Position numbers and translations under genes: made by a program. The notes beneath the pieces are model-generated. The model ran no database searches. It was not told where the DNA came from and saw only the letters and a program-made list of their open reading frames with translations. Of a DNA stretch of 64,000 nucleotides, positions 1 to 64,000 are shown in pieces. Positions within the stretch are counted from its first letter, which is position 1. Each line of letters begins with the position of its first letter. Source of the stretch: a virus; the IMG/VR virus record IMGVR_UViG_3300028361_000019, positions 1 to 64,000 of that record; one strand, 5' to 3'.

Positions 1-452
1 TCTCCAGCTCCAGTTCCACCGAATGAACCACCTTTGTTAAGCCCAAGGCCTGCCCAGTTTATATCTCCAGAAGCTCTGTAGTTCATAAGTTGAGTCTCTT
101 TGTCTAAACCTGGCTTACCTTCGAAGTTATCTGCAGCAGCTTGTGCCATAAGGTCGTCAAGCATCTCTTGATTCATTCCTCTGATTGCTCCTTTTTGCTT
201 CCAAATCTTAGCATATTTAAGGAATTCGCTTCTCATCTTTTCTTCTTTAGCTTTTGGGCTGGTTCCAAGAAAATCTCCGATTCTTCCTTCTTCCATTCCG
301 CATTCTTCAACATAAGACTCTCCAAGTAAACCTTTAAGTTCTGCTTGAAGTGATTTTTTTTCATTTTCGAGCAACGCTCTTTTGTTGAGTTTCATTGCTT
401 CTTCTTTGATGATAGCTCTGAACTCCTCAAGGTTTATTTCTTTTTTTGCCAT
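1..452 (-). CDS. Uncharacterised protein, N-terminal part (runs off the left edge)
   Basis: An open frame starts with ATG at 452 (MAKKEINLEEFR) and continues without a stop to base 1, so about 150 N-terminal residues are visible. The visible part is helical and charged, then becomes Gly-rich near the edge (LGLNKGGSFGGTG). I do not recognise the family. A TATTTATT box lies about 30 bases upstream (around 483-490) in the coding orientation, as for many virion genes here, so late expression is likely. The frame has ordinary codon use for this genome. The function is unknown and the C-terminus is outside the window. Confidence 0.7.
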   Translation of the reverse strand, partial: MAKKEINLEEFRAIIKEEAMKLNKRALLENEKKSLQAELKGLLGESYVEECGMEEGRIGDFLGTSPKAKEEKMRSEFLKYAKIWKQKGAIRGMNQEMLDDLMAQAAADNFEGKPGLDKETQLMNYRASGDINWAGLGLNKGGSFGGTGAG

Positions 453-516
453 GACAATATTTTGTTAATAACGGTTGTTTACAATAAATATGGTAAAAAA
501 AGAAAAACTGTTGGAC

Positions 517-2448
517 TTATTTTAATTTATTAATTAATGATTTCAGTATACTTTCACCCCCCCTTTGGGCATTATTTACATAATCTTTGTTATCAAGAAC
601 TTTACTAACAACTTGAGATTTATTATTAAGTAGTTCATTGATGTCTTCATCAATGGTGTCTACACATATATAGGTTATTATTTGAATATTATCGTGCTCA
701 GTTGTGGCTCGGTGAATTCGGTCAGATGCCTGTTCCATATCTCCTGGCGTCCATGCGAAACCTATAAATATAAGCTTTGACGCTTCTGTAAGAGTTATCC
801 CAACTCCAGAGGCTCCAATCATTCCGCAGAATAAATTAACTTTCTTGTCCTCTTGGAATCTATCGACAGATGACTGCTTTTCTTCCATACCCATGCTTCC
901 AGTGTGAATAACTGCAGAGTGCTTGTATTCTTTATATAGAGTCTCTGCTAATATTTGATAGTCTGACATCACAACAAGTTTTTCATCATTACTTGTAATG
1001 TCAGTTATAACACCGTCTTTAATCATCTTCTGGAGCTTAATCATTCCAGTAAACTGCTTCAGTTTGTGAATTTTTTCAAGGTAACCTTCTTCTATTTCTT
1101 CTTCAGTACCGTCTTGATTTACAACTGTTTTCAATTCTTTTACAAGTTTGTTATATTCTTTCCTTTCTGTAGGTGTAAGTTCTATTTCAATTTCAGTATA
1201 AGTCTTGGGAGGAAGCTGAGATAAAACATCTTTTTTAAGCCTTCTAAGGAAGTATGGCGAAATTCTGGTAAATAGCTCTTCGAGATTAGAAGCGCCACCG
1301 TAGTCCCACCCAAAATTACTTTCAAAGGCAGCGCAATACCTTATTCCAAAGTCATGAGATGAATTCCACATTTCTGGGTCCATAAAATTAAGACCAGAGA
1401 AGAATTCCATTGGCCTCGATTTAATAGCCGTTCCAGATATAAGTATTTTCTTTTCAACTGTGTCTCTAAATGCTCTCTTGATGATTTGTGTCCAATCTGT
1501 TTTTACAGATTTTATTCTGTGAAACTCATCAATAACAACCATATCGTAATCATCTGGGTCAAGAATAGAGCCATCTTTATCTTGAATATAGGCAACGCCT
1601 TTTATTCTTGTTTTAAATGAATTAGCGTTTTTACAGTCTTCACATTTTTTATGCTTCTTTGTTAGGTCGATTATTTCACAACCACATCTTTGAGTGCCTT
1701 TCCCAGGAACAATTACATTACCTTGGCATTTGTGACTATATTCAAGTTTAATATAACTCTGAATTGATTCGTAATTAATAATATGAAACAAACTCTCGTC
1801 CTTATTGTAATTGATGTTGCCGCTTCTTTTTGCTGGCTTGTATTTATAAACATGAGCCTTCTCGTTACTGAAGTTAAGAACTTCTTTTCTCCAGTTTAGT
1901 TTAAGTGAAGCAGGGCATATAACAAGGGTTTTTAATTTATGTTTAGCCGCATAAGTTATTGGAGGAAGAGTTTTACCAACTCCAGGTTGGTCACCAAGAA
2001 TTGCTTTTCCATTATTTACTTCAAAAAACTTTACAGCCTGTTTTTGGTAATCGTATGGAGGAATCTTCATGTGGTCGAAGTCAGAATCTTTAAAAACAAG
2101 TGATGTCTCTTTTAATTTAAGTGCATCAGAAATTCTATTCTGTCTATCAATATACTCTTTCCTAAGACCATTTAATTCTCCTTCGGTAAGATTTTCAAAC
2201 GTAAATGGGATTGAGTTATCTACTAAAAAGGAAATGATATTTCCCATTTGTACCTCTCTAATAATTCTTACCCACTCGTCTCTGTGGCCACCATTTACAT
2301 CAAGAACATTATCAACTCTAATGTCTCTGTGCTCTTTTGGAAGCGTCTTGATGTACGTGGTTAAGATTTTTAAGTAATCATACCTTAACTCGTAATTAGT
2401 TCTTAGCTTCCTTATTCTAACTGGGGTTATTTCTTTTTTTTTCGCCAT
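517..2448 (-). CDS. SNF2/SWI2-type DEAD-box ATPase/helicase
   Basis: This is a superfamily 2 ATPase of the SNF2 (SMARCAL1-like) group, expected to remodel or anneal DNA at forks or recombination intermediates; T4 UvsW is a functional analogue, not a proven orthologue. Walker A GDQPGVGKT lies at residues 152-160 and the DEAH-equivalent box is DEFH at 307-310. A C-terminal helicase lobe ends with GFAWTPGDMEQASDRIHR, the arginine-finger motif VI. A four-to-five cysteine insertion (Cys241, 255, 257, 269, 272) between motifs Ia and II looks like a zinc ribbon. The 643-residue length is normal for a compact SNF2 protein. It is the last gene of a minus-strand cluster with three small unknown genes and a RecB-like nuclease, which fits a recombination role. 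Confidence 0.9.
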   Translation of the reverse strand: MAKKKEITPVRIRKLRTNYELRYDYLKILTTYIKTLPKEHRDIRVDNVLDVNGGHRDEWVRIIREVQMGNIISFLVDNSIPFTFENLTEGELNGLRKEYIDRQNRISDALKLKETSLVFKDSDFDHMKIPPYDYQKQAVKFFEVNNGKAILGDQPGVGKTLPPITYAAKHKLKTLVICPASLKLNWRKEVLNFSNEKAHVYKYKPAKRSGNINYNKDESLFHIINYESIQSYIKLEYSHKCQGNVIVPGKGTQRCGCEIIDLTKKHKKCEDCKNANSFKTRIKGVAYIQDKDGSILDPDDYDMVVIDEFHRIKSVKTDWTQIIKRAFRDTVEKKILISGTAIKSRPMEFFSGLNFMDPEMWNSSHDFGIRYCAAFESNFGWDYGGASNLEELFTRISPYFLRRLKKDVLSQLPPKTYTEIEIELTPTERKEYNKLVKELKTVVNQDGTEEEIEEGYLEKIHKLKQFTGMIKLQKMIKDGVITDITSNDEKLVVMSDYQILAETLYKEYKHSAVIHTGSMGMEEKQSSVDRFQEDKKVNLFCGMIGASGVGITLTEASKLIFIGFAWTPGDMEQASDRIHRATTEHDNIQIITYICVDTIDEDINELLNNKSQVVSKVLDNKDYVNNAQRGGESILKSLINKLK

Positions 2449-2450
2449 TA

Positions 2451-2816
2451 TTAAATGCTTTGCTTTTTCTTTTTCTTTCTTAAGTTTTCTGCCCTCTTAA
2501 TATAGACTTCTTCTTTTCTTATGCTTTCTTTTTTGTCAACAATGGCTTTCTCTAATTTTGTTAAAGAAATAATTTCACCTTTGTATTCTCCAATTGATGT
2601 TGCCTTTGTGCCTTTTCTTGATTGCACGGTTTCACGAACTATTTCAGCCAAGAGACGCACGTCCTGCATAGAATGTCTCACATCTACTCCAGCAGTTTTA
2701 TTTCCCCTAAGATTTTGCTCCACTCTCTTCTTGCTCTTCTCAGCAACTTCGATTATCTTGTGTAACAAATCAAGTTCGTTGTAATCTCTCAGCTTTTCTA
2801 ATTCATTTAGCTCCAT
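2451..2816 (-). CDS. Small basic protein, possibly H1-like DNA binding
   Basis: A 121-residue protein, two bases upstream of the helicase gene and overlapping the preceding gene by 14 bases, so probably translated in one operon. The central segment GNKTAGVDVRHSMQDV resembles the GNKxAGxxxR core of small histone-H1-like proteins that are common in phages and Bacteroidota, and the C-terminus ends in a lysine-rich tail (RKKKKKQ). Both are consistent with nucleic-acid binding, but the resemblance is short. Most of the sequence is predicted helix. I cannot assign a function beyond a possible nucleoid or structural DNA-binding role. Confidence 0.7.
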   Translation of the reverse strand: MELNELEKLRDYNELDLLHKIIEVAEKSKKRVEQNLRGNKTAGVDVRHSMQDVRLLAEIVRETVQSRKGTKATSIGEYKGEIISLTKLEKAIVDKKESIRKEEVYIKRAENLRKKKKKQSI

Positions 2817-3207
2817 CTTCTTTTTTATTAATTTCTTTAACTTTATCTTCTAATTTTCCAGTGTCTTTAATACCTTGTTTGGCCAGCTCTTTTTCATGTC
2901 TCCTCTTTCTGATTACATCTGAAACAGTTATTTCATTTATCATCGCTTGATATAGGTCAATTGCAAATCTATCGTCAGTATAAATATCTGTATCAATCTT
3001 GTACCAAGACTTCCCTGACATCTTGATTTTCTCACCATCAGTTTCTCCTTCTTTGAAATCAATCCAAAAAAAACCAACCATGTCTTCTTCATCATTTATT
3101 CTCTTGATAACTTCAGCTTCGGGGTTTAATAACCTTAATCCTTTAGTTTCAATTTCTTTCACGTTATCACTTACGTAATCAAGAATTTCCCTTTTCGTGT
3201 AGTACAT
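2803..3207 (-). CDS. Uncharacterised protein, 134 aa
   Basis: A mixed alpha/beta N-terminal domain (residues 1-95, with a hydrophobic strand MVGFFWIDF near 44) is followed by a highly charged helical tail. It overlaps the next gene by 14 bases and lies one base after the upstream gene, so it belongs to the same tightly packed operon as the SNF2 helicase and RecB-like nuclease. I do not recognise the family. Its position suggests an accessory to DNA metabolism. Confidence 0.65.
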   Translation of the reverse strand: MYYTKREILDYVSDNVKEIETKGLRLLNPEAEVIKRINDEEDMVGFFWIDFKEGETDGEKIKMSGKSWYKIDTDIYTDDRFAIDLYQAMINEITVSDVIRKRRHEKELAKQGIKDTGKLEDKVKEINKKEDGAK

Positions 3208-3208
3208 A

Positions 3209-4684
3209 TTATTTTAATTTAGCATTAATACATTCTTGAATCTTCTTAGCAGATTTAGCTCCAATACCTTTAAGAATAGTAAAATCTTCTATCTTTTTCA
3301 AGTTACCATAGTTAGTAATATCATTGTTAGCAAGAGCTTTTATGATTTTAGCGTCATCAATTATATTCTCAACCTTGGTATTTGCTCTGATTGTTTTCTT
3401 CTTTTCTTTTAAAACAACATCTGAAGGTTCTCTCTCATCTGATTCGATGTTATCAAAACTTTCTTTTTTAAACGACTTATTAAAACGAAGCCTCTCTTTT
3501 GTTTCAATAATGTCTTTATTTTTCTTGGTTGTATTAGTTTTATTGATTTCTTCAATCTCTCCTATATATTGTGATAAATTCATACCTACAGCATCAAGAA
3601 CTTTGGCTATATCAATAATTTCTAAAAATGAACTATCAAAATTAAACCCTCCAACGTTGAAGTCGAATTTGATTATATTGGCTCCATAAGTATAGATGTC
3701 GAGGTCTATCTCAAAATTAAGACTGAAATCGTTTACGTCCGACTTAGGTTTATCGTATGTAAATACGTAAATGTCACTATTTGCGCTAACATTTGATTTC
3801 CCAGATAAAGTCTTTCTTCTGTAGTTGATGTTTTTTTCACCTTTTCCAAGCTTATCAATTCCTTCTTTAAGTTTTCCAACAAAAAACTCTACCTCTTCTT
3901 TTCTTGCTGGAGTTAATTTGTAGTTTGTTTTAACAAAAGTCTTTGATGCTGGGGCTGCTAAGTTAAAGCCCATTCCAGAAATGGGATTTGGAGTCAATAG
4001 ATTTGACGCTGGCTTGTTGATTGCTGTCTTGATGTCGTCTTTTTTTTCTCCTCTTTTAAGTTCAGAAATCCTATCCATCAAATCACTTCTATCAGAATCT
4101 GAGGCTTTTTCTTTATTAACGAGCTCAGAAAATCTATCTTTTAAAATACTTCCGCTACCAGAGTCTTTAGGTTTTGACTCATCGACTCTATCCACACCTT
4201 TGCCCGCTATGCTCTTGCTTTCATATAAGTCATCAAGCTCATCCATAGGAGATTTTATTCTCTCTTTAAAAAGCTCTTTTTTATTTCCAGTAACAAACCT
4301 GCTCATTCTATCAACATCAAATTTGAATCCTCTGTACTCAAAGATTCTACCTGGCTCGTATGGTAGCGTATCTAAGTCGTCTTCTTTTGACTTTCTCTTA
4401 TCTTCTTTGCTTGATTCTTTTGTTATCGACTCTATGTCTTCTGAGTTAGTATTGATTCCGTGTTCAAAAACTGTCTCAACTATTTCTAATTCTTCTTTTT
4501 TTATTTTCTTACTTTTTGTTGCGAACATATCTTTTCGCAATTCTTTAAGAATTTGTTTTTTAAGTTTTTTGATTTCCTTCTTAGAGGTACCATAAAGCTC
4601 CTTAACAACCGATGCTTGAATTTCAGCTTCAATTTGTTTTTTAGCATTGTTTTTAATGCCTTCGATTAATTTTTGTTTTCCCAT
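3209..4684 (-). CDS. Uncharacterised protein with C-terminal helix-hairpin-helix
   Basis: A 491-residue protein. The first 280 residues are low-complexity and charged (Lys/Glu/Ser/Asp) and probably disordered or coiled. Residues about 280-390 contain a beta-rich region (SDIYVFTYDKP, FEIDLDIYTYGA). The last 45 residues form a clear helix-hairpin-helix, LKGIGAKSAKKIQ, the non-specific DNA-binding motif seen in repair proteins and in the RNA polymerase alpha C-terminal domain. The gene is immediately followed by small operon members and preceded by the RecB-like nuclease. A role in DNA binding is supported; the exact function is not. Confidence 0.75.
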   Translation of the reverse strand: MGKQKLIEGIKNNAKKQIEAEIQASVVKELYGTSKKEIKKLKKQILKELRKDMFATKSKKIKKEELEIVETVFEHGINTNSEDIESITKESSKEDKRKSKEDDLDTLPYEPGRIFEYRGFKFDVDRMSRFVTGNKKELFKERIKSPMDELDDLYESKSIAGKGVDRVDESKPKDSGSGSILKDRFSELVNKEKASDSDRSDLMDRISELKRGEKKDDIKTAINKPASNLLTPNPISGMGFNLAAPASKTFVKTNYKLTPARKEEVEFFVGKLKEGIDKLGKGEKNINYRRKTLSGKSNVSANSDIYVFTYDKPKSDVNDFSLNFEIDLDIYTYGANIIKFDFNVGGFNFDSSFLEIIDIAKVLDAVGMNLSQYIGEIEEINKTNTTKKNKDIIETKERLRFNKSFKKESFDNIESDEREPSDVVLKEKKKTIRANTKVENIIDDAKIIKALANNDITNYGNLKKIEDFTILKGIGAKSAKKIQECINAKLK

Positions 4685-4689
4685 TATTT

Positions 4690-5604
4690 CTATTTGTTTT
4701 CAGTTTTGTAATCAAGCAATATTTGTTTGTCTTGATTTTTGTTATTATTACACAGAGGGTGTCTTCCTCCTTTAAATTTGCAAAACATACATCCGAGAAA
4801 CTCGTTTCCTGTATGCTTTATTTTTGGAAATCTTTTATTAATATGAATACTCTCAACTGTTTCTGCCAGCTTTTCAAGTGATTCGTAAATTTCTTCTTTA
4901 GTTGAATTTACTTCTACGAACTGAATTCCTCCAGTACCAGACTCAGGTTTTTTTTTGTTCTTAAGTCTGTTTAGAACAATGTATTCACAACCAATGTCAT
5001 CAAGATTAATTTCATTTTTTCTTGCCCAGAAGTATTTATAAAATCTCATTTGCGCAAGAAAGGCTTCGTCAGCCATTTTCTTTTTTACATTCCACTTCTG
5101 GCCAGATGTCTTCCAGTCGATTATAACATACCTCCCAGTCTCTCTATCTTGAACTACAAGGTCTATAAACCCCTTAAAGTAGAACTCTCCGTATACGTGC
5201 TCAAACAAAGGTTCTTCTACTGATATTATTTTGTATTTTTTAATAATATCCTCAACAGACAAAGCATTTAGCAGCTCTTCTCCCTGCTGAAGGAACTCGT
5301 TAAGCTCTTGTTGGAAACCTGGTTCATCTTTCATGTTGTCAAGCATGTCTTTTGTAAAGGTTCTTTTAAAGAAATCAACCCTTCTCTTTAACCCAACTGA
5401 TTCTTTTAAAGTTTTTTCGAGAGCAGCATGCATAGCATTTCCGAAAAACAAATGCACAGTCATTGACTGCTCTGTTAGTTTCAGATGCTTCTCAACCAGA
5501 TGTCGATGACCACATTGGTTAAACAGGTTGAACTCACTAAAGCTAATATGAATTTTATTAGCATATTTAGTATTAAGCGCTGTATAGTTTGAATCCTTGT
5601 TCAT
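4690..5604 (-). CDS. PD-(D/E)XK exonuclease, RecB/Cas4-like with Fe-S cysteines
   Basis: The 304-residue protein has the layout of the PDDEXK_1 (RecB/Cas4) family. An early SFSEFNLFNQCGHRH segment gives the first cysteine, then FGNAMHAALE (the motif I helix). GFIDLVVQD supplies the catalytic Asp, and VIIDWKTSGQKW is the D/E-x-K core. The C-terminal GCMFCKF plus PLCNN supply three more cysteines, so four cysteines flank the nuclease core as in Fe-S-containing Cas4/AddB enzymes. It probably degrades DNA ends in recombination or host DNA breakdown. It heads the operon that ends with the SNF2 helicase. A short AT-rich gap separates it from a divergent gene at 5680. Confidence 0.85.
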   Translation of the reverse strand: MNKDSNYTALNTKYANKIHISFSEFNLFNQCGHRHLVEKHLKLTEQSMTVHLFFGNAMHAALEKTLKESVGLKRRVDFFKRTFTKDMLDNMKDEPGFQQELNEFLQQGEELLNALSVEDIIKKYKIISVEEPLFEHVYGEFYFKGFIDLVVQDRETGRYVIIDWKTSGQKWNVKKKMADEAFLAQMRFYKYFWARKNEINLDDIGCEYIVLNRLKNKKKPESGTGGIQFVEVNSTKEEIYESLEKLAETVESIHINKRFPKIKHTGNEFLGCMFCKFKGGRHPLCNNNKNQDKQILLDYKTENK

Positions 5605-5679
5605 TTTTATTAGCGGGTTTTACTAAATAGAAGAAAAAAATAGCTAAAAATCAAAAATTTAGAAGATTTTTATTGAATT

Positions 5680-6390
5680 ATGGCAAATTTAACTGAATCA
5701 TACATAAGGGGGTTAATTCGAGAAATACTATCGGAGACTCTAATTTTAGAAATTTCTGCAGAAGAAAAGACTAAAGTTATGGCTAAAAGTAACGAAAGAG
5801 TTCCTTTTAATAGAGAATTGGTGAAGCAAGCTATTCTTCAAGGTCGTGAGATTGGTATGAACTTTCAAACAAACAACGAAAAAACAAGAATGCCAGTAGC
5901 CAAGGCGAGGATTATTCATCCTGTTGCGATGGGTACTGACAAAAATGGAAATCTGGTAATAAGAGGCCTTCACATAACTGGACAATCTGAAAAGGCAGCA
6001 AGAGCCACTGGCGTTAGGAGTGCAGAGGCAGAAGCAGAGAAAGATGGCATCAATGCATGGAGATTATTTAGAGGAGAAAATGTAAGGTCTATGTGGTTTA
6101 CAGATAGATTTTTTAGTGATAGCATTCCTGGGTTTAATCCGAACGATAGCGCTATGACTTCTAAGTATGCTGTTTATAGCCCATCTGTAGCTAAAGCGTA
6201 TCAAGATAGCCTTGTTGCTCAATCTAAAGAAGCAGAACTTGATGCTAAGCCAGAGATTAAACCACAGCAACCAGAACCTCAACAACAAAAGCAGGCGCAG
6301 AGCCAATTCAATAAAGATATTGAGCAAATGGGATATGAGGACCAGCCAATTCAAGAAAAAAAGAAGAATATTAGGAACTTCTTTAGATAA
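5680..6390 (+). CDS. WYL-like beta-barrel protein with possible capsid-targeting N-terminus
   Basis: Residues 1-25 (YIRGLIREILSE) form a short amphipathic helix followed by ILSE, which resembles the N-terminal helix plus L/I-x-E cleavage site of T4-type packaged proteins; two other proteins in this window begin the same way. Residues about 70-150 read like a WYL domain: ARIIHPVAMGTDKNGN, then VIRGLHITG, then AWRLFRGENVRSMWFTD, the usual 'IxPxxxGxxxxGNxxxR ... WRLFRxDxI' pattern of phage WYL-like proteins. The C-terminus is Gln/Pro-rich. WYL domains sense ligands or nucleic acids; the ligand here is unknown. The domain call is by pattern only. Confidence 0.6.
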   Translation: MANLTESYIRGLIREILSETLILEISAEEKTKVMAKSNERVPFNRELVKQAILQGREIGMNFQTNNEKTRMPVAKARIIHPVAMGTDKNGNLVIRGLHITGQSEKAARATGVRSAEAEAEKDGINAWRLFRGENVRSMWFTDRFFSDSIPGFNPNDSAMTSKYAVYSPSVAKAYQDSLVAQSKEAELDAKPEIKPQQPEPQQQKQAQSQFNKDIEQMGYEDQPIQEKKKNIRNFFR

Positions 6391-6408
6391 TTTTCGTATA
6401 ATTGATAT

Positions 6409-6768
6409 ATGAAAAGAATAAAGGTCTTAATTCGATACAGAGTTAAGAGAATTCGAATACTTATTATAAAGTTTAATAGAGCCTTCAAAAGAGAGTCTAA
6501 AGAAACTGTTGTTGCCGCAAAAATACTTAGAAAACTAATTAGAGACGAAAGTAGCGTAAGCAAAGAGGAGATAAAGTTTCTTAAAAATCAAGGAGCAGAC
6601 CTTGGAAAGGCTGCAGGGCTTCTTGGTCTTCAATTAGTACCTGGCTCAAGTCTTGGCATTATAGCTATTGAGAAAATAGGGAAAAAGAAAGGGTTTACAT
6701 TATTTCCAAAAGAGCATGAATTACCAGAAGGTCATAAACCTATTCCTCCGAAAGATTCTGCCCCTTAG
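6409..6768 (+). CDS. Small LETM1-like domain protein
   Basis: A 119-residue protein 18 bases downstream of the WYL-like gene. The first 35 residues are very basic (MKRIKVLIRYRVKRIR). Residues about 50-105 read SSVSKEEIKFLKNQGADL, then LLGLQLVPGSSLGIIAIEKI, then LFPKEH. This matches the pattern of the LETM1-like ribosome-binding-type domain, 'EExxFLxxQxxDLxKxLxLxxLxxxPGG...LLPxxF'. Such small proteins are frequent in flavobacteria and their phages and may associate with membranes or ribosomes. Its 3' end overlaps the convergent gene by 29 bases. Function is not known. Confidence 0.55.
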   Translation: MKRIKVLIRYRVKRIRILIIKFNRAFKRESKETVVAAKILRKLIRDESSVSKEEIKFLKNQGADLGKAAGLLGLQLVPGSSLGIIAIEKIGKKKGFTLFPKEHELPEGHKPIPPKDSAP

Positions 6769-7291
6769 ATTCTGCAATAACTTTTTTAGCTTCCTCTTCT
6801 TGTTTTTTAACTCTTTCTTTCTCTTTGTTTGATTCTTTTAGAATTTTGTCAGCTTTTTCTTTGAGAGTATACAGATTTACTGACGTGTGCGCATTTGTTC
6901 TCCACGATTCATGCAAAACATCTTTACTTGTGATTCTCAAATGAAACAAATGTATACCACGACTAATTTTAAACAAAGAAGCGTCATTGTATTCTCCGAT
7001 GTAGTTTAACCCTTTTCCGTCTGGGTTTGACCAAGCAACCATGTGAGTTGTGTCAATTTCATCAACCTTTGGTTTTTTAGCCTCTTCCTTCTCAAGTCTT
7101 CTAAGTTTTCTCTCAATCTTCTTCTTAGCTTCTTGTTTTAAAGCTTCCTCTTTGGCTTTTAGCTCTTTCTTGGCATCTTCTTCCGCTCGCCTATCTTCTC
7201 TTTGTCCAGACTCTTTAATTGCTGCCATAGCTTCTCTTGCGAGTTCGTCAATAGACTTCTCTCTATCTGGTTTGTTGTTTTTATCTTCCAT
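6740..7291 (-). CDS. Uncharacterised charged protein, 183 aa
   Basis: The N-terminal 75 residues are a Lys/Glu-rich coiled-coil-like helix, followed by a compact domain (residues 78-150) with MVAWSNPDGKGLNYIGEY and HLFHLRITSKD, and another charged helix. The stop of the gp46 fusion gene and this start overlap as TAATG, so the two are probably translationally coupled; the 3' end overlaps the convergent gene at 6409-6768. I do not recognise the family. Its coupling to the recombination nuclease suggests a DNA-metabolism accessory. Confidence 0.65.
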   Translation of the reverse strand: MEDKNNKPDREKSIDELAREAMAAIKESGQREDRRAEEDAKKELKAKEEALKQEAKKKIERKLRRLEKEEAKKPKVDEIDTTHMVAWSNPDGKGLNYIGEYNDASLFKISRGIHLFHLRITSKDVLHESWRTNAHTSVNLYTLKEKADKILKESNKEKERVKKQEEEAKKVIAESKGQNLSEE

Positions 7292-10116
7292 TATGTTATT
7301 GTAACTTGAGAAACCCCAGCTTTAGGATTATTGTCGAGGACTTCTTGGCTTAAATTACCTGGAGTCTTAACAACTTCTATAATGTTGTCTGCAAAATCCT
7401 TAATCTCGTTTCTATGAGTAATAATCATTACGTTTTTATACTTATTACGTAAATAATTCAAAATATTAACAACACCCATCGTAAGCTCATCATCAAGCGT
7501 TCCAAACCCTTCGTCAATAATTCTTATAGATGGCTTTGTAAGCCTACTCATGTATCTAAGAGCTTCTGTGATAACAATAGATGCAATGAACTTTTGAGAA
7601 CCAGAAGCAGAGGCTAAAGGAAGTGCATCACTCTTATCTTCGCTAAAGAAGAATGTTTCTATAATATCTCCGTTAGAAAGAATTTCAAGTTCAATCTTAA
7701 AATCAACAACCTCTTGAAGGATGGAGTTTATTTTTCCATTTATGATTGGCAACTTTTTTCTAATTATAGAAGCAGGGATTCCATCCTTATGCACAGCCTG
7801 CAGGTATATAGAGTATTTTTTAAACAATTTTTCAGAATTTTTAATATCCTTAAGTTTGTCTCCAAAGTTCTCTTTATTATTCTCAAGCACTTTTGATTCA
7901 CCAAAAGCTATGTTTATATTTTTATCTAAATTGAATATCGCCAGTTTGTAGGTTTTGTTCAACTCAACCTTAGAGTCAATATCTTCTTGAATCTTTTCAT
8001 TGTTTTTTATCTTATCTTTGTTTGCTTCGAATTTAGCAATCTTCTCATTTAGAATTTTAACTTTGTTGTTATCGTTTTCAACTAATGACTTTTTGCTTTT
8101 TAACAAAACTGTCTGGTCTTCAACTTTTGCGTTGTGTTCTATAATGTCTTTTGAGTTGTTGATTAGGTCTATTTTATCCTGCAGCAATTTAGCGCCATCT
8201 TTCTTTATAGAAATAGATTGCTCTGCCATAGTTATTCTCTCCTTAGAAGTAATTATCTTATCATTATGAGCAATAACAGCTTTAGCGTCTTCTATGCTCT
8301 TAGCTTTGTGGTCTATAAGTTCTGTGTTGATTTTAATATCCTCAAGACATACTTCTTCTTTTTCTGGGTCAGCCTTTTTATGAACATTACCACATGTAGG
8401 GCAGCTTTTTCCTTGAAATGTTGGTAGTTGAGTTTTTAACGCAGATACTTTTTCTTTAAGCTCATTTATTGCCTCTGAGTAACCAGTGGTGTCTATTTCT
8501 TTTTTTTCTGGATTATCTTTAACCCAACCTTTCAAAGTGCTTAGTGTAGATTCTATAGATTTAATTGCTGAGTTTTCAGCATTTAATTTTATCTGCAAAC
8601 TATTCACAGTCTCGCCTTCTTTAAAAGGAAGTTCTTTTTTGAAATTAATCGACAACCATTCTTCTGTCTTCGTGATAATTTCTTCATTTACTTTTATAGA
8701 ATTCTCAAGGTAGGTGATTTCATTCTTAGACTCTTCTGTATTCTTAATGCCAGGGTCCTCAACTTTTTCAAGCTTCTTAGTAAGCTCTATAATATCATCA
8801 CTAACATCGTTGTATTTTGCTTCAGACAAAACTTTTTCTTCTTTAAAAGATTCAAGTTCTTTGTTTTTGTCTTTAATCTCAACTTCAATATCTTTTATTT
8901 TATCTTCTATTTCAATAGTGTTACCAAGGTCTTTCTGTTTTCTCTTTACATCATTAAAAAAACTCTTTGCATAATCATGCCTTATCTTATAAGTCTCCAG
9001 GCCAAAAAATCTACTGATTAGATTGTTTTTAGGCTGTTGCTGCTGACTTATATAATCACCATCCCCACCTTGAGCTTGCAGAGATGTTTTTGTAAAGTCT
9101 TCAAAAGAACCTATTGCATCTTTTACAAGTTGCTGAACCTCTTTTTGTTCTGCAGTTTTTCTATCAGAAATTTTGTCTTCCCATTTTTCTCCAACAACAA
9201 CTCCGTCATCATCGTATTCAGTTACAAGCTTTTCATATTTTGTCTTAAAGGTGTTTTTTCCACCATTATTAGTAATCTGTCTATTGATTCTAAACTTATC
9301 TCCATTAATCGTAAGGTACAATTTAACATATCCAGTATTGGAATCGGTATAAATGTTTACGAGATATTTGGAACTGCTTTGATTGCCTCCTATAATCTCT
9401 TTGTAGAGGCCCCAGACGATAGCTTTTATTACATTGGACTTACCATTAAAGTTTCTTCCAAAAATCCCTGTAAGCCCCCTTGTTTGGTCAAAATCAATTA
9501 CGACAGGTTTTTTATCAAAAGAAAGAACGTTACTGATTTCAATTTTATTCAAATCCCAGTCATCAATAAGGTTAAGCTGATTCTCATCAATTTCAAGAGT
9601 TGTATCGACTTCTCTTGAGAATTCAATAAGGTCTTTCATAAGGTCTTTGTCTATGTCTGCTTCAGATTCGTTAACCCACTCTTCAAACATGTCTTCGAAA
9701 GTGAAATGTTCAAAATCCTCTTGCTCACCGATGTCAGCAATATCTCTTCTTATTTCTTTAAACTCAACCCTTACGCTTTCGCACTTATATTTATCTTTTA
9801 CAAGTCTTTTAATTTGATTCTCTTTCTCAACAGAATAATTTTCTTCATAATCTTCCCAAGTGATATAGACTTTCGTCTTCCTCTTGTTATTGCTGAATTT
9901 GATAAAATCAACTCTTTCCTCAACGTCTTCACCTCTGGCAATGTCAATTTTAGCAAAACCATAATCGTTCATGACATACTTTCTCTCATGTTCAAAAGTA
10001 TCAGTGTTCCACATAAGATAGCCTTTATCAATTGATTCACCGAAGTTTTGTTGAATTAAACTCCCTGAGTAACAGGCAGTTGGAGATTTTCTTCTTATTC
10101 TAATTTTTTTTCCCAT
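7291..10116 (-). CDS. 46: Fused C-terminal half of gp47 (Mre11) and gp46 (Rad50/SbcC) ATPase
   Basis: This 941-residue protein is two things read in one frame. Residues 1 to about 185 begin with YSGSLIQQNFGE and KGYLMW, which is the end of the Mre11/gp47 phosphoesterase domain (normally 'PGSLIQQNFGE') plus its capping domain. Residues from about 187 (DLNKIEISNVLSF) are a complete Rad50/SbcC-type ATPase. It has a Walker A variant GRNFNGKS at 220-227, a long coiled coil, a zinc hook CPTC at 572-575, a signature segment SASGSQKF and Walker B IRIIDEGFGTLDDE. With the N-terminal gp47 piece at 10547-11272 it should form the end-processing nuclease that starts recombination-dependent replication. 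An endonuclease gene separates the two gp47 halves. Confidence 0.88.
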   Translation of the reverse strand: MGKKIRIRRKSPTACYSGSLIQQNFGESIDKGYLMWNTDTFEHERKYVMNDYGFAKIDIARGEDVEERVDFIKFSNNKRKTKVYITWEDYEENYSVEKENQIKRLVKDKYKCESVRVEFKEIRRDIADIGEQEDFEHFTFEDMFEEWVNESEADIDKDLMKDLIEFSREVDTTLEIDENQLNLIDDWDLNKIEISNVLSFDKKPVVIDFDQTRGLTGIFGRNFNGKSNVIKAIVWGLYKEIIGGNQSSSKYLVNIYTDSNTGYVKLYLTINGDKFRINRQITNNGGKNTFKTKYEKLVTEYDDDGVVVGEKWEDKISDRKTAEQKEVQQLVKDAIGSFEDFTKTSLQAQGGDGDYISQQQQPKNNLISRFFGLETYKIRHDYAKSFFNDVKRKQKDLGNTIEIEDKIKDIEVEIKDKNKELESFKEEKVLSEAKYNDVSDDIIELTKKLEKVEDPGIKNTEESKNEITYLENSIKVNEEIITKTEEWLSINFKKELPFKEGETVNSLQIKLNAENSAIKSIESTLSTLKGWVKDNPEKKEIDTTGYSEAINELKEKVSALKTQLPTFQGKSCPTCGNVHKKADPEKEEVCLEDIKINTELIDHKAKSIEDAKAVIAHNDKIITSKERITMAEQSISIKKDGAKLLQDKIDLINNSKDIIEHNAKVEDQTVLLKSKKSLVENDNNKVKILNEKIAKFEANKDKIKNNEKIQEDIDSKVELNKTYKLAIFNLDKNINIAFGESKVLENNKENFGDKLKDIKNSEKLFKKYSIYLQAVHKDGIPASIIRKKLPIINGKINSILQEVVDFKIELEILSNGDIIETFFFSEDKSDALPLASASGSQKFIASIVITEALRYMSRLTKPSIRIIDEGFGTLDDELTMGVVNILNYLRNKYKNVMIITHRNEIKDFADNIIEVVKTPGNLSQEVLDNNPKAGVSQVTIT

Positions 10117-10542
10117 CTATTTATTTCTTCTAATAATTTAGTTTCAAAATCATTTTCTTTTATCTCATTACCCCCAGAATCTAACTAAATTATAACCATT
10201 TTCTTTGGCTAATTTATTTTTAAACTTATCATTTTCAACATTTATCACTTGAGTTTCATTTAAAGTTTTATACAACTTAGGATGTCCATGCCAGTAATCT
10301 CCATCTGCTTCAATTAATAAATTATATTCTGGTAAGTAAAGGTCATAAATTTTATATTTAATATCATCAAAATAAACGTAAAAAGACTTTTCAAATTCAA
10401 TATTATTATCATTAAGTAATTCGCCAAACATTGGCTTTTTGCCTTCAAACTGCTTTACCATATCACTTAATACTTCTGGAGAATATGTTCTTCCATTCAA
10501 ATTTTCTTTATTAGCAATAGCTAAAATACCTTCTATTTTCAT
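10095..10542 (-). pseudogene. EDxHD/Vsr-like homing endonuclease inserted in gp47, frameshifted
   Basis: The frame from ATG 10542 encodes 124 residues and stops at 10168. The last two thirds (YKIYDLYLPEYNLLIEADG, then YWHGHP, then YNLVRFWG) are the Vsr/EDxHD-fold nuclease core. Removing one G from the run of five (bases 10171-10175) turns the end into RFWGNEIKENDFETKLLEE, the usual end of such enzymes, and the frame then closes at 10095, overlapping the next gene by 22 bases. The copy given here is therefore truncated by a one-base insertion, or the base is a sequencing error. The first 43 residues (NLNGRTYSPEVLSDMV, then KKPMFGEL) do not belong to the nuclease; they resemble the start of the T4 gp21-type prohead protease. 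Confidence 0.8.
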
Positions 10543-10546
10543 AATT

Positions 10547-11272
10547 CTATTCTTTTACAATTTCCCATCCTTCTGATTCATAATCTTCAAACTCATCTTC
10601 ATCAATCAATTTTTCTTCCCATCTATCGAATGTTTGATACTCATGAATATCTCCAAGCATTACCATGTCGAAATTATTGAACGTGCTGAGGCGCATAAGA
10701 TTGTCTCCATGCATCTCATATCCATTATCACCTCTTGAGCCAAATACGGTACCGTGATACATTGCAATATATTTCTTGCCTGGCTCCTTTTTTTCTAAAC
10801 TTAGAATTTCATTATCCTTACAAGAATAGATTCCATAAACCAACTCATCACCAATATTGTAAAACCCTGAGTCAGGAAAATAGTAAACAGCATTTTGACT
10901 ATAATCTATTGAATCTTTGTTGTCATTTGTTACAACATGGGCTCTTTTTTTGTCACCATCTTCAATCATGTTTGCAAGATGAAATATTGGAGAAATAGCA
11001 TCTCCCTGCTCAAGCTGTTGCAAGTTGAGGTCATGGTTTCCCAAAATAACATCTGTAGGAGCAATCTTAGCAAGGTTCAACAAAAACTCTGCTAATAAGT
11101 TAAATGAACCAGGTGACATGTTAATTTTATGATGCACAAGGTCTCCAGCTACATAAATCCTATCTGGCTTCTGATTTATAAGGTCTTCATTCAATCTTTC
11201 GAATACGCTTCTGTACTCTTCATGTCTGGTTCCAAATCTTATTTGTATATCTGCTAAGTGAGCTATCTTCAT
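10547..11272 (-). CDS. 47: N-terminal half of gp47, Mre11/SbcD-type nuclease
   Basis: The 241 residues carry the calcineurin-like nuclease motifs in order: HLADIQIRFG (motif I, with Gln where His/Asp is frequent), VAGDLVHHK (II), LGNHDLN (III), MYHGTVFG (IV) and MLGDIHEYQ (V). T4 gp47 is about 340 residues. This one stops just after motif V, and the missing part lies at the start of the gene at 10116. Only four bases separate its TAG from the ATG of the inserted endonuclease. Both gp47 pieces presumably assemble in trans, as in other phage genes split by free-standing homing endonucleases. The next gene upstream is the primase, eight bases away. Confidence 0.85.
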   Translation of the reverse strand: MKIAHLADIQIRFGTRHEEYRSVFERLNEDLINQKPDRIYVAGDLVHHKINMSPGSFNLLAEFLLNLAKIAPTDVILGNHDLNLQQLEQGDAISPIFHLANMIEDGDKKRAHVVTNDNKDSIDYSQNAVYYFPDSGFYNIGDELVYGIYSCKDNEILSLEKKEPGKKYIAMYHGTVFGSRGDNGYEMHGDNLMRLSTFNNFDMVMLGDIHEYQTFDRWEEKLIDEDEFEDYESEGWEIVKE

Positions 11273-11280
11273 TTTTGCTG

Positions 11281-12282
11281 TTATTTTAATTTTTTCTGTA
11301 TCTCTAACGATAAATCAAGACGCTGAAGGTTACTGAGAGCTTTGGCTACTTCTCCCTTTCCGTGGTCTTCATATATTTTAGAAATATCTTTCTTATACGC
11401 TGTTAAATCTACATAAAAAACATCCAAACCTAAAGAGGAAAGTAATGTATAAATTTCTACAACTTTTTTTATTGCATCATCATCAAGACATAATACAACT
11501 GTACAATTACGTTTCAATAATTCGTTAGTCAACAGTTCAGAAATCTCCTTTCCAAGAATTGGAATTGAGTTAGGAACTCGAAACATATCAAACACACCCT
11601 CAACAAGAAATACTGGCAAATCCCAATTGATGTTGGATTCGTTGAATATGATGTCATTTTTATGAACTTCTTCTCCAGATGGTTTAATATATGGTATTTC
11701 TTTAGGGCCTGGAATGAAAGACCTCGCTTCGTAGTAATTAATTTTTCCAAGTCTATTTTTAGATGGTATTATTATCCTAAACTTTCTCGGACCATTTTCT
11801 GTGTACCCTATTTCATACTTATCTATAAAAGAAAGAGGTACTGCTCTTGTAATTGTAAGATAATCCCAAGCAAGCTTGTACATTTTTGTGCTTCTTTTCT
11901 GACCAAGAGGCAAGTATCCTTTTGGAAGCTTGCATGTAATAAGGTCGTGGTCAATTTTAGGCCTTTTCTTTTGTTGGCTCTGAAGTGTTTTTATATTCTC
12001 TCTTGGGAAAACTAAGTTAAGTTTTTTGTAATCATCTTGAGAACCATAATCATTAACAAGAGTGTGAACATACCCAGAATATTTTGGTTCACATTTCCAA
12101 CACTTAAAAGCTTTTTTTTGAGAATTATATTCAAGATTGAATTTATCGACATCGTGACGACAGGTTGGTCCAGGACAATTGAATTGCCACTGCTTTTTAT
12201 TTAAAGCGTCAGCATCACTCTTAGGGGTTCCTAAAAAGTTTTTGAGTATCTGAACTATAGTGTAATCAATATTGCCATCCAT
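11281..12282 (-). CDS. DNA primase (zinc finger plus TOPRIM)
   Basis: The 333-residue protein has an N-terminal zinc-binding module, CPGPTCRHD at residues 36-44 and CWKC at 61-64, typical of DnaG/gp61-type primases. A TOPRIM domain follows, with FLVEGVFDMFR (catalytic Glu) and VLCLDDDAIKK (acidic triad). It makes RNA primers for lagging-strand synthesis, and its length matches T4 gp61 (342). A well-formed Bacteroidota promoter, TTTG-N20-TACATTTG, ends five bases before the ATG, so the message would be almost leaderless or a slightly later start is used. It heads a minus-strand run with gp47, gp46 and accessory genes. Confidence 0.85.
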   Translation of the reverse strand: MDGNIDYTIVQILKNFLGTPKSDADALNKKQWQFNCPGPTCRHDVDKFNLEYNSQKKAFKCWKCEPKYSGYVHTLVNDYGSQDDYKKLNLVFPRENIKTLQSQQKKRPKIDHDLITCKLPKGYLPLGQKRSTKMYKLAWDYLTITRAVPLSFIDKYEIGYTENGPRKFRIIIPSKNRLGKINYYEARSFIPGPKEIPYIKPSGEEVHKNDIIFNESNINWDLPVFLVEGVFDMFRVPNSIPILGKEISELLTNELLKRNCTVVLCLDDDAIKKVVEIYTLLSSLGLDVFYVDLTAYKKDISKIYEDHGKGEVAKALSNLQRLDLSLEIQKKLK

Positions 12283-12286
12283 TCTG

Positions 12287-12318
12287 CAAATGTACAGAAT
12301 AGTGTTGGATTTAGCAAA
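12287..12318 (-). promoter_or_regulatory. Bacteroidota-type promoter for the primase operon
   Basis: On the minus strand TTTG (12315-12318) is followed after exactly 20 bases by TACATTTG (12287-12294). This fits the -33 TTTG and -7 TAnnTTTG consensus known for the primary sigma factor of Bacteroidota. It lies between the primase gene and the upstream small gene, and points at the primase. It is the clearest host-type promoter in the window. Confidence 0.65.
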
Positions 12319-12326
12319 GTTTTTTA

Positions 12327-12488
12327 TTATTTAGTCAAATGATGCAAAAAGAAATCAATTTCTATTGTTTCTATAATAGAATCAACATCTCCATCTATCC
12401 AGCCTGGCACAATTAACTCAACATCATGCTTGGGACATTTTAGTAAAGCTAATTTAATTTCATCTAATGTAAAAAGTTTTTTACTCAT
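12327..12488 (-). CDS. Small uncharacterised protein, 53 aa
   Basis: The start chosen is ATG 12488 (MSKKLFTLDEIKLAL), because it overlaps the stop of the resolvase gene as ATGAGTAA, an arrangement used repeatedly in this genome; an ATG at 12512 would add eight basic residues. The sequence includes LLKCPKHDVELIVPGW. No family is recognised. Translational coupling to the RuvC-like gene suggests co-expression only. Confidence 0.55.
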   Translation of the reverse strand: MSKKLFTLDEIKLALLKCPKHDVELIVPGWIDGDVDSIIETIEIDFFLHHLTK

Positions 12489-13032
12489 CTTCTTGTGCCG
12501 CTTTTTGTGCATTCATAATATTTATATGACATATTCCTATAGTATACGCATCTGCCATGTCATAATTCTCTACAGATAACTTGTGGCTCTTTGTTCCGTA
12601 TTTCCAAACAATGTGAGGCTCAAGGACACAAACAAGAGTCCACACCTGGTGCTTATTCTCATTGCTTTTCTTTTTCGCCTTGTAGTCTGGGAATGCAGTT
12701 TTTCTTGCGGTGTTCACATTGTAGTGAATCGGTTCAACTCCAAATGTATCATATACGGATGCGCTAATCATTCCATTAAAGAAATTAAGAATAGCTATTG
12801 TACTTGCGCTTGAGAATTTTCCAGCAAACTTTTTTAAAGGTTCTTCTATTACAATGTGTTGTATATCTGAGTCTTCAAGGAACTTTAGTTGTTTTTTGAA
12901 CTCTTTGAGTTTTTCAAATAAAGTAAGTTTAGTACTGAACTTTACGTAGTTCAATTCCATAAGCTCTTCACCGTCTGCGCTAAATAACGCATATCCGATA
13001 CAGCTTGTTGATACATCTAATGCAAGAATCAT
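12481..13032 (-). CDS. RuvC-type Holliday junction resolvase
   Basis: The RNase H-fold signature is present: ILALDVSTSCIGYAL with catalytic Asp6, then HIVIEEPLK with Glu63/64 after the third strand, and NYDMADAYTIG with Asp158/161 in the C-terminal helix. The length of 183 residues is right for RuvC. It should cleave four-way junctions formed in phage recombination and packaging, the role that endonuclease VII fills in T4. It is followed, with an 8-base overlap, by a 53-residue gene and then the primase. A hairpin terminator lies just upstream at 13054-13085. Confidence 0.85.
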   Translation of the reverse strand: MILALDVSTSCIGYALFSADGEELMELNYVKFSTKLTLFEKLKEFKKQLKFLEDSDIQHIVIEEPLKKFAGKFSSASTIAILNFFNGMISASVYDTFGVEPIHYNVNTARKTAFPDYKAKKKSNENKHQVWTLVCVLEPHIVWKYGTKSHKLSVENYDMADAYTIGICHINIMNAQKAAQEDE

Positions 13033-13053
13033 AATTTTGTTTTATAAAACATA

Positions 13054-13085
13054 AAAAAAGCCCTTGACAATATCAAGAGCTTTTT
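13054..13085 (-). terminator. Intrinsic terminator hairpin
   Basis: AAAAAGC at the left arm pairs with GCTTTTT at the right arm, and CTTGA pairs with TCAAG around a CAATA loop, with one C-A mismatch. Both ends are A/T runs, so it could act in both directions. On the minus strand it would end transcripts from the tail-gene side before the resolvase gene. Confidence 0.7.
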
Positions 13086-13099
13086 CAAATTTGTTATAT

Positions 13100-13240
13100 T
13101 TAGATTTGGCTTATAATCTTCTTGTTCTTCACAGCAAATACAAATTCGCCTTGCTCACCTATGCGTCTTGAAAAATTAATGGCAGAACCTATATAAGCCC
13201 TGCCATTAATCATATTCTTTATTTTGTAAATTCCAGCCAT
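13100..13240 (-). pseudogene. GIY-YIG homing endonuclease remnant, 46 aa
   Basis: The frame from ATG 13240 reads MAGIYKIKNMINGRAYIGSA followed by INFSRRI, which is the GIY-YIG motif, its spacing and the start of the helix with the catalytic Arg. It then goes into an unrelated tail (EFVFAVKNKK) and stops at 13100. The catalytic Glu and the DNA-binding part are missing; full enzymes are usually over 150 residues. It is best read as a decayed endonuclease between the resolvase and a tail gene, though a tiny expressed peptide cannot be excluded. Confidence 0.65.
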
Positions 13241-13261
13241 AACTAACTAATAATCAAGTCG

Positions 13262-14365
13262 TTAAACATCTATGTCTAAATTAAATGTAATCAAGTTTGT
13301 GTAAGTTTTTTCAACTGGCCTATCCATCTTAGCAACCGCTATAAGTTCGCTATTTTTATTATACAAACCAATCTCTGTAACTTGAACTGGTTCAAAACCA
13401 TTTGTACCATTATTAAGCTCCTGAAGGTTGAATGCAAGGTTCCAAGATGGATTTGTAGAAAACACAAACTCAGAAGGAAGAGCAAGACACACTACAGAAG
13501 TTCTGAAGTTTATGTCAATATCATTAAATGTAACTTGAGAAACACTTGCTCCTCCTGAAAAATAAACATCAGTAGTTCCTGATGAAGTATTGGCTGCATT
13601 TGTAATTAAGTCATAACCTTGTCCCCATGGAATGTTGTTCACTATGTCTGGGTGAGTAAGTACCATAAAACCTTTATCAAGAGCTACAAACCCAACAGGG
13701 ATGTCGTAATTATATCCTTGATTTGTGCTTGTTGGATATTTTTCTTGAACCATTACTGATTTGTTAACTCCAGACCATGCTCTTGTATCTGTATTAATGT
13801 CGGCAGCTTGAAGGTCGGAATATGCGTGCGCTTTTGGTTTATTTACAAAAGGTACAACATCCCAAGTGGTTCTTGGCAAAAATGATGCGTTACCGTTTCC
13901 AGTAGTACCAGTTCTTGGCCTGTTGATGTCATCGGCAAACAAAAAAGCCACATTATTACCAAGAAGAACTGAATCTTGAGCCTTAGTAAGTTGACCATAA
14001 GTAGAAGATACCACTGTCATTCCAGACACGCCTGTAGCTCCGCTTAGTTGAGGTACAATAAATCTAACGCTTCTACCATCAATTATTTCATTGTGTTCTT
14101 CTCTTGGAATTGGAGATATAACCATGTTGTCAACATTTAACTGTTGAAGTTCTGGGTTTTGCAACGACAAAGTTGAACCTGTGTCAAGATTCGCTTGAGT
14201 GTGAGGCATTCTAAATGATATAAAATAATTTGCCTCTTTACTAAGCAAATCTGTTCTATCACATAAAGTATATGTTAGACCACTATCATTTACAGTGGTA
14301 AATGAAGAAGTTTCCTGTCTTGTTGAGATTATACTTGTTATCGGTTTGTATGGATTATTTGCCAT
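13262..14365 (-). CDS. Virion (tail/fibre) protein with 'EIGLYN' C-terminal motif
   Basis: A 367-residue, Ser/Thr/Asn/Gly-rich, beta-rich protein with no signal peptide, as for virion proteins. The C-terminus contains VTEIGLYNKNSELIAVAKMD followed by KTYTNLITFNLDIDV. This is the end motif of many tail-associated proteins and is repeated in diverged form in the gene at 15421 (EVGVLNSDNVLVAVGKP, then LAFQLEIDF), so the two are paralogues at least at the C-terminus. It lies in a run of four minus-strand virion genes. Probable role: tail or baseplate surface protein. The exact location is not determined. Confidence 0.7.
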   Translation of the reverse strand: MANNPYKPITSIISTRQETSSFTTVNDSGLTYTLCDRTDLLSKEANYFISFRMPHTQANLDTGSTLSLQNPELQQLNVDNMVISPIPREEHNEIIDGRSVRFIVPQLSGATGVSGMTVVSSTYGQLTKAQDSVLLGNNVAFLFADDINRPRTGTTGNGNASFLPRTTWDVVPFVNKPKAHAYSDLQAADINTDTRAWSGVNKSVMVQEKYPTSTNQGYNYDIPVGFVALDKGFMVLTHPDIVNNIPWGQGYDLITNAANTSSGTTDVYFSGGASVSQVTFNDIDINFRTSVVCLALPSEFVFSTNPSWNLAFNLQELNNGTNGFEPVQVTEIGLYNKNSELIAVAKMDRPVEKTYTNLITFNLDIDV

Positions 14366-14389
14366 TGTTTTTTATTTTTTTATTTAGTT

Positions 14390-14911
14390 TTAAATTGCAC
14401 TACTTGTGGTGGTACCTCCAAAAGTTGCAGAAAACCTAACTGTGTATTGAATCGCTGCCGAAGAAACGTTTGTATCTAAACCAAGAACTTGGAATACCAA
14501 AGTTTTAGCATAAGAAGCTCCTTGAGAAGGGATAGAGAGCGCTCCATCTAAACAAAAAGTTCTAAGGTCTGCTCTATAAGCAGATGAGATACCTGTAGTG
14601 TAATCATAATATCCATCTTGAGAACCATTTGTTTTTGAACAGAAGGTTACATAAAATTCACTTGAGTTAGGTTGTGGCAGGTGTAGTTTTAAAAAATTTG
14701 CTCCTGGAGAAGTGTTTGATGTCAACGGAATGACAATCTTATTGTTTCCAATGTTAATTGCAGAAACTGGTACATTATAAGAACCTGTTGGGCCAGATAC
14801 AGTATGAGGTTCAACAAAAGGGTCACCATTGTCTAAGTTGGTAGTTGTAAAATTAACCACCTGAGCCATTGGGAATCCTATAGTTGCTGGGTCTTGATTT
14901 GCTTGTGCCAT
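14390..14911 (-). CDS. Probable virion protein, 173 aa
   Basis: A beta-rich, Thr/Ser/Asn-rich sequence (FTTTNLDNGDPFVEPHT; VRFSATFGGTTTSSAI) of the composition seen in its neighbours. It starts MAQANQDPATIGFPMAQVV and sits between two virion genes with short gaps. A TTTATAAA-containing stretch lies about 15 bases upstream of the ATG. No family is recognised. A structural role is inferred from context and composition. Confidence 0.6.
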   Translation of the reverse strand: MAQANQDPATIGFPMAQVVNFTTTNLDNGDPFVEPHTVSGPTGSYNVPVSAINIGNNKIVIPLTSNTSPGANFLKLHLPQPNSSEFYVTFCSKTNGSQDGYYDYTTGISSAYRADLRTFCLDGALSIPSQGASYAKTLVFQVLGLDTNVSSAAIQYTVRFSATFGGTTTSSAI

Positions 14912-14934
14912 TTTTTTCTAATTTTATAAATTGA

Positions 14935-15378
14935 TTATAAGTTTGATGCTCCTGGGCCGAATGCTACTTGTATACCGCCTGTAGGTATACTTCCAGGTGG
15001 CGGGTTTTCTCCTGCTGATTTATCAGGCAATGTTGACTCTTGAATAAGTAGCGAGTTTCCAACTAAATCGGTGTCATACTCAACATTTATAGGTGTATCA
15101 TCAAATACGAATGCAATTAAATTTGATTGCACGTAGTTTGCAGTAGTTTTCAAACAACCTTCGGATTTTCCAGTAATATCTGGAACTTCACCCGTTTCAA
15201 GTATAAAAGTAGTTTGATAGTTAGTATCTGTATCAGAAAGTGTAAACTTAGTTATTTCAAATAAGTCATCACCATTTGTGTCAAACCTGTTTCCATTATC
15301 ATCAAACAAATATGCTCTACCTGTCTCTGTCAAGTAAGCAACTGCGTAAACTGTATCTGCTGAAGGTATATATCCCAT
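14935..15378 (-). CDS. Probable virion protein, 147 aa, paralogous N-terminus
   Basis: The N-terminus (MGYIPSADTVYAVAYLTETG, then RAYLFDDNG, then FEITKFTLSDTDTNY) follows the pattern of the 676-residue neighbour (MSYLPKESTTFINIKLTDDG, then RKLLSLG, then FNKALLSDREVNY): a strand, 'LTxxGRxxL', and a second strand with 'LSDxxxNY'. This suggests a shared virion-attachment domain. A clear ATATTTATAATAAAA box lies 18 bases upstream. Function is inferred to be structural. Confidence 0.65.
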   Translation of the reverse strand: MGYIPSADTVYAVAYLTETGRAYLFDDNGNRFDTNGDDLFEITKFTLSDTDTNYQTTFILETGEVPDITGKSEGCLKTTANYVQSNLIAFVFDDTPINVEYDTDLVGNSLLIQESTLPDKSAGENPPPGSIPTGGIQVAFGPGASNL

Positions 15379-15420
15379 TTCTTTTTATTTTATTATAAAT
15401 ATGTTAATTTAAAAAAACCC

Positions 15421-17451
15421 TTAAAAATCTATCTCTAATTGAAAGGCTAAATATCTGGCCGAACTTTTCTTAATAGGGTATGTAGGTTTTCCTACTGCAA
15501 CAAGAACGTTGTCGCTATTTAAAACTCCAACCTCAGTTATGTATGTGGCAGTATCTAATAGTCCATCAAAACTTGAATTCTCAGAAGTGTTGTAAAGCGT
15601 GTCTGGAGCAAGAATTGTCATAACAGATTTAAAAGAAGTAGCTCTAATAGCTGCTTTTATATTTCCAAAAAAGAAAGACTCATTTCCAAAAGTCAAACCG
15701 CTTGCTGCGTAATTGTTGTTATCGCTAAATGTTGAATCCAGGACATAAGTAGAGCCACTATCATAATCTTCTCTTGATACAACGAATTGAAATCCTGAAA
15801 GGTCTGAAGGGGAAATGGTGCTCGTGCCAGTGCTTCCAGTAAAAAGACCATTACCAGTTACTCCTGATGACATAAGTCTCCATCCATCCGTTGGTATTGT
15901 ATTAAAGTTAACCGATGGGCTTGTAGTCAAATTAACTTCGTTAACCAATAGTTGGACTTTGTTTGCATTCCACCCAGTTCCTGAATAAGAATCCATGCCA
16001 GAAGAAGTTCTTAAGTAAGGGAATAATGAAGTATTGTAAAAAGCTCTAAGATATTGAGGATTTCCAAAAGAATCTTCTGAGCCATCAATTCTTTGAATAT
16101 ATTGACATGGTAAAGATTGCGGATAACCATAAGAAGAGCCACTTGCTGATACTGAATCGCTTTCTGTAATGTAAGTTACAAAGTATGTATATCCGCTCTT
16201 TAGCAATCCTGTAGAAGTGGTTGTATTCAAAGGAGCCAAAGGCACAGAAGAAGTGTCTAAATTCAAGTTAGGCAATGTATAATTTCTGTTTGATTTATAT
16301 GTCAAAGCAGTCAGTAATTCTGGGTCACTAATTATAATCATCTTAAGCTTGTGGTAAACTCTACCAACAATAGAATCAGATGTAGAAGTTCCATCTCTTA
16401 AGTCTCTATAAGTCGTTTGAGAAATTGCATCAAATGTGCTTGCGCCTGCGTAGTCATATAATTTAAGACCATAAGCGGTTGCTTGACCTGCGATAGATGG
16501 GTATTTATGCCACATAACTTCTGGCATATCTATTTCTACAGATTTCTCAACAAGTTGCTCAGCATAAGTATTTCCAGTAAATTCGTTTGTATAATGAACA
16601 ACGCCAAACTGTCTGGTTCCATCTTCAAATCCAAGATATTGTTTGGTTCCATTATATTCTATTGAACCGTATGTGGTATATCCACTAATTGATGTGTCAG
16701 TACCTTCTACAGAACTTGTTCTGATGATGTTCATATTCCAAACTTGAGTATTAACTGTTGCGGCAGAACCATAATAAGTCTCAACACCATTAAAAGGATA
16801 GAAATATGAATTAATTATTTGTGTCGTTGGAGATGCTCCAAAGTTTGGAACTGCTCTATCAAGGGTTACAGTTGTAGTTCCTGTATCTGCAGAAAGAACT
16901 CTGTACCATAGTTTATTTGTAGGATTAGCCGAAAGAATCGCTGTTGATGCATCATAAGTAACTCCACTATTTTGAACTGGTTCCCAAGGGATGTACATTA
17001 ATTCTCCACCTGTTGGAAAATACCCAGTACCACCTCCAGCTACAGTAATAACATTTGTTCCATCAGGAACGTATGTTGAGTAGTCTATTGTATTACTACC
17101 TAAAATTTCTTCACTATCATATGCCCAAGCTCCAGTACCTCCAGTATAAAATCCAATAGAGTTTGTTGCTGCTGTGATTATTTGATTTGCGGAACCAACC
17201 ACGATATCAAATGCATCAGAGCCATCAAAACTAAGAGGGTTTGCAAATTTAGGAGCACTATCTTTTGGTGCAATTACTCTGTTGCTACACCCAATGTCAT
17301 ATGCGCCAGTTCTGTCAATACCATAATTAACCTCCCTATCAGAAAGGAGTGCTTTATTGAAGGTAAGCCGCCCTAATGACAGAAGTTTCCTACCGTCATC
17401 GGTAAGCTTTATGTTTATAAAAGTTGTTGACTCTTTTGGTAAGTAACTCAT
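15421..17451 (-). CDS. Large virion (tail/fibre-like) protein, 676 aa
   Basis: A long beta-rich protein, Gly/Ser/Thr/Tyr-rich throughout, with the N-terminal attachment-like pattern shared with the 147-residue neighbour and the C-terminal EVGVLNSDNVLVAVGKP motif shared with the gene at 13262. This combination suggests a modular tail or baseplate appendage. It is the first gene of a four-gene minus-strand run. CTATTTATAG lies 20 bases upstream of the ATG and the next gene is divergent. No enzymatic motif is visible. Confidence 0.7.
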   Translation of the reverse strand: MSYLPKESTTFINIKLTDDGRKLLSLGRLTFNKALLSDREVNYGIDRTGAYDIGCSNRVIAPKDSAPKFANPLSFDGSDAFDIVVGSANQIITAATNSIGFYTGGTGAWAYDSEEILGSNTIDYSTYVPDGTNVITVAGGGTGYFPTGGELMYIPWEPVQNSGVTYDASTAILSANPTNKLWYRVLSADTGTTTVTLDRAVPNFGASPTTQIINSYFYPFNGVETYYGSAATVNTQVWNMNIIRTSSVEGTDTSISGYTTYGSIEYNGTKQYLGFEDGTRQFGVVHYTNEFTGNTYAEQLVEKSVEIDMPEVMWHKYPSIAGQATAYGLKLYDYAGASTFDAISQTTYRDLRDGTSTSDSIVGRVYHKLKMIIISDPELLTALTYKSNRNYTLPNLNLDTSSVPLAPLNTTTSTGLLKSGYTYFVTYITESDSVSASGSSYGYPQSLPCQYIQRIDGSEDSFGNPQYLRAFYNTSLFPYLRTSSGMDSYSGTGWNANKVQLLVNEVNLTTSPSVNFNTIPTDGWRLMSSGVTGNGLFTGSTGTSTISPSDLSGFQFVVSREDYDSGSTYVLDSTFSDNNNYAASGLTFGNESFFFGNIKAAIRATSFKSVMTILAPDTLYNTSENSSFDGLLDTATYITEVGVLNSDNVLVAVGKPTYPIKKSSARYLAFQLEIDF

Positions 17452-17588
17452 TTCAGCGTATTTTTTTCTATAAATAGAATGATAAAATTTATTTAATAAT
17501 TGTCCTAATATAAATAGTTTTCAATAAAAATAAATTTTGCATTGACATTAGAAATCTTTTTCGCTAATATTTATTATAAAACAACTAC
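17452..17588 (+). promoter_or_regulatory. Divergent promoter region with two late boxes
   Basis: Between two divergent virion genes, 17469-17477 carries the box CTATTTATA read on the minus strand, and 17568-17576 carries TATTTATTA read on the plus strand. Each is 15-20 bases from its ATG. The plus strand also has TTGACA at 17542-17547 and TAATAT at 17565-17570, 17 bases apart, which resembles a sigma-70 promoter but is unproven. Confidence 0.5.
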
Positions 17589-20042
17589 ATGGCAGATACT
17601 CCATCAAATCCTAATAATTCACTATCTCCAGCCTTTCAGCCAGGACAAGACCTTAGGTTTCCTAATACGAGCTCAGAGTCTATATTTACGTTTGGTGACT
17701 TTAGAATTGAGAGAAGCGGTGAATCAGACGCTTTAACTGGCACTGCCAAAAACGTAACATTTACACCATTCTCTACTCTTGAGAACATGGGGCTTGACGA
17801 TTTCAACCCAATGATTACGACTTCGGTTCAAAATAATGAATTGAGACCCGTTGCGTCTGACCCGTATAGTTATTCTTATTTCGGCTCTTTTTATACAGAA
17901 GTAGCACGCTCAATAAATAATATTCTTAACACATTTCCTTACGCTGCTCTTTCTTATGATGATTTTAATGGAGTTACCATATATGATTATACTCAAACTT
18001 TTAATCAAATAACTGGAGAAAAAACATCTACTTTTAAAATTCCAGCAGATACAATTATAAATCAAGGATTCATTTTGTTTAACTCAGGTTCTCCAATTGG
18101 AAACCAAGTTAGTTTAATGACTCAGACAAATTTGTTTGAAATACAATTTAGCGGAGCAACTACAGCTCAGACTGATTCGCATATTATAAAAACATATTCT
18201 TATACTGGAGGGACAAATGCAACTCTTGAGTTCACTATTGATGGTCATCTAATTAATGATGCTGTAATTCCTTTTGATAACGCTGGAACGTCAAGCAAGC
18301 TTCCTGTCTACATTAGGCCATCCAGAAAAAGAATGACTGAATACAGAATTCAGCAGTCAAGACTGGAGCGCCAACTATTAAATGAAGCTAAGTTTGACAT
18401 TCCTGATATTGATGATGAGAAAAGAGATTTTACATATAAAATGCCTTGGCCAAGAAGTATTGATGGATTCAACCCAGATACTAAAGGGACAAAATTTGAA
18501 AACTATCAATCTAACATGCTGTTGCTTGCAGGCAACGTTGATATGGACAAAACTGACATTATGGTTAAAACCTTATTGCCAGATAACTACCTTGAATTTG
18601 ATACTGACACACAGATATATAAAAAGTTTGCATCAGCCTATGCGAAAGAGTTTGATGAGATTAAACAATTTATCGACAACATAGCTTATGGTCACACAAT
18701 TAATTATAATGACGAAAATAGTGTTCCAGAAAAGTTTTTGGTTAAATTAAGTAATCTTCTTGGCTGGAAGCTTTCAAGTTCTTTTAGCGAAATTGACCTT
18801 TTTGAGTACCTGGCCTCTGAAGAGAATCCTGAACAAAATTCATTTGCATACTACAATGTAGAGATGTGGAAGAGGATATTGATTAATATAAATTGGCTTT
18901 ACAAGAAAAAAGGAACAAGAGATGCTCTTCAGTTTTTATTTAAACTAATGGGAGCTCCTGAATGCCTTGTTGTGTTCAACGAGTTTGTGTACGACATACA
19001 ACAGACTACATCTACTGAGATACCAGACCCAGAAATAAATTTACAACTTCAGACTGGGGTATCTTTTACAAAAGTAAACCCAAGAGGTTTTCCTAACTAT
19101 AACTGGAGTAAGTTAATATTCCAAGAAGGAGGAAAAGGAAGAGGTACTGGTCAAAAATATATTAACCAGTGGGAACCTGAGTTCTTTCCTCTAAAAAGAA
19201 ATGATAATATCAAAGTTCAAGTTGGAGATACAGGATTTACTGGAAGTGAGAACGTAATGAACACAAAGGAGCTGTGCGCAACTCTTAGCCCTGCTGCTGC
19301 AATTGAGTGCGATGTTAAAGGTTGGTATCAGCAAAGTGGTACATGCTGGGTGTGGGGAACGCAAGGTATGCCTATTTTTAGCTCAAATACAGTACCTTAC
19401 GAATATGCTATTGCTAATTGTGATTTTGTCAATCCTGCAGAAATATCTGGAATGACACTCACAGAATATACTGAATTTATTTACAAGTCAAACATAGAGC
19501 CAAGAAATAGAAAAACAAATGCTCAAGTTCATACTTCATTCTCATACCCTGAGTTAAAGAAGATATATATGAACTATTATTTGATGGCTGACCCTAAATC
19601 AAATCAGTTGACTATTAAAAAACTTGAAGCTTTTCTTGATTTGACGGAAGTCAACTTCCAGGATTATTTAATGCAACTATTACCTGCTACAACAATTCTT
19701 GAATGTCAGGGCACTACTTATAGGAACACTATATTTCACAGACAAAGATTTGTGTACAAAGAAGGGATTAATGATGGTTCAGAGTTTCAAAACGCTCTAC
19801 CGCCAGATTTAAGACCTAACATTAAACCGATTCAAATTACTCCTAAAATAAACGACTTCTTAGAAGGGAGTCTTACTCCAGTTGTAATAAATTCAAGAAT
19901 TTCTCAAGGTATAAGTAAGAGGATTAATGCGGTTAAAATTAAAGGATATATTAACGTCAACGTGTTTGGTGCTGGAATTGAAGGTCATGAAATTTATGGA
20001 GAAATTCAACCAGGAGTATCTCAAACTACAATAGCACCATAA
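17589..20042 (+). CDS. Baseplate/tail protein with P2 gpI-like domain, 817 aa
   Basis: The middle of the protein (about residues 330-450) holds EKFLVKLSNLLGWKL, then WKRILININWLYKKKGTRDA, then LQFLFKLMGAPE. This is the signature of phage tail protein I-like domains ('LYxxKGTxxxLxFLLxLxG') found in baseplate proteins of contractile tails. The flanks are beta-rich, with a Cys-containing stretch near residue 560-600 (LCATLSPAAAIECD, CWVW). It is followed with a one-base overlap (TAATG) by the next virion gene. Likely role: attaching baseplate or fibres. Which baseplate component it is cannot be fixed from sequence alone. Confidence 0.75.
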   Translation: MADTPSNPNNSLSPAFQPGQDLRFPNTSSESIFTFGDFRIERSGESDALTGTAKNVTFTPFSTLENMGLDDFNPMITTSVQNNELRPVASDPYSYSYFGSFYTEVARSINNILNTFPYAALSYDDFNGVTIYDYTQTFNQITGEKTSTFKIPADTIINQGFILFNSGSPIGNQVSLMTQTNLFEIQFSGATTAQTDSHIIKTYSYTGGTNATLEFTIDGHLINDAVIPFDNAGTSSKLPVYIRPSRKRMTEYRIQQSRLERQLLNEAKFDIPDIDDEKRDFTYKMPWPRSIDGFNPDTKGTKFENYQSNMLLLAGNVDMDKTDIMVKTLLPDNYLEFDTDTQIYKKFASAYAKEFDEIKQFIDNIAYGHTINYNDENSVPEKFLVKLSNLLGWKLSSSFSEIDLFEYLASEENPEQNSFAYYNVEMWKRILININWLYKKKGTRDALQFLFKLMGAPECLVVFNEFVYDIQQTTSTEIPDPEINLQLQTGVSFTKVNPRGFPNYNWSKLIFQEGGKGRGTGQKYINQWEPEFFPLKRNDNIKVQVGDTGFTGSENVMNTKELCATLSPAAAIECDVKGWYQQSGTCWVWGTQGMPIFSSNTVPYEYAIANCDFVNPAEISGMTLTEYTEFIYKSNIEPRNRKTNAQVHTSFSYPELKKIYMNYYLMADPKSNQLTIKKLEAFLDLTEVNFQDYLMQLLPATTILECQGTTYRNTIFHRQRFVYKEGINDGSEFQNALPPDLRPNIKPIQITPKINDFLEGSLTPVVINSRISQGISKRINAVKIKGYINVNVFGAGIEGHEIYGEIQPGVSQTTIAP

Positions 20043-21415
20043 TGATAGAGAAAAAATCCATACAAGAAACAACAGGCAACGCTACAAACGTTGCTCAAAG
20101 TTTTTATCAAAACATATTCTTTACAACAAAGAATGGAGTCACTGTTCCTTCTGTTTTCGAAGTTCCACAATATACAACCGTTGGTGGTACGAAGGATTAT
20201 TACATGCAAGACCCGCTTTCTATATTTACAAACCTTGTAAAGCCTTTTATTATATTTGACTTTAGCGAAAACACTGCAAGCTTCGGTCCTACTGTTAAAA
20301 TAAAACATGATGTGTATCGTGTTAGTTGGGATTTGTTTAGCACAGTTCAAAGTGGCTTAAAATCTTATTCAAATGAAGCAGTTCAAACAGAAGATGTAAC
20401 AACAGAAACAATTGAAGAGGTTGATAACATCACAGGAGAAATAAAAAAGAAAACAATTACAAGAACGCTGAGCTCAGACAGCAATGTGCTTAAGTCAAAA
20501 AGGAAAGTATCCAACGCAGAAGGAACAAAAGACGAAATGATAACGACTCTTCCAACTGTCGCAGATATTCAAGCTCAACTTGATAATCCTATATTTTCAA
20601 TAACAGCAAGTACAACTGGTATTACTACCAACATATATAACCTTCAAATAGAGCAGTTTACAAAAAAACTTGGAGAATATAAAACAGAGCTATTCAAAGA
20701 TAGAGACCAATATATAATTGATACCAATTTTATATTTGAAATTGACGTTACAGGCGGGTTAACTGATTACGAAACTGTTGACGAAGATGGAAATGTTTTT
20801 GTCAGCACTTATGAAAATCCAAAAACAGGACAAACTGAAAGTTCTGGAGCAACAATAGGCAAAGGAGAGTTTGAAGGTCTTAATTTTAAGACTGGAGATT
20901 ATTTCTCATTTTTTGAAGTTCCTGACAAACCTATTCTCGAATACCCTACGCCAGAGGGTCAAATTGACACTTTTACTCCAGAGATATTTTGGACAAATGG
21001 AGAGGGGGCTGATGAATATTTAGTACAAGTTAACTACAACACAGGAGATACTGGATTTACAGGAACTGTATTTACTTACATTGTTCCTAAATTAGACGAA
21101 TATAAAGAAGTTGCCATGAGCAAAACCAAAGATACAACTTCTGAATTTTCTACAGACAAGACAATTAGAAAGTATCAACTTTCGCTCAAGACAAGTAAAT
21201 GCTTATTATACAGGGTAGGAAACGTTAAGGTGCTTAAAAATTTATTTGATGTTAAACAGAGTGTTGTAACTTTTTCAGATAATAAAACAATATGCACACA
21301 GGTTGAGCCGATTAAGACATTTGTTAAAACAGAAAGCGATAGCCCTTGGACTTCAGAAATAGCAGGGTTGCAATCAGCGCCTTCTATTGATGTGGAAAGT
21401 CCTCCGCACCGATAG
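20042..21415 (+). CDS. Virion protein with fibronectin-III-like segment; probably 5' part of a broken fibre gene
   Basis: A 457-residue protein starting inside the TAATG overlap with the baseplate gene. Residues about 295-355 (ILEYPTPEGQ, then FTPEIFWTNGEGADEYLVQV) look like a fibronectin-III or Ig-like domain ('P..G......F.W...GAD.Y.vQ'). The end at 21413 appears premature: directly after it, in the -1 frame, fibre-like coding continues (GSSVDFSGGTSGG, then SGGTDLYDIF). I therefore read this as the first part of a longer fibre gene interrupted by a frameshift, though a separate gene ending here is possible. Confidence 0.7.
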   Translation: MIEKKSIQETTGNATNVAQSFYQNIFFTTKNGVTVPSVFEVPQYTTVGGTKDYYMQDPLSIFTNLVKPFIIFDFSENTASFGPTVKIKHDVYRVSWDLFSTVQSGLKSYSNEAVQTEDVTTETIEEVDNITGEIKKKTITRTLSSDSNVLKSKRKVSNAEGTKDEMITTLPTVADIQAQLDNPIFSITASTTGITTNIYNLQIEQFTKKLGEYKTELFKDRDQYIIDTNFIFEIDVTGGLTDYETVDEDGNVFVSTYENPKTGQTESSGATIGKGEFEGLNFKTGDYFSFFEVPDKPILEYPTPEGQIDTFTPEIFWTNGEGADEYLVQVNYNTGDTGFTGTVFTYIVPKLDEYKEVAMSKTKDTTSEFSTDKTIRKYQLSLKTSKCLLYRVGNVKVLKNLFDVKQSVVTFSDNKTICTQVEPIKTFVKTESDSPWTSEIAGLQSAPSIDVESPPHR

Positions 21416-21804
21416 AATTAGGTAGTTCTGTTGATTTTTCTGGTGGTACTTCTGGGGGCGTTATTTACTCTGGAGGGACCGACCTTTATGATATATTCTC
21501 TGGAGGAGTTAATACTAATTTTGCAAATACAAACCTAACTCTTACTGGAGATAGATTACACACAATTGGGTCTAATAAACTTGTATTTGATGCTGGTTCT
21601 GCAAATGGAAGTATTTTATTTTCTGGAGATAGCGCTGTTGACAGTCAAATAAAACTCATGAACAACTTTTCAAACGAAATGTCGTCATTGGTAGTTATGA
21701 TTGGGGGCGCATATTTAGATGGAACCGACTCTTCTGGAGTTAAATCAAGCCAAATAAAAGCGAGTTCTGGGTCAGCTCCTGCAGAGCGTATGGTTGTGAT
21801 TTAA
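21391..21804 (+). pseudogene. Middle part of the fibre gene in a shifted frame
   Basis: There is no start codon, but about 135 codons are open in the frame one base back from the preceding gene. They read ELGSSVDFSGGTSGGVIYSG, then DLYDIFSGG, then NTNFANTNLTLTGDRLHTIG. This is a familiar collagen-free fibre style, with 'TNLTLTGxRxH' turns seen in tail fibres. It ends at TAA 21802-21804, while the following leucine-rich-like repeat is open in yet another frame from 21744. It links the two flanking genes into one ancestral polypeptide. Confidence 0.6.
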
Positions 21805-21809
21805 CTGGA

Positions 21810-23072
21810 GTGCTTGATTTATCTACGATAGCTATACATAATTCTCTTACATTATTTTTAAACCCAAACCTAACAGGAGTTACTCACTCTGCAACCACTC
21901 AATATATGGGTTTTTATGACCTTTCTGATTGTGATATAACAGGCAATCACGATATAAGCATGTTTGCAGACTTAGGAGGAACATTTTCTTTAGATGGAAA
22001 CTCAAACCTAACAGGGATAACGCACACAGGCTCAACAAGCAATTTCGGTAGCTATAACGTTAGCTCTTGTAATTTAACTGGAAATCATGATGTTAGCATG
22101 TTGTTAGGTCTGGGTGGAGACTTTAATGTTTCATCAAACCCTAACCTAACAAGTATAACACACGCTGGTTCAACAAGTAATTTTGAAAAATATAGAATTA
22201 ACTCTACTGGCATTGCGAATCTTGACTTGTCTATGATAACAGTTGGAGGGGGTACATTTGGTACTTTTTCTGCGAATAATTGCCCAAACCTAACAGCAAT
22301 TACGCATTCTGCGTCAACAGAATCAATAAAAAGTTATAATGTTTATTCTTGTGATTTAATAGGAAATCACGATATAAGCATGCTCTCTAATATGAGCGGA
22401 AGCCTTAGTTTTAATTCTAACCTAAATTTAACAAGCGTAACACACCCTGCAATAAGCGAGTTAAACACTTATAACGGATATTCATGCGATATGATTGGAA
22501 CACAAGATATGACCATGATAGATGAGCTTGGTTCATTCAATATGTATGCAAATAGTAACTTAACAAGAATATTACACGCACCCTCAAGTAACCCTGGGGA
22601 CTATACAGCTTGGGGATGCGACCTGCAGCCAGCTCATAATATGTCGATGCTATCTGGAAGGACTGATTATATAAGAGTTCATGACAACCCAAACTTAACA
22701 AGCATAGCGCTTGGGCCTTCTTCTGGCACCTTTAGGAATACAAACACGTCAAGTGCAACAAAAGCAATTAGTATGAATGATTGTGATTTAGGGTTTGTTG
22801 ATTTTATGCCACTTTCTTCGGCAACGATGAATACTGGAGCAACACACAGAGCCTCAATAACACTTCAAAACAATGGCATGAATGAAGTGGAAGTGAATAG
22901 AACACTTGTATCGTTTGATGAAATGTCAACATTAAACCCTTCTGGCTGGTCTGGTGTAATATTAGACATAAGCGGAAGCAATCAGCCGCCAAATGGCTCA
23001 AGCGGAGGATATAATGGAACTGGGGCTACTATTAGTTTAATATCAAAAGGTTGGACAGTTACAACGTCTTAA
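21810..23072 (+). CDS. Repeat-rich adhesin (LRR/BspA-like beta-solenoid), tail fibre tip
   Basis: The annotated start is GTG 21810, but the frame is open from 21744 and already reads YGCDLTGVLDLS before the GTG, so this is the 3' part of an interrupted gene. The protein consists of about six double repeats of roughly 46 residues. Each has a half like NPNLTSITHAGSTSNF and a half like YNVSSCNLTGNHDVSML. The spacing of about 23 residues and the N-P-N-L-T pattern resemble Bacteroidota LRR/BspA-type solenoids used in adhesion. The last 90 residues are a different cap ending in GGYNGTGATISLISKGWTV. Likely host-receptor binding. Confidence 0.7.
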   Translation: MLDLSTIAIHNSLTLFLNPNLTGVTHSATTQYMGFYDLSDCDITGNHDISMFADLGGTFSLDGNSNLTGITHTGSTSNFGSYNVSSCNLTGNHDVSMLLGLGGDFNVSSNPNLTSITHAGSTSNFEKYRINSTGIANLDLSMITVGGGTFGTFSANNCPNLTAITHSASTESIKSYNVYSCDLIGNHDISMLSNMSGSLSFNSNLNLTSVTHPAISELNTYNGYSCDMIGTQDMTMIDELGSFNMYANSNLTRILHAPSSNPGDYTAWGCDLQPAHNMSMLSGRTDYIRVHDNPNLTSIALGPSSGTFRNTNTSSATKAISMNDCDLGFVDFMPLSSATMNTGATHRASITLQNNGMNEVEVNRTLVSFDEMSTLNPSGWSGVILDISGSNQPPNGSSGGYNGTGATISLISKGWTVTTS

Positions 23073-23074
23073 TT

Positions 23075-23284
23075 ATGGAAGTTACTCAAGAAAATATAAA
23101 CGGAACTGTAATAAACAGAACGGATAGCGAAATGTCATGGAGACTAATTCACGATGGAAACAGGGTTATAGACTTGTTTGAATCGTCTGGAACCACTGTG
23201 ACCATGTATGATATTTTCCTGGCATCAACCTTAGAAGAGTGTCAAGCTCAAATCTATTCCTTAGATTTAGACTATAACCCTTAA
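23075..23284 (+). CDS. Small protein after the fibre gene, 69 aa
   Basis: The start chosen is ATG 23075 (MEVTQENINGTVINRTD), two bases after the fibre gene stop; an upstream ATG at 23051 would overlap the fibre gene. The protein is acidic, with MYDIFLASTLEECQAQIYSL near the end. No family is recognised. Its place directly behind the adhesin suggests a fibre-assembly chaperone or a small structural protein, but that is only positional. It ends convergently with the next gene, with overlapping stop codons. Confidence 0.55.
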   Translation: MEVTQENINGTVINRTDSEMSWRLIHDGNRVIDLFESSGTTVTMYDIFLASTLEECQAQIYSLDLDYNP

Positions 23285-24156
23285 AGACCTTGAGAAAGAT
23301 TGAAGAACGTTTGCGCTCTATTAATATTGCTTCTCTCTTCTTTAACATCAATGTTACCATCAGAAAACTGTTTCTTCCTTGTAACAAGATTGTATTGTCT
23401 ATAAAGATTTCCATTGTCATCAAATATTGAGTAAACTCCAGTCTCAAGGTCTCTTGTTGAGTCTCCGTAAAGAACGTAGCTTAATGTTTTGATTGACTGG
23501 TCTACCATTTCAACTTCAACCATAACAGGGTCAAAGAAAGTGTTTGATATAAGTATTTGCTGACCTGATTTACCAAGGTCAGAACTAACAGTGTTGGTTA
23601 TTAGACTTGCTTCATCTGGAGTAAGTGTAAGAAATAATTGATTTCCATTAGGGTCAATTACATAAGTAGTAGAACTTGCGTTTGTTGTGTTATTGTTTGG
23701 GTTAACACTTACAAGGTCAGAGCTTGTAATTATTCTATGAAAGTTTTTAATCTTAACACCATTATCATCAAAATACTCCATTTGGTATCCCACAAGACTT
23801 CCAGTGCTTTGAAACTGTAGCTTTGGTATGATTATACCTTTTTTAGAAATTTGTATCTCCTGGTCGTTATTTGTTATGACGAATGAACAGTCAACTATTT
23901 CTGTTTGAAATATTTTTGGCCTAATTAAAAGCAAGTAAAACCCAAGTTGGTTGAATATGCTGGCTGGAAGTCTTAATTTATATCCACCATCTCCACCAAG
24001 CATTTTTCTAAATTCATTATTAGTAACACTATTGTATATTGGTTGGAAACTTGTGTCACCAAGCGATTCTCTATTTGGAGAATAAGAATATAACACATCA
24101 ACATCGTTAAAATCTGCGTCACTGAGCTTCACAGTACCATAAGTTCCTACAGCCAT
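23281..24156 (-). CDS. Virion protein, 291 aa (N-terminus MAVGTYGTVKL)
   Basis: The protein starts MAVGTYGTVKLSDADFNDVD and is beta-rich, with QLGFYLLLIRPKIFQTEI and repeated short strands. I do not recognise the family, but size, context and composition fit a virion structural protein. The last ten bases of an upstream homing endonuclease gene overlap its ATG. A diverged second copy of its first 12 codons lies at 25710-25772 on the other side of that insertion, so its present N-terminus was probably supplied by the mobile cassette. Confidence 0.7.
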   Translation of the reverse strand: MAVGTYGTVKLSDADFNDVDVLYSYSPNRESLGDTSFQPIYNSVTNNEFRKMLGGDGGYKLRLPASIFNQLGFYLLLIRPKIFQTEIVDCSFVITNNDQEIQISKKGIIIPKLQFQSTGSLVGYQMEYFDDNGVKIKNFHRIITSSDLVSVNPNNNTTNASSTTYVIDPNGNQLFLTLTPDEASLITNTVSSDLGKSGQQILISNTFFDPVMVEVEMVDQSIKTLSYVLYGDSTRDLETGVYSIFDDNGNLYRQYNLVTRKKQFSDGNIDVKEERSNINRAQTFFNLSQGL

Positions 24157-25082
24157 AGTTTTTCTTTTTTATATAAATAATCGGAAATAATTTTATTAAC
24201 ATTTTTTAAATCAAAATAAGGTATTCTCAAAAGGTTAATACCACTTTTTTTACAATACTCTGTTTTTAATATATCTCTCTGTTTCATTTCCTTAAACTTT
24301 ATTTTTGCTATAGATTTATCAAAATATAACCTCCAAGGCTCATAGTGATATTCTCCATCGTATTCTATACATATATTATAATATTGTAAATAGAAATCAA
24401 ATTTAAGGTGTCTATTTGTCTTAGCGTTCCTGCAATCATCAAAAATCTTTTGCTTCTCAAAATCTACATTATTTTTCTTTAAAAATAAAGCCACTTTTCT
24501 CTCTCCTTTGGATTCAGAACACTTTTGACAACCAGAACCCATCAGATGTATATATGGTTTTTGCTCAAACTCCCCGTGTATTGGACACATTATATTGATG
24601 GGCTTGTCATATCTTTCATAGGCAGTTTTCGAATAATCATATTTATTATCATGCTTTTCTGATGCATCATCAATGAAGTCTTCTGTAGTCCTGCCGACTC
24701 CAGCGCATTTTGGACAACCATTTCCATTAAGGTGTTGATTTGGTTTCTGCGCAAAATCACCATGCTTAATACAACTAATAACAACTTTAATTTTATTTCC
24801 AATATATTTCACCTTTGAGTAGTTGTATCTATCTCCATGAACGTCCTTTGCTTTTTTAACAAACTCTTTAGTATTTCCGTTTTTATTTCCAGCGCAAATT
24901 GAGCAGCCATTTTTAGCTGATACATGTCCATTTGGACTTTGTTCAAATACACCATGGTCTACACATACAATTTTAATCTTCGTTGAGTTATTTTTGTAAT
25001 TCACCAAAGAGTAATCATACTTATATCCATGGATGATTTTTGCTTTTTTAATAAATTCTTCTGTTGTTAGTTTTCTTGGCAT
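24147..25082 (-). CDS. Zinc-ribbon repeat homing endonuclease (DUF723/EDxHD type)
   Basis: The 311 residues contain three copies of a 55-65 residue repeat, 'HGxxYDYSxVxYxxxxxKIxIxCxxHGxFxQxPxxHxxxxGCxxC' (for example CVDHGVFEQSPNGH, CIKHGDFAQKPNQH, CPIHGEFEQKPYIH). Each has paired CxxH and CxxC-type ligands as in Hef-like phage homing endonucleases. A C-terminal Vsr/EDxHD nuclease core follows (GERKVALFLKK, then KFDFYLQYYNICIEYDGEYH, then YCKKSGINLLRIPY). A GTATTTATAATAAAA promoter-like box lies 14 bases upstream. It overlaps the start of the downstream virion gene by ten bases and looks intact. Confidence 0.88.
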   Translation of the reverse strand: MPRKLTTEEFIKKAKIIHGYKYDYSLVNYKNNSTKIKIVCVDHGVFEQSPNGHVSAKNGCSICAGNKNGNTKEFVKKAKDVHGDRYNYSKVKYIGNKIKVVISCIKHGDFAQKPNQHLNGNGCPKCAGVGRTTEDFIDDASEKHDNKYDYSKTAYERYDKPINIMCPIHGEFEQKPYIHLMGSGCQKCSESKGERKVALFLKKNNVDFEKQKIFDDCRNAKTNRHLKFDFYLQYYNICIEYDGEYHYEPWRLYFDKSIAKIKFKEMKQRDILKTEYCKKSGINLLRIPYFDLKNVNKIISDYLYKKEKLWL

Positions 25083-25169
25083 AAGCCTTTTATTATAAAT
25101 ACATAAGATTTTTAAAAATCAACATCAGCTAATTTTATATTGATTAAAAATATTTCCATATTTATTAAT

Positions 25170-25721
25170 ATGGACACTATCAGGCTTATAATTAGAGAAG
25201 AAATCCGCATCATATTAAACGAAGAACGTCAAGGTGGTGGCTTAAGTCAGTTTATTAAGAACTGGGGCGATTTTGTATTAGATATTTCTGATTATAGAGA
25301 ACAAGATTTAGCACAGCTATATAAAGAGGGGGCCAATTCTCTAAGGTTTAATCTGGAACATAAAGAATTAATTTATCGTGGGATGTCAGTTAATGATGAA
25401 TGGCTTAATCAATTTATGAAAAGTGATTCTATAAGGTTAGGTAAATTCTGGTCTTTCGATAAAGTTGTTAGCAAAGATTTCATGCAAGCTCCAGATGTTT
25501 ATGATGATGAATTTTCTAAGTTTAAAGGGAAAAATAAATTGTTTATTATAGCTAAAGCTCCTGGGTATTTAAGTCATATTGATGTTGATGCTACGGTTGC
25601 TCATGGAATTGTCTCATCAGAAAGTGAATTAAGGCTATTAAAAGGCGCTCCACTTGACGTGGTTTCAATAAAGTTTAACGGCAAGGAGTTGAACTTCGAG
25701 AACAAGAATCTAACTTCTTAA
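25170..25721 (+). CDS. Putative ADP-ribosyltransferase with capsid-targeting-like N-terminus
   Basis: Start taken at ATG 25170 (MDTIRLIIREEIRII), which has a CATATTTATTAAT box just upstream; an ATG at 25140 would place the box inside the gene. Residues 1-20 form an amphipathic helix ending LNEE, like the cleaved targeting peptide of T4 packaged proteins (T4 Alt is also an ADP-ribosyltransferase). The catalytic R-S-E pattern is visible: LIYRGMS with Arg70, GKFWSFDKVVSKDF with Ser95 and GIVSSESELRLLKG with the ExE at 151-153. It would modify host proteins early in infection. The fold assignment is by motif only. Confidence 0.6.
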   Translation: MDTIRLIIREEIRIILNEERQGGGLSQFIKNWGDFVLDISDYREQDLAQLYKEGANSLRFNLEHKELIYRGMSVNDEWLNQFMKSDSIRLGKFWSFDKVVSKDFMQAPDVYDDEFSKFKGKNKLFIIAKAPGYLSHIDVDATVAHGIVSSESELRLLKGAPLDVVSIKFNGKELNFENKNLTS

Positions 25722-25772
25722 TAAAAACACTTTATCTGCTAATTTAACTGTTCCGTAAGTTCCTACTGCCAT
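25710..25772 (-). pseudogene. Stranded 5' end of the virion gene at 24156
   Basis: The frame from ATG 25772 reads MAVGTYGTVKLADKVFLLRS and stops. Its first eleven residues are identical to the N-terminus of the virion gene that starts at 24156. The upstream AT-rich leaders of both copies are also alike (ATTTATAT followed by an A-rich stretch). It overlaps the 3' end of the ADP-ribosyltransferase gene. It is most simply the original beginning of the virion gene, cut off by the endonuclease/ART insertion. Confidence 0.75.
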
Positions 25773-25816
25773 AGTCTTTTTGTTTAATATAAATAATTCA
25801 TAAAAAAAATAAAACC

Positions 25817-26647
25817 TTAAAGAGAAAACTCTATAAGTTCAAGGCCTCCATCTTCTTTGTATATGTCCAAATTTAGTTTTAAAGTTTCTCTCAAAGTAGA
25901 AAAATTAGATTCAAAAAATTCAAAATCAGTTTGTTTAGAGTTTATTATTGTTTCATAAAGATAATTTGCTCCACCAAAATCCGTTATGCTGCCGTCTTTT
26001 AGTATTTGTTCTGCAAAAATTAAGAGCCTAAATGAATGCCAAATTTCCTTCACAGCCCTATATAAATCTCCATTTGAATTAAATTTGCTCTTGGCTATGT
26101 TCCAAAGGTCATCTGATTCGAATTTAACTTTGTTTATAAGTTTATCACTATCTATGTCAACTGAAAAAGTCTTGTTGTCAATTATAATAAAATTTTCAGG
26201 ATAGCTAAGAGATTCGATTTCACGCATTTCATGGTTGTCTAATTTGTTTTGAAAGTCTTCTTGAGAAAAAATGTGAACATCAAAATCGTTTCCATCTATA
26301 TTTGTTTCTCTAAAAACGTTTCCACTAATATCAGTTGATATTGCTATTAAATCCCAGTCAGAACCAACGCCATCAACACCATAAAGCCTTGAGCCTTTTA
26401 CAGAAGCTAATTGTATTGATTCAATATTGACGCCTATGTTTTCAAACACACTCTCAATATCAACAGGTAATTCAATCTTATCTGATGCAGATTTTAATTT
26501 AGAAACATTTAAAAAAACAGGGTTTATATCAATGTTTTTAACGATTAGTTCTTGTTGTTTTTTGTAACCAATTTTAGTGTTTACGTTCTCATCTGTTTCG
26601 AGATTAATATCTACGAACCCTTGTAGTATAATATGTGTTCTTGCCAT
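25817..26647 (-). CDS. Predicted nucleotidyltransferase (COG3541/YcgL-like)
   Basis: The polymerase-beta-type signature GSRLYGVDGVGSDWDLIAI lies at residues 85-103 with catalytic Asp97 and Asp99, and a third acidic strand DFDVHIFS follows about 20 residues later. The helical C-terminus (AVKEIWHSFRLLIFAEQIL) fits the 'predicted nucleotidyltransferase' family found in large phages and bacteria. It adds a nucleotide to an unknown substrate (RNA end, protein or small molecule). It lies alone between virion genes, so it is a likely moron. The family is fairly certain, the substrate is not. Confidence 0.75.
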   Translation of the reverse strand: MARTHIILQGFVDINLETDENVNTKIGYKKQQELIVKNIDINPVFLNVSKLKSASDKIELPVDIESVFENIGVNIESIQLASVKGSRLYGVDGVGSDWDLIAISTDISGNVFRETNIDGNDFDVHIFSQEDFQNKLDNHEMREIESLSYPENFIIIDNKTFSVDIDSDKLINKVKFESDDLWNIAKSKFNSNGDLYRAVKEIWHSFRLLIFAEQILKDGSITDFGGANYLYETIINSKQTDFEFFESNFSTLRETLKLNLDIYKEDGGLELIEFSL

Positions 26648-26743
26648 TTTTATATTTATTTTACAATGTCTTATTTGCTACTGATATTTTAGCTTTTTTT
26701 TGATAAAACCTACTGCTCCATTAGATTTTAAAACTATAACTCA

Positions 26744-27385
26744 TCAATAATATCCGTAGCCGTAATTATCTCCTGTAGAATCATCTCCATTGTCTGGGAT
26801 GAAATCATTCATCACTTCTGTTATATTTTCAAAATAAACCCTCGCTCTATCGGTTTGGCTATAGCTTCTTCTTATAAAAACAGGGATATAATAACTTGGT
26901 TCATATGTAAATGTGGTAAGCGCTGAAAATACTTTTAACTCTCGCTCTGTTCCGTTAATACTCAGAGGGATATGCTGAAGACCTTTTGATGGTGCTACAC
27001 CGTTGTACTTAAAAGCTATAGTGTCGATTACAGTCATACCAGTTGTGCCAACAAGGCTGTTTTCTATAACTTCAGAAGGAGGAAACTGATTGTTCACAAC
27101 ACTTGAATTATAGTAATTATTAAACACATCTGACAATTTTTGGTCGCTATTGTAAATCTCTCCAAACTCAACAGTTGTTGTTGCTCCAGTTAAATAAGAA
27201 TAAAAATCATTTATGATAACTAAGTTATCATTGTTATTTAAAAAATTTCTAACATTAGAATAGTTAACAATACCGTTTCCAAGCCCTTGAATTTTATTCA
27301 CCTGGTATCCATTCACATTTTGTAAAGTAGAATTAACTGTCGATGTTTCTCCAGTAAGTGTGATTAATATTTTGTGCTTTTGCAT
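26744..27385 (-). CDS. Probable virion protein, 213 aa
   Basis: The protein starts MQKHKILITLTGETSTVNST and is rich in Asn, Tyr and Thr, with a C-terminal tail of Asp/Gly/Tyr (DNGDDSTGDNYGYGYY). It lies two bases downstream of the next virion-type gene. No family is recognised. Composition and position between a 171-residue protein and the nucleotidyltransferase suggest a structural or assembly role. Confidence 0.6.
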   Translation of the reverse strand: MQKHKILITLTGETSTVNSTLQNVNGYQVNKIQGLGNGIVNYSNVRNFLNNNDNLVIINDFYSYLTGATTTVEFGEIYNSDQKLSDVFNNYYNSSVVNNQFPPSEVIENSLVGTTGMTVIDTIAFKYNGVAPSKGLQHIPLSINGTERELKVFSALTTFTYEPSYYIPVFIRRSYSQTDRARVYFENITEVMNDFIPDNGDDSTGDNYGYGYY

Positions 27386-27387
27386 TA

Positions 27388-27903
27388 TTATTTATTTATA
27401 TCTATGTCAAAATAGTCTGCCTTAGATATTATATGATTTGGAACTACGTTCACTTTATCAATATCATCAAGAGTTGTTTCTATTGGAGTTCCTTTGTTCC
27501 AAGGGAATTCGTTAATACCTATTTGGTCAAACCAAAATATAACTTCTGAATTACTCGCCTCAGAAACCTCTGCTCTAACGTCACGAATAAAATCAATCAT
27601 ATCATTTGTTAAGTCGCTTCCGTATCTAACTTTATTTTGTGTAATACCATCAAAGAAAGATAATTCAATAAAAAATGGATTAATCTCTTGCCTTGTAATT
27701 ACCTCAATTTCTTCCTCTCTGTTTATTTGAACATATTCAAACACCTCATTTGTTCTCGTTAAAAATATAGGCAAATGAAAGTCGAATTCTGGATTGAAAT
27801 AATATTTCTTATCTTTGTGTAAGAAATTCCAACAACCTGGAGCTATCTCCACGGCATCAACGTAAATTTCGTATTGTTGTATGTTATCTATATTCTCCAT
27901 CAA
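27388..27903 (-). CDS. Uncharacterised protein, 171 aa
   Basis: The visible features are MENIDNIQQYEIYVDAVEIA at the start and RDVRAEVSEASNSEVIFWFD in the middle, suggesting an alpha/beta fold. A CTATTTATAATTG box lies only four bases upstream of the ATG, so the transcript would be leaderless or nearly so. It sits between a Calx-beta virion protein and a 213-residue gene. Likely a tail assembly or minor structural protein by context; no family recognised. Confidence 0.6.
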   Translation of the reverse strand: MMENIDNIQQYEIYVDAVEIAPGCWNFLHKDKKYYFNPEFDFHLPIFLTRTNEVFEYVQINREEEIEVITRQEINPFFIELSFFDGITQNKVRYGSDLTNDMIDFIRDVRAEVSEASNSEVIFWFDQIGINEFPWNKGTPIETTLDDIDKVNVVPNHIISKADYFDIDINK

Positions 27904-27915
27904 TTATAAATAGTC

Positions 27916-30018
27916 TTAAGATAAAACTTTAGATATTCCTATCAAATTATTACATGTAATTAAATCAGCAACAAGTGGGGCTGGTCTAAATGAAGGCAGA
28001 TAACCAGAAGAGTGAGTGTTTGTGGCTGTGGCTTCTTCTGAATTAAACACAAGACCTGCAAGAAGAGCGATTCCATTTAAGTAATACCCATCAGTATCAA
28101 GAGTGTTTGTTATAGGGTTACATACAGCAACATTTCCTGGAGGCAAGCTTGGTCCAGAAACGTTTTGTATAGGAGTAACCAAATACACATCAGCGCCAGA
28201 TGGTGTGGCAGCAATATTTGTAGCTGGAACAAATACGGTTTTAAATCCAGGCTTTTTAATCTCAAAACTATACTTACAACTTGTAGCGTTATTATCATTA
28301 GCATATAACTTCAGCTCAAAAGGGATTTGCTCAGTTATAGAAGAAACTCTTCCTCCAGTATAATTTGGAGTTTCATTAAAACCTTGAAGTGCGTAATCTC
28401 CACTACCTGGAAAGAACCCTCCAGTCTCTTGAGGTATGAATCCATTAATGTTATACGCTGGATGCTTAGCAGTTAAAGTAACAATTTTAAATTGCTGTGT
28501 AATTGTAAATGGCGGCTCAATGTTAACTCCTGCGTATTTTTGTGTTATTTTCTCAACAAAATCATCTGCAACAAGAGGTCCATTAGCAAATCTAATTCCA
28601 TTTATGAAAAATGGCCCATTATAATAATTTGAACCTCCGAACCCAAACCCTGTATCTTTTTCTCTAAAATCAAAAACTGCTGTTTCTTTTGGTAAAGAAT
28701 CGTGGTTTACATATTTAGAATCTACAGACAAAGTTATGCTATCACCAGCTGCAAATAATTGCTCTTGCGTTGTAACTCCAGGAATTACAGGCAGCACAGT
28801 AGAGCCTCCTTCGTTCTTTATCTCAACCTCAAAAGTGTCATTCATAAAGAACCTGAAGTTATTGTTAACATCGGTTGGTGAACCAACACCTTCTTTTGCT
28901 CCAAATATATTCATTTGATAACCTGGAAATTGTCCAAGGTTTTCTGGGAATATTAATGGGTCGGTAATTGGGTTTATGTTGTTAATAATTTTTTGGAAGT
29001 TGTATGTAACAGATACTTTAGGAGTAAGGTCTTTTATAGAAACCGTGGTTGCTTCTATGTTTACAACCCCTTGGTCTGTAGTTGCGTTGACAGGGTTATC
29101 TAAAGAAAGAGAAAATGTTTCTTCATTCTTCTCAATAATATAATCACTTAATGCAGTAATATTTATTTCTAACTCTTGTTGTCCAACGCCCCAATTTAGA
29201 GTCATAGGGAAGTTAAAAGGAAATGTGTCCACAGTGAAATCTAATCCAGGAGCAGCTGTGTCATACGCTTCCGCTGTTGGTGATGTCAAATTAACTGTAA
29301 CACTTTCAGTTCCGAATACACTTGGCTCTGTCAACTGAACTATCACAGTACCCTCTTCGCCTTCATCCAAATAGTAAGCTGATTGTCCAAATCTAATATT
29401 TCTCTTAAGAACTTTTTCGATTTGGAAGTTGTTTTTAATCCAATGTTTGTTATAGAAAAATGGAAAGTCGTTTTGTATAATTTCAAAACCACCATTTATC
29501 CCAAGGTCAATAGTGTCTGTTCCATATTCAACGAAAACTCCATCAGAATCTTTGAATACGAGTTTTTGTTCAACTACAGTTCTTGCGTAATCAACTCCAT
29601 TTCCAGCAATCTCAAGGTAGATAGTATCTGATAATTCATAATTATTAAGCTCAATAATATACTTTCCTCTATGTTTTCCAAAAACATTTTTGTCTCCAAA
29701 ACCTATTGGCTGAGAAGTTATTGTGGCTATCTGATTTCCAAGAACCTGAGCTCCGAACAAAATGTTAGAGTTAGCATAAGCCTTGATTGTTAAATTATCA
29801 CAATCAATCAAAGGAGAGTTTATTATACCATAAACCCTAAAGCTTCTGGAAGCGTTTCTCTCTTTTCTAAATTGCTCAGCAAGGTCAAAGTTATTATCAA
29901 ACCTTTCTCTTTTGATTAGGTTGAATTTTTGCTGAAGGTTTACGTTGATGTAAATATCATCTATTCCTTTTGCAAGAAAATCTTCACTACCGAGCACTAT
30001 TTTTTTCTTATCGTCCAT
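27916..30018 (-). CDS. Tail-associated protein with Calx-beta domain, 700 aa
   Basis: The start chosen is ATG 30018 (MDDKKKIVLGSEDFL), two bases after the preceding gene's stop; a further upstream ATG would add a 20-residue stretch that overlaps that gene in another frame. Residues about 220-330 form a Calx-beta domain: DEGEEGTVIVQL, then FTVDTFPF, then GQQELEINITALSD, then EETFSLSL. The rest is beta-rich Ig-like sequence. Calx-beta domains bind calcium and are common in surface adhesins and phage appendages. Likely a tail or head decoration fibre. Confidence 0.75.
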   Translation of the reverse strand: MDDKKKIVLGSEDFLAKGIDDIYINVNLQQKFNLIKRERFDNNFDLAEQFRKERNASRSFRVYGIINSPLIDCDNLTIKAYANSNILFGAQVLGNQIATITSQPIGFGDKNVFGKHRGKYIIELNNYELSDTIYLEIAGNGVDYARTVVEQKLVFKDSDGVFVEYGTDTIDLGINGGFEIIQNDFPFFYNKHWIKNNFQIEKVLKRNIRFGQSAYYLDEGEEGTVIVQLTEPSVFGTESVTVNLTSPTAEAYDTAAPGLDFTVDTFPFNFPMTLNWGVGQQELEINITALSDYIIEKNEETFSLSLDNPVNATTDQGVVNIEATTVSIKDLTPKVSVTYNFQKIINNINPITDPLIFPENLGQFPGYQMNIFGAKEGVGSPTDVNNNFRFFMNDTFEVEIKNEGGSTVLPVIPGVTTQEQLFAAGDSITLSVDSKYVNHDSLPKETAVFDFREKDTGFGFGGSNYYNGPFFINGIRFANGPLVADDFVEKITQKYAGVNIEPPFTITQQFKIVTLTAKHPAYNINGFIPQETGGFFPGSGDYALQGFNETPNYTGGRVSSITEQIPFELKLYANDNNATSCKYSFEIKKPGFKTVFVPATNIAATPSGADVYLVTPIQNVSGPSLPPGNVAVCNPITNTLDTDGYYLNGIALLAGLVFNSEEATATNTHSSGYLPSFRPAPLVADLITCNNLIGISKVLS

Positions 30019-30020
30019 AG

Positions 30021-33000
30021 TTATATTTTTTGCATTGGGATTGTGATAATATCTCCATTTAAAGCACTGCTTCCACAATCTGGGGTAATACCTCCAGCTA
30101 AAAATCTCATTTCTATAATATAACCTCCTCCAGTAGTATTTGGAACCTGGAATAGGGCTCCATTCATTCGTGCGTTCATAGTGTTGTTATTGTCTGGGAA
30201 ACCGCCAGAAGTTCTACATCCTGAATTTGTGCCAGACTCTTTCAAAGAAGTTTTAACGTTACCATAACTTGTTGTTAAAGTGTAAACAGGAGGTGTAGAC
30301 GCTGCGGCAACAGATGAGCCATTTATAGTTATTTGCCCAGGCACATTAGAGTTACCAGGCAACGTGTTACCATCCTTATCTCTACATAAAATATTCTTAA
30401 ACTTAATAGCGTAATTTGCAACAGCATATTCGCTGGTTCCAAAGTTAAAATTAGAATTCCCAGGCAATTCTATAGAAGCACCTTGCAGTGGTAATTCTGA
30501 CATTGTAAAAGTGTATGACTCACCTGGGCCAAGAGTTATAGTTGTTCCTGGTATTTTTGCATCTATATTTCCATTGTTTTTTATCTCAACTTGAAGGTGG
30601 TTGGTATAACCAAAGAAGGCGTGCTGACTTGCTCCGCCACCAGTTACTTTAGAGAAAAGTTCGTCTTGCAGGTTATTGCCCTCTGTATTATATGCTATTT
30701 TAATTTTTTGAGTACCATTAGGTCCTCTTTGAAAGTAAAAGTCTGAAAAGAAGTAAATAGCAGATGTAGGTATAACCTCTGGCCCTCTTTCGATTCTATC
30801 ATTAGGGTCAATTACTCTATATAAACTAAGTGCCCCCTCGGAATATGTCGCATTATTATCAAGTGCAAGAGCAATATCTTTATCCTCAAAATTATAAACA
30901 TCAATAGGTAAATTTTGAACTTGTACGATATTGTTACCATTACTTTGCCCTACAGACAAAATGCCTGGTTCATAATTTGGACCTGTCATTCCAGCGCCAT
31001 CTCTTGTTGCTTGAGAAAATATAGTATCTCCCCATGGTTCTGCAGAAACTGGAGGCCAGCCCTCTGGTCTCAACCAATATCCATACCCACACTCAGCTCT
31101 TTGATATTTCTCTCCATTAAGAACTTTAGAAACGCCACCTTGCACTGGAAAACTTCCATTAGATGGCTCATACCCATTTGAATATGTTTCATTCCAAGCG
31201 ACCCCTGCTTCATATTTGTATATAAATCCTGCTGTAACTTCTTTTGAAAACCTATTAGGGAACCAAAAAACGTTTGACGCACTATACTGAACACCGTACC
31301 CTCCAGCTATTCCTGGAGTTATTATACTTGATAGACTTACGCTAAGGCCGTTTAGGTCTCCATCTTTATATTCAGGCTGTTCAAGATAGCGTGGATTAGC
31401 TCCTGGCAATCTACCTGCCATTGTAGCTCTAATATAGTTAGGGTCAATTGGCTTGGCTGGAATTTTATACTTATCTGGATACAGATGATTCCATGGTTTA
31501 TCATAAGGAGGAAAAGTTTGGAATCCTGTGTTAGTGTTTGGAGTATCAGAACTATCTCCTCTGTTTTGATGGAAATGGTCTCTACCAATCCAGCCTCCTG
31601 GTTGATTCGTGTATCCCCAATCTCTTTGGAAACCTGTTGTTCTAAATATTGAACCTGGTTGATTATAATAAAGCTTGAATTCGTATCCAGCAAGCCAAAC
31701 GCCTTGTGATGTCGGCTCTGTTCTTGGAACACCGTCATTATCTGTTCTATAACCTTTAGGGTCATACATATTTGCAGGAACCTTAAAGGCTCTAAATCCA
31801 TGTTCAAAAAACTTAGCAGACTTTTTAAGTTGAGGAAACTCATTCTCCCAAAGAAGAGTGTGTTCTTCGTCTTTGTCATATATATTATGAATCTCAACTA
31901 CAGGTACATTTTTTACTGGAAAGCCTTCTTTTGACATATCTTTAATGTCAACATTAAGGGTTGGAGAAAAGTTAAGCAATTCTACAGAACCAAGCTTGTT
32001 GTTATCGTAAGCCATTGGCGGAACATAGTATGTCGCCCACTTCTTAAGGTCATAATTAACAACTATGTCAAGTTCGGTGTATCCTGTTTGTATTGTACCC
32101 CATGATTTTACTACATTAATTGGAAATTGCTTAAAAGAAAAATTTGGAATGGTGTCAAGAATATTATCTTCACTCGCTGGGAATTGAAAGAAATTTAAGG
32201 CAATTTCATCCTTAGTAAGACCTTGTTTAAATAGGTCTACTTCAAATACAACGATTTGACTTCCGATTGGGGCATCATAAATTATAAACTCCCCATTTTC
32301 ATTGGTAGTAGTAATGTATTTATATTGGTCTGGAACTGATGTAAAATGAGAAACTGACCTAAGATAGCTTTCTGTGTCTGCACTAAAAGATTCAGCATTA
32401 AAATACTCACCTGGATTTGAATTTTCTTTATTGTTTAAATAAAGCCTGTCTCCATTTACATCTGTTGATGTTGATACTGGGTAATCTTCAGATGGGTTAA
32501 AGACACCTATAGGAGTGTTTCTAAGTGGGATGCTTATATTGTTACCTTCTACGTCTTTTATTGTCTGACGTGCCATTAATCTACCAAATACAACACCTGT
32601 ATTCGCTTCTTGAGTTGGCATACTATTTACAAGGTTGTTGTAAATATTTAAAGTATCAAGAGTGTCGTGGGTTCTGTTTAATTTTATGTTTACATAGAAG
32701 TCGTCAATCTCATGATAAGAATGAAATACGTATTCTAAATGAGCAGGAACAGCGGCATTAGGGTCAATAACTACTCCTGAGTCTGCAAAAGTTGTTCCTC
32801 CAGTGTTAAGAGCTGCGCTTATTGTGCTTACAAATTTTGTATGAAGATTCTCGACTTCTGGCTGTCTAAGGATTCTATTTACATCAATAGAATATGAGTA
32901 ACCTGTTGTGTAATTGTTTGTAATAGAGGAGAGCGGTACGTGAATGTTGTCTGAATTTCTTTTCCAAAGACTGGTTCCATTAAAAGTTGTAACATCAGCA

Positions 33001-33152
33001 ACATTATTGTTATTGTCAAATTCAACTATTGTAGGAACTATATCGAAATCATTTTCAATACCTGGAACTTTATCTAACTTGGTGCTAAAGTATGTTAAAG
33101 TGGTCCCAGTGGTAAAATTTTTAATCGTTATTTCCTCTCTTTGAATGCTCAT
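30021..33152 (-). CDS. Large virion protein, 1043 aa
   Basis: A very long beta-rich protein with TTTNENGEFIIYDAPIGSQI near residue 280, resembling a carboxypeptidase-regulatory-like (Ig-like) fold used in phage appendages. A Trp/Tyr/Gly/Pro-rich middle follows (GWIGRDHFHQNRG; YGYWLRPEGWPPVSAE), and the C-terminus has YIIEMRFLAGGITPDCG. A TATATTTAATATAAAA box precedes the ATG. It is followed after two bases by the Calx-beta protein, so the two probably belong to the same tail structure. No enzymatic motif was seen. Confidence 0.7.
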   Translation of the reverse strand: MSIQREEITIKNFTTGTTLTYFSTKLDKVPGIENDFDIVPTIVEFDNNNNVADVTTFNGTSLWKRNSDNIHVPLSSITNNYTTGYSYSIDVNRILRQPEVENLHTKFVSTISAALNTGGTTFADSGVVIDPNAAVPAHLEYVFHSYHEIDDFYVNIKLNRTHDTLDTLNIYNNLVNSMPTQEANTGVVFGRLMARQTIKDVEGNNISIPLRNTPIGVFNPSEDYPVSTSTDVNGDRLYLNNKENSNPGEYFNAESFSADTESYLRSVSHFTSVPDQYKYITTTNENGEFIIYDAPIGSQIVVFEVDLFKQGLTKDEIALNFFQFPASEDNILDTIPNFSFKQFPINVVKSWGTIQTGYTELDIVVNYDLKKWATYYVPPMAYDNNKLGSVELLNFSPTLNVDIKDMSKEGFPVKNVPVVEIHNIYDKDEEHTLLWENEFPQLKKSAKFFEHGFRAFKVPANMYDPKGYRTDNDGVPRTEPTSQGVWLAGYEFKLYYNQPGSIFRTTGFQRDWGYTNQPGGWIGRDHFHQNRGDSSDTPNTNTGFQTFPPYDKPWNHLYPDKYKIPAKPIDPNYIRATMAGRLPGANPRYLEQPEYKDGDLNGLSVSLSSIITPGIAGGYGVQYSASNVFWFPNRFSKEVTAGFIYKYEAGVAWNETYSNGYEPSNGSFPVQGGVSKVLNGEKYQRAECGYGYWLRPEGWPPVSAEPWGDTIFSQATRDGAGMTGPNYEPGILSVGQSNGNNIVQVQNLPIDVYNFEDKDIALALDNNATYSEGALSLYRVIDPNDRIERGPEVIPTSAIYFFSDFYFQRGPNGTQKIKIAYNTEGNNLQDELFSKVTGGGASQHAFFGYTNHLQVEIKNNGNIDAKIPGTTITLGPGESYTFTMSELPLQGASIELPGNSNFNFGTSEYAVANYAIKFKNILCRDKDGNTLPGNSNVPGQITINGSSVAAASTPPVYTLTTSYGNVKTSLKESGTNSGCRTSGGFPDNNNTMNARMNGALFQVPNTTGGGYIIEMRFLAGGITPDCGSSALNGDIITIPMQKI

Positions 33153-33243
33153 TCTCTTTTATATTAAATATAAGCAAAGAAAAATATGAGATAAATAGTT
33201 AATCTCATTTTTTTCTAAATTTATAAAACCTTATTAAAAAAAT

Positions 33244-33577
33244 TTATACTAAATTAATAGACTCAATTTTTTCTTTGACTGGGTTAAATAACAAAATGTT
33301 TTCAACACCACCTTCGGTTATAATAACCCCATCATAATTGCTGTGTAACCAATTTAAAACACCCCTCGTTCTTTCTATTAGATTTGAGGGTAGTTTTATA
33401 AACAAACTCACCATAACTTGAAGCTTCATTTTTATTTGGTGAAAAAAACGTCCCATCATAAACATGTCCTATATCATTAAAATCATGTTTATTTGGAGTC
33501 CCATGATAAATAACACTATGATTTTTATGGAGGATATTAGTTATTTCTTCTTGAATTATTTCACGAATCTTATTCAT
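33244..33577 (-). pseudogene. ADP-ribosyltransferase-like protein, frameshifted
   Basis: The frame from ATG 33577 starts MNKIREIIQEEITNIL, the same amphipathic N-terminus as the ART at 25170. It continues SVIYHGTPNKHDF, then GTFFSPNKNEASSYGEFVYK, the strand-1 His/Gly-Thr and 'S...A..YG' motifs of ART/PARP-like proteins, before stopping at 33332. Coding continues one frame over (about 33421 down to 33244): LIERTRGVLNWLHSNYDGVI and ENILLFNPVKEKI, the usual C-terminal 'D.vi...e.vvfnp..i'. The shift falls near TATAAAACTACCC. It was probably an intact protein of about 110 residues. Its start overlaps the HNH endonuclease gene as ATGAATAA. Confidence 0.6.
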
Positions 33578-34481
33578 GATTATAAATAGTTAATAATTCT
33601 TTTTTAGTTATTGAACAATTATGGTTTTTCATTAGATTATCTTCCCATGGAATCATTTCTAAATTTATAATATTTCCAATTATCTCTGGGTCTATATTAT
33701 TTCTAAACCCTTTTGCAATCGAAAACCTATGGTCAAGGTGATAATTTCCATCTACTCCAGCTTGACCTCTCTTGTTGTAGTTTTCTAATGTATCAAGAGG
33801 TTGTTGATTTGTTATTGTTCGAACTTTTTGATAATACTTCTTGAATTCTGGGAGTATCTCTTGATATTTCTTATAGGTATATCCAGTTCTTTGTAGGTAT
33901 ATGTGGTCATATGCTCCAGATTCTTTTTTTAATTTCCTTGTTTTTCTTACTTTATTTTTATGCTCTTCAGATATAACCTTGTCGAGCATGCCTTTATGTT
34001 TATCTTCTACCCTAATTATATTTAACTTTTTAAGAATTTTATTCACTCCAGAATATGACATACCAATGATATTTGCTACTTCTGGAATTGGTATTCCACT
34101 TAAGTAAAGGATTTTAATTTCTTCTGTTTTTGGATTTTTATAATTTTCTCTATATCCTGGTTTTCTTAAATCAACCTCATTATCTCTCAATATTTTCAGA
34201 ACCGAAGGTTTAGAACACCCGATAATTTTAGCTATCTCAATTGATGTTTTCTCTTCATTAACATATAAATAAACAACCTTGTCTACAGGAAGTTTACTAC
34301 CTCTTTTAACGCCTTTTTTAGCTTTACTTATACTGCGTGTGGAGTATCCGTTTCTCTTGATGATTTTTGATACTCCTGTAGAGCTTATACCAACTTCTTT
34401 GGCTACCTTTGTGGTAGACATCTTTTTATTGATGTATAAATCAATTATTTTATCCTCTATTTCTTTGTTTAATTTTTTCAT
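33570..34481 (-). CDS. HNH homing endonuclease with repeated helix-turn-helix
   Basis: The 303 residues contain three N-terminal helix-turn-helix units (STTKVAKEVGISSTGVSKII; TSIEIAKIIGCSKPSVLKIL; PIPEVANIIGMSYSGVNKIL), probably the DNA-recognition part. The HNH-type core follows: GNYHLDHRFSIAKGF with His ligands, then NIINLEMIPWEDNLMKNHN, the usual 'NL..ip...N..K' end. A CTATTTATTATT box lies about 25 bases upstream. The stop overlaps the start of the ART-like relic. It follows the baseplate gene gp6 after 68 bases, a common place for free-standing homing endonucleases. Confidence 0.85.
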   Translation of the reverse strand: MKKLNKEIEDKIIDLYINKKMSTTKVAKEVGISSTGVSKIIKRNGYSTRSISKAKKGVKRGSKLPVDKVVYLYVNEEKTSIEIAKIIGCSKPSVLKILRDNEVDLRKPGYRENYKNPKTEEIKILYLSGIPIPEVANIIGMSYSGVNKILKKLNIIRVEDKHKGMLDKVISEEHKNKVRKTRKLKKESGAYDHIYLQRTGYTYKKYQEILPEFKKYYQKVRTITNQQPLDTLENYNKRGQAGVDGNYHLDHRFSIAKGFRNNIDPEIIGNIINLEMIPWEDNLMKNHNCSITKKELLTIYNHE

Positions 34482-34548
34482 AATAAAAAAGTATCTATCT
34501 AATAATAAATAGAGACAAAAAAATAAAGTTAGAAGTAAAATTTCCTGG

Positions 34549-36444
34549 TTATGTTACAGAAACTGTGTTAGGTGCGCCAGAAGCCGTCCTTATGAGCACG
34601 TCTTTTGAAGGGAGTTTGATTTCAAACATAGAAATAGGTGTCCCAAAAATAGCGTTATCAATATAATCAAATCGAGTTCTAAAAGCTCCAGTGTTTGGGT
34701 CTTGAGTTCTGTCTGAAACTGCTTGCGAATGTCTTGTGCTCGAATAATCTCCACCTTCCATATTGTAAAATCTTATGTCAACAACATTTATAATTCCAGG
34801 TATGTCTCTAAGAAAATCTGTAAGTTGCGATACGTAGATGTTTTGGTTCATTTGCCATTTTTCTACATCGAAGTATATTTTAATTTGGTTTATCGCTTGA
34901 GACTTTACCTCGCTTGCGTTAAATGTTTTATCCACAAACAAATCAACTTCTATTTGAAGATTTATGATTTTACCATCATTAATCTCAACATAATCATTAA
35001 TCATTCTAAATGGAACCATGTATCTTTGCAAGTTCGTCTTGATGACGTTAGTAGATACATCGACAAGTTTTCCAGCACCATCTCTTGTGAGTGTATACAT
35101 CTTAACCTTGTTATCTTCTACTTTTCCAAATATTCTAAATGGAGCACCAAACTTACCTGGCATTTGAAATGCTCTGGCAACATAGTCATCCAAAGTTACG
35201 GCTCTATTTTGAGATGCGTAATTTGCTGCAATAAAACTTTTAACCTCATCAACACCTGGGAGACCTACGCCACCAATTGCTGGAACTGGGTTATTAGCTC
35301 GTGTAGAAGATAGGACACCTTGAATAAGGTTTATATTCTTTCCAAGAGATTGGCTGTTGATGTTAGAAACTTCGTTTAAAACATTAGAACCAACATTGCT
35401 TAAAGGCCCTCCTCCTGCTCTATATTTTATGAATATTGTAGAGTTTGGTGGAATCTGGACTCCAAGTGCGGTGTTGTTTAAAATAGCAGAAACATCAAGA
35501 TTGTTTGAGTCAGGACATTTAACAACATTTGTTAAAGAGTCAATGTACGCCTCGTAAGCATTGTAGTCTTCAACTCCTCCACCAAAAGTAAGCACGCATG
35601 CTCCGTCAGAAAGAAACTCTTTCTCAAATCTTTTTTCTACTTCTACATATCTACCAGTCTTTACTCCATCTACAGTGTCTGGAGTGTCATCATTAAGGAA
35701 TATTTTATCTTCTGGAAGAGCGTCAACTTCGAAGTAATTTAAGTTAAAATCATTAAACTCAGAATAAGAAGGAGTTCTTTCTATTCCTAATCCGTTAAGA
35801 ACTATTACAGAAACTATCTCAAGAACATTCTTGTCAGGCAATTCAACTTGATAAAATGGTTTGGTTTGAGACGCTGGAACTTCAGCTTTGAATATTTTTG
35901 TTACTCCAGCTTTAATTTTTTCTCTTTTAATTATTCTATATCTAATAAGGTCCTGGTTTCCGTTGAAAATAGGCTCAATAATTCTGTTGGCAATTCCGTC
36001 TTCGCTAAAATCGCTTGCAAAATTTATTTCATTAACTGTTTCAAATATTTGACCAGCCCCTTTTACTCTCATTCCAGTTCTATATACTGGAAGATATGTA
36101 GCATCTGGACCAGTTGCTGTTGGAGGAACTTCTATGATAACGTCTGAAATACTCACTGCAGGTCTAACGCCTGGTGGTTTATATCCAAAAGTTTTAGCAA
36201 GCCTATAAACAGACCTTCTTTCGGTAACGCCATCAATAAACAATTCATTAAACTTCTTATCTGTAGCATAAGACAAAAGGTCTCCCACATAAGCGTTAAG
36301 CTCCAACATAGCCATACCTGGTGATGTTACGTTAAAATCTTGCCATTGTTCTGGGAAAAATGTTTTAAGGTAGTTTATCAAATCCTCTCTAATGGACATG
36401 AAATCTCTACTTAAATAATTTACTGTTACAGTTTTTTGTTCCAT
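34549..36444 (-). CDS. 6: Baseplate wedge protein gp6-like
   Basis: The N-terminus VTVNYLSRDFMSIREDLINY followed by FNVTSPGMAMLELNAYVGDL, then YATDKKFNELF, is the strongly conserved start of the T4 gp6/P2 gpJ family. The C-terminal half holds TLDDYVARAFQMPGKFG and repeated beta-domain pieces. The length of 631 residues matches T4 gp6 (660). gp6 forms the wedge core that links baseplate arms during sheath contraction. The gp25 gene lies 10 bases upstream, an order conserved in contractile systems. Confidence 0.9.
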   Translation of the reverse strand: MEQKTVTVNYLSRDFMSIREDLINYLKTFFPEQWQDFNVTSPGMAMLELNAYVGDLLSYATDKKFNELFIDGVTERRSVYRLAKTFGYKPPGVRPAVSISDVIIEVPPTATGPDATYLPVYRTGMRVKGAGQIFETVNEINFASDFSEDGIANRIIEPIFNGNQDLIRYRIIKREKIKAGVTKIFKAEVPASQTKPFYQVELPDKNVLEIVSVIVLNGLGIERTPSYSEFNDFNLNYFEVDALPEDKIFLNDDTPDTVDGVKTGRYVEVEKRFEKEFLSDGACVLTFGGGVEDYNAYEAYIDSLTNVVKCPDSNNLDVSAILNNTALGVQIPPNSTIFIKYRAGGGPLSNVGSNVLNEVSNINSQSLGKNINLIQGVLSSTRANNPVPAIGGVGLPGVDEVKSFIAANYASQNRAVTLDDYVARAFQMPGKFGAPFRIFGKVEDNKVKMYTLTRDGAGKLVDVSTNVIKTNLQRYMVPFRMINDYVEINDGKIINLQIEVDLFVDKTFNASEVKSQAINQIKIYFDVEKWQMNQNIYVSQLTDFLRDIPGIINVVDIRFYNMEGGDYSSTRHSQAVSDRTQDPNTGAFRTRFDYIDNAIFGTPISMFEIKLPSKDVLIRTASGAPNTVSVT

Positions 36445-36454
36445 TTTCTATATT

Positions 36455-36868
36455 TTATTCATGAGAGTGTTCGTCTGCTCCAGATGAACCTGGGTCTACT
36501 GGTATAACAACACTTACTTCGTCTACTATTTCACCAAGGTCACGAGCTTTATAAACAACTTTAACCTCAAGCAAGTTTTCTCCCTCAATAAAATTAAATT
36601 TAATCTCTGAAACTTCTACCTCTGGTATAAACACGCCTATTTTTTCAATAAGCTCACCTTTTAATTTTGCTGCAGATATGTCATCCCAAAGCTCAAATAT
36701 GTAATCCCACAAAGGAGAATACAACTGACTTCTCATAACTCTATTTCTTCTCTTTGTTGTGAGTAAAGAAATTAAGTTCGTCTGAATAGCTTCAAGTGAT
36801 GTCACGTTCGACATGAACACGCCACCCTCTGTTGTTTCTTGAAATGGGAATCTAATGCTAATAGGCAT
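36455..36868 (-). CDS. 25: Baseplate wedge protein gp25-like
   Basis: The 137 residues match the GPW/gp25 family: ISIRFPFQETTEGGVF at the start, TNLISLLTTKRRNRVMRSQL carrying the conserved 'Rxxxp.lG..l' type helix, and a terminal pair of strands (EVSEIKFNFIEGENLLEVKV). gp25 joins the sheath to the baseplate wedge and starts sheath polymerisation. It precedes gp6 by 10 bases. A long A/T leader with an ATATTTATATTAAAA box lies about 22 bases upstream of the ATG. Confidence 0.85.
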   Translation of the reverse strand: MPISIRFPFQETTEGGVFMSNVTSLEAIQTNLISLLTTKRRNRVMRSQLYSPLWDYIFELWDDISAAKLKGELIEKIGVFIPEVEVSEIKFNFIEGENLLEVKVVYKARDLGEIVDEVSVVIPVDPGSSGADEHSHE

Positions 36869-36966
36869 AGTATAGTTTGTTTTTAATATAAATATGCCAA
36901 CAAAAAAAATAAAGAGTTACAGAGTCTATAAAAAAGAATTAATGAATATTTATAAGAAAATACTTT
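36869..36966. promoter_or_regulatory. Divergent late-promoter region between gp25 and a DNRLRE-like gene
   Basis: The 98-base gap has ATATTTATATTAAAA read on the minus strand (around 36885-36896) and ATATTTATAAGAAAA read on the plus strand (around 36942-36956), each 14-22 bases from the ATG it points to. No -35-like element is visible for either, as for T4-type late promoters. Confidence 0.5.
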
Positions 36967-38400
36967 ATGGGAGTTTTCAGAATATATCCAAGCAAATCAA
37001 ATACAATGGCCAGTAATCTATATCAGATATTCAATTCTGGTCAAAATGCTGTTACAGATTTGTGGTATGGAGGAGGTGGTACAGACACCGCTTCAGATAG
37101 AAGAAATTCTATAAGTAGATTTATTGTAAAATTTGATATTGACGAATTAGCGAGAAAGATTAATTCTAAAGAAATTAACGGAGACCTCGTGTCTTCATAT
37201 AGGTTAAAAATGACCAATGCAATACCAGGAGATAAAATACTTGAACCTGAGTATGAGTTTGATGTTCTTGATAAAAGGATTTCAGCATCATATGACCTTA
37301 TAACTTTTCCAATAAACAAAGATTGGGACGAAGGAAGAGGGTATGACCTTTACCAAGAAAACTATCTTGTAAGACAAAATGGAAACCCTATCATAACTGG
37401 GTACTCTAACTGGAATTCTGCTACTATGGTAAATTCATGGGATGAGCCAGGCGTTTTTTCAAATCCTACAGCTTCAACTGCAGTAACTTCTTATTCTACA
37501 CAACATTTTGACATAGGCAATGAAGATATTGATATGGATATTACTGACATTGTAAAAGACTGGTTAAGCGGTGGCTCTGTTAACAATGGTGTTGGAGTTG
37601 CATATAGAAGAGATTATGAACTACTAAGTACTGACACGAGATATATTGCCTCATTTTATACTGAGAAAACAAACTCAGCATTCAAACCATACATAGAAGT
37701 TGTTTATAATCAATCATTTCAAGATGATAGAATGCAAGTTACTAACAATAGAACTTCAAGATTATTTCTTTACACTTTTAGTGGAAATAGTGCAGTAAAC
37801 TATTTCTCTGCTGGAACTGTGGATATTCAGACAATGAATGGAGCGCCAGTAATAACAGGAATTACTCCTACCCAACAGGAAAACGGTGTTTACTATGTTG
37901 ATGTACTTATGAATTCAGCCACTCGTGGTCAACAATATAAAGATATTTGGAAAGGTGTTACTTTTGTTCCAGGTATTGACCAACAAGATATTACTCAAAT
38001 CTTCACAATAAAAGATAATTATTATTTGAATAATGTGCCTCAAGTAAATGATTACTCAATATCTGTTTATGGAATTGGGGATAACTCCATACTTTCGATT
38101 GGAGAGACGCACAAAGTGTTTGTGGACCTAAGAGTTAACTACAGCAGTAGAAATCAACCTAAGACAGCTTATGACCTTAAATACAGAATGGTAATGAACA
38201 ACCAAGATGAGGTTATTCCTTGGACTTCTGTAAATCAAGCGGTGATAAACAAGTGTCCTAATAATTATTTCGTTCTGGAAACTGGGTGGCTATTACACAA
38301 TCAAACCTATACTATTCAATATAGAATAGATGAGTTTGGAACCAAGAGAGTAATGCCTGAATCTACTACTTTTAGAGTACTAAGGTCTGATGGTTTTTAA
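36967..38400 (+). CDS. Virion protein with DNRLRE-like domain, 477 aa
   Basis: Residues 1-225 (MGVFRIYPSKSNTMASN, then RFIVKFDIDELARKI, then NKDWDEGRGYDLYQEN, then DMDITDIVKDWLSGGSVNNG and PYIEVVY) match the DNRLRE beta-sandwich pattern ('W.eG..........W...Gg......i..lV..W..g....G'). The later part has Ig-like strands. Such domains occur in extracellular fibres and in tail appendages of flavobacterial phages. It is the only plus-strand gene in this stretch; its last 29 bases overlap the convergent PncC gene. Probable baseplate or tail accessory protein. Confidence 0.7.
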   Translation: MGVFRIYPSKSNTMASNLYQIFNSGQNAVTDLWYGGGGTDTASDRRNSISRFIVKFDIDELARKINSKEINGDLVSSYRLKMTNAIPGDKILEPEYEFDVLDKRISASYDLITFPINKDWDEGRGYDLYQENYLVRQNGNPIITGYSNWNSATMVNSWDEPGVFSNPTASTAVTSYSTQHFDIGNEDIDMDITDIVKDWLSGGSVNNGVGVAYRRDYELLSTDTRYIASFYTEKTNSAFKPYIEVVYNQSFQDDRMQVTNNRTSRLFLYTFSGNSAVNYFSAGTVDIQTMNGAPVITGITPTQQENGVYYVDVLMNSATRGQQYKDIWKGVTFVPGIDQQDITQIFTIKDNYYLNNVPQVNDYSISVYGIGDNSILSIGETHKVFVDLRVNYSSRNQPKTAYDLKYRMVMNNQDEVIPWTSVNQAVINKCPNNYFVLETGWLLHNQTYTIQYRIDEFGTKRVMPESTTFRVLRSDGF

Positions 38401-38863
38401 TAGCATCCTGAAGGATGTCTATAGCTTCGATTGTGGCAAGGTAAATATTTCTACTCCTACTATCATTTAACTCAAGTCTTTTAACTACTGTTTCGCTCGG
38501 AGTTGAAACTGCTATGAATATTGTACCTGGAGGATTTTCCTCTGTACCATAACCTTTTGGGTCAGCATATCCAGTTGTGGCAATTGAATAGTCGGTATTC
38601 ATGACCTCTTTTGCTCTTTCTGCCATTCTTCTGACAACTTGGTCGCTGACTTCTGTGTGCTCTTCGATTAATTCTTTCTCTACGCCAAGAACATTCATCT
38701 TAGCCTCATTGCTGTAAACAACTAATGAGCCTTCAAAATAGTCTGAGCTACCAGGGATTGATGTTAATAAACTACTAATGTAGCCTGCTGTACAGCTTTC
38801 TGCTGTTGAGATTCTACTTCCTGAATCTTTAAGGCTATCTCCAATTTCTCTTATTAACTGCAT
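38372..38863 (-). CDS. pncC: Nicotinamide-nucleotide amidase, PncC/CinA C-terminal type
   Basis: The 163 residues are a stand-alone CinA C-terminal domain: TAESCTAGYISSLLTSIPGS with the conserved AESCTxG at residues 21-27, SDYFEGSLVVYSNEAKMNVL, then YSIATTGYADPKG and NPPGTIFIAVSTP. The enzyme hydrolyses NMN to nicotinate mononucleotide and ammonia in NAD salvage. It overlaps the convergent virion gene by 29 bases and lies four bases after a small zinc-ribbon gene. In a phage it could support NAD pools or counter NAD-depleting defences; that is inference. The family assignment is firm. Confidence 0.9.
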   Translation of the reverse strand: MQLIREIGDSLKDSGSRISTAESCTAGYISSLLTSIPGSSDYFEGSLVVYSNEAKMNVLGVEKELIEEHTEVSDQVVRRMAERAKEVMNTDYSIATTGYADPKGYGTEENPPGTIFIAVSTPSETVVKRLELNDSRSRNIYLATIEAIDILQDAIKNHQTLVL

Positions 38864-38867
38864 AGTA

Positions 38868-39104
38868 TCACTTTGGTTTGTATCCGTTTTCTTTTAATTC
38901 TTCATTAGAAGGGAATCCTAATTCTGCACCGCAGCATTCACAAACTCTTCTTAATTGTGATGACCCAGGTTCTGGGTTTGTGTTTTTAATATTAACTATC
39001 TCATGCTTGCATGCACTCCTTAGCTCTTTTAGTTCTTCCTCTGAATTTTTAATTTCATTGGTAAGTTCGTTTTTTCTTTTTTTAATATATTCACTATCTT
39101 CCAT
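38868..39104 (-). CDS. Small zinc-ribbon protein, 78 aa
   Basis: A charged helical first half (MEDSEYIKKRKNELTNEIKN) leads to a metal-binding end: CKHEIVNIKN, then RRVCECCGAELGF, that is Cys-x-His plus CxCCG. It is probably a small zinc ribbon. The gene lies between an intergenic region with a TATATTTG element and the pncC gene (gap four bases), so both likely form one transcript. No specific function is recognised; small ribbons of this kind often bind RNA polymerase or nucleic acids. Confidence 0.6.
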   Translation of the reverse strand: MEDSEYIKKRKNELTNEIKNSEEELKELRSACKHEIVNIKNTNPEPGSSQLRRVCECCGAELGFPSNEELKENGYKPK

Positions 39105-39151
39105 TAAGATAAATTTCGTTCAACTTTCTCTCTCACAAATCTCTTCTATTA

Positions 39152-39182
39152 CAAATATATGCAAAATTTACAATATTCTAAA
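39152..39182 (-). promoter_or_regulatory. Possible host-type promoter for the zinc-ribbon/pncC pair
   Basis: On the minus strand TATATTTG (39152-39159) fits the Bacteroidota -7 element TAnnTTTG. At a spacing of 18 bases there is TTTAG rather than TTTG, so the -33 element is imperfect. It lies 48 bases upstream of the 78-residue gene and just downstream of the baseplate gene stop. Confidence 0.4.
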
Positions 39183-39184
39183 GT

Positions 39185-40156
39185 TTAATTAATCCTAACG
39201 TGATTTGAAAGTATTCTCTGAAGGTCTCCTTCTACAGTATATGCAGATAGTTCATCTGACTCTGGAGATGGGACCAATGGCAACTGAGGCGTGTGTATAT
39301 GGTTTAGCAAAACCCTAACTATAAGGTCAAGTAATTTTACTAACTCATCACCAAAAACTGAAGGATGCAATGCATTTGCTGTGTCTCCAAAAGACTTAAG
39401 GTCTTCACTGATTTCAAATCCAGAAATCCCCGCATCTCTGAATTTACCTAAAATAGAATAGATATTTATATTTGAAGTTGTTAAGTTAGCTTGAGAATAT
39501 TTTTGAAGCAGTTTTTCTCCATCCTCGTTTTCTTCTGGGTTTTCTTTTTGAATTAGCTGAAAGTTTGCAGGATTGTCGATATTTACTTCTGTAGTTCCTT
39601 TTTTGAATTTACCAGCCACCATAAACACCTCTCTTGGTCTCAATATTAAATCAGCATCTGTACGACCTTGTAGGGCTATGTCTCCAATTCTTGGAAATAC
39701 TTGAGTAGAACCAACGGTTGAGTCTGGGTTCTTATTTAGATTGAAGTCTGTATATTTGAATACTTGGTTAGCTTCTTTATAGTCTTGAAACTTTAATTTG
39801 AATGGGTTGTTTATTTGAGAACCTATGTAATATCTTGGTGCTGAATTATCAGCAGGGTTTTCAAGTATAATATAAATCATTTCATCCACAAGTGGAACTA
39901 TGTGAAAATGAGAAGGTATCATTGGAACACAGAAAGGAAGAGACTCTGTAGGTGTGTCCCTATCTCTTCCGCCACTTATATTTCCATTATCATCAAGAGA
40001 AATTATACGAGCAACAACTCTTTTCATACCCAATGGGTCTTCATTGTTTGTTACAATAGCTGGGTATACCAACCTTGCCGTTTGATTCCCTGATGAAACC
40101 ACTCCTCCAGATTGGCCTTGGCCTTGTAAAATTGAGTCTGCTAACTTGTTTGACAT
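39185..40156 (-). CDS. Baseplate hub/spike protein with gp5-like OB fold
   Basis: The 323 residues contain, after a short Gly-rich leader, VYPAIVTNNEDPLGMKRVVA, then ARIISLDDNG, then LPFCVPMIPSHFHIVPLVDE, then IYIILENPADNSAPRYYIG. This is the five-stranded OB fold of gp5 N-terminal/VgrG-type hub proteins. The C-terminal third is helical with HPSVFGDELVKLLDLIV and LLNHIHTPQLPLVPSP. There is no lysozyme domain, unlike T4 gp5. It is followed by small proteins and a long hydrophobic structural gene that are probably part of the same hub complex. Confidence 0.7.
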   Translation of the reverse strand: MSNKLADSILQGQGQSGGVVSSGNQTARLVYPAIVTNNEDPLGMKRVVARIISLDDNGNISGGRDRDTPTESLPFCVPMIPSHFHIVPLVDEMIYIILENPADNSAPRYYIGSQINNPFKLKFQDYKEANQVFKYTDFNLNKNPDSTVGSTQVFPRIGDIALQGRTDADLILRPREVFMVAGKFKKGTTEVNIDNPANFQLIQKENPEENEDGEKLLQKYSQANLTTSNINIYSILGKFRDAGISGFEISEDLKSFGDTANALHPSVFGDELVKLLDLIVRVLLNHIHTPQLPLVPSPESDELSAYTVEGDLQRILSNHVRIN

Positions 40157-40157
40157 A

Positions 40158-40397
40158 TTATCCTTTTATTTTTTTATTTACTTTCTCTTGCTCTAACTCA
40201 ATCTCTTCATACTCAGCAAAAAGAGTTTCAATAATAGCCATACCACTAAGATGCTCTCTTGATACACCTTCTTTTATTGCCTTAGCATCAAGGTCATCAA
40301 GAGCTGTTTCAATCACCTTTTTTTTCTCACTGAGTTTATCTGCAAGATTTTGTGATTCAAGCATTAATTCGTCTCTATTTTTTTTCTTATCTTCCAT
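40158..40397 (-). CDS. Small coiled-coil protein, 79 aa
   Basis: An almost entirely helical, charged sequence (MEDKKKNRDELMLESQNLAD; LFAEYEEIELEQEKVNKKIK). It shares a TAATG overlap with the preceding gene and lies one base from the hub gene, so it is translated within the baseplate operon. It may be a chaperone or a small baseplate linker. No family recognised. Confidence 0.55.
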   Translation of the reverse strand: MEDKKKNRDELMLESQNLADKLSEKKKVIETALDDLDAKAIKEGVSREHLSGMAIIETLFAEYEEIELEQEKVNKKIKG

Positions 40398-40813
40398 TAG
40401 CTTGCTATTCCTACGCCAGTATGCGGCACAACTGTTGCCCCAACGGCAACAACTGGGCCTCCAGCGTTTGCTCCAGAAGCTTGAACTGTTGCTCCAGCAT
40501 CTGATGCGATGTCTACTCTCATGTCTGTTTGAATTGCTGTTACAAATTCTTCTACAAATATTTTTACAAAATTTTCCATAACATTTGGAGTGCCACCGAT
40601 AAGTGGGCCAGTCGGTATTCCAGCTTCTTCAAACCTGGAAGTTATGGATGCTGTTAAAATCTCAGAACTTAATCCAGGTCTTGTCTTAGCAAGAAGTATT
40701 TGTTGAATACTTGGTTTTGGTATTGGAATTCTATCCTCTTTTAATAAAAAGAGAAGAAAATCCGCCACTTCTTCCGATACTTGTAATTCTGAGTCTATTG
40801 GTATTATTGCCAT
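40397..40813 (-). CDS. Baseplate-operon protein, 138 aa
   Basis: The N-terminal half is helical (EEVADFLLFLLKEDRIPIPK), the middle contains NVMENFVKIFVEEFVTAIQT, and the end is Gly/Ala/Val-rich (ATVQASGANAGGPVVAVGAT). It lies between the 425-residue structural gene and the coiled-coil gene with minimal spacing. Probably a small structural or assembly protein of the hub. The family is not recognised. Confidence 0.6.
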   Translation of the reverse strand: MAIIPIDSELQVSEEVADFLLFLLKEDRIPIPKPSIQQILLAKTRPGLSSEILTASITSRFEEAGIPTGPLIGGTPNVMENFVKIFVEEFVTAIQTDMRVDIASDAGATVQASGANAGGPVVAVGATVVPHTGVGIAS

Positions 40814-40824
40814 GTTATTATTTT

Positions 40825-42102
40825 TTATGCTTCTATACTTCCGAGTATTCCAACAAGAGATGATGCTGCGGCTGCATATTTCTGAGCCTTACTCGCCAAT
40901 TCTGCAGCTTGACCAAGCTTGTTGAATATTTCGAATTTCTGTTTAATTTTTTCTGCTTTTCTTTTTTGCTTTTCTATCGCAGTCTTCGCAAAGTAATTAG
41001 CAACAAGTTTCTTAAACTCTTTTACAGCAAACACGAGAAGCATTCTAAGAAGCTCCTTAAGAAGTGCGTTGGCAAGACTTTTTAAGAATGACTGTTGTTC
41101 TACTGCTGCTGGTCCGTCAGCTGAATTCATAATTTCACAATTGCTATATGCAATGTTTGTGTTATCTATTCCTGCAGCAGCTGGGTCTCCAGATATTGCT
41201 GAAAATATTGGACCTAAAAAAGGAAACAACAAAGAAGAGATGTAGTTAAGAAGCTTTTGAATCAGGATTTGAAAGAAACTTTTTCCTATTGAGTTAGAAT
41301 TTTCTTCGTTGTTAATTCTTTGTCCAGAATTTTTTACATGCTGAACCAATATTCCAAGACTTTGAGATGGCGTTGGAGGCAATGTTGCACTACTTGTAAA
41401 TTGGCCGCCTTCACCAAAGATATATCCAGGGTCTTCAGGAAGTTTAATTTTTATTTGCTGACAACTAACTTCAAATACAACTTCTCCTTTCTCAAGTTGT
41501 TGCTTTAACTTTACTCTATTGAATTCGACATCTTCTTGAAGTACGATTGGGTCACTTGATACACTAAATAGATTTTGACCACAAATAGCGTCCTCAACAA
41601 GTCTGTTTATTTCTGTAGCATCTGGGTTAAGCGCATTAGCTGCGTCTCCCTTTCCAAAAATCATTATAGTAAGATTCTTAGCTATAAGTTGTTTTAAGGC
41701 TTGTAAGAACGTAGGAGGTATCAATCCAGCAAGATATGCTCTGTTTGCAGTTTTATAATCTTCTTTTTGAGCTTGTGTTGCTGATGGATTAATTGTGTTT
41801 GGCAACTGCCTTCCTTTTTCTCCAATAGAATCCGCTACTGCATTAAGAACTTTTTCTTCTAAGAACGTTCCAGCTTCATCAAATACTTTATCTAAAAAAA
41901 CATTAAAGATTAAATCTGGGTCAATACCAAGAGCTTTTAACACTTTCATTAGATAGTCAAATACTGATATTTGTTTATCTTTTGGGATGTTAAAATTTAT
42001 GTCTATATCCGAAGATAATAAACTCTTCATTGAGCCTATTTTTGATGTTAGCTCATTTTGTGCCTCTGTAAGAGGGGATGATATTGGAACCTGTAAAGCC
42101 AT
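40825..42102 (-). CDS. Structural protein of the baseplate operon, 425 aa
   Basis: Long helical stretches dominate: TEAQNELTSKIGSMKSLLSS, ISVFDYLMKVLKALG, and a hydrophobic helix LLRMLLVFAVKEFKKLV before a Lys/Ala-rich end. There is also a mixed region with EVSCQQIKIKLPEDPGYIFG. It has no signal peptide; the hydrophobic helix could be a membrane-interacting or packing segment. It shares a one-base overlap with the upstream 146-residue gene. Likely a virion protein of the tail-tip or hub; no family recognised. Confidence 0.6.
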   Translation of the reverse strand: MALQVPISSPLTEAQNELTSKIGSMKSLLSSDIDINFNIPKDKQISVFDYLMKVLKALGIDPDLIFNVFLDKVFDEAGTFLEEKVLNAVADSIGEKGRQLPNTINPSATQAQKEDYKTANRAYLAGLIPPTFLQALKQLIAKNLTIMIFGKGDAANALNPDATEINRLVEDAICGQNLFSVSSDPIVLQEDVEFNRVKLKQQLEKGEVVFEVSCQQIKIKLPEDPGYIFGEGGQFTSSATLPPTPSQSLGILVQHVKNSGQRINNEENSNSIGKSFFQILIQKLLNYISSLLFPFLGPIFSAISGDPAAAGIDNTNIAYSNCEIMNSADGPAAVEQQSFLKSLANALLKELLRMLLVFAVKEFKKLVANYFAKTAIEKQKRKAEKIKQKFEIFNKLGQAAELASKAQKYAAAASSLVGILGSIEA

Positions 42103-42542
42103 TAGTCGTAATCTTCGTCTGCGCCTTTGTTATCGCTTAAGTTTTCGTCCTTAAGCCTCTTAGCTTCTGCTGCCGCTTCTCTTTTAGCTTTTTCTTCAGC
42201 CCTCATTGCGTCAATGATTAACTTTTTGTCTGAATCATTAAAAGAAGCTGCTCCTCCAGATGCTTCGTCTTCTTTATAGACTATGCCCTTGATTTCTTTG
42301 GCCAGTTTTTCAATTCCATCAGACGAGTCAGCTGCTTGCTTTAAAAAAGCAATCGCATTCTTTCCCATAAGAATAAAGCTTTCTGCTGTATCCATTTGCT
42401 CGTCAGACCTTCTATATCTATCCAGAGCCATTTCTCTTTCCTCCAACTTATACTTATAAACCTCTGACATAAGAGATTCGTATAGTTCTCTTGTTGGGTT
42501 CATGCTTTTTTTAGTAGAGTCGTCATTTGTGTTATCTTCCAT
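42102..42542 (-). CDS. Helical acidic protein, 146 aa
   Basis: A charged, mostly coiled-coil protein: TRELYESLMSEVYKYKLEER, then EKAKREAAAEAKRLKDE, ending in an acidic tail (NKGADEDYD). It is the first gene of the minus-strand run 42542 to 39185. A CTATTTATAATTAAAC box lies 25 bases upstream. It probably functions in assembly of the hub or as a scaffold; this is inferred from position only. Confidence 0.6.
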   Translation of the reverse strand: MEDNTNDDSTKKSMNPTRELYESLMSEVYKYKLEEREMALDRYRRSDEQMDTAESFILMGKNAIAFLKQAADSSDGIEKLAKEIKGIVYKEDEASGGAASFNDSDKKLIIDAMRAEEKAKREAAAEAKRLKDENLSDNKGADEDYD

Positions 42543-42577
42543 GATAATTGTTTGTTTGTTTAATTATAAATAGAAAG

Positions 42578-42955
42578 TCAAAAAAAATCTATGAAAAATC
42601 GAGTAAGAAGTCTTTTTTTTATAGAAATATACATGTCTCTAAATTTAGAAATAGATACTTGAAATTCTCCGTCTGACAATCCACCATAGTCTTTAAGATA
42701 ATCAGAAACCCCTTTGTATGTCCAAACGACAGAGCCTTCAATCAAATCAAAACTTGACATAAACTCTATTATAGAAAAACAAAGAGAGATGTCTGCATCC
42801 TGTTTTGCAGGAATCTCAAACACCTCTCTTTCTAATGTGTCTAATAAAAAATGATAAAATTGAATACAATTGTTATCATTAACGCCTATGCTGTCATCAT
42901 GAAAAAGAACTTCGAGTATTATAAACAACACTTCTTTTTTGATGTCTGTTTCCAT
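42578..42955 (-). CDS. Uncharacterised helical protein, 125 aa
   Basis: The sequence is mostly helical (IILEVLFHDDSIGVNDNNCI; YHFLLDTLEREVFEIP). It lies five bases downstream of the sigma-factor-like gene and before the baseplate operon, so it may act with the late transcription machinery. T4 has small partners of gp55 such as gp33, but no motif supports that identification here. Confidence 0.5.
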   Translation of the reverse strand: METDIKKEVLFIILEVLFHDDSIGVNDNNCIQFYHFLLDTLEREVFEIPAKQDADISLCFSIIEFMSSFDLIEGSVVWTYKGVSDYLKDYGGLSDGEFQVSISKFRDMYISIKKRLLTRFFIDFF

Positions 42956-42960
42956 GATTT

Positions 42961-43878
42961 CTATTCTGAAAAAAAGAACATGTCATCATCGTGACCAAAA
43001 TACTTATCCTTGTGCTTTTTAACAAACTCCTGCTTTTTAAGTCTATAAAGAATTTTGAATCTGTGGAGAGAATATGTAATATCCTTTGTCTCAAGATTAG
43101 TATGTTCTTTTATTAGTTTATAAATAGCACTCTTTGAGTATACGCCCATTAATTCATGACTTCTAAATATGTCCACAATAGCCTCAGCTACTTTAGCGTC
43201 ATTTTTAGATATGTCAGTCTTATCTATTACTTCTTCAAAGATTTCTGTAATATAGTTAAACAGAGCCATAGAGCTATCTAATTCGGATTCTTCATCAATT
43301 TCAAATTGACTCAACTCTTCCACTTCCTCACTATGGCTTTCATAGTCAAGAATAGATTTAGTCTCTTTATCCACTTCCTTCTTTTTGTTTTGAAGGTAGT
43401 GTTTGGCTACGGTTCCATAAAAAGAAAAAGATTTAGTATTCTGGTCTGGGTCAAAGTTGCAAAACTTCTCCAAAACGAAAGACATGCAATCGTTATGAAG
43501 AGTTTTAACATCAACTCCAGCTCTAAATAATTTAAAGCTGAAAATTATATTTTCGACCAACCTCGTTAGTGGCGTATAGATGCTGTCTCTGAAAACCTTT
43601 TCTTTCAAAGCAATGATTTCACGTCTACTTGTGTGTTCAACCATTGATTCGTTGATTAAGATAAAGTCTTCATCAATACTTAGCTCTTTTTTCTTTCCTT
43701 TACTTTTCTCAACCTCTTCTTTGTGTTTATCAATTTTGTATTGATAATAGTTAAAGTCGTTTTTCAAGTACTCCTTGACTGCATCTTCAGTCTCTTTAGT
43801 CCAATATTCCTTCTTTCTCTTTTTAGCTACCTTTATAGTCTTTAGAGTGTCTTTATACTTTTTCTGGTTGCTGTCCAT
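42961..43878 (-). CDS. 55: Late-transcription sigma factor, gp55-like
   Basis: Start taken at ATG 43878 (MDSNQKKYKDTLKTIKVAKK), which leaves a 26-base overlap with the upstream glycosyltransferase gene; an ATG at 43977 would overlap it by 125 bases. Residues about 130-180 contain VLEKFCNFDPDQNTKSFSFY followed by GTVAKHYLQNKKKEV. This is the region 2-like sequence typical of T4-type gp55 ('kFdp....kafsffgtvakhyL.n'). The N- and C-termini are helical and charged. It should redirect host RNA polymerase to late promoters, and many genes here have a candidate late box. The length is larger than T4 gp55 (185 residues), as in other marine T4-like phages. Confidence 0.75.
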   Translation of the reverse strand: MDSNQKKYKDTLKTIKVAKKRKKEYWTKETEDAVKEYLKNDFNYYQYKIDKHKEEVEKSKGKKKELSIDEDFILINESMVEHTSRREIIALKEKVFRDSIYTPLTRLVENIIFSFKLFRAGVDVKTLHNDCMSFVLEKFCNFDPDQNTKSFSFYGTVAKHYLQNKKKEVDKETKSILDYESHSEEVEELSQFEIDEESELDSSMALFNYITEIFEEVIDKTDISKNDAKVAEAIVDIFRSHELMGVYSKSAIYKLIKEHTNLETKDITYSLHRFKILYRLKKQEFVKKHKDKYFGHDDDMFFFSE

Positions 43879-44806
43879 ATGACTTGTTTCTATCTTCGTC
43901 AAAGAAGTATTCTTTTTTGGCAAGGTCCATCCAGAACCCCATTTCTGCTGGAGAAACGCCTCCTTTGTCTGGTTCAATTGTTGTAACGTTTCCTGGAATT
44001 TTAGAAGATGAATGATTAAACTCTTGAGAATTTCTCACTCTAAATTCGTAACCAATTCTTGGAACCGTCATCATTTTTACATCATTATAAATCATTCTTA
44101 AAAAGAACTCATAATAGTGACTTACTTTAACACTTTCCTTCATTGGTAAAAATCTACCATCTTTCTCTTCGCTGTATTCTTCAAGCTCACTTACTCTATA
44201 AAGGCCTCCAAGTGGATTAGCACAGTTATATCTTAAAAGTAGGTTCATATCAAACTTACCTGCTTCTTCAGCAATACCTTCTGCCCAACACGCTTCATTC
44301 ATTAATCCTGAAAGAGCTCCGTTTTGCCAGTTTTTAACCATTGGCAAGAAAAAACCTATTTCTTCGTTTTCATTCATAAAAGCATTGGCAATATTATACC
44401 AATTTGCTCCTACTGCGTCTCCAGACTCTATAATAGAGAATGCTTCATAGTCGTTTTCAAGAGCTAAGTTGAATATGTCATTAAACACTTTTGGAAAGCT
44501 ACTTACAGATGCTTTTACAACACTTAAGTTTACGCTTTTCTCAGCTTTTATTACTTCTTCTACAGGCTCTTCTCCTTCTTGGTGTGTTTTCACCATTCTT
44601 ACTTCAGCTTCTTTTGCTGTTTTAGCAAGAATTTCTACTTCTTTATCAGACAATCCAGCATCCAACACAACAACATCAACTGCGTGAGTTTGCGAAGCCA
44701 GTCCGAAAAACAATTCGTTTAACTGACCTTCGTGGTTGATTTTGTCCAAGTATAACCCTACAAGTATATTACTGCTTGAGGCTTTCAAGTTCTTTGATTC
44801 TTTCAT
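43853..44806 (-). CDS. GT2-like glycosyltransferase-fold protein, 317 aa
   Basis: The first 110 residues have the alternating strand/helix pattern of a GT-A fold (NILVGLYLDKINHEGQLNEL; VDVVVLDAGLSDKEVEILAK). Near residue 130 EAFSIIESGDAVGANWYNIA may hold the metal-binding acidic motif. The rest includes YEFFLRMIYNDVKMMTVPRI, typical of GT2 C-terminal parts. No canonical DxD is seen, so activity is uncertain. It overlaps the upstream GT4 gene by 38 bases. Together the pair could glycosylate virion proteins or teichoic or LPS-type glycans. Confidence 0.6.
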   Translation of the reverse strand: MKESKNLKASSSNILVGLYLDKINHEGQLNELFFGLASQTHAVDVVVLDAGLSDKEVEILAKTAKEAEVRMVKTHQEGEEPVEEVIKAEKSVNLSVVKASVSSFPKVFNDIFNLALENDYEAFSIIESGDAVGANWYNIANAFMNENEEIGFFLPMVKNWQNGALSGLMNEACWAEGIAEEAGKFDMNLLLRYNCANPLGGLYRVSELEEYSEEKDGRFLPMKESVKVSHYYEFFLRMIYNDVKMMTVPRIGYEFRVRNSQEFNHSSSKIPGNVTTIEPDKGGVSPAEMGFWMDLAKKEYFFDEDRNKSYGQQPEKV

Positions 44807-45968
44807 CTTTGTACTGATTTAATAAATTATTAATATTTTCTTTCTCTCCCTCCGTAGTGTATTTACTAAGAGTGTCTTCGTATGTTTTTTGGATGTCTTC
44901 ATTATCCATATCACCATTCAACCATTTGTCGATAGCAATTCCAAGAATTTCTGCAGTTTGAAAAATGTCACCATTGTTACACCAGAAACCGTTTTCGTTA
45001 TTCATATACTCTTTACCACCGAATGAAGCCCAACCAATAGTATGAGTTCCACAAGCCATTGCTTCAAGTGGTGCTGTACCAAATCCTGCAATGTCATCTG
45101 TATACAAGTAGAATGCACAATTTCCTAATCTCTCAGCAAATTGCTCTCTATCCATACCTTCGAGTTCTTGGAATCTTACCCACTTAAGGTGAGGATAGAA
45201 TGCGTAGAACGTCTTGATGATGTTATAAGTCTTAAGTTTGTTTTCTGGACCTCTTGATGCAGAGAATGCTACCATTGGTAATTTGTCCGACATTTTTTCA
45301 GGAACTTTAAAGTATTCTCTATTGATTCCTTGTTTAAAATCTTTAATGTTAAGACCTGGCATAACTGATACTAAGTATTCAGAAATTGCGTCTGATGCTG
45401 AAATTACATCTGTAATCCCAAAGTGTTGCCACTTTTCTCCTGGCTGCATTGCATTTAATACATAAAACCAGCTTTGTGCAAATATAATTCTCTTACAAGA
45501 AACTTGCATTGTTTTCTTCATTACATCTGGAAAACCTTCAGGAATGATTAAGAAATCTTCTGGACTTACATTAAGAGGAATACAATCTTGTTCAGTTCCA
45601 TCTGAAAATTTAATTTTTTTATCTCCAAGAGGACTAATTGAAATATTTGAGATGTCAAAATCAACCCACTTAGGATTGAACTTCTCAAAAATATCTGTTT
45701 GTTTCTTAGCTTTTGCAGAAGCTTCATAAGAAGCTCTTTGGTCTTGTCTTGGTTCATAAACAATCTCTACATCAAATCCATCATCTGATAAATTTTTAGC
45801 TGCTTTTAAAATTACCCCAATCCCACCACTTGGCGAATTCATTGGTGGACAATAAAAGTAAGTCTTAAATTTGTTTTCTCTAAGATTACTAATCGCATTG
45901 TCGATTACCTCATTTTGAGTTGGCTGTCTTTCTTGTTGTACTTCTTGTACTTCAGTGTTGTTTTCCAT
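44769..45968 (-). CDS. Glycosyltransferase family 4-like
   Basis: The 399 residues show a GT-B fold: FYCPPMNSPSGGIGVILKAA in the N-lobe (glycine loop), a mid-protein VAFSASRGPENKLKTYNIIK linker and the C-lobe donor site GFGTAPLEAMACGTHTIGWA, with the E-x7-E-type pattern of GT4 enzymes. It uses a nucleotide-activated sugar, identity unknown. The leader holds three TATTTAT-type boxes. The downstream gene overlaps by 38 bases. It probably acts in decorating the virion or host surface, in line with the sugar island further right. Confidence 0.8.
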   Translation of the reverse strand: MENNTEVQEVQQERQPTQNEVIDNAISNLRENKFKTYFYCPPMNSPSGGIGVILKAAKNLSDDGFDVEIVYEPRQDQRASYEASAKAKKQTDIFEKFNPKWVDFDISNISISPLGDKKIKFSDGTEQDCIPLNVSPEDFLIIPEGFPDVMKKTMQVSCKRIIFAQSWFYVLNAMQPGEKWQHFGITDVISASDAISEYLVSVMPGLNIKDFKQGINREYFKVPEKMSDKLPMVAFSASRGPENKLKTYNIIKTFYAFYPHLKWVRFQELEGMDREQFAERLGNCAFYLYTDDIAGFGTAPLEAMACGTHTIGWASFGGKEYMNNENGFWCNNGDIFQTAEILGIAIDKWLNGDMDNEDIQKTYEDTLSKYTTEGEKENINNLLNQYKDERIKELESLKQ

Positions 45969-46055
45969 GAAATTATATTTATTTCGATTAATTAAAGTTC
46001 TAACGTGTATTCGAAATAAATATAGAAAGCATAAATAGTAAAATAAATAGTTTTT
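45969..46055 (-). promoter_or_regulatory. Leader with three tandem TATTTAT boxes before the GT4 gene
   Basis: Read on the minus strand, TATTTAT-type elements occur at about 46041-46050 (CTATTTATTT), 46031-46038 (CTATTTAT) and 46014-46025 (CTATATTTATTTC). All face the GT4 gene 50-80 bases downstream. This is the densest cluster of the box in the window. Confidence 0.5.
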
Positions 46056-46058
46056 AAA

Positions 46059-46090
46059 AAAAAGACCAAGAAATTAATCTTGGTCTTTTT
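46059..46090 (-). terminator. Strong intrinsic terminator
   Basis: AAAGACCAAG (46061-46070) pairs with CTTGGTCTTT (46079-46088) around an 8-base AT loop, flanked by T runs on both strands. On the minus strand it ends the transcript that comes from the VWA gene and the structured region 46093-46303. Confidence 0.85.
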
Positions 46091-46092
46091 TA

Positions 46093-46303
46093 AATTTGTA
46101 ATTGCAGCGACTAAAGAGAGTCTAACAGCAGGCCAGACTTGTAAGCTTGTCCAGAATCAAATCCTGCCTTTTCAGCTTGTTCAGATTATCATCCTGCTTC
46201 TAAATTCCACGAGTCTTCCTGGGTCTTGTATTATGGTTTACGCAAGGTTACTGGTTTGCTCTCACTAATGTTAACCTTTTTTCGTGTCGCTACAAAACAA
46301 ATT
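46093..46303. ncRNA. Candidate structured RNA, about 200 nt, orientation unclear
   Basis: The gap between the terminator and the VWA gene closes on itself. TTGCAGCGAC (46102-46111) pairs with GTCGCTACAA (46286-46295), nine of ten pairs. After a small internal loop, AATTTG (46093-46098) pairs with CAAATT (46298-46303). Inside are hairpins GACT/AGTC (46110-46123), GCAGG/CCTGC (46127-46131 with 46163-46167) and AAGGTTA/TAACCTT (46244-46250 with 46272-46278). The last hairpin is followed by a T run on the plus strand. There is also an imperfect tandem repeat of about 30 bases (46144-46173 and 46174-46203). No tRNA, group I intron or known ribozyme core was recognised. It could be a 3' UTR of the VWA message or an independent RNA. 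Confidence 0.5.
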
Positions 46304-47144
46304 ATGCTTTATTTTCAGTATCTTCCTTAAGATTTGAATCATCTTCACCAACAGTGTCTCCATCAACTACTGCAGAAAAGAAAGTGTTATTATCCATTGC
46401 CATATTTTCAAGCGTAACATCTCCAAGAGAAGCTGACACTGAATATGAAACATTGCTCATTTGAGCTCTTGACACAATACCTCTTGACAAAGTATCATAA
46501 GCTACAGAAGCACCTCCAGCTGTTGACGCATAGTTCATAGCGTTTCCAGAAGAAATACCAAATCTACTTGCAGCTAAAACAGCATCTTGATTTGCTCCCA
46601 TGTAACTAAATGTCCAAGCTCCAGTTTTTTCAAGTTCACTAACAATTTTTTTAATGGAGTCAGAACTATGCTCTCTCGAAGCGTTTTCGTCACCATCAGT
46701 CATAACAACAACAAGCGCTGTTGAAAGATTTTCGCTTTCTTTGTTTTTCTTATCCAATTGAACTCTAAGGTTTGAGATACCAACTCCCATTGCATCATGC
46801 AAGGCTGTACCACCTCTTGGAGGGAACTCTGTACCATCAAAGTTTTTAACACTTGAAATAGGTTCGTTTTCCAACACTGTGTCAATTTCTGTATCAAACA
46901 CAACAAGAGATACAAAATATCTTTGTTCAGGATATTTCTCCTCAAGGTGTCTAATTGTTCCAAGCTGTTCATTTAATCCGCTAATTGTCGAATTCCAGCA
47001 AGAGCTCATAGAACCACTTCTATCTAACACTAATAAATAGTGTGTGTCTAAATTTTTGTCTACCGTTGTGGTAGTAGTTGTAACTACAGTTGTAGTCGTT
47101 TTTGTAACAGTCTTCTTTTTTGAATCTTTTTTGTTTTTTGCCAT
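46302..47144 (-). CDS. Von Willebrand factor A domain protein
   Basis: After a Lys/Thr-rich leader with a long Thr stretch (KTTTTVVTTTTTTVD), residues 36-225 form a VWA domain with an intact MIDAS site: LVLDRSGSM (DxSxS), PPRGGTALHDAMG (Thr) and VVMTDGDENASREH (Asp). It resembles the TerY/VWA proteins found in bacterial stress operons and in some phages; it binds a metal and presumably a protein ligand. It has no signal peptide. The stop codon abuts a closed RNA structure and a strong terminator. Function in the phage is unknown. Confidence 0.85.
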   Translation of the reverse strand: MAKNKKDSKKKTVTKTTTTVVTTTTTTVDKNLDTHYLLVLDRSGSMSSCWNSTISGLNEQLGTIRHLEEKYPEQRYFVSLVVFDTEIDTVLENEPISSVKNFDGTEFPPRGGTALHDAMGVGISNLRVQLDKKNKESENLSTALVVVMTDGDENASREHSSDSIKKIVSELEKTGAWTFSYMGANQDAVLAASRFGISSGNAMNYASTAGGASVAYDTLSRGIVSRAQMSNVSYSVSASLGDVTLENMAMDNNTFFSAVVDGDTVGEDDSNLKEDTENKA

Positions 47145-47228
47145 TGTGTAATTTTTTAATAAGTAATTCTAAATACTATTTAAAAAAAATTATGGACATA
47201 ACAAAGTGTTTTTGAAAATTGAGGTAAA

Positions 47229-47948
47229 TTATTTTTTCTCCTTATCTCCAACAAACAAATCCTCTATAAAAGAAGGGTTAACATCTCTAATAGATTTGAA
47301 GCTATGTTCAACTTCATCGTACTGATTAAATGGGTGCTCTATTTTTATAATAGTTTTTCCTTTTGGTACATTTTGAATAACTTCAGGAACACAATCAATT
47401 ATAATATCACAATAATCCCATTTTTCATAATCCTCTTGAATGAATGCTATGTTTCTAACTCTACACGCATTCTTTGCAAGGAAGTGAAATGTAGCTGGAA
47501 TCGCTTTACTATCTGTATTAGATATAAGAATTGTTTTATAAAGATTATTTTGAAGCCCGTAAGCCTGAATTCTGTTTAGCGCATCTGAAGCTCCTTCATA
47601 CTCATCAGCGTCTCCATATATCTTGAAGGGCTTGATGTTGTTCATGAAGTTTAAAAGAGCCTCTTCTGGTGATAATACAGTTTCTCCATCAAGAGCAATT
47701 TCCTCTCCGAACTTGTAGTGGTTGTTCAAGTTGTATGTATTAACTGGAAGAGATATAAGCTCTTTCTCTTGAAGGTTTATTCTTTTTTCAAGATTTTCCA
47801 ACTCTTCTTCAGTGTTCTCCTTTACAGTCATATCTTTGTTCATCTCTACAAGAGATGGATTGTGGATATATTTACTTCTGTATTGTTTATCAAACGCACT
47901 ATGAAGGTCTCTCAATACTCCGTCAATGCTAATTCCTAATGTTTTCAT
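47229..47948 (-). CDS. HAD-like protein lacking the nucleophile Asp
   Basis: The N-terminus KTLGISIDGVLRDLHSAF is the HAD motif I 'DxDGVLRD' with Ser7 in place of the first, nucleophilic Asp and Asp9 kept. Later KTILISNTDSKAI (motif II-like) and DYCDIIIDCVPEVIQNVPKG (acidic motif IV-like) complete a Rossmann-type HAD core similar to phage 5'-nucleotidase-like proteins. A charged insertion at residues 40-75 is coiled. Loss of the nucleophile suggests a non-catalytic binding role. A CTATTTACC box lies upstream. Confidence 0.65.
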   Translation of the reverse strand: MKTLGISIDGVLRDLHSAFDKQYRSKYIHNPSLVEMNKDMTVKENTEEELENLEKRINLQEKELISLPVNTYNLNNHYKFGEEIALDGETVLSPEEALLNFMNNIKPFKIYGDADEYEGASDALNRIQAYGLQNNLYKTILISNTDSKAIPATFHFLAKNACRVRNIAFIQEDYEKWDYCDIIIDCVPEVIQNVPKGKTIIKIEHPFNQYDEVEHSFKSIRDVNPSFIEDLFVGDKEKK

Positions 47949-47992
47949 TTTCTAAATTTATAATGTCCTGGTAAATAGTTGTAGAAATTTAA

Positions 47993-48024
47993 ACAAAAAA
48001 AAGAGGAATATCAAATTCCTCTTT
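47993..48024 (-). terminator. Intrinsic terminator, probably the original end of the 48955 gene
   Basis: AAGAGGAAT (48001-48009) pairs with ATTCCTCTT (48015-48023) around ATCAA, and the minus strand ends in eight T. It stands directly after a stranded copy of the 3' end of the metallophosphatase gene, so it was probably that gene's own terminator before the endonuclease insertion. Confidence 0.8.
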
Positions 48025-48028
48025 CATC

Positions 48029-48067
48029 TTATTCAAATGTTGTATATCCTCCACGTATGAAGTGTAT
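48029..48067 (-). pseudogene. Stranded 3' end of the metallophosphatase gene
   Basis: On the minus strand the 12 codons plus stop read IHFIRGGYTTFE. The intact gene at 48955 ends IHFIRGCFTTLD. Eight of twelve residues are identical and the others are conservative; 29 of 39 bases match. The endonuclease gene 48102-48971 lies exactly between the two copies. This is best read as the original 3' end left behind when the cassette brought in its own. Confidence 0.75.
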
Positions 48068-48101
48068 TTATATAAATAAAATTTTTACCTATTTATAAAT
48101 T

Positions 48102-48971
48102 ATGAAAACAAATAAGTTTATAGAAGAGTCGATTAAAATTCATGGAAATCGCTATAATTATAAAAACACAAAATACACAAACGCAAGAACTAAAATTAAA
48201 ATAATTTGCCCAGAACACAATGAGTTTGAACAGTTGCCTGGAAATCACAAAAGAGGTAATGGATGTCCTAAGTGTATTTATAACAAATTAACTAAAAAAG
48301 AAGTTTTAAAGCAATTTAAAAAAATACATGGAGATAAATATGATTATTCTTTAATTGATTACAATGGAGATAATGTTAAAGTAAAAATAATTTGTTCAGA
48401 ACATGGAGTATTTAAACAAGTTCCAGGAATACACAAATTAGGTAGTGGTTGCAAAAAATGCGCTGGACTTGAGAAATTAGATAATGAAAAAGTGGTGGAG
48501 CAATTTAAAGAAACACATGGAGATAAATATAATTATTCTTTAATTAACTATATTAATGCTCATACAAAAGTTAATATTATATGTCCAGAGCATGGAAGGT
48601 GGAGACAAACTCCAAATAATCATAAAAACGGAAATGGGTGTCCTATATGTAAAGAATCTAAAGGAGAAAGAAAAATCAGAAATTTATTAAATGAAAATAA
48701 AGTCAATTTCATCTCGCAATATAAATTTAAAGATTGCAAAAATATATTGCAATTACCTTTCGATTTTTATTTACCAGAATATAATATATGCATTGAATAC
48801 AATGGAATGCAACATTATAAACCAATTGAACACTTTGGGGGTAGACTTGGTTTCAAAAAAAGAATTATTAATGATAATATAAAAAAAGGATATTGTGAAA
48901 AAAACAATATCCTTTTAATAACTATTAACTACAACGAAGATGTAGAGAAAAAACTTAATCTAAAGTGGTAA
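48102..48971 (+). CDS. Zinc-ribbon repeat homing endonuclease (DUF723/EDxHD type)
   Basis: The 289 residues have the same build as the enzyme at 24147. There are three repeats with paired metal ligands (CPEHNEFEQLPGNH, CSEHGVFKQVPGIH, CPEHGRWRQTPNNH, each followed by GCxxC) and a C-terminal EDxHD/Vsr-like core (GERKIRNLLNENKVNF, then LPFDFYLPEYNICIEYNGMQ, then YCEKNNILLITINY). A CTATTTATAAATT box ends four bases before the ATG. Its last 17 bases overlap the 3' end of the convergent metallophosphatase gene, and a second copy of that gene's end lies upstream of it. It appears intact. Confidence 0.88.
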   Translation: MKTNKFIEESIKIHGNRYNYKNTKYTNARTKIKIICPEHNEFEQLPGNHKRGNGCPKCIYNKLTKKEVLKQFKKIHGDKYDYSLIDYNGDNVKVKIICSEHGVFKQVPGIHKLGSGCKKCAGLEKLDNEKVVEQFKETHGDKYNYSLINYINAHTKVNIICPEHGRWRQTPNNHKNGNGCPICKESKGERKIRNLLNENKVNFISQYKFKDCKNILQLPFDFYLPEYNICIEYNGMQHYKPIEHFGGRLGFKKRIINDNIKKGYCEKNNILLITINYNEDVEKKLNLKW

Positions 48972-50580
48972 AACACCCTCGTATAAAGTGTATCTGCTGG
49001 GCTTTTCCATCTGAGTGAATAATTGAGTGTGATTGCAACCACGGGCTTGCTCCAATATTATATCCAACTCTAAGAATTGTAGAAGTTCCTACTTGAATTA
49101 CTCCATCCATACGGCCTGGAGAGTGTGAATGTCCAATAATCATTTTTGTACTCAACTTTCTAAACTGAACAATTGACCCACGACTACCTGAAGCTCCGAT
49201 GTCTCCATGTTGTCCAACTTCCCATTCATGAATTCTATGAGTGTGGCTTCTGCCCAGTGTAATGAAATTAGGAAACTTTTCGTTAATCAAATAAGGAATA
49301 ACTCCATCTGGAGCATCTTCCCCAAGCAACAAAGCCGCATAGTTCATGTAACAAAGAGAGTTTTTCATTGTTGACTCTTTTCTCCAATCAACATCTCTAA
49401 GCCATCTGTCAAGGAAATCATCATGATTACTTCTAACTATGACTGTCTTATATTCTCTGAATGCCTCAAGGCCATCAAGCATAAAATCAATCTCTTTTTT
49501 AAGGTCGTTCTTTCCAGAGATTTCCTTTTTGTATTGAGCAAACGCATCCTTTCTGTCGTGATGACTAATAGAGTGTCCGTCAAAAACATCATGAAGAACT
49601 ACCTCTTTAGGCTTCAGCTTTTTAAACAAAACATTTAAAGTTGTATTCATTACATCTTTATCTGTTTCGCCAAAGTGAATATCCCCAAGAATAGCGCCAT
49701 CAATAGACTTATTTCTCTTTATAACTGTTTTACCAATCAACTCTTCTCCTTGAAATGTTAGGCCAGGTATTAAATCAACCTCTTCATAACCACCATCAAA
49801 AGACACATTATAATAAAGGTCGTTAAAATTACCATCTTCCGTTGCAGTGACTTGCCTTGTGTAAAAAACTTCTTCATCTTTAATCTCAACAACAACAAAA
49901 CCAAGGGTGTGGTGAAACTCTCCTTTCTTTCCTGCTTTTGAGTCTGTATAATTTTCTAAAGTTACAGCTCCAGTTGTCATCATCATCTTTGGTGCTGTAC
50001 CTTCTAATGCAGAAACCATTTTCATTTGCATCTTAGGGTGTCCAAATATAGATGATTCTGGTCCAGAAAAACCTTCCAATGCTGTCATTGGGTTTGTGGC
50101 TGTAGGAGAAATTTTGACATCACCACAAACAATCAATCGCTTGTGAGCATTTTGTCTTGCGGCAAATAAATAAGGCTCTACTCTTGAGTGCCATGATTCA
50201 AAATCTTTATCATCAAATACAGATGTTGGATTTTTGTATCTACCAGCTATTATATGAACTTCTGCGTTAATCTCTTTTGCATAAGCTTCGATATTTCTAA
50301 GAAACACTTCGTGTACTGGAGTGTTGTTTTGTGCCCATGTAAATATGAATCTCTTAGATTTTTTGCTAATCTTTTTCTTTTTAGCTTTTTTGAACTGGGG
50401 TGAATCCTCAGTAGCAGTTTTTTTAATTCCAAGCTTTACAAGCCAGTTTCGAGTTGTTTTTTCGCCTTTTCCGAAAAATTGCATTAACTCACTTATCCTT
50501 TCGTCATAAGCTAAATTGGATGAATAATAAATCTCCTTCGCATGAAGAATATCATCCTCTGTTAGTTTTTTGAATTTCAT
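48955..50580 (-). CDS. Calcineurin-like metallophosphoesterase with N-terminal helix-turn-helix
   Basis: Start taken at ATG 50580 (MKFKKLTEDDILHAKE). Residues 20-50 form a helix-turn-helix (ISELMQFFGKGEKTTRNWLV). The C-terminal half has the metallophosphatase motifs: DGAILGDIHFGETDKD, VVLHDVFDGHSISHHD, VIVRSNHDDFLDRWL and TLGRSHTHRIHEWEVG. The middle has an unusual beta-rich segment. It may be a DNA- or RNA-directed phosphoesterase; the substrate is unknown. Its last codons (IHFIRGCFTTLD) are duplicated at 48029-48067 beyond the inserted endonuclease, so its present end is probably borrowed. Confidence 0.75.
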   Translation of the reverse strand: MKFKKLTEDDILHAKEIYYSSNLAYDERISELMQFFGKGEKTTRNWLVKLGIKKTATEDSPQFKKAKKKKISKKSKRFIFTWAQNNTPVHEVFLRNIEAYAKEINAEVHIIAGRYKNPTSVFDDKDFESWHSRVEPYLFAARQNAHKRLIVCGDVKISPTATNPMTALEGFSGPESSIFGHPKMQMKMVSALEGTAPKMMMTTGAVTLENYTDSKAGKKGEFHHTLGFVVVEIKDEEVFYTRQVTATEDGNFNDLYYNVSFDGGYEEVDLIPGLTFQGEELIGKTVIKRNKSIDGAILGDIHFGETDKDVMNTTLNVLFKKLKPKEVVLHDVFDGHSISHHDRKDAFAQYKKEISGKNDLKKEIDFMLDGLEAFREYKTVIVRSNHDDFLDRWLRDVDWRKESTMKNSLCYMNYAALLLGEDAPDGVIPYLINEKFPNFITLGRSHTHRIHEWEVGQHGDIGASGSRGSIVQFRKLSTKMIIGHSHSPGRMDGVIQVGTSTILRVGYNIGASPWLQSHSIIHSDGKAQQIHFIRGCFTTLD

Positions 50581-50645
50581 AAATTGTTGTCTTATTATTT
50601 CTTCTAAGTGCAAATTAAAGAAAAAAAAGGCAACCAAACAAATAT

Positions 50646-51469
50646 TTATCTACTTTTTAAAATCTTAACCCACTCATCAAGACTCTTTTCTGGTCTCCAA
50701 TTCAGAACTTTCTCTGTATCTGAGGGAAATTCTTCTGAAGTAAATCTTTCTCCTTTTCTTTCTGGAATCATGATTACATCATCACTAAATTTCTTGGCAA
50801 GTTCAATCAATTCAACATTTTGCCCAGAACGAAGCATCCACTCTCTGTTTAAATTCATGTGAGTTGTCATCTCAACTCCACGAACAACGTCTTCAACGTG
50901 TGTAAAATCTCTTGATTGAGTTCCAGGAGAAACCACAGTAATTGGCCTGCCTTCTTTCATAATGTTTTTTGTCTGCGGAAACCCAATCATCACGAAGTGT
51001 GGTTGGGATGAGCAGGCCTCTTTTTGTTAGTATACGACAAATATACAAAAAAAATTTAATTAATTTCAAGTTTTCTTTTTTTTATCTGCACCACCATTTC
51101 CAAATTTAGAACTACTGGCTGAATAAATTATTTTTGGCACCTTTTCTTTTACAGTATTCAATAACTTCAGATGTACCACGAAGATTTGATTTCATAACAT
51201 ACTCTATGTCATCAAAGCTTTTGACAATTCTTGAATATTCTCCAAGGTGATATACGATGTTTGGGTTAAACTGAGTTGTTACAAATCTAAGGTTTTATTT
51301 CCCAAGTATTTCCATGAACATAGTGAACGCCATCAATGTGATTATCTCTACTCCCTGTGAAGTAATTATCAAGAGCCATTATTTCAGCATAAGGATGCTC
51401 TTCTTTTAAATGCTTTACCAAGTGAGTTCCTATAAACCCAGCCCCGCCCGTTACTAATATTTTATTCAT
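50646..51469 (-). pseudogene. NAD-dependent sugar epimerase, decayed
   Basis: The 5' frame from ATG 51469 gives [20 protein letters not shown], the Rossmann GxxGxxG start of GalE/WbpP-type epimerases. It stops at 51287 after GNTWEI, but coding goes on in a second frame (NPNIVYHLGEYSRIVKSFDD, then NLRGTSEVIEYCKRKGA) and a third (IIYSASSSKFGNGGA). About 70 codons that should hold the YxxxK site are then missing. The C-terminal part from about 50993 (GRPITVVSPGTQSRDFTHVE) resumes in a good frame to 50646. Two frameshifts plus an internal deletion make it inactive. The start overlaps the gmd stop as ATGAATAA. Confidence 0.85.
51038..51070 (-). promoter_or_regulatory. Possible host-type promoter inside the epimerase relic
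   Basis: On the minus strand TATATTTG (51038-51045) follows CTTG (51067-51070) after 21 bases, close to the TTTG-N-TAnnTTTG consensus. It occupies the region where the epimerase has lost its middle, and points at the epimerase 3' fragment and the metallophosphatase gene. Confidence 0.4.
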
Positions 51470-52499
51470 GTTCTAAATCATATTTAACCATTCTTTCAAC
51501 AAGTTCGTCAAGGTCAACTTTTGCCTCCCATCCAAGAACCGCTTTTGCCTTTGATGGGTCTCCAATTAACCTATCAACTTCTGCTGGTCTAAAATACCTT
51601 GGGTCCACCTCTACAAGCAGGTCTCCAGATTCTTTGTCGTAACCTTTTTCATTCACACCCTCACCTCTCCATTCAATATCCCAACCAAGATGTTTAGCTG
51701 TCATCTCAATAAATGTACGAACTTTATAAGTTCTACCAGTTGCAAGAACAAAATCTTCTGGCTTATCCTGCTGCAACATTCTCCACATTCCCTCTACATA
51801 CTCCTGAGCATGTCCCCAATCTCTTTCTGCCTCCATGTTGCCAATAGTCAAAACCTTACGCTTGCCTTTTTTGATTTGAGCCATGTTGGTTGTAATCTTT
51901 CTTGTAACGAATGTTTTACCTCTTCTCTCACTTTCGTGATTAAACAAAATTCCATTGCATGCAAATAAATTATAGGATTCACGATAATTCTTGATTATCC
52001 AAAAACCATAAAGCTTAGCGCAGCCATAAGGGCTTCTTGGGTGCATCGGAGAGTTCTCGTCATAAAAACCTTCACTGTTCTTGTTATACTCAAGCCCTCC
52101 ATATAATTCAGAGGTTGATGCTTGGTAAAACTTAGCACCAGGACAATGCGCTCTCATTGCTTCAAGAATAGTAAGCGTTCCAAGTGCGTCTACATTTGCT
52201 GTATAGTGAGGTACTTCAAAAGAAACTGCAACATGCGATTGAGCTGCCAGGTTATATATCTCATCTGGCTGAGTCTCTGCAATAAGCCTCATAATGTTTG
52301 AGGGGTCTGTAACATCTCCGTGATGAAGATGAAGTCGCTCGTGGTCCATTATGTGTTCAATTCTTTCTGTATTGAATGTACTTGCTCTTCTCATTGTTGC
52401 ATGCACCTCATACCCTTTTTCTAAAAGAAGTTCCGCAAGGTAAGAACCATCTTGTCCTGTAACGCCCGTAACCAGGGCAATTTTGTTTTTTTCTATCAT
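51462..52499 (-). CDS. gmd: GDP-mannose 4,6-dehydratase
   Basis: Start taken at ATG 52499 ([20 protein letters not shown]), whose ATG overlaps the upstream stop as ATGA. The NAD(P)-binding [14 protein letters not shown] and the [15 protein letters not shown] segment with the GMD-specific Arg are present. So are [10 protein letters not shown] (catalytic Thr/Ser-Glu), [16 protein letters not shown] (YxxxK) and [14 protein letters not shown]. The length of 345 residues is normal. The enzyme converts GDP-D-mannose to GDP-4-keto-6-deoxymannose, the precursor of GDP-L-fucose, GDP-L-colitose and GDP-perosamine. A ColD-like and an Fcl-like gene follow in the same island. A LAGLIDADG endonuclease gene abuts its 5' end. 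Confidence 0.93.
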
Positions 52500-53311
52500 A
52501 TTTCCCACTTATATTTGTATTGTTCCATTATTCCTTTTTCGGGTGTAATCCATTTCAAAAAAGCAATTGTATCTTTTTTATCAAACCTTATTCTATTTCT
52601 ACTTGTTACTGATGGTTTAAATCCTTTTTTATTTAATTTTTCTACTAAAAATTGATTATCTTCTTTTGTAAAAGAATCTGTGCATAAATAAACATTTCCA
52701 TCAGTTGTATAACCGTCTCCAACAAACCACCAATAGCAAGATTTTGGTGTAATCAAAATATCTCTTGGCACTATTTTTTCTTTTTTTGGATACCATCTTA
52801 AATTTTCACTCAATAAATCATGATACATATTAGATTTGGAGTGATAACATTTTGTATGTTCGCTTTGCCAAATTGGACTAAAATCAATAGAATGTAATTC
52901 TTTAAAAATCTCTTCTGGAGTTTCTTTAAACTTAAAGCCAAAAGTCAATCTTGCTGATATTCTTGATTTTTCAGATAAACACCCGTCACTTAGTAATAAT
53001 CCATCTAAAACCTCTTTTTCTTCATTACTTAAATTACAGTACCTAAATTTAGAATCATCCCATTTACTTGATTCGCTCATTTTTTCTTTAGACTCTTCTG
53101 AATGACTTTTTCCATAAAAGGCGTTTAAATCACCTTTTCTGCCCTTTTTTTTATTAACTTCATCTGAATACTTTCTACCCTCACCTTGTTGGCCATTATA
53201 TCTTCCAGAACAAACTCTGGAGCAAAACTCTTTTTCTCTTTCTCTTTTTCTTTTGGGATTAAATTCAAACTCTTCATTACATAATTTGCATTTCTTTTTT
53301 TCCTTTTCCAT
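52496..53311 (-). CDS. LAGLIDADG-family homing endonuclease
   Basis: The 271 residues have an N-terminal zinc-finger-like [11 protein letters not shown] and FCSRVCSGR, a NUMOD3-type segment [20 protein letters not shown], then the two LAGLIDADG-type helices [13 protein letters not shown] and [14 protein letters not shown], the usual positions of the two acidic catalytic residues. This is the only member of its class in the window. A CTATTTATAATAAAA box lies 12 bases upstream. The stop overlaps the gmd start as ATGA. A faint copy of the gmd-like N-terminal pattern (NAFITGIAG) lies directly upstream at 53347-53373. Confidence 0.8.
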
Positions 53312-53360
53312 AACTTTTTATTATAAATAGTTATAAAAATTTCTATTCCAGCAATACCTG

Positions 53361-53660
53361 TTATAAATGCATTTTATATTCTTCGCATTTTAATTTTTCT
53401 CTTCTATAATAAAAATCGTTATCATATTCATCTTTTATAAATTCTCCAACAGTTAAATTTGATAATCTAATTCCAATTGTAGGTGAATACATATAATTAA
53501 ACAACATTTCTAAATTACTATTAGTTGCCTTCATAAATGATTCGATGTTTAATGTGGATTTAATTCTATTATAATAATCCTCTTTACCTTCAAACATTTT
53601 CTCGTTTACTATTTTTAACAACTCCGCTTCTACGTCTATACCATATTTTTTCATATCCAT
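53361..53660 (-). CDS. Uncharacterised protein, 99 aa
   Basis: Helical, with KKYGIDVEAELLKIVNEKMF and a charged C-terminus. Its start overlaps the aminotransferase stop as TAATG, so the two are translationally coupled. Its last codons run over a region resembling a broken dehydratase N-terminus, so its 3' end may not be original. No family recognised. It could be a small subunit or accessory of the sugar pathway. Confidence 0.55.
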   Translation of the reverse strand: MDMKKYGIDVEAELLKIVNEKMFEGKEDYYNRIKSTLNIESFMKATNSNLEMLFNYMYSPTIGIRLSNLTVGEFIKDEYDNDFYYRREKLKCEEYKMHL

Positions 53661-54841
53661 TACTTAATTGCGTCAGTTACTGTTTTACAAATAAACTCTA
53701 TTTCCTTCTTGCCCATCTTAGGGTGATTAGGAACATAAATACCACAGTCATCGACTGTTTTTGCATTTAGAGTTTCGTGTCTACCATATCTTTTGATGAA
53801 GAAAGGTTGAGTTCCCATTGAGCCGCAGATAAGTGGTCTACACTCAACATCAGCTTCAATAAGTGCTGCTACAGCTTTTTCTTTATCTTTCTTAGATTGG
53901 AATATCATTGGATAACAAAAAGATGCTGTGAATGAATCTTTGTGCTCTGTCGGCTTCCATATTTTCTTTTTCTTGTCGTATGATTTAATTGCATCCAAGA
54001 AGTAGTAGAAGTTTTCGTTTCTTGTATCAATCATGTCATCAACTTTATCAAGCTGCTTAATTCCAATTACTGCCTGAAGGTCTGTTGACCTAAGATTGAA
54101 TCCTGGCTCATAGAAAGTGTATAAGGCAGAGAATTCATCCACTCCCCACTTAGTTCTTAATCTTTGTTGAGTCGCTGAGTCAAGGTCTCTATCCCACCCA
54201 TGACTTCTAAGCATTACAAGAAGGTCATAAACATCTTTATCGTTCGTACAAACCATTCCGCCCTCAATAGTACTCATTGTATGGCCGAAGTAAGTTGAAA
54301 ACGATGACATCAATCCAAAGTTTCCAAGACGAACTCCGTCAAACTCAGTTCCTTGAGATTCACAATTGTCTTCGAGAAGTTCAACTCCATAAGTTTTACA
54401 AAGTTCAACAATCTTATCCATATCTGGAGAAAGACCAAGAACTGAAACAAGAATCATTGCTGCAGGTTTGTGGTGTCTAAATATAGCTTCAAGTTGACTT
54501 ACATCAACAGCAAGATTATTCATGTTACAATCAACGATAAGAGGGTCGAATCCAAGTTGGATTACTGGAGCCATATCAGTTGCCCAAGCAAGAGCTGGAA
54601 CCACCACTTTATTATTTCTTAGGTTACCCATCACTTTAAGCGCATAAAGCATGAGAAGGTTCGCTGAAGAACCAGAGTTTACAAATACAGAATATTTACT
54701 ACCAATCCATTTGGACCATTTCTCTTCAAATTCTCTCGTTTTTGGTCCCATAGTCAAGCGGGGCGCTGGTTTTTGAGACAACCACTTTATAAGGTTTGCA
54801 ATATCCTCATCATCTATTGTGTCTTTTACTAATTTTATCAT
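53660..54841 (-). CDS. ColD-like GDP-4-keto-6-deoxymannose 3-dehydratase
   Basis: Start taken at ATG 54841 (MIKLVKDTIDDEDI). The fold-type I aminotransferase family is clear: FVNSGSSANLLMLYALKVMG, VVPALAWATDMAPVIQLG, LLEDNCESQGTEFDG. The PLP lysine position, however, reads SSFSTYFGHTMSTIEGGMV with His187 instead of Lys. In ColD of E. coli and Salmonella the lysine is replaced by His188 in the same motif, which makes the enzyme a 3-dehydratase rather than an aminotransferase. It would make GDP-3,6-dideoxy-4-keto-mannose, the colitose precursor. Its 5' end has a duplicate at 56167-56271. Confidence 0.8.
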   Translation of the reverse strand: MIKLVKDTIDDEDIANLIKWLSQKPAPRLTMGPKTREFEEKWSKWIGSKYSVFVNSGSSANLLMLYALKVMGNLRNNKVVVPALAWATDMAPVIQLGFDPLIVDCNMNNLAVDVSQLEAIFRHHKPAAMILVSVLGLSPDMDKIVELCKTYGVELLEDNCESQGTEFDGVRLGNFGLMSSFSTYFGHTMSTIEGGMVCTNDKDVYDLLVMLRSHGWDRDLDSATQQRLRTKWGVDEFSALYTFYEPGFNLRSTDLQAVIGIKQLDKVDDMIDTRNENFYYFLDAIKSYDKKKKIWKPTEHKDSFTASFCYPMIFQSKKDKEKAVAALIEADVECRPLICGSMGTQPFFIKRYGRHETLNAKTVDDCGIYVPNHPKMGKKEIEFICKTVTDAIK

Positions 54842-54846
54842 AATTT

Positions 54847-55140
54847 TTATTTTTGATTTATAAACATATTTGCTATACACTTTGAAATAATATTCAAATT
54901 TTCTTTAAAGAAATCTTCACCTTCTGGAGAACTATTCCAAAACATAAATCCTGGAGTATTTTCAATTTTTTTCATTTGTTCTATATTTTTTTTTGACACC
55001 TCTTCATCAACTCTTAACTCTAAACAAATATTTTGTCCTAACTGAATTGTTCCTTGGTCGTCTTTTTTTAAATAACCAACCATACCAACTGGCATTTCTG
55101 TTTTAAAAACTTCTTTAAAATAAACCTCTCTTATTGTCAT
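54847..55140 (-). CDS. Uncharacterised protein between endonuclease and ColD-like gene, 97 aa
   Basis: The sequence TIREVYFKEVFKTEMPVGMV followed by IENTPGFMFWNSSPEGEDFF is alpha/beta and charged. It has no recognised family. It lies one base after the GIY-YIG endonuclease gene and five bases before the ColD-like gene, all inside the interval between the two copies of the ColD-like N-terminus. It therefore entered with the mobile cassette or is part of it. Confidence 0.5.
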   Translation of the reverse strand: MTIREVYFKEVFKTEMPVGMVGYLKKDDQGTIQLGQNICLELRVDEEVSKKNIEQMKKIENTPGFMFWNSSPEGEDFFKENLNIISKCIANMFINQK

Positions 55141-56133
55141 TTATATTTCGTTTAATTTTTTATTTAACCCGTTCTTTATTAAAAAATTATTATAAGCATC
55201 TGCAGCTTCAATCTCTGTATCAAAAGTTCCAACATACTTATGTTTTCCATTATTCCAAACACTTGTCTCCCATTTATCTTTTTTAGCTCTATATGTTACT
55301 CCTGTGAATTGAGAGGAAAACTTCTTAGAGATGTCTATGCTCTTCCAGTCTTTTATGTTGTTTAATTTTGTCTCATCTCCATATAGCTCATAAGCTTTCT
55401 GGTTGTATGCAACAGCTGCATCAATTTCTTTTTTGAAGTGTCCAATAATAATCGACTCTCTATCAAACCTCAGCGTAGCTCTATAAAGCTTTTGAGTAGA
55501 TATGTAGCTTACTCCTATAAAATTGGAACTTGAACTGTCGTGTTTATAGCCAATTCCATTTTTAGAAATCTTGTCTTTAATCTCTTGACTATGTGTCCTG
55601 CCCAAATTTATCTCTCTCAATTTTTCTTTTGTCTCGTCAGACATCTCCCTGCCCTTATTTGCTTCAGAGATTTTCCTACTAATCTCCTTTTTCTTTTTCT
55701 CAGAGAAGTTAGAACGTGTCTTCATCATTTTCTTTTTCACCTCCTCTGGGGGCTTTCTTCCAAGAAGCTTTCCTTTGTTGCCTTTAGAAATTTTTCTCTT
55801 TGTTTCCTCCGATAAAATCCTTCCAGTAGCGCCTTCTCCTCCGTCTGTAGCATTAACCAAAATTCCTTTACTCTTATCCGCTCTTCCGAGTAATTTTATA
55901 TAAAACTCCTCAGCGTAATTACATCTACCTTCACTCTCGCAAATTTTAACCAGTTTTATCTCTGGCAATAAACCTTCCTTTTTGAGAGACTTAATCCAGT
56001 TGGTCTTATGAGTTCTTGATGAGTCTTGCATGTGCCCATTCATTAGTCTATAAGTTAACTTCTTAGTGGTTTTGCCCACGTATCTAACTTCTCCAGCCCT
56101 TGGGTCAATTAGAAAATAAATTTTGTATTCCAT
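55141..56133 (-). CDS. GIY-YIG homing endonuclease with NUMOD3 and two AP2 domains
   Basis: The 330 residues carry a GIY-YIG core with KIYFLIDPRAGEVRYVGKTT (variant of GIY...YIG), the Arg-bearing YRLMNGH and YAEEFYIKLLGR with the Glu. NUMOD3 repeats follow (ILSEETKRKISKGNKGK; MSDETKEKLREINLGR; HSQEIKDKISKNG). Two AP2-type DNA-binding domains close the protein (SNFIGVSYISTQKLYRATLR; SQFTGVTYRAKKDKWETSVW). A CTATTTATAG box lies four bases before the ATG. It sits between the stranded and current N-termini of the ColD-like gene. It appears intact. Confidence 0.88.
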   Translation of the reverse strand: MEYKIYFLIDPRAGEVRYVGKTTKKLTYRLMNGHMQDSSRTHKTNWIKSLKKEGLLPEIKLVKICESEGRCNYAEEFYIKLLGRADKSKGILVNATDGGEGATGRILSEETKRKISKGNKGKLLGRKPPEEVKKKMMKTRSNFSEKKKKEISRKISEANKGREMSDETKEKLREINLGRTHSQEIKDKISKNGIGYKHDSSSSNFIGVSYISTQKLYRATLRFDRESIIIGHFKKEIDAAVAYNQKAYELYGDETKLNNIKDWKSIDISKKFSSQFTGVTYRAKKDKWETSVWNNGKHKYVGTFDTEIEAADAYNNFLIKNGLNKKLNEI

Positions 56134-56166
56134 AACTATAAATAGCTAAAAAAACTAAATTATTAA

Positions 56167-56271
56167 CTAACCTTTTGTAAGTCTTGGGTAGGTTTTTAAC
56201 CATTCGATTAAGTTGTCTACATCATCTTTGTCGATGGTGTCTTTTACGAGTGCAATTTTTTCTTTAGCCAT
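56167..56271 (-). pseudogene. Stranded 5' end of the ColD-like gene
   Basis: The 34-codon frame reads MAKEKIALVKDTIDKDDVDN then LIEWLKTYPRLTKG and stops. The intact ColD-like protein starts MIKLVKDTIDDEDIANLIKW followed by LSQKPAPRLTMG. The two align without gaps over 21 residues and again at PRLT. It follows the Fcl-like gene as the next coding element, so it is probably the original start of the aminotransferase-family gene in the Gmd-ColD-Fcl order, cut off by the endonuclease cassette. Confidence 0.85.
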
Positions 56272-56324
56272 GTTTCATATCATTTTAATAATAATATGAA
56301 AATCATTTCAAATAATCAAGTGGT

Positions 56325-57239
56325 TTATTTCCAGGTTTGCTGTAAAATAGAATAGGTTGAGCCTATTCCGTGATAAAGTCTTGTTGGTTTAAAATCTGGA
56401 AATATACTTTTCATTTTTTCTATTGAAACATCTTTTCTAAATTGACCATCTGGCATTGTTGAATCATATTCAATTTTCATACCATCTGCTTTGCAAGCTC
56501 TGATTGCTGCTCTTGCAATATCATCAATAGAAACATTTTGTTCTGTAGCCACATTGAAGCTGTCATAAACGTTTTCATAAATACATCTTCTGATGATAGC
56601 AGCAAGGTCGTTTGAGTGCATAAACTGTCTCAACGGAGCTCCTGTTCCAAATAAAGTAATTTTTTCTTCACCAGTAGATTTTGCTTGGTGAATCTTTTTT
56701 ATGAGCGCAGCAACAAAATGACTATTTTCTCCAAACTTATCGTGCTCTCCATAAAGATTGCAAGGAGTAAGGTATTGATAGTTGGTGCCGTGTTCTTTAT
56801 TGCAAGCATCTATTTGAACTGCCAGGCATCTCTTAGCGTATCCATATGAAAAGTTTGTAGGAGTCGGAGGCCCTTGGTGAAGCATCTCTTCTGTCATTGG
56901 GTATTCGTCAACTTTATCTGGATATATACATGTACTTAGTATTCCAATAAATCTTTCAACACCATTAAACTTAGCATACTCAACAAGGAGCGTGTTCATT
57001 AAAACATTGTCAGTAAAATAAGTGGATGGCTTTTTTATATTGTCAATTATTCCACCAACTTTTGCTGCAAGATGAATTACTATTCTTGGCTGAAGTTCTT
57101 GATACATTTGAGCAACGCCTCTTTCTGATGTTAAGTCATAGTCTTTTGACGATAAATAAACTGCGCCTGGCATTATCTTTTTAAGCGACCTGCCAACCAT
57201 CCCGCTACCACCTGTAATTACTATCTTATTTTGTTCCAT
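56325..57239 (-). CDS. fcl: GDP-L-fucose/GDP-L-colitose synthase (Fcl/ColC family)
   Basis: The 304 residues show KIVITGGSGMVGRSLKK (NADP site), HLAAKVGGIIDN, LSTCIYPDKVDEYPMTEEML with the catalytic Ser and Cys, SYGYAKRCLAVQI (YxxxK) and YQYLTPCNLYGEHDKFGENS, all hallmarks of Fcl/WcaG. The protein epimerises and reduces GDP-4-keto-6-deoxy-sugars. In a ColD context the homologue ColC makes GDP-L-colitose, otherwise GDP-L-fucose; sequence alone does not decide. The next gene downstream in the operon is the stranded ColD-like 5' end. A GT11-like gene precedes it by three bases. Confidence 0.85.
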   Translation of the reverse strand: MEQNKIVITGGSGMVGRSLKKIMPGAVYLSSKDYDLTSERGVAQMYQELQPRIVIHLAAKVGGIIDNIKKPSTYFTDNVLMNTLLVEYAKFNGVERFIGILSTCIYPDKVDEYPMTEEMLHQGPPTPTNFSYGYAKRCLAVQIDACNKEHGTNYQYLTPCNLYGEHDKFGENSHFVAALIKKIHQAKSTGEEKITLFGTGAPLRQFMHSNDLAAIIRRCIYENVYDSFNVATEQNVSIDDIARAAIRACKADGMKIEYDSTMPDGQFRKDVSIEKMKSIFPDFKPTRLYHGIGSTYSILQQTWK

Positions 57240-57242
57240 TTT

Positions 57243-58025
57243 TTATATTTTAATCCAACCTTCGCAATAAATATCCTTCGTATCATGAGAAGCAAGCGCT
57301 GCTCCAAACCACAAACTTGGAGCTATAACTGTTTTTTCTAAATTTCTGTTAAGCCAAGCTCCCCACCAACTAAAAGATGAGTTACAAATTATATTATTTT
57401 TACAATGACTCATCAAATAAAGGTCTTCATAATCTTTATTACCTTCAATAAATTTGAATTTTTCAGGTAGGTCTGGAAAGTTGCTCTTACACCATTCTAT
57501 GTCATCAGAAAATATTAAGAACACAGAATCTTTGGGCATTTTTTTAATTGCCTTCATATAGTAGTTCATACTTTGAGTGGGGTGGTGATTTGGTGACTTT
57601 AGATAATCGCCTCTTCTAACGTGAATAGAACAAGTGTTTTCATTACTAAGAATATCTTGCATTTCTTCACTAATATCCACATCGTATGACATAAACTCTT
57701 TTCTTATGTCCTCTTCGCAGTCTTTAAAGTATTTCTCAGACTGATAATAACCAGACAAAAGCACGTTTCTATCTGGATAGTCTGGAACCTCTTGATAATG
57801 GAATCCATTTTCATTATGTTGTATTTGTGAGTTTATAGGATTAGAAAACTCTATATTTTTTAATATATTATCTTCATATGTGTCAATGCTTTTGTGTACA
57901 ATAACAACTCCTTCTTTATATAAAATAAGTTCTTTGTTAAATTTTTTTGAATATGAGTATGCAACTGCTATTTGAAATAGTATGTTGCCAATTCCGCCCT
58001 GAAGGGTTGTAGTTACTTTATTCAT
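57243..58025 (-). CDS. Alpha-1,2-fucosyltransferase-like (GT11)
   Basis: Start taken at ATG 58025 (MNKVTTTLQGGIGNILFQIA), because it overlaps the stop of the methyltransferase relic as ATGAATAA; an ATG at 58046 would add seven residues. The GT11 features are TLQGGIGNILFQIAVAYSYS (nucleotide-sugar loop), NTCSIHVRRGDYLKSPNHHP with the HxRRGDY motif, VFLIFSDDIEWCK and ICNSSFSWWGAWLNRNLEK. The enzyme transfers L-fucose, or a related deoxysugar such as colitose, to galactose. It lies directly before the Fcl-like gene, so synthesis and transfer of the same sugar are coupled. Confidence 0.85.
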   Translation of the reverse strand: MNKVTTTLQGGIGNILFQIAVAYSYSKKFNKELILYKEGVVIVHKSIDTYEDNILKNIEFSNPINSQIQHNENGFHYQEVPDYPDRNVLLSGYYQSEKYFKDCEEDIRKEFMSYDVDISEEMQDILSNENTCSIHVRRGDYLKSPNHHPTQSMNYYMKAIKKMPKDSVFLIFSDDIEWCKSNFPDLPEKFKFIEGNKDYEDLYLMSHCKNNIICNSSFSWWGAWLNRNLEKTVIAPSLWFGAALASHDTKDIYCEGWIKI

Positions 58026-58528
58026 TGTTTTTAAAATATTCATCAAATTTTTCCTTTTTTCTATTCAACTGTATATTAGAATTTTTATATATAATATCAA
58101 TATCTTTAAGATTGTTAATACCATCATCTTCAAGGTCAATAATATTAACATTTCCCATTTCCATTCCATTTTTTTTTCACAAAAACGATTTAGTTATATT
58201 GAGGTCGTTATATGGAATTGGATTTGCGTTACTATGTTGACCACAGGCCTCTTTTCTTATCAAACTCTTTACCATTGAAATCTGCTAAATAAAACTTTGT
58301 GTCAGATAAGCTCTCCATATGATTAAAATAAACACTTGTTCTACCGATTCCAGCTCCAATATCTAAAATAGATTTTGGCTTAGATTTGAATATAAAGCCT
58401 TTAACACACTGATACTCATCTTCACTTCTTTCAGTATATTGTTTGTCAGACTTATTTATTTGAAGATGCTTCAAGTCATCCATTAATTCCTGATTATCAC
58501 TCTCGAAGTTAAATTTAAAATTACTCAT
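58018..58528 (-). pseudogene. SAM-dependent methyltransferase, frameshifted
   Basis: The start MSNFKFNFESDN at 58528 overlaps the upstream stop as ATGAGTAA. The first 98 residues contain PKSILDIGAGIGRTSVYFNH (motif I) and TKFYLADFNGKEF (motif II). The frame stops at 58232, but coding continues in the next frame (QHSNANPIPYNDLNITKSFL) to a stop beside a nine-A run, and then in the third frame (GNVNIIDLEDDGINNLKDID) to the stop at 58018, which overlaps the GT11 start. Two frameshifts are needed for an intact protein of about 170 residues. Confidence 0.8.
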
Positions 58529-59651
58529 TTTCATTGTATATATGATTAACATCAGCTCTACTAACAGCAAGTCTAACTGCTGGAGTTTCTCCGATGGCGG
58601 TTATTTTGTGTTTCTTTCCTTTTTCTATAAACACAAGGTCTCCTTCTTTTACTATAATTTCTCTACCTTCAACAGTCCATTTCCATTCTCCGCCAAGAAT
58701 ATACCACCATTCATTCCAATTGTCATGATAATGCATTCTATTGCCTTCTCCTGGCATTTGACTTATTAAGGTAGCACTGTTGTTTTCTGTATCAACCAAA
58801 CGTTTACTCCACGATTCATTCTTTGGATTGTTTTCTATAATCTCTACAACGCTCACACGTTCATTATTAACATCAAAAAGGTCGTTATTAACAACTCCAT
58901 CTTTTGCAAGAATACTTGGAACGTCTACTTCAATTCTCTCTTTATTTTCTGAGTCGTAATATTCTGGCTCTGCAGGTTCTATTTTAATTGCAGAAGCAAC
59001 CACTTCAGCTATAACAAAATCTTCTTCATTATCAACATCAATAGTTGAATATCCGTCAAGCTCATAATATCCAGTACTACGACAACTCCCATGATATGCT
59101 GAGCCGAAAGTAGCCATGTCATTTACAAACTCTTTAGAGTTCCAGGCCATCAAAGCTGTTGCATATATTTTAACTGGAACTACCTCTTGAGACGGAGGTA
59201 ATGGTAAAGTTCTATCAAAGTTTATCGCTTCATCGCCATAAACACAGCTTATTTGAGCGTGTTTAACTGAAATCATGGTTTTGTAATCACCATCTTCCAT
59301 TGCTTCAACAAAACCTTGAATATCTTCTGGAGTTACAAAAGGCGAAGTAGGCAATAGTTGATATAAGGTTTCGCACTCGATGTTCTCAATAAAGTCAAGA
59401 GCAAAATCATCATTAGTAGCTGTATCACTTGCATGAATATCTGGTCTTTTATAAAACTTAATACCGTACTCATTAGCAATTTTCTCAAAAACATCTGACT
59501 CTGAATTAAGATATATTTCATCAAAACAACCAGATGCTTTTGCAGCTTCAATTATATAAGCAATCATAGGCTTTCCGTCAATTATACGAAGATTTTTTCT
59601 CTTAACTCTTTTGCTGCCCATCCTGGCTGGTATCATTGCTACTCTTTTCAT
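58521..59651 (-). CDS. CMP-sugar (acylneuraminate-type) cytidylyltransferase fused to a cupin
   Basis: Residues 1-220 are a NeuA/PseF-type nucleotidyltransferase: AMIPARMGSKRVKRKNLRII, PMIAYIIEAAKASGCFDEIY, LYQLLPTSPFVTPEDIQGFV and a GYSTIDVDNEEDF end. From about residue 295 a cupin follows: GEGNRMHYHDNWNEWWYILG with two His ligands and GDLVFIEKGKKHKITAIG with another. Domain 1 activates a nonulosonic-type sugar with CTP. The cupin could isomerise, oxidise or bind a sugar; such fusions occur in surface-glycan clusters. The stop overlaps the start of the methyltransferase relic. There is zero spacing to the cyclase gene. Confidence 0.85.
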   Translation of the reverse strand: MKRVAMIPARMGSKRVKRKNLRIIDGKPMIAYIIEAAKASGCFDEIYLNSESDVFEKIANEYGIKFYKRPDIHASDTATNDDFALDFIENIECETLYQLLPTSPFVTPEDIQGFVEAMEDGDYKTMISVKHAQISCVYGDEAINFDRTLPLPPSQEVVPVKIYATALMAWNSKEFVNDMATFGSAYHGSCRSTGYYELDGYSTIDVDNEEDFVIAEVVASAIKIEPAEPEYYDSENKERIEVDVPSILAKDGVVNNDLFDVNNERVSVVEIIENNPKNESWSKRLVDTENNSATLISQMPGEGNRMHYHDNWNEWWYILGGEWKWTVEGREIIVKEGDLVFIEKGKKHKITAIGETPAVRLAVSRADVNHIYNENE

Positions 59652-60773
59652 TTATTTTTGTTTAGAATATTCTCTTAAAATATTTTTAAATTCATCATCT
59701 GGACGCACCTCTTGTTTGAAAACGTATCCAGGTTCTTTAGAAAGAATAAGGCCCAAGTGTGTCTGAGTGTTCTTTTTATCTTTCTTCAATAACTCTATAA
59801 ATCTATCTAAAAAGTAATCATTTGAGTTATAAAAATCAATCATAACTTCTTTAATATATGTTCCTCCCCAAAAGTTTTTAAGAAAACTATTGGATTTCAA
59901 ATAAGTTTCTTCATTTGATATTCCTATTTTCCACGAAACATAGTTAGCCATATCCATTCCATGAACCACAGCAATACCATGAGGAACTCCATAATTCGTT
60001 AAAGATTCGATAACGTGACCAAAAGAATGTCCATAGTTAAACACAAGCCTTGGCCCTTTGTCGAACTCATCAATTTCAACCATTCGCTTCTTTATGCGAA
60101 GAGATTGTGTAATAACTTCATCAAGTCTATTTCTATCACTGTGAGCTTCTTTAAAAAACTCAAGTTCAAAACCTCCTTGAATCATAAAATAATGAGCCAT
60201 TTCTCCTAATCCAGATATTATCTGATTTCCTGGAAGTGTACTTAAAAAATTTGTGTCAATGATGATTTGATGAGGTGGATAGAATCCTCCAAGTTGATTT
60301 TTGTAATTACCAAAGTTTATTGATGATTTGCCGCCAATACAACTATCTCCTTGAGCAAGAAGAGTTGTAGGATAAAACACCCAGTCTACACCCCTATATA
60401 GAGTAGATGCTATAAATCCAGATATATCTTGAACTACTCCACCTCCAATAGCTATTATTTTATTTCCTTTTCTAAATCCAGACTCAATTATCTCTCCAAC
60501 ACACTTGCCTACTTCTGAATATTCTTTGCTTTTTTCAGACACATCAACTACAACTTTCTTGTGAGCCCCAAGAATACCTTGGCCATTAGAGTTCTCAAGC
60601 CAATATAAAAATTCTTTCATATTACCATGTTCACTCTGGTCATATATAGACTTATCTATTATGATTACATCACCATCGCTAATTAAACTTCTAATGCTAT
60701 CATAAAAGCCTTCAAACCTTACTTCGTAGTCATGAATGCTCGACTTTATTTTAAACGACTGTAAATCCTCCAT
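59652..60773 (-). CDS. Dehydroquinate-synthase-like sugar phosphate cyclase
   Basis: The 373 residues match the AroB superfamily: IAIGGGVVQDISGFIASTLY, RGVDWVFYPTTLLAQGDSCI, GGKSSINFGNYKNQLGGFYP, ISGLGEMAHYFMI and VFNYGHSFGHVIESLTNYGV with metal-binding His and Glu. HGIAVVHGM replaces the usual HGEAVAxGM. It cyclises a keto-sugar phosphate, as in carbocyclic sugar pathways (2-epi-5-epi-valiolone-like), or makes dehydroquinate. Its position between an SDR gene (overlap 23 bases) and a CMP-sugar synthetase favours a glycan role. Confidence 0.85.
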   Translation of the reverse strand: MEDLQSFKIKSSIHDYEVRFEGFYDSIRSLISDGDVIIIDKSIYDQSEHGNMKEFLYWLENSNGQGILGAHKKVVVDVSEKSKEYSEVGKCVGEIIESGFRKGNKIIAIGGGVVQDISGFIASTLYRGVDWVFYPTTLLAQGDSCIGGKSSINFGNYKNQLGGFYPPHQIIIDTNFLSTLPGNQIISGLGEMAHYFMIQGGFELEFFKEAHSDRNRLDEVITQSLRIKKRMVEIDEFDKGPRLVFNYGHSFGHVIESLTNYGVPHGIAVVHGMDMANYVSWKIGISNEETYLKSNSFLKNFWGGTYIKEVMIDFYNSNDYFLDRFIELLKKDKKNTQTHLGLILSKEPGYVFKQEVRPDDEFKNILREYSKQK

Positions 60774-61452
60774 CTACGATAATGTTTTGACCTGTTATAT
60801 ATGTATTTTCCTTGCTGCACATAAAACAAACAACATTAGCCATTTCTTCTACTTCAGCAAGTCTTCCGAGAGGAATCTTAGAAGCATACCCATCCATCTC
60901 TTCCTGAGAAAGAGATTCTTTAGTTAAGTCCGTAAGCGTAAATCCAGGAGACACACAATTAACAAGGATGTTATCTGGGCCAAGCTCAATAGAAAGAGCT
61001 CTGGTCATGCCAGTAAGCCCTGCTTTTGTTGTTGAATAAAGACTTCTCTTTTCTCTCGATGTGACGCTCATTATTGATGATATATTAACAATGTGTCCAC
61101 TACCTCTTTTTTTCATAGAGATAGCAGCTGCCTTGCACAAAAAATATGGAGCCTTTAAGTTAACATCAAAAAGTCCATCATAATCTTCTACGCTAACTTC
61201 TGGAATTAATTTTATATTATTAATTCCTGCGTTGTTTATTAAGACATCAATCTCTAAACCCTCAAGCTCTTTGAAAAATCTTGGAGAAGTATAGTATGGA
61301 TTAGAGAAGTTCATTCGAATATACTGAAAACCTTCAATATCTGGGTCTTCTCCAGTGCCAGTTATGATAACATCACAACCGTTTGCTTTGAATTGGTCTG
61401 CAATAGCTCTTCCAATACCTCTTGTGCCGCCTGTAACAAGAACTGTTCTCAT
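60751..61452 (-). CDS. Short-chain dehydrogenase/reductase (SDR)
   Basis: A classical SDR of 233 residues: VLVTGGTRGIGRAIADQFKA (TGxxxGIG), DVLINNAGINNIKLIP (NNAG), IVNISSIMSVTSREKRSLYS then TTKAGLTGMTRALS (Ser, YxxxK), and NCVSPGFTLTDLTKESL. It uses NAD(P)H on an unknown keto-sugar or acyl substrate. The overlap of 23 bases with the cyclase gene suggests they act on the same intermediate. It is followed upstream by a SIS-domain isomerase gene three bases away. Confidence 0.88.
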   Translation of the reverse strand: MRTVLVTGGTRGIGRAIADQFKANGCDVIITGTGEDPDIEGFQYIRMNFSNPYYTSPRFFKELEGLEIDVLINNAGINNIKLIPEVSVEDYDGLFDVNLKAPYFLCKAAAISMKKRGSGHIVNISSIMSVTSREKRSLYSTTKAGLTGMTRALSIELGPDNILVNCVSPGFTLTDLTKESLSQEEMDGYASKIPLGRLAEVEEMANVVCFMCSKENTYITGQNIIVDGGFTVV

Positions 61453-61455
61453 TTC

Positions 61456-62082
61456 TTATTCTTCTGTACTCTTATCATCAAGAGGTCTTGACAATGGTTG
61501 AGATACACTTTTTCTCATTCTCTCCGCCTTAATAGTTGGACATTTAGCGCCACAAGCATGAATAAGCTGGTAGAAAAGTACAAGTGTTAAAATCTCTGTT
61601 GTGTGAAAATATTCTGTATCAAAAGTAAGCTCATGAACCCCTTCTGGTAATACATCAGAACGCTGTCCAGAAATCATTGCAGCCTTATAACCATGTTGTT
61701 TAGCCCAATAAAGAGCAGACACTACGTTTTTCGATGTTCCAGAACATGAAAGACCTACTACAAGAGCGTCTTTGCTAATTTTATCAGTCTTTTCAAAAAG
61801 ACCTAACCATTCAACAAATAAATTGTTAAACCCATAGTCATTAGCAACAGATGTCATCATACACTGACTTTCCATTGTATATACCATCTTTTTTATATCG
61901 GCTTTAGCAAACAATCTATTACAATCGTCTGCAGCATGATTACCTACAGCCCAAAGACCTCCGTTTGCAACAACGTAAACTTCGCTGCTTTCTTTAAACA
62001 TTTTCAAAAATTCTTTGTATTCTTCTGTTTCCAAAGTATTCGCAAACCTTTCTTCAAAGTTCTCAAAATCAAGATGTTTCAT
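61456..62082 (-). CDS. SIS-domain sugar phosphate isomerase (GmhA-like)
   Basis: The 208 residues have the SIS pattern SSEVYVVANGGLWAVGNHAA (substrate loop, with GGL where GmhA has GNGGS), VANDYGFNNLFVEWL and ALVVGLSCSGTSKNVVSALY (S-x-S-G-x-S-x-N). The similarity is to phosphoheptose isomerase and related sugar-phosphate SIS proteins. It would supply a phosphosugar for the following SDR and cyclase. The leader consists of a simple AT repeat (62084-62117). Confidence 0.8.
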   Translation of the reverse strand: MKHLDFENFEERFANTLETEEYKEFLKMFKESSEVYVVANGGLWAVGNHAADDCNRLFAKADIKKMVYTMESQCMMTSVANDYGFNNLFVEWLGLFEKTDKISKDALVVGLSCSGTSKNVVSALYWAKQHGYKAAMISGQRSDVLPEGVHELTFDTEYFHTTEILTLVLFYQLIHACGAKCPTIKAERMRKSVSQPLSRPLDDKSTEE

Positions 62083-62083
62083 A

Positions 62084-62117
62084 ATTTTTATATTTTTTAT
62101 ATTTTTTATATTTTATT
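62084..62117. repeat. Tandem TTTTTTATAT repeat
   Basis: The ten-base unit TTTTTTATAT is repeated about three times, with a partial fourth, directly upstream of the SIS gene start. It may be a slippage-prone promoter spacer; no box of the usual form is seen in it. Confidence 0.6.
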
Positions 62118-62161
62118 TTATCAAAAATACTAAAAAAAAAAGTACGAACCAAATGTATTTG

Positions 62162-62914
62162 TTATTTATCTACAAATAATTCATCAAATTCTACGTATTC
62201 TAAAAACTCATTTATTGGAGAATCTGGTGAACTTGATATAATTTCAAAATCAGGTATACTTTTTTGTTGCTCTGAGAAAAGCTTCCAGTAGTGCGTGCCT
62301 GCGTGATAAGTGTCTTTTCCTTGGTTTACTCCCTCTTTGAACGTTTTAATATCAAAGTAGTCTGGTCGAAAATGACTTAAATCCTCGTTTGAAGCAACGC
62401 TTGCGCTTCTACTAACATATTTAGCATCCACACCCAAAAGAACTACTCTTTTATATCCAAGAGAACGAGCGACATCCACAGCGCATGCTCCAGCGTTTCC
62501 ACAGAAGCTAACCCTCTTTCCATCAAGTTCATGACTCGTATCTTTGGTGGTTTTTAAAAGACTCCCACTTCCGCAGTCAGATATTCTGACTATTTTTTCT
62601 CCATTTTCTGACCTCATTTTATCAACCCATCCCGACATTTTGTAAGGATTGCCAAGGTGTTTCATTATGAAAAGCTTTTTAATATCTCTTTCTTTTATTA
62701 TGCTTTCTATATCTTTGTGAATTGTTTTTATCAACTTAGAGTCTATAATAAGATAATAAGTTGGAGTGAACCCCCAGTCATCATAAGCAATATACTGTCT
62801 ATTCATACTAATCGTATTTTGACCAGCCAGTTTAGACATATCTATTTTGTTTAAGCTTTTTCCACTGCCTATGATAAAAACAGTATCCTTATTTGCTATC
62901 TTATCGTTTTTCAT
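62162..62914 (-). CDS. DUF115/MptE-like or GT42-like protein, copy 1
   Basis: The 250 residues start NKDTVFIIGSGKSLNKIDMS, then NTISMNRQYIAYDDWGFTPT and YYLIIDSKLIKTIH. This is the 'GxGxSLNxxD ... N...... PTYYxxxD' pattern of DUF115 (Maf-type flagellin glycosyltransferases) and, more distantly, of GT42 sialyltransferases. The C-terminal half includes FCGNAGACAVDVARSLGYKR then VVLLGVDAKY. A role in transferring the CMP-activated sugar made in this cluster is possible. It is a tandem paralogue of the next gene, roughly two thirds identical by eye. Confidence 0.7.
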   Translation of the reverse strand: MKNDKIANKDTVFIIGSGKSLNKIDMSKLAGQNTISMNRQYIAYDDWGFTPTYYLIIDSKLIKTIHKDIESIIKERDIKKLFIMKHLGNPYKMSGWVDKMRSENGEKIVRISDCGSGSLLKTTKDTSHELDGKRVSFCGNAGACAVDVARSLGYKRVVLLGVDAKYVSRSASVASNEDLSHFRPDYFDIKTFKEGVNQGKDTYHAGTHYWKLFSEQQKSIPDFEIISSSPDSPINEFLEYVEFDELFVDK

Positions 62915-62919
62915 AATAT

Positions 62920-63648
62920 TTAAAATAATTCATCAAACTCTATATATTCTAAGAACTCATTTATTGGAGAACCTGGAGAGCTTGATATAATTTCAAAATC
63001 AGGCATGCTTTTTTGTTGCTCTGAGAAAAGCTTCCAATACTTTGTGCCTGAATTAACTCCATCTGGACCCTGATGTACTCCTTGCTTAAAAGTGTTAACA
63101 TCAAAATAGTCAGAACGAAAGTGACTCAAATCCTTATTGGCCTTAACACTTTCTTTTCTGTCAGTGTATTTAGCGTCTATTCCTAATAGTACAACTTTTT
63201 TGTATCCAAGAGAACGAGCGACCTCTACAGAACAAGCGCCAGCATTGCCATCAAATCCCATTCTTTTATTGTCTAAGTCAGGTCCTGATGTTACAAATCT
63301 TTCGCTTCCACCTGTGTGTATTTTCACTATCTTATCGCCTTTTTCTTTTTTCATTATATCAATCCATGCTGCCATTTGATTCTGTGGATGATGCATGATG
63401 AAAAATTTTTTAATATCTGACTCTTCTTTTATTAATTTCTCCACGTCTTTGTGAATCGTATTTATTAGTTGAGCATCTATAATAAGGTAGTAAGTTGGAA
63501 TAAATCCCCAGTCATCATAAGCAATGTACTGTCTATTCATACTAATCGTGTTGTGATTAGCCAATTTAGACATATCCACTTTATTTAGACTATTGCCACT
63601 GCCAATAATAAAAACAGTGTCTTTGTCTGCTATTTTTTTATTCTCCAT
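62920..63648 (-). CDS. DUF115/MptE-like or GT42-like protein, copy 2
   Basis: The 242 residues have the same order of motifs as copy 1: DKDTVFIIGSGNSLNKVDMS, NTISMNRQYIAYDDWGFIPT, DGNAGACSVEVARSLGYKKV and SPGSPINEFLEYIEFDELF. It differs mainly in the middle (residues 85-130) and in a shorter C-terminus. The five-base spacing indicates a recent tandem duplication with separate specialisation, perhaps for different acceptors. It heads this part of the operon after the edge gene. Confidence 0.7.
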   Translation of the reverse strand: MENKKIADKDTVFIIGSGNSLNKVDMSKLANHNTISMNRQYIAYDDWGFIPTYYLIIDAQLINTIHKDVEKLIKEESDIKKFFIMHHPQNQMAAWIDIMKKEKGDKIVKIHTGGSERFVTSGPDLDNKRMGFDGNAGACSVEVARSLGYKKVVLLGIDAKYTDRKESVKANKDLSHFRSDYFDVNTFKQGVHQGPDGVNSGTKYWKLFSEQQKSMPDFEIISSSPGSPINEFLEYIEFDELF

Positions 63649-63659
63649 CTCTTTTTAAT

Positions 63660-64000
63660 TTATAAACTTGTGATTTGTTTAAAAATATCACTTTTTACTT
63701 TGTTATTTATTTTACGCATTTCTTCAATATCACTTTCTGTTATCTTCCTGTTCTTATATTGTTCATAGTTAAACGTTTCAATTCCATTTTGACATTCCAC
63801 TTGTAATCCACAAAAAAGCATTTCCAAATATTTTGCTTTGTTTTGATATGCTACCTCTCCAGCCTCTCCCTTCCCCTCGCTTGTCACGTAACCTTTTGAG
63901 TGCATAGATGCCATGTAATAAACATCTTTAATAGTGTTTCCTCTAATGTGCTTGCACTTATCTGGAAATGTCCTTCCAAATAACTTGTGACCAAAATAAC
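63660..64000 (-). CDS. Uncharacterised protein, C-terminal part (runs off the right edge)
   Basis: The frame is open to base 64000 on the minus strand, so the start lies outside. At least 113 codons are visible, with YFGHKLFGRTFPDKCKHIRG then NTIKDVYYMASMHSKGYVTS, and a C-terminus NRKITESDIEEMRKINNKVK. An internal Met at 63914 should not be taken as the start, because the similar-looking coding continues upstream of it. Family not recognised. It precedes the tandem DUF115-like genes and may belong to the glycan island. Confidence 0.6.
   Translation of the reverse strand, partial: YFGHKLFGRTFPDKCKHIRGNTIKDVYYMASMHSKGYVTSEGKGEAGEVAYQNKAKYLEMLFCGLQVECQNGIETFNYEQYKNRKITESDIEEMRKINNKVKSDIFKQITSL

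Follow-up and report, generated by a model that had tools for sequence, protein, structure and literature searches.

The ColD-like gene of an uncultivated phage is a chimera whose break coincides with the insertion site of a homing endonuclease gene (HEG). Its present 5′ end appears to belong to a separate lineage, and its former 5′ end, 34 codons long, lies stranded on the far side of the nuclease. This arrangement is probably the product of a free-standing homing element that cuts the ColD-like gene near codon 34, restores the gene with a recoded 5′ end of its own, and pushes the 5′ end of the recipient upstream. The DNA analyzed, referred to here as the window, comprises bases 1–64000 of a phage record of 101,529 bases in total. 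Read along the minus strand, the locus consists of fcl, the 34-codon frame, a 330-aa endonuclease, a 97-aa ORF, the ColD-like gene, a 99-aa ORF, a LAGLIDADG endonuclease, and gmd.

The left flank of the target locus is formed by an fcl-like GDP-sugar epimerase gene (56325–57239, minus strand; Pfam Epimerase, 1.4e-42). This gene shares 74–80% nucleotide identity with its counterparts in the related contigs L004, L005, and L029, and fcl stands immediately 5′ of ColD in L004, L005, L029, and L045. The whole ColD-like gene runs on the minus strand from an ATG at 54841 to 53660, and its protein has a DegT/DnrJ fold according to Pfam (7e-66). The gene body (53660–54745, minus strand) is GDP-4-keto-6-deoxymannose 3-dehydratase-like, with E. 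coli ColD/WbdK as the best solved relative (2gms, 4e-61). In ColD, a histidine replaces the PLP-binding lysine of aminotransferases. A GH pair preceding an invariant T.EGG motif is itself invariant across the alignment and is a candidate for, and consistent with, this histidine. On the other side of the locus, the LAGLIDADG endonuclease gene (52496–53311, minus strand) neighbors gmd. A swap of gmd by this second nuclease gene was considered and rejected, as no displaced gmd start was seen and the somewhat higher divergence of gmd is confined to its first block. Downstream of gmd, the gene for an NAD-dependent epimerase (50646–51469) is distributed over several frames in the window and is a single open frame in L005 and L045.

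The stranded 5′ end of the ColD-like gene (56167–56271, minus strand) consists of 34 codons followed by TAG. A preliminary description of this DNA had matched its N-terminus at 56271 to the present one at 54841. Both positions are correct, and the homology is recovered by tblastn: a search of the 101.5-kb record with its own present ColD-like protein yields, besides the full gene, nothing but the stranded copy (E 3.4e-5 to 5e-5). The same description aligned the two N-termini without gaps, which is accurate for the first part (KIALVKDTIDKDDVDNLIEWL / MIKLVKDTIDDEDIANLIKWL) and fails over all 34 codons, where a 2-residue gap is needed (KTYPRLTKG / SQKPAPRLTMG). At the nucleotide level, the stranded copy is 79–86% identical to the 5′ ends of L004, L005, L029, and L045 and 61% identical to the present 5′ end.

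In these four relatives, the ColD gene opens with an N-terminus of the stranded type, in slight variants of M.KEKITLVKDTIDKDDVDNLIEWLKTYPRLTKG. In L004, L005, and L045, fcl, ColD, and gmd follow one another in order with the nuclease insert absent, and in L029, fcl is followed by a ColD start of the stranded type, at which point the contig stops. Relatives were drawn from viral contigs and from bacterial and archaeal assemblies, L045 being a contig placed in a bacterial MAG. An inverted-repeat leader 5′ of the stranded start codon (56273–56301, minus strand) occupies the same place in L004, L005, and L029, whose gene start is of the stranded type. The leader folds with z-scores of −2.7 to −3.6 in the window, L004, and L005, and does not do so in L045. 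Because four relatives begin ColD in this way and the native leader is kept, the stranded frame is identified as the old start, displaced from its gene. This answers the question, left by the preliminary description, of which N-terminus is ancestral; the concern that the 34 codons might be a conserved independent gene finds no support, as the relatives carry this frame solely as the start of a full-length gene.

The 5′ end that the gene carries at present spans 32 codons (54746–54841, minus strand) and is set apart from its body by nucleotide identity and by a two-codon insertion. Compared with L004, L005, L029, and L045, the window gene is 59–66% identical before Gly34 and 78–83% identical after it. 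Compared with L003, identity is 85–86% on both sides of Gly34. This change-point, computed in codons, was not equaled in strength by any of 2000 permutations. Among relatives close to the window gene, the present start type is common to L003 only. Its two-codon insertion (SQKPAPRL versus KTYPRL) is otherwise found in L011, L012, L013, L033, L037, L048, and L054. In the gene-body tree, the window and L003 group with L004, L005, and L045 (support 100/100), and the seven insertion-bearing relatives sit elsewhere. A tree of the 5′ block alone, which is too short for a firm tree, places the new start with the insertion-bearing group. The two-codon insertion and the drop in identity point to a foreign origin of this 5′ end, although an AU test restricted to 108 nt of that block did not reject a single clade for old and new starts (p = 0.137). 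Since the new 5′ end thus seems to stem from another lineage than the old one, the event is best described as an exchange and not as a duplication of the gene's own end.

Alignment of the stranded copy with uninterrupted genes places the junctions of the insert precisely. On the left, the native sequence ends after ...CTTACAAAAGG (56170–56171, minus strand); the stranded copy tracks the native gene through ...AAAGG at 56171 and then enters TTAGTTAATAATTTAG and TAG. On the right, the present gene is native-like from GGACC onward. Both boundaries fall within the same codon, Gly34. The insert measures about 1.42 kb; a stop codon comes first, then a TATTTATA motif. The left junction, from the stranded copy to the HEG, is known from one metagenomic record. 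The right junction is reproduced in L003, which comes from a different sample and ends inside the 97-aa ORF: the contig begins 85 bases before the new start, and these bases encode the tail of that ORF. Over the last 25 codons of the ORF before ColD, L003 differs from the window at 18 of 75 nucleotides, with no frameshift or stop. Being found together in L003 as well, the 97-aa ORF and the new 5′ end form one unit.

The TATTTATA motif directly 5′ of the endonuclease (56137–56144, minus strand) is over-represented, with 27 copies in the window versus 8.5 expected. Copies occur shortly before several gene starts, those of HEGs included, for example at 56137–56144, 53322–53329, 25094–25101, 48090–48097, and 15394–15401. 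This promoter-like motif is probably the promoter core of the phage.

As originally described, the endonuclease (55141–56133, minus strand) and the 97-residue ORF (54847–55140, minus strand) occupy the space between the two starts. The 330-aa nuclease is a GIY-YIG/NUMOD3/AP2 homing endonuclease, with Pfam matches to AP2 (6.9e-11) and NUMOD3 (1.2e-6) and a PHROGs match to the homing endonuclease family phrog_314 (7e-17). A profile built from eight endonuclease relatives matches the GIY-YIG structure 9u75 (1.9e-7) and, more weakly, I-TevI (1mk0, 0.056). Residues Y6, Y18, G20, and E75 are invariant in the endonuclease alignment, giving the Y, YxG, and E positions. The Pfam GIY-YIG model (PF01541) gives no score on the window endonuclease alone and scores three of the eight relatives. 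Assignment to the GIY-YIG family combines a catalytic domain recognized at the profile level with the DNA-binding modules NUMOD3 and AP2. A direct search for the window HEG in viral contigs returned none, and a fold prediction from three sequences was discarded, its pLDDT being 38. The passenger ORF, whose tail is shared with L003, has no family match in Pfam or PHROGs and, L003 aside, no relatives in viral contigs or phage records; its single-sequence fold, at a pLDDT of 47, is of insufficient quality for interpretation.

The same arrangement is found at a second locus of the window, where the nuclease belongs to another family. Here, a 5′ end, MAVGTYGTVKLAD, is stranded together with a TATTTATA leader of its own (25725–25772, minus strand) upstream of a phrog_559 zinc-finger HEG (24147–25082, minus strand). 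The next gene, the target (23281–24156, minus strand), has its replacement leader and its start within the 3′ end of this HEG. Six relatives without the HEG (L126, L127, L128, L129, L130, and L132) have a gene that starts as the stranded MAVGTYGTVKLAD, with the TATTTATA leader. In L131, a related HEG occupies the same place and the old start is reduced to a remnant, KLVDVDF, upstream. A separate ORF on the plus strand (25140–25721; MDTIRLIIREEI..., with an IYRGMS motif) sits inside the stranded start of this locus and splits it at KLAD, as a nested second insertion.

Two further examples come from other phages. In L159 (IMGVR_UViG_3300032030_004232, 3895–5504), a HEG at 4001–4909 lies between a stranded MKKGTHNVLTTLGTNNGSTVNRQKDDFYA (MKKGTHNVLTTLGTNNGSTVNRQKDDFYAI*) and a methylase-like gene beginning MDNKTHGVLVTLGTKNGSQKFQEPNGFYSTDP.... 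A search for relatives of this target gene returned only itself. L159 is read as an independent 5′ swap, in which the stranded fragment is the putative ancestral start. L200 (2880–5072) and L203 share one layout, in which a stranded ...SMKPNDFLEIIRFL stands just before the HEG and matches the gene start region, ...SMKPKDFLDIIRFI.... Their target gene is presumably ligase-like, as a KMDGFR motif, recognized by eye, resembles that of DNA ligases. L202 has a related HEG and gene, with the stranded copy absent.

A survey with tight position limits found matching flanks of at least 28 bits at 4 of 55 HEG loci, versus 2 of 2164 shuffled pairings. The four loci are the present ColD locus, L159, L200, and L163. 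The last of these was discounted as a 5′ swap, since paralogous genes of 138 and 131 aa, both entire, lie on either side of a HEG of the same family (3522–5519), indicating a whole duplicated gene around the HEG. L171, L174, and L204 were also set aside, as they look like tandem HEG paralogues. No swap was seen at any of seven distant GIY-YIG loci (L044 and L191–L196), and most loci of the zinc-finger HEG family have none, so the arrangement is recurrent but not general. The preliminary description held that the class of enzyme makes no difference to the outcome. This view is borne out for two families, GIY-YIG at the ColD locus and CapR/DUF723 zinc-finger (phrog_559) at 24147–25082, L159, and L200, and does not extend to a universal rule, given the loci without a swap.

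From the observed architecture, ancestry of the pieces, boundaries, and recurrence, we infer a cycle of cutting, homing, resistance, and fragment reuse. The mobile unit would consist of the GIY-YIG endonuclease gene, the passenger ORF, and the recoded first 32 codons of the ColD-like gene. Its enzyme would cut the uninterrupted gene of a co-infecting phage at or near codon 34, and the element-bearing genome would serve as the repair template. Recombination on the right side would take place within the ColD body. On the left side, the 5′ fragment that lies displaced upstream of the nuclease could take part, or the joining could have been illegitimate when the element inserted for the first time. 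The recipient would end with an intact hybrid ColD gene, and its former 5′ end would stay upstream as the stranded fragment, able to serve as a homology arm. Native and replacement start sequences differ at the putative cut site, and the hybrid start should resist recutting; the model predicts that the native start is cut and the hybrid start is spared. The 97-aa ORF is left unexplained by this homing model.

A different history would separate the two events: an ordinary HEG insertion, with the 5′ end regained later from a distant homologue in an independent recombination event. Phage genomes are commonly mosaic, no donor genome holding both the HEG and the new start was found, and the HEG is not visible in L003, since that contig ends. 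Such a sequence of events is nevertheless unlikely, because the swap and the insertion end at the same codon, the 97-aa ORF accompanies the new start in L003, and the coupling recurs at the second window locus, in L159, and in L200.

The state of the stranded copy bears on the age of the insertion and on whether the fragment has a function. The gene bodies of the window and L003 differ with a dS of about 0.82. Under neutrality, about 32 replacements are expected in the stranded copy over one branch since the window/L003 split, a dating that presumes that the hybrid in both goes back to common descent or to transfer of one and the same element. Compared with L004, the stranded copy has two replaced codons in all (dN about 0.05). 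It is thus nearly undecayed, which suggests that the element reached this genome recently, the copy having opened a working gene up to that time, or that the copy is still under selection. Selection would be expected if the 34-codon frame were retained because it acts, for instance, as a leader peptide or in translational coupling, a view favored by the very few replacement changes and by the retained leader inverted repeat. Recent displacement accounts for the missing decay, however, and in relatives the frame occurs only as part of the full gene. Together with the stranded copy of the second window locus, which is broken by another insertion, and the mere remnant in L131, this makes a retained function very unlikely. 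A recent arrival of the element in the window genome is what homing from an L003-like donor would predict. A second change-point near codon 300 (p = 0.019), beyond which the window gene is no longer closer to L003 than to L004 and L005, is not clear with L003 as the focus; it is suggestive of the end of a co-conversion tract.

That both junctions are covered by one record only raises the question of a metagenomic assembly artefact. The recovery of the right junction in another sample, the reproduction of the second locus of the same genome at 100% amino acid identity in contig 3300035034_003563, and the same layout in unrelated phages make this explanation extremely improbable. Least credible of all is the idea that a self-splicing intron interrupts the gene, or that the gene is split, with the 34 codons still in use as its first exon: introns often harbor HEGs and the reading frame at the junction lines up with codon 35 of relatives, but an Rfam search of 54500–56700 gave no match even at E 1, and the gene already has a complete in-frame N-terminus, shared with L003.

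The homing model places the ColD element beside several known systems. In Aeh1, the free-standing phage HEG mobE reportedly lies inside the coding gene nrdA, whose function is retained with the gene split into two working pieces; at the ColD locus, by contrast, a single complete hybrid gene is restored. The free-standing HEGs of T4 (Seg and Mob) spread by double-strand-break repair with co-conversion of flanks and, like the present nuclease gene, are intronless genes between phage genes (PMC2988022). In the available text of that review, a word search for duplicated ends or gene fragments gave none, and the classical cases are, to that extent, not described with a replacement gene end or a stranded end (PMC2988022).

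The closest parallel is offered by WHO elements of Torulaspora and Lachancea yeasts, in which a nuclease cuts FBA1 and repair swaps in the resistant 3′ end of the element, with the displaced 3′ end remaining beyond the nuclease as a homology arm (Coughlan et al. 2020; PMC7282813). Allele-specific cutting has been shown for WHO6 (PMC7282813). Like WHO elements, the phage locus has a HEG beside its target, one gene end exchanged for a diverged version, the displaced end beyond the nuclease, and a target-gene phylogeny that is discordant across the cut site, here a putative one. Unlike WHO elements, it exchanges the 5′ end instead of the 3′ end and belongs to bacteriophages instead of yeasts. The nucleases also differ (GIY-YIG or CapR/DUF723 versus HO-like, with an intein fold and zinc finger), as do the targets (ColD-like versus FBA1). 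By this analogy, the phage element would work like a WHO element without being a member of that group.

A comparable outcome is described for mobile-ORF hybrids of fungal mitochondria (Allomyces atp6; Glomus atp6, atp9, cox2, and nad3), in which a foreign C-terminus replaces the native one (PMC3630166). According to the available part of that account, the endonuclease is of the LAGLIDADG type or, in atp9, GIY-YIG, so that the outcome is independent of nuclease class (PMC3630166). There, a foreign gene end joins the resident gene in phase and the native end has been pushed beyond the endonuclease ORF, a layout that the phage locus matches for the 5′ end, with a probable foreign origin of that end. 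The mitochondrial cases differ in concerning C-terminal ends and, in the text available, in having no passenger ORF described (PMC3630166).

The same solution is already familiar from the 3′ ends of genes in yeast nuclei and fungal mitochondria, and the ColD locus would extend it to the 5′ end and to phages. Its occurrence there, with two or more unrelated nuclease families, suggests convergent evolution. In the open-access phage papers examined, a stranded gene end combined with a replacement end was not found described. We regard it as an evenly balanced proposition that phages harbor a recurrent, so far undescribed class of such elements, built on free-standing nucleases from several families that bring along a recoded 5′ end for the target, restore the gene, resist cutting through the recoding, and use the old start as a homology arm. 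If this holds, these elements would be a repeated cause of N-terminal exchange in phage genes. They would offer a way for an intronless HEG to invade a coding gene without destroying it, and with no need for splicing, by bringing a replacement for the part cut off. They would also be a source of the short orphan ORFs beside phage HEGs and of sudden N-terminal changes in phage genes.

Several other features of the window touch on HEGs. An IREEI-like motif opens short ORFs beside HEGs at 25140–25721 and 33332–33577 of the window and in L026 (10531–10995). The ORF at 33332–33577 weakly matches ART-PolyVal (E 0.001), and the IYRGMS motif of the ORF at 25140–25721 looks ADP-ribosyltransferase-like. 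At 10168–10542, the C-terminal part of a HEG is fused in frame to an N-terminus that looks protease-like (MKIEGILAIANKENLNGRTYSPEVL; match to the head maturation protease family phrog_207, E 3e-4). A GIY-YIG stub (MAGIYKIKNMINGRAYIGSAINFSRRIG...) at 13243–13110 on the minus strand, with a weak PF01541 match, is a HEG remnant between two genes. Finally, the two adjacent genes at 62162–63648 are tandem duplicates with 69% amino acid identity.
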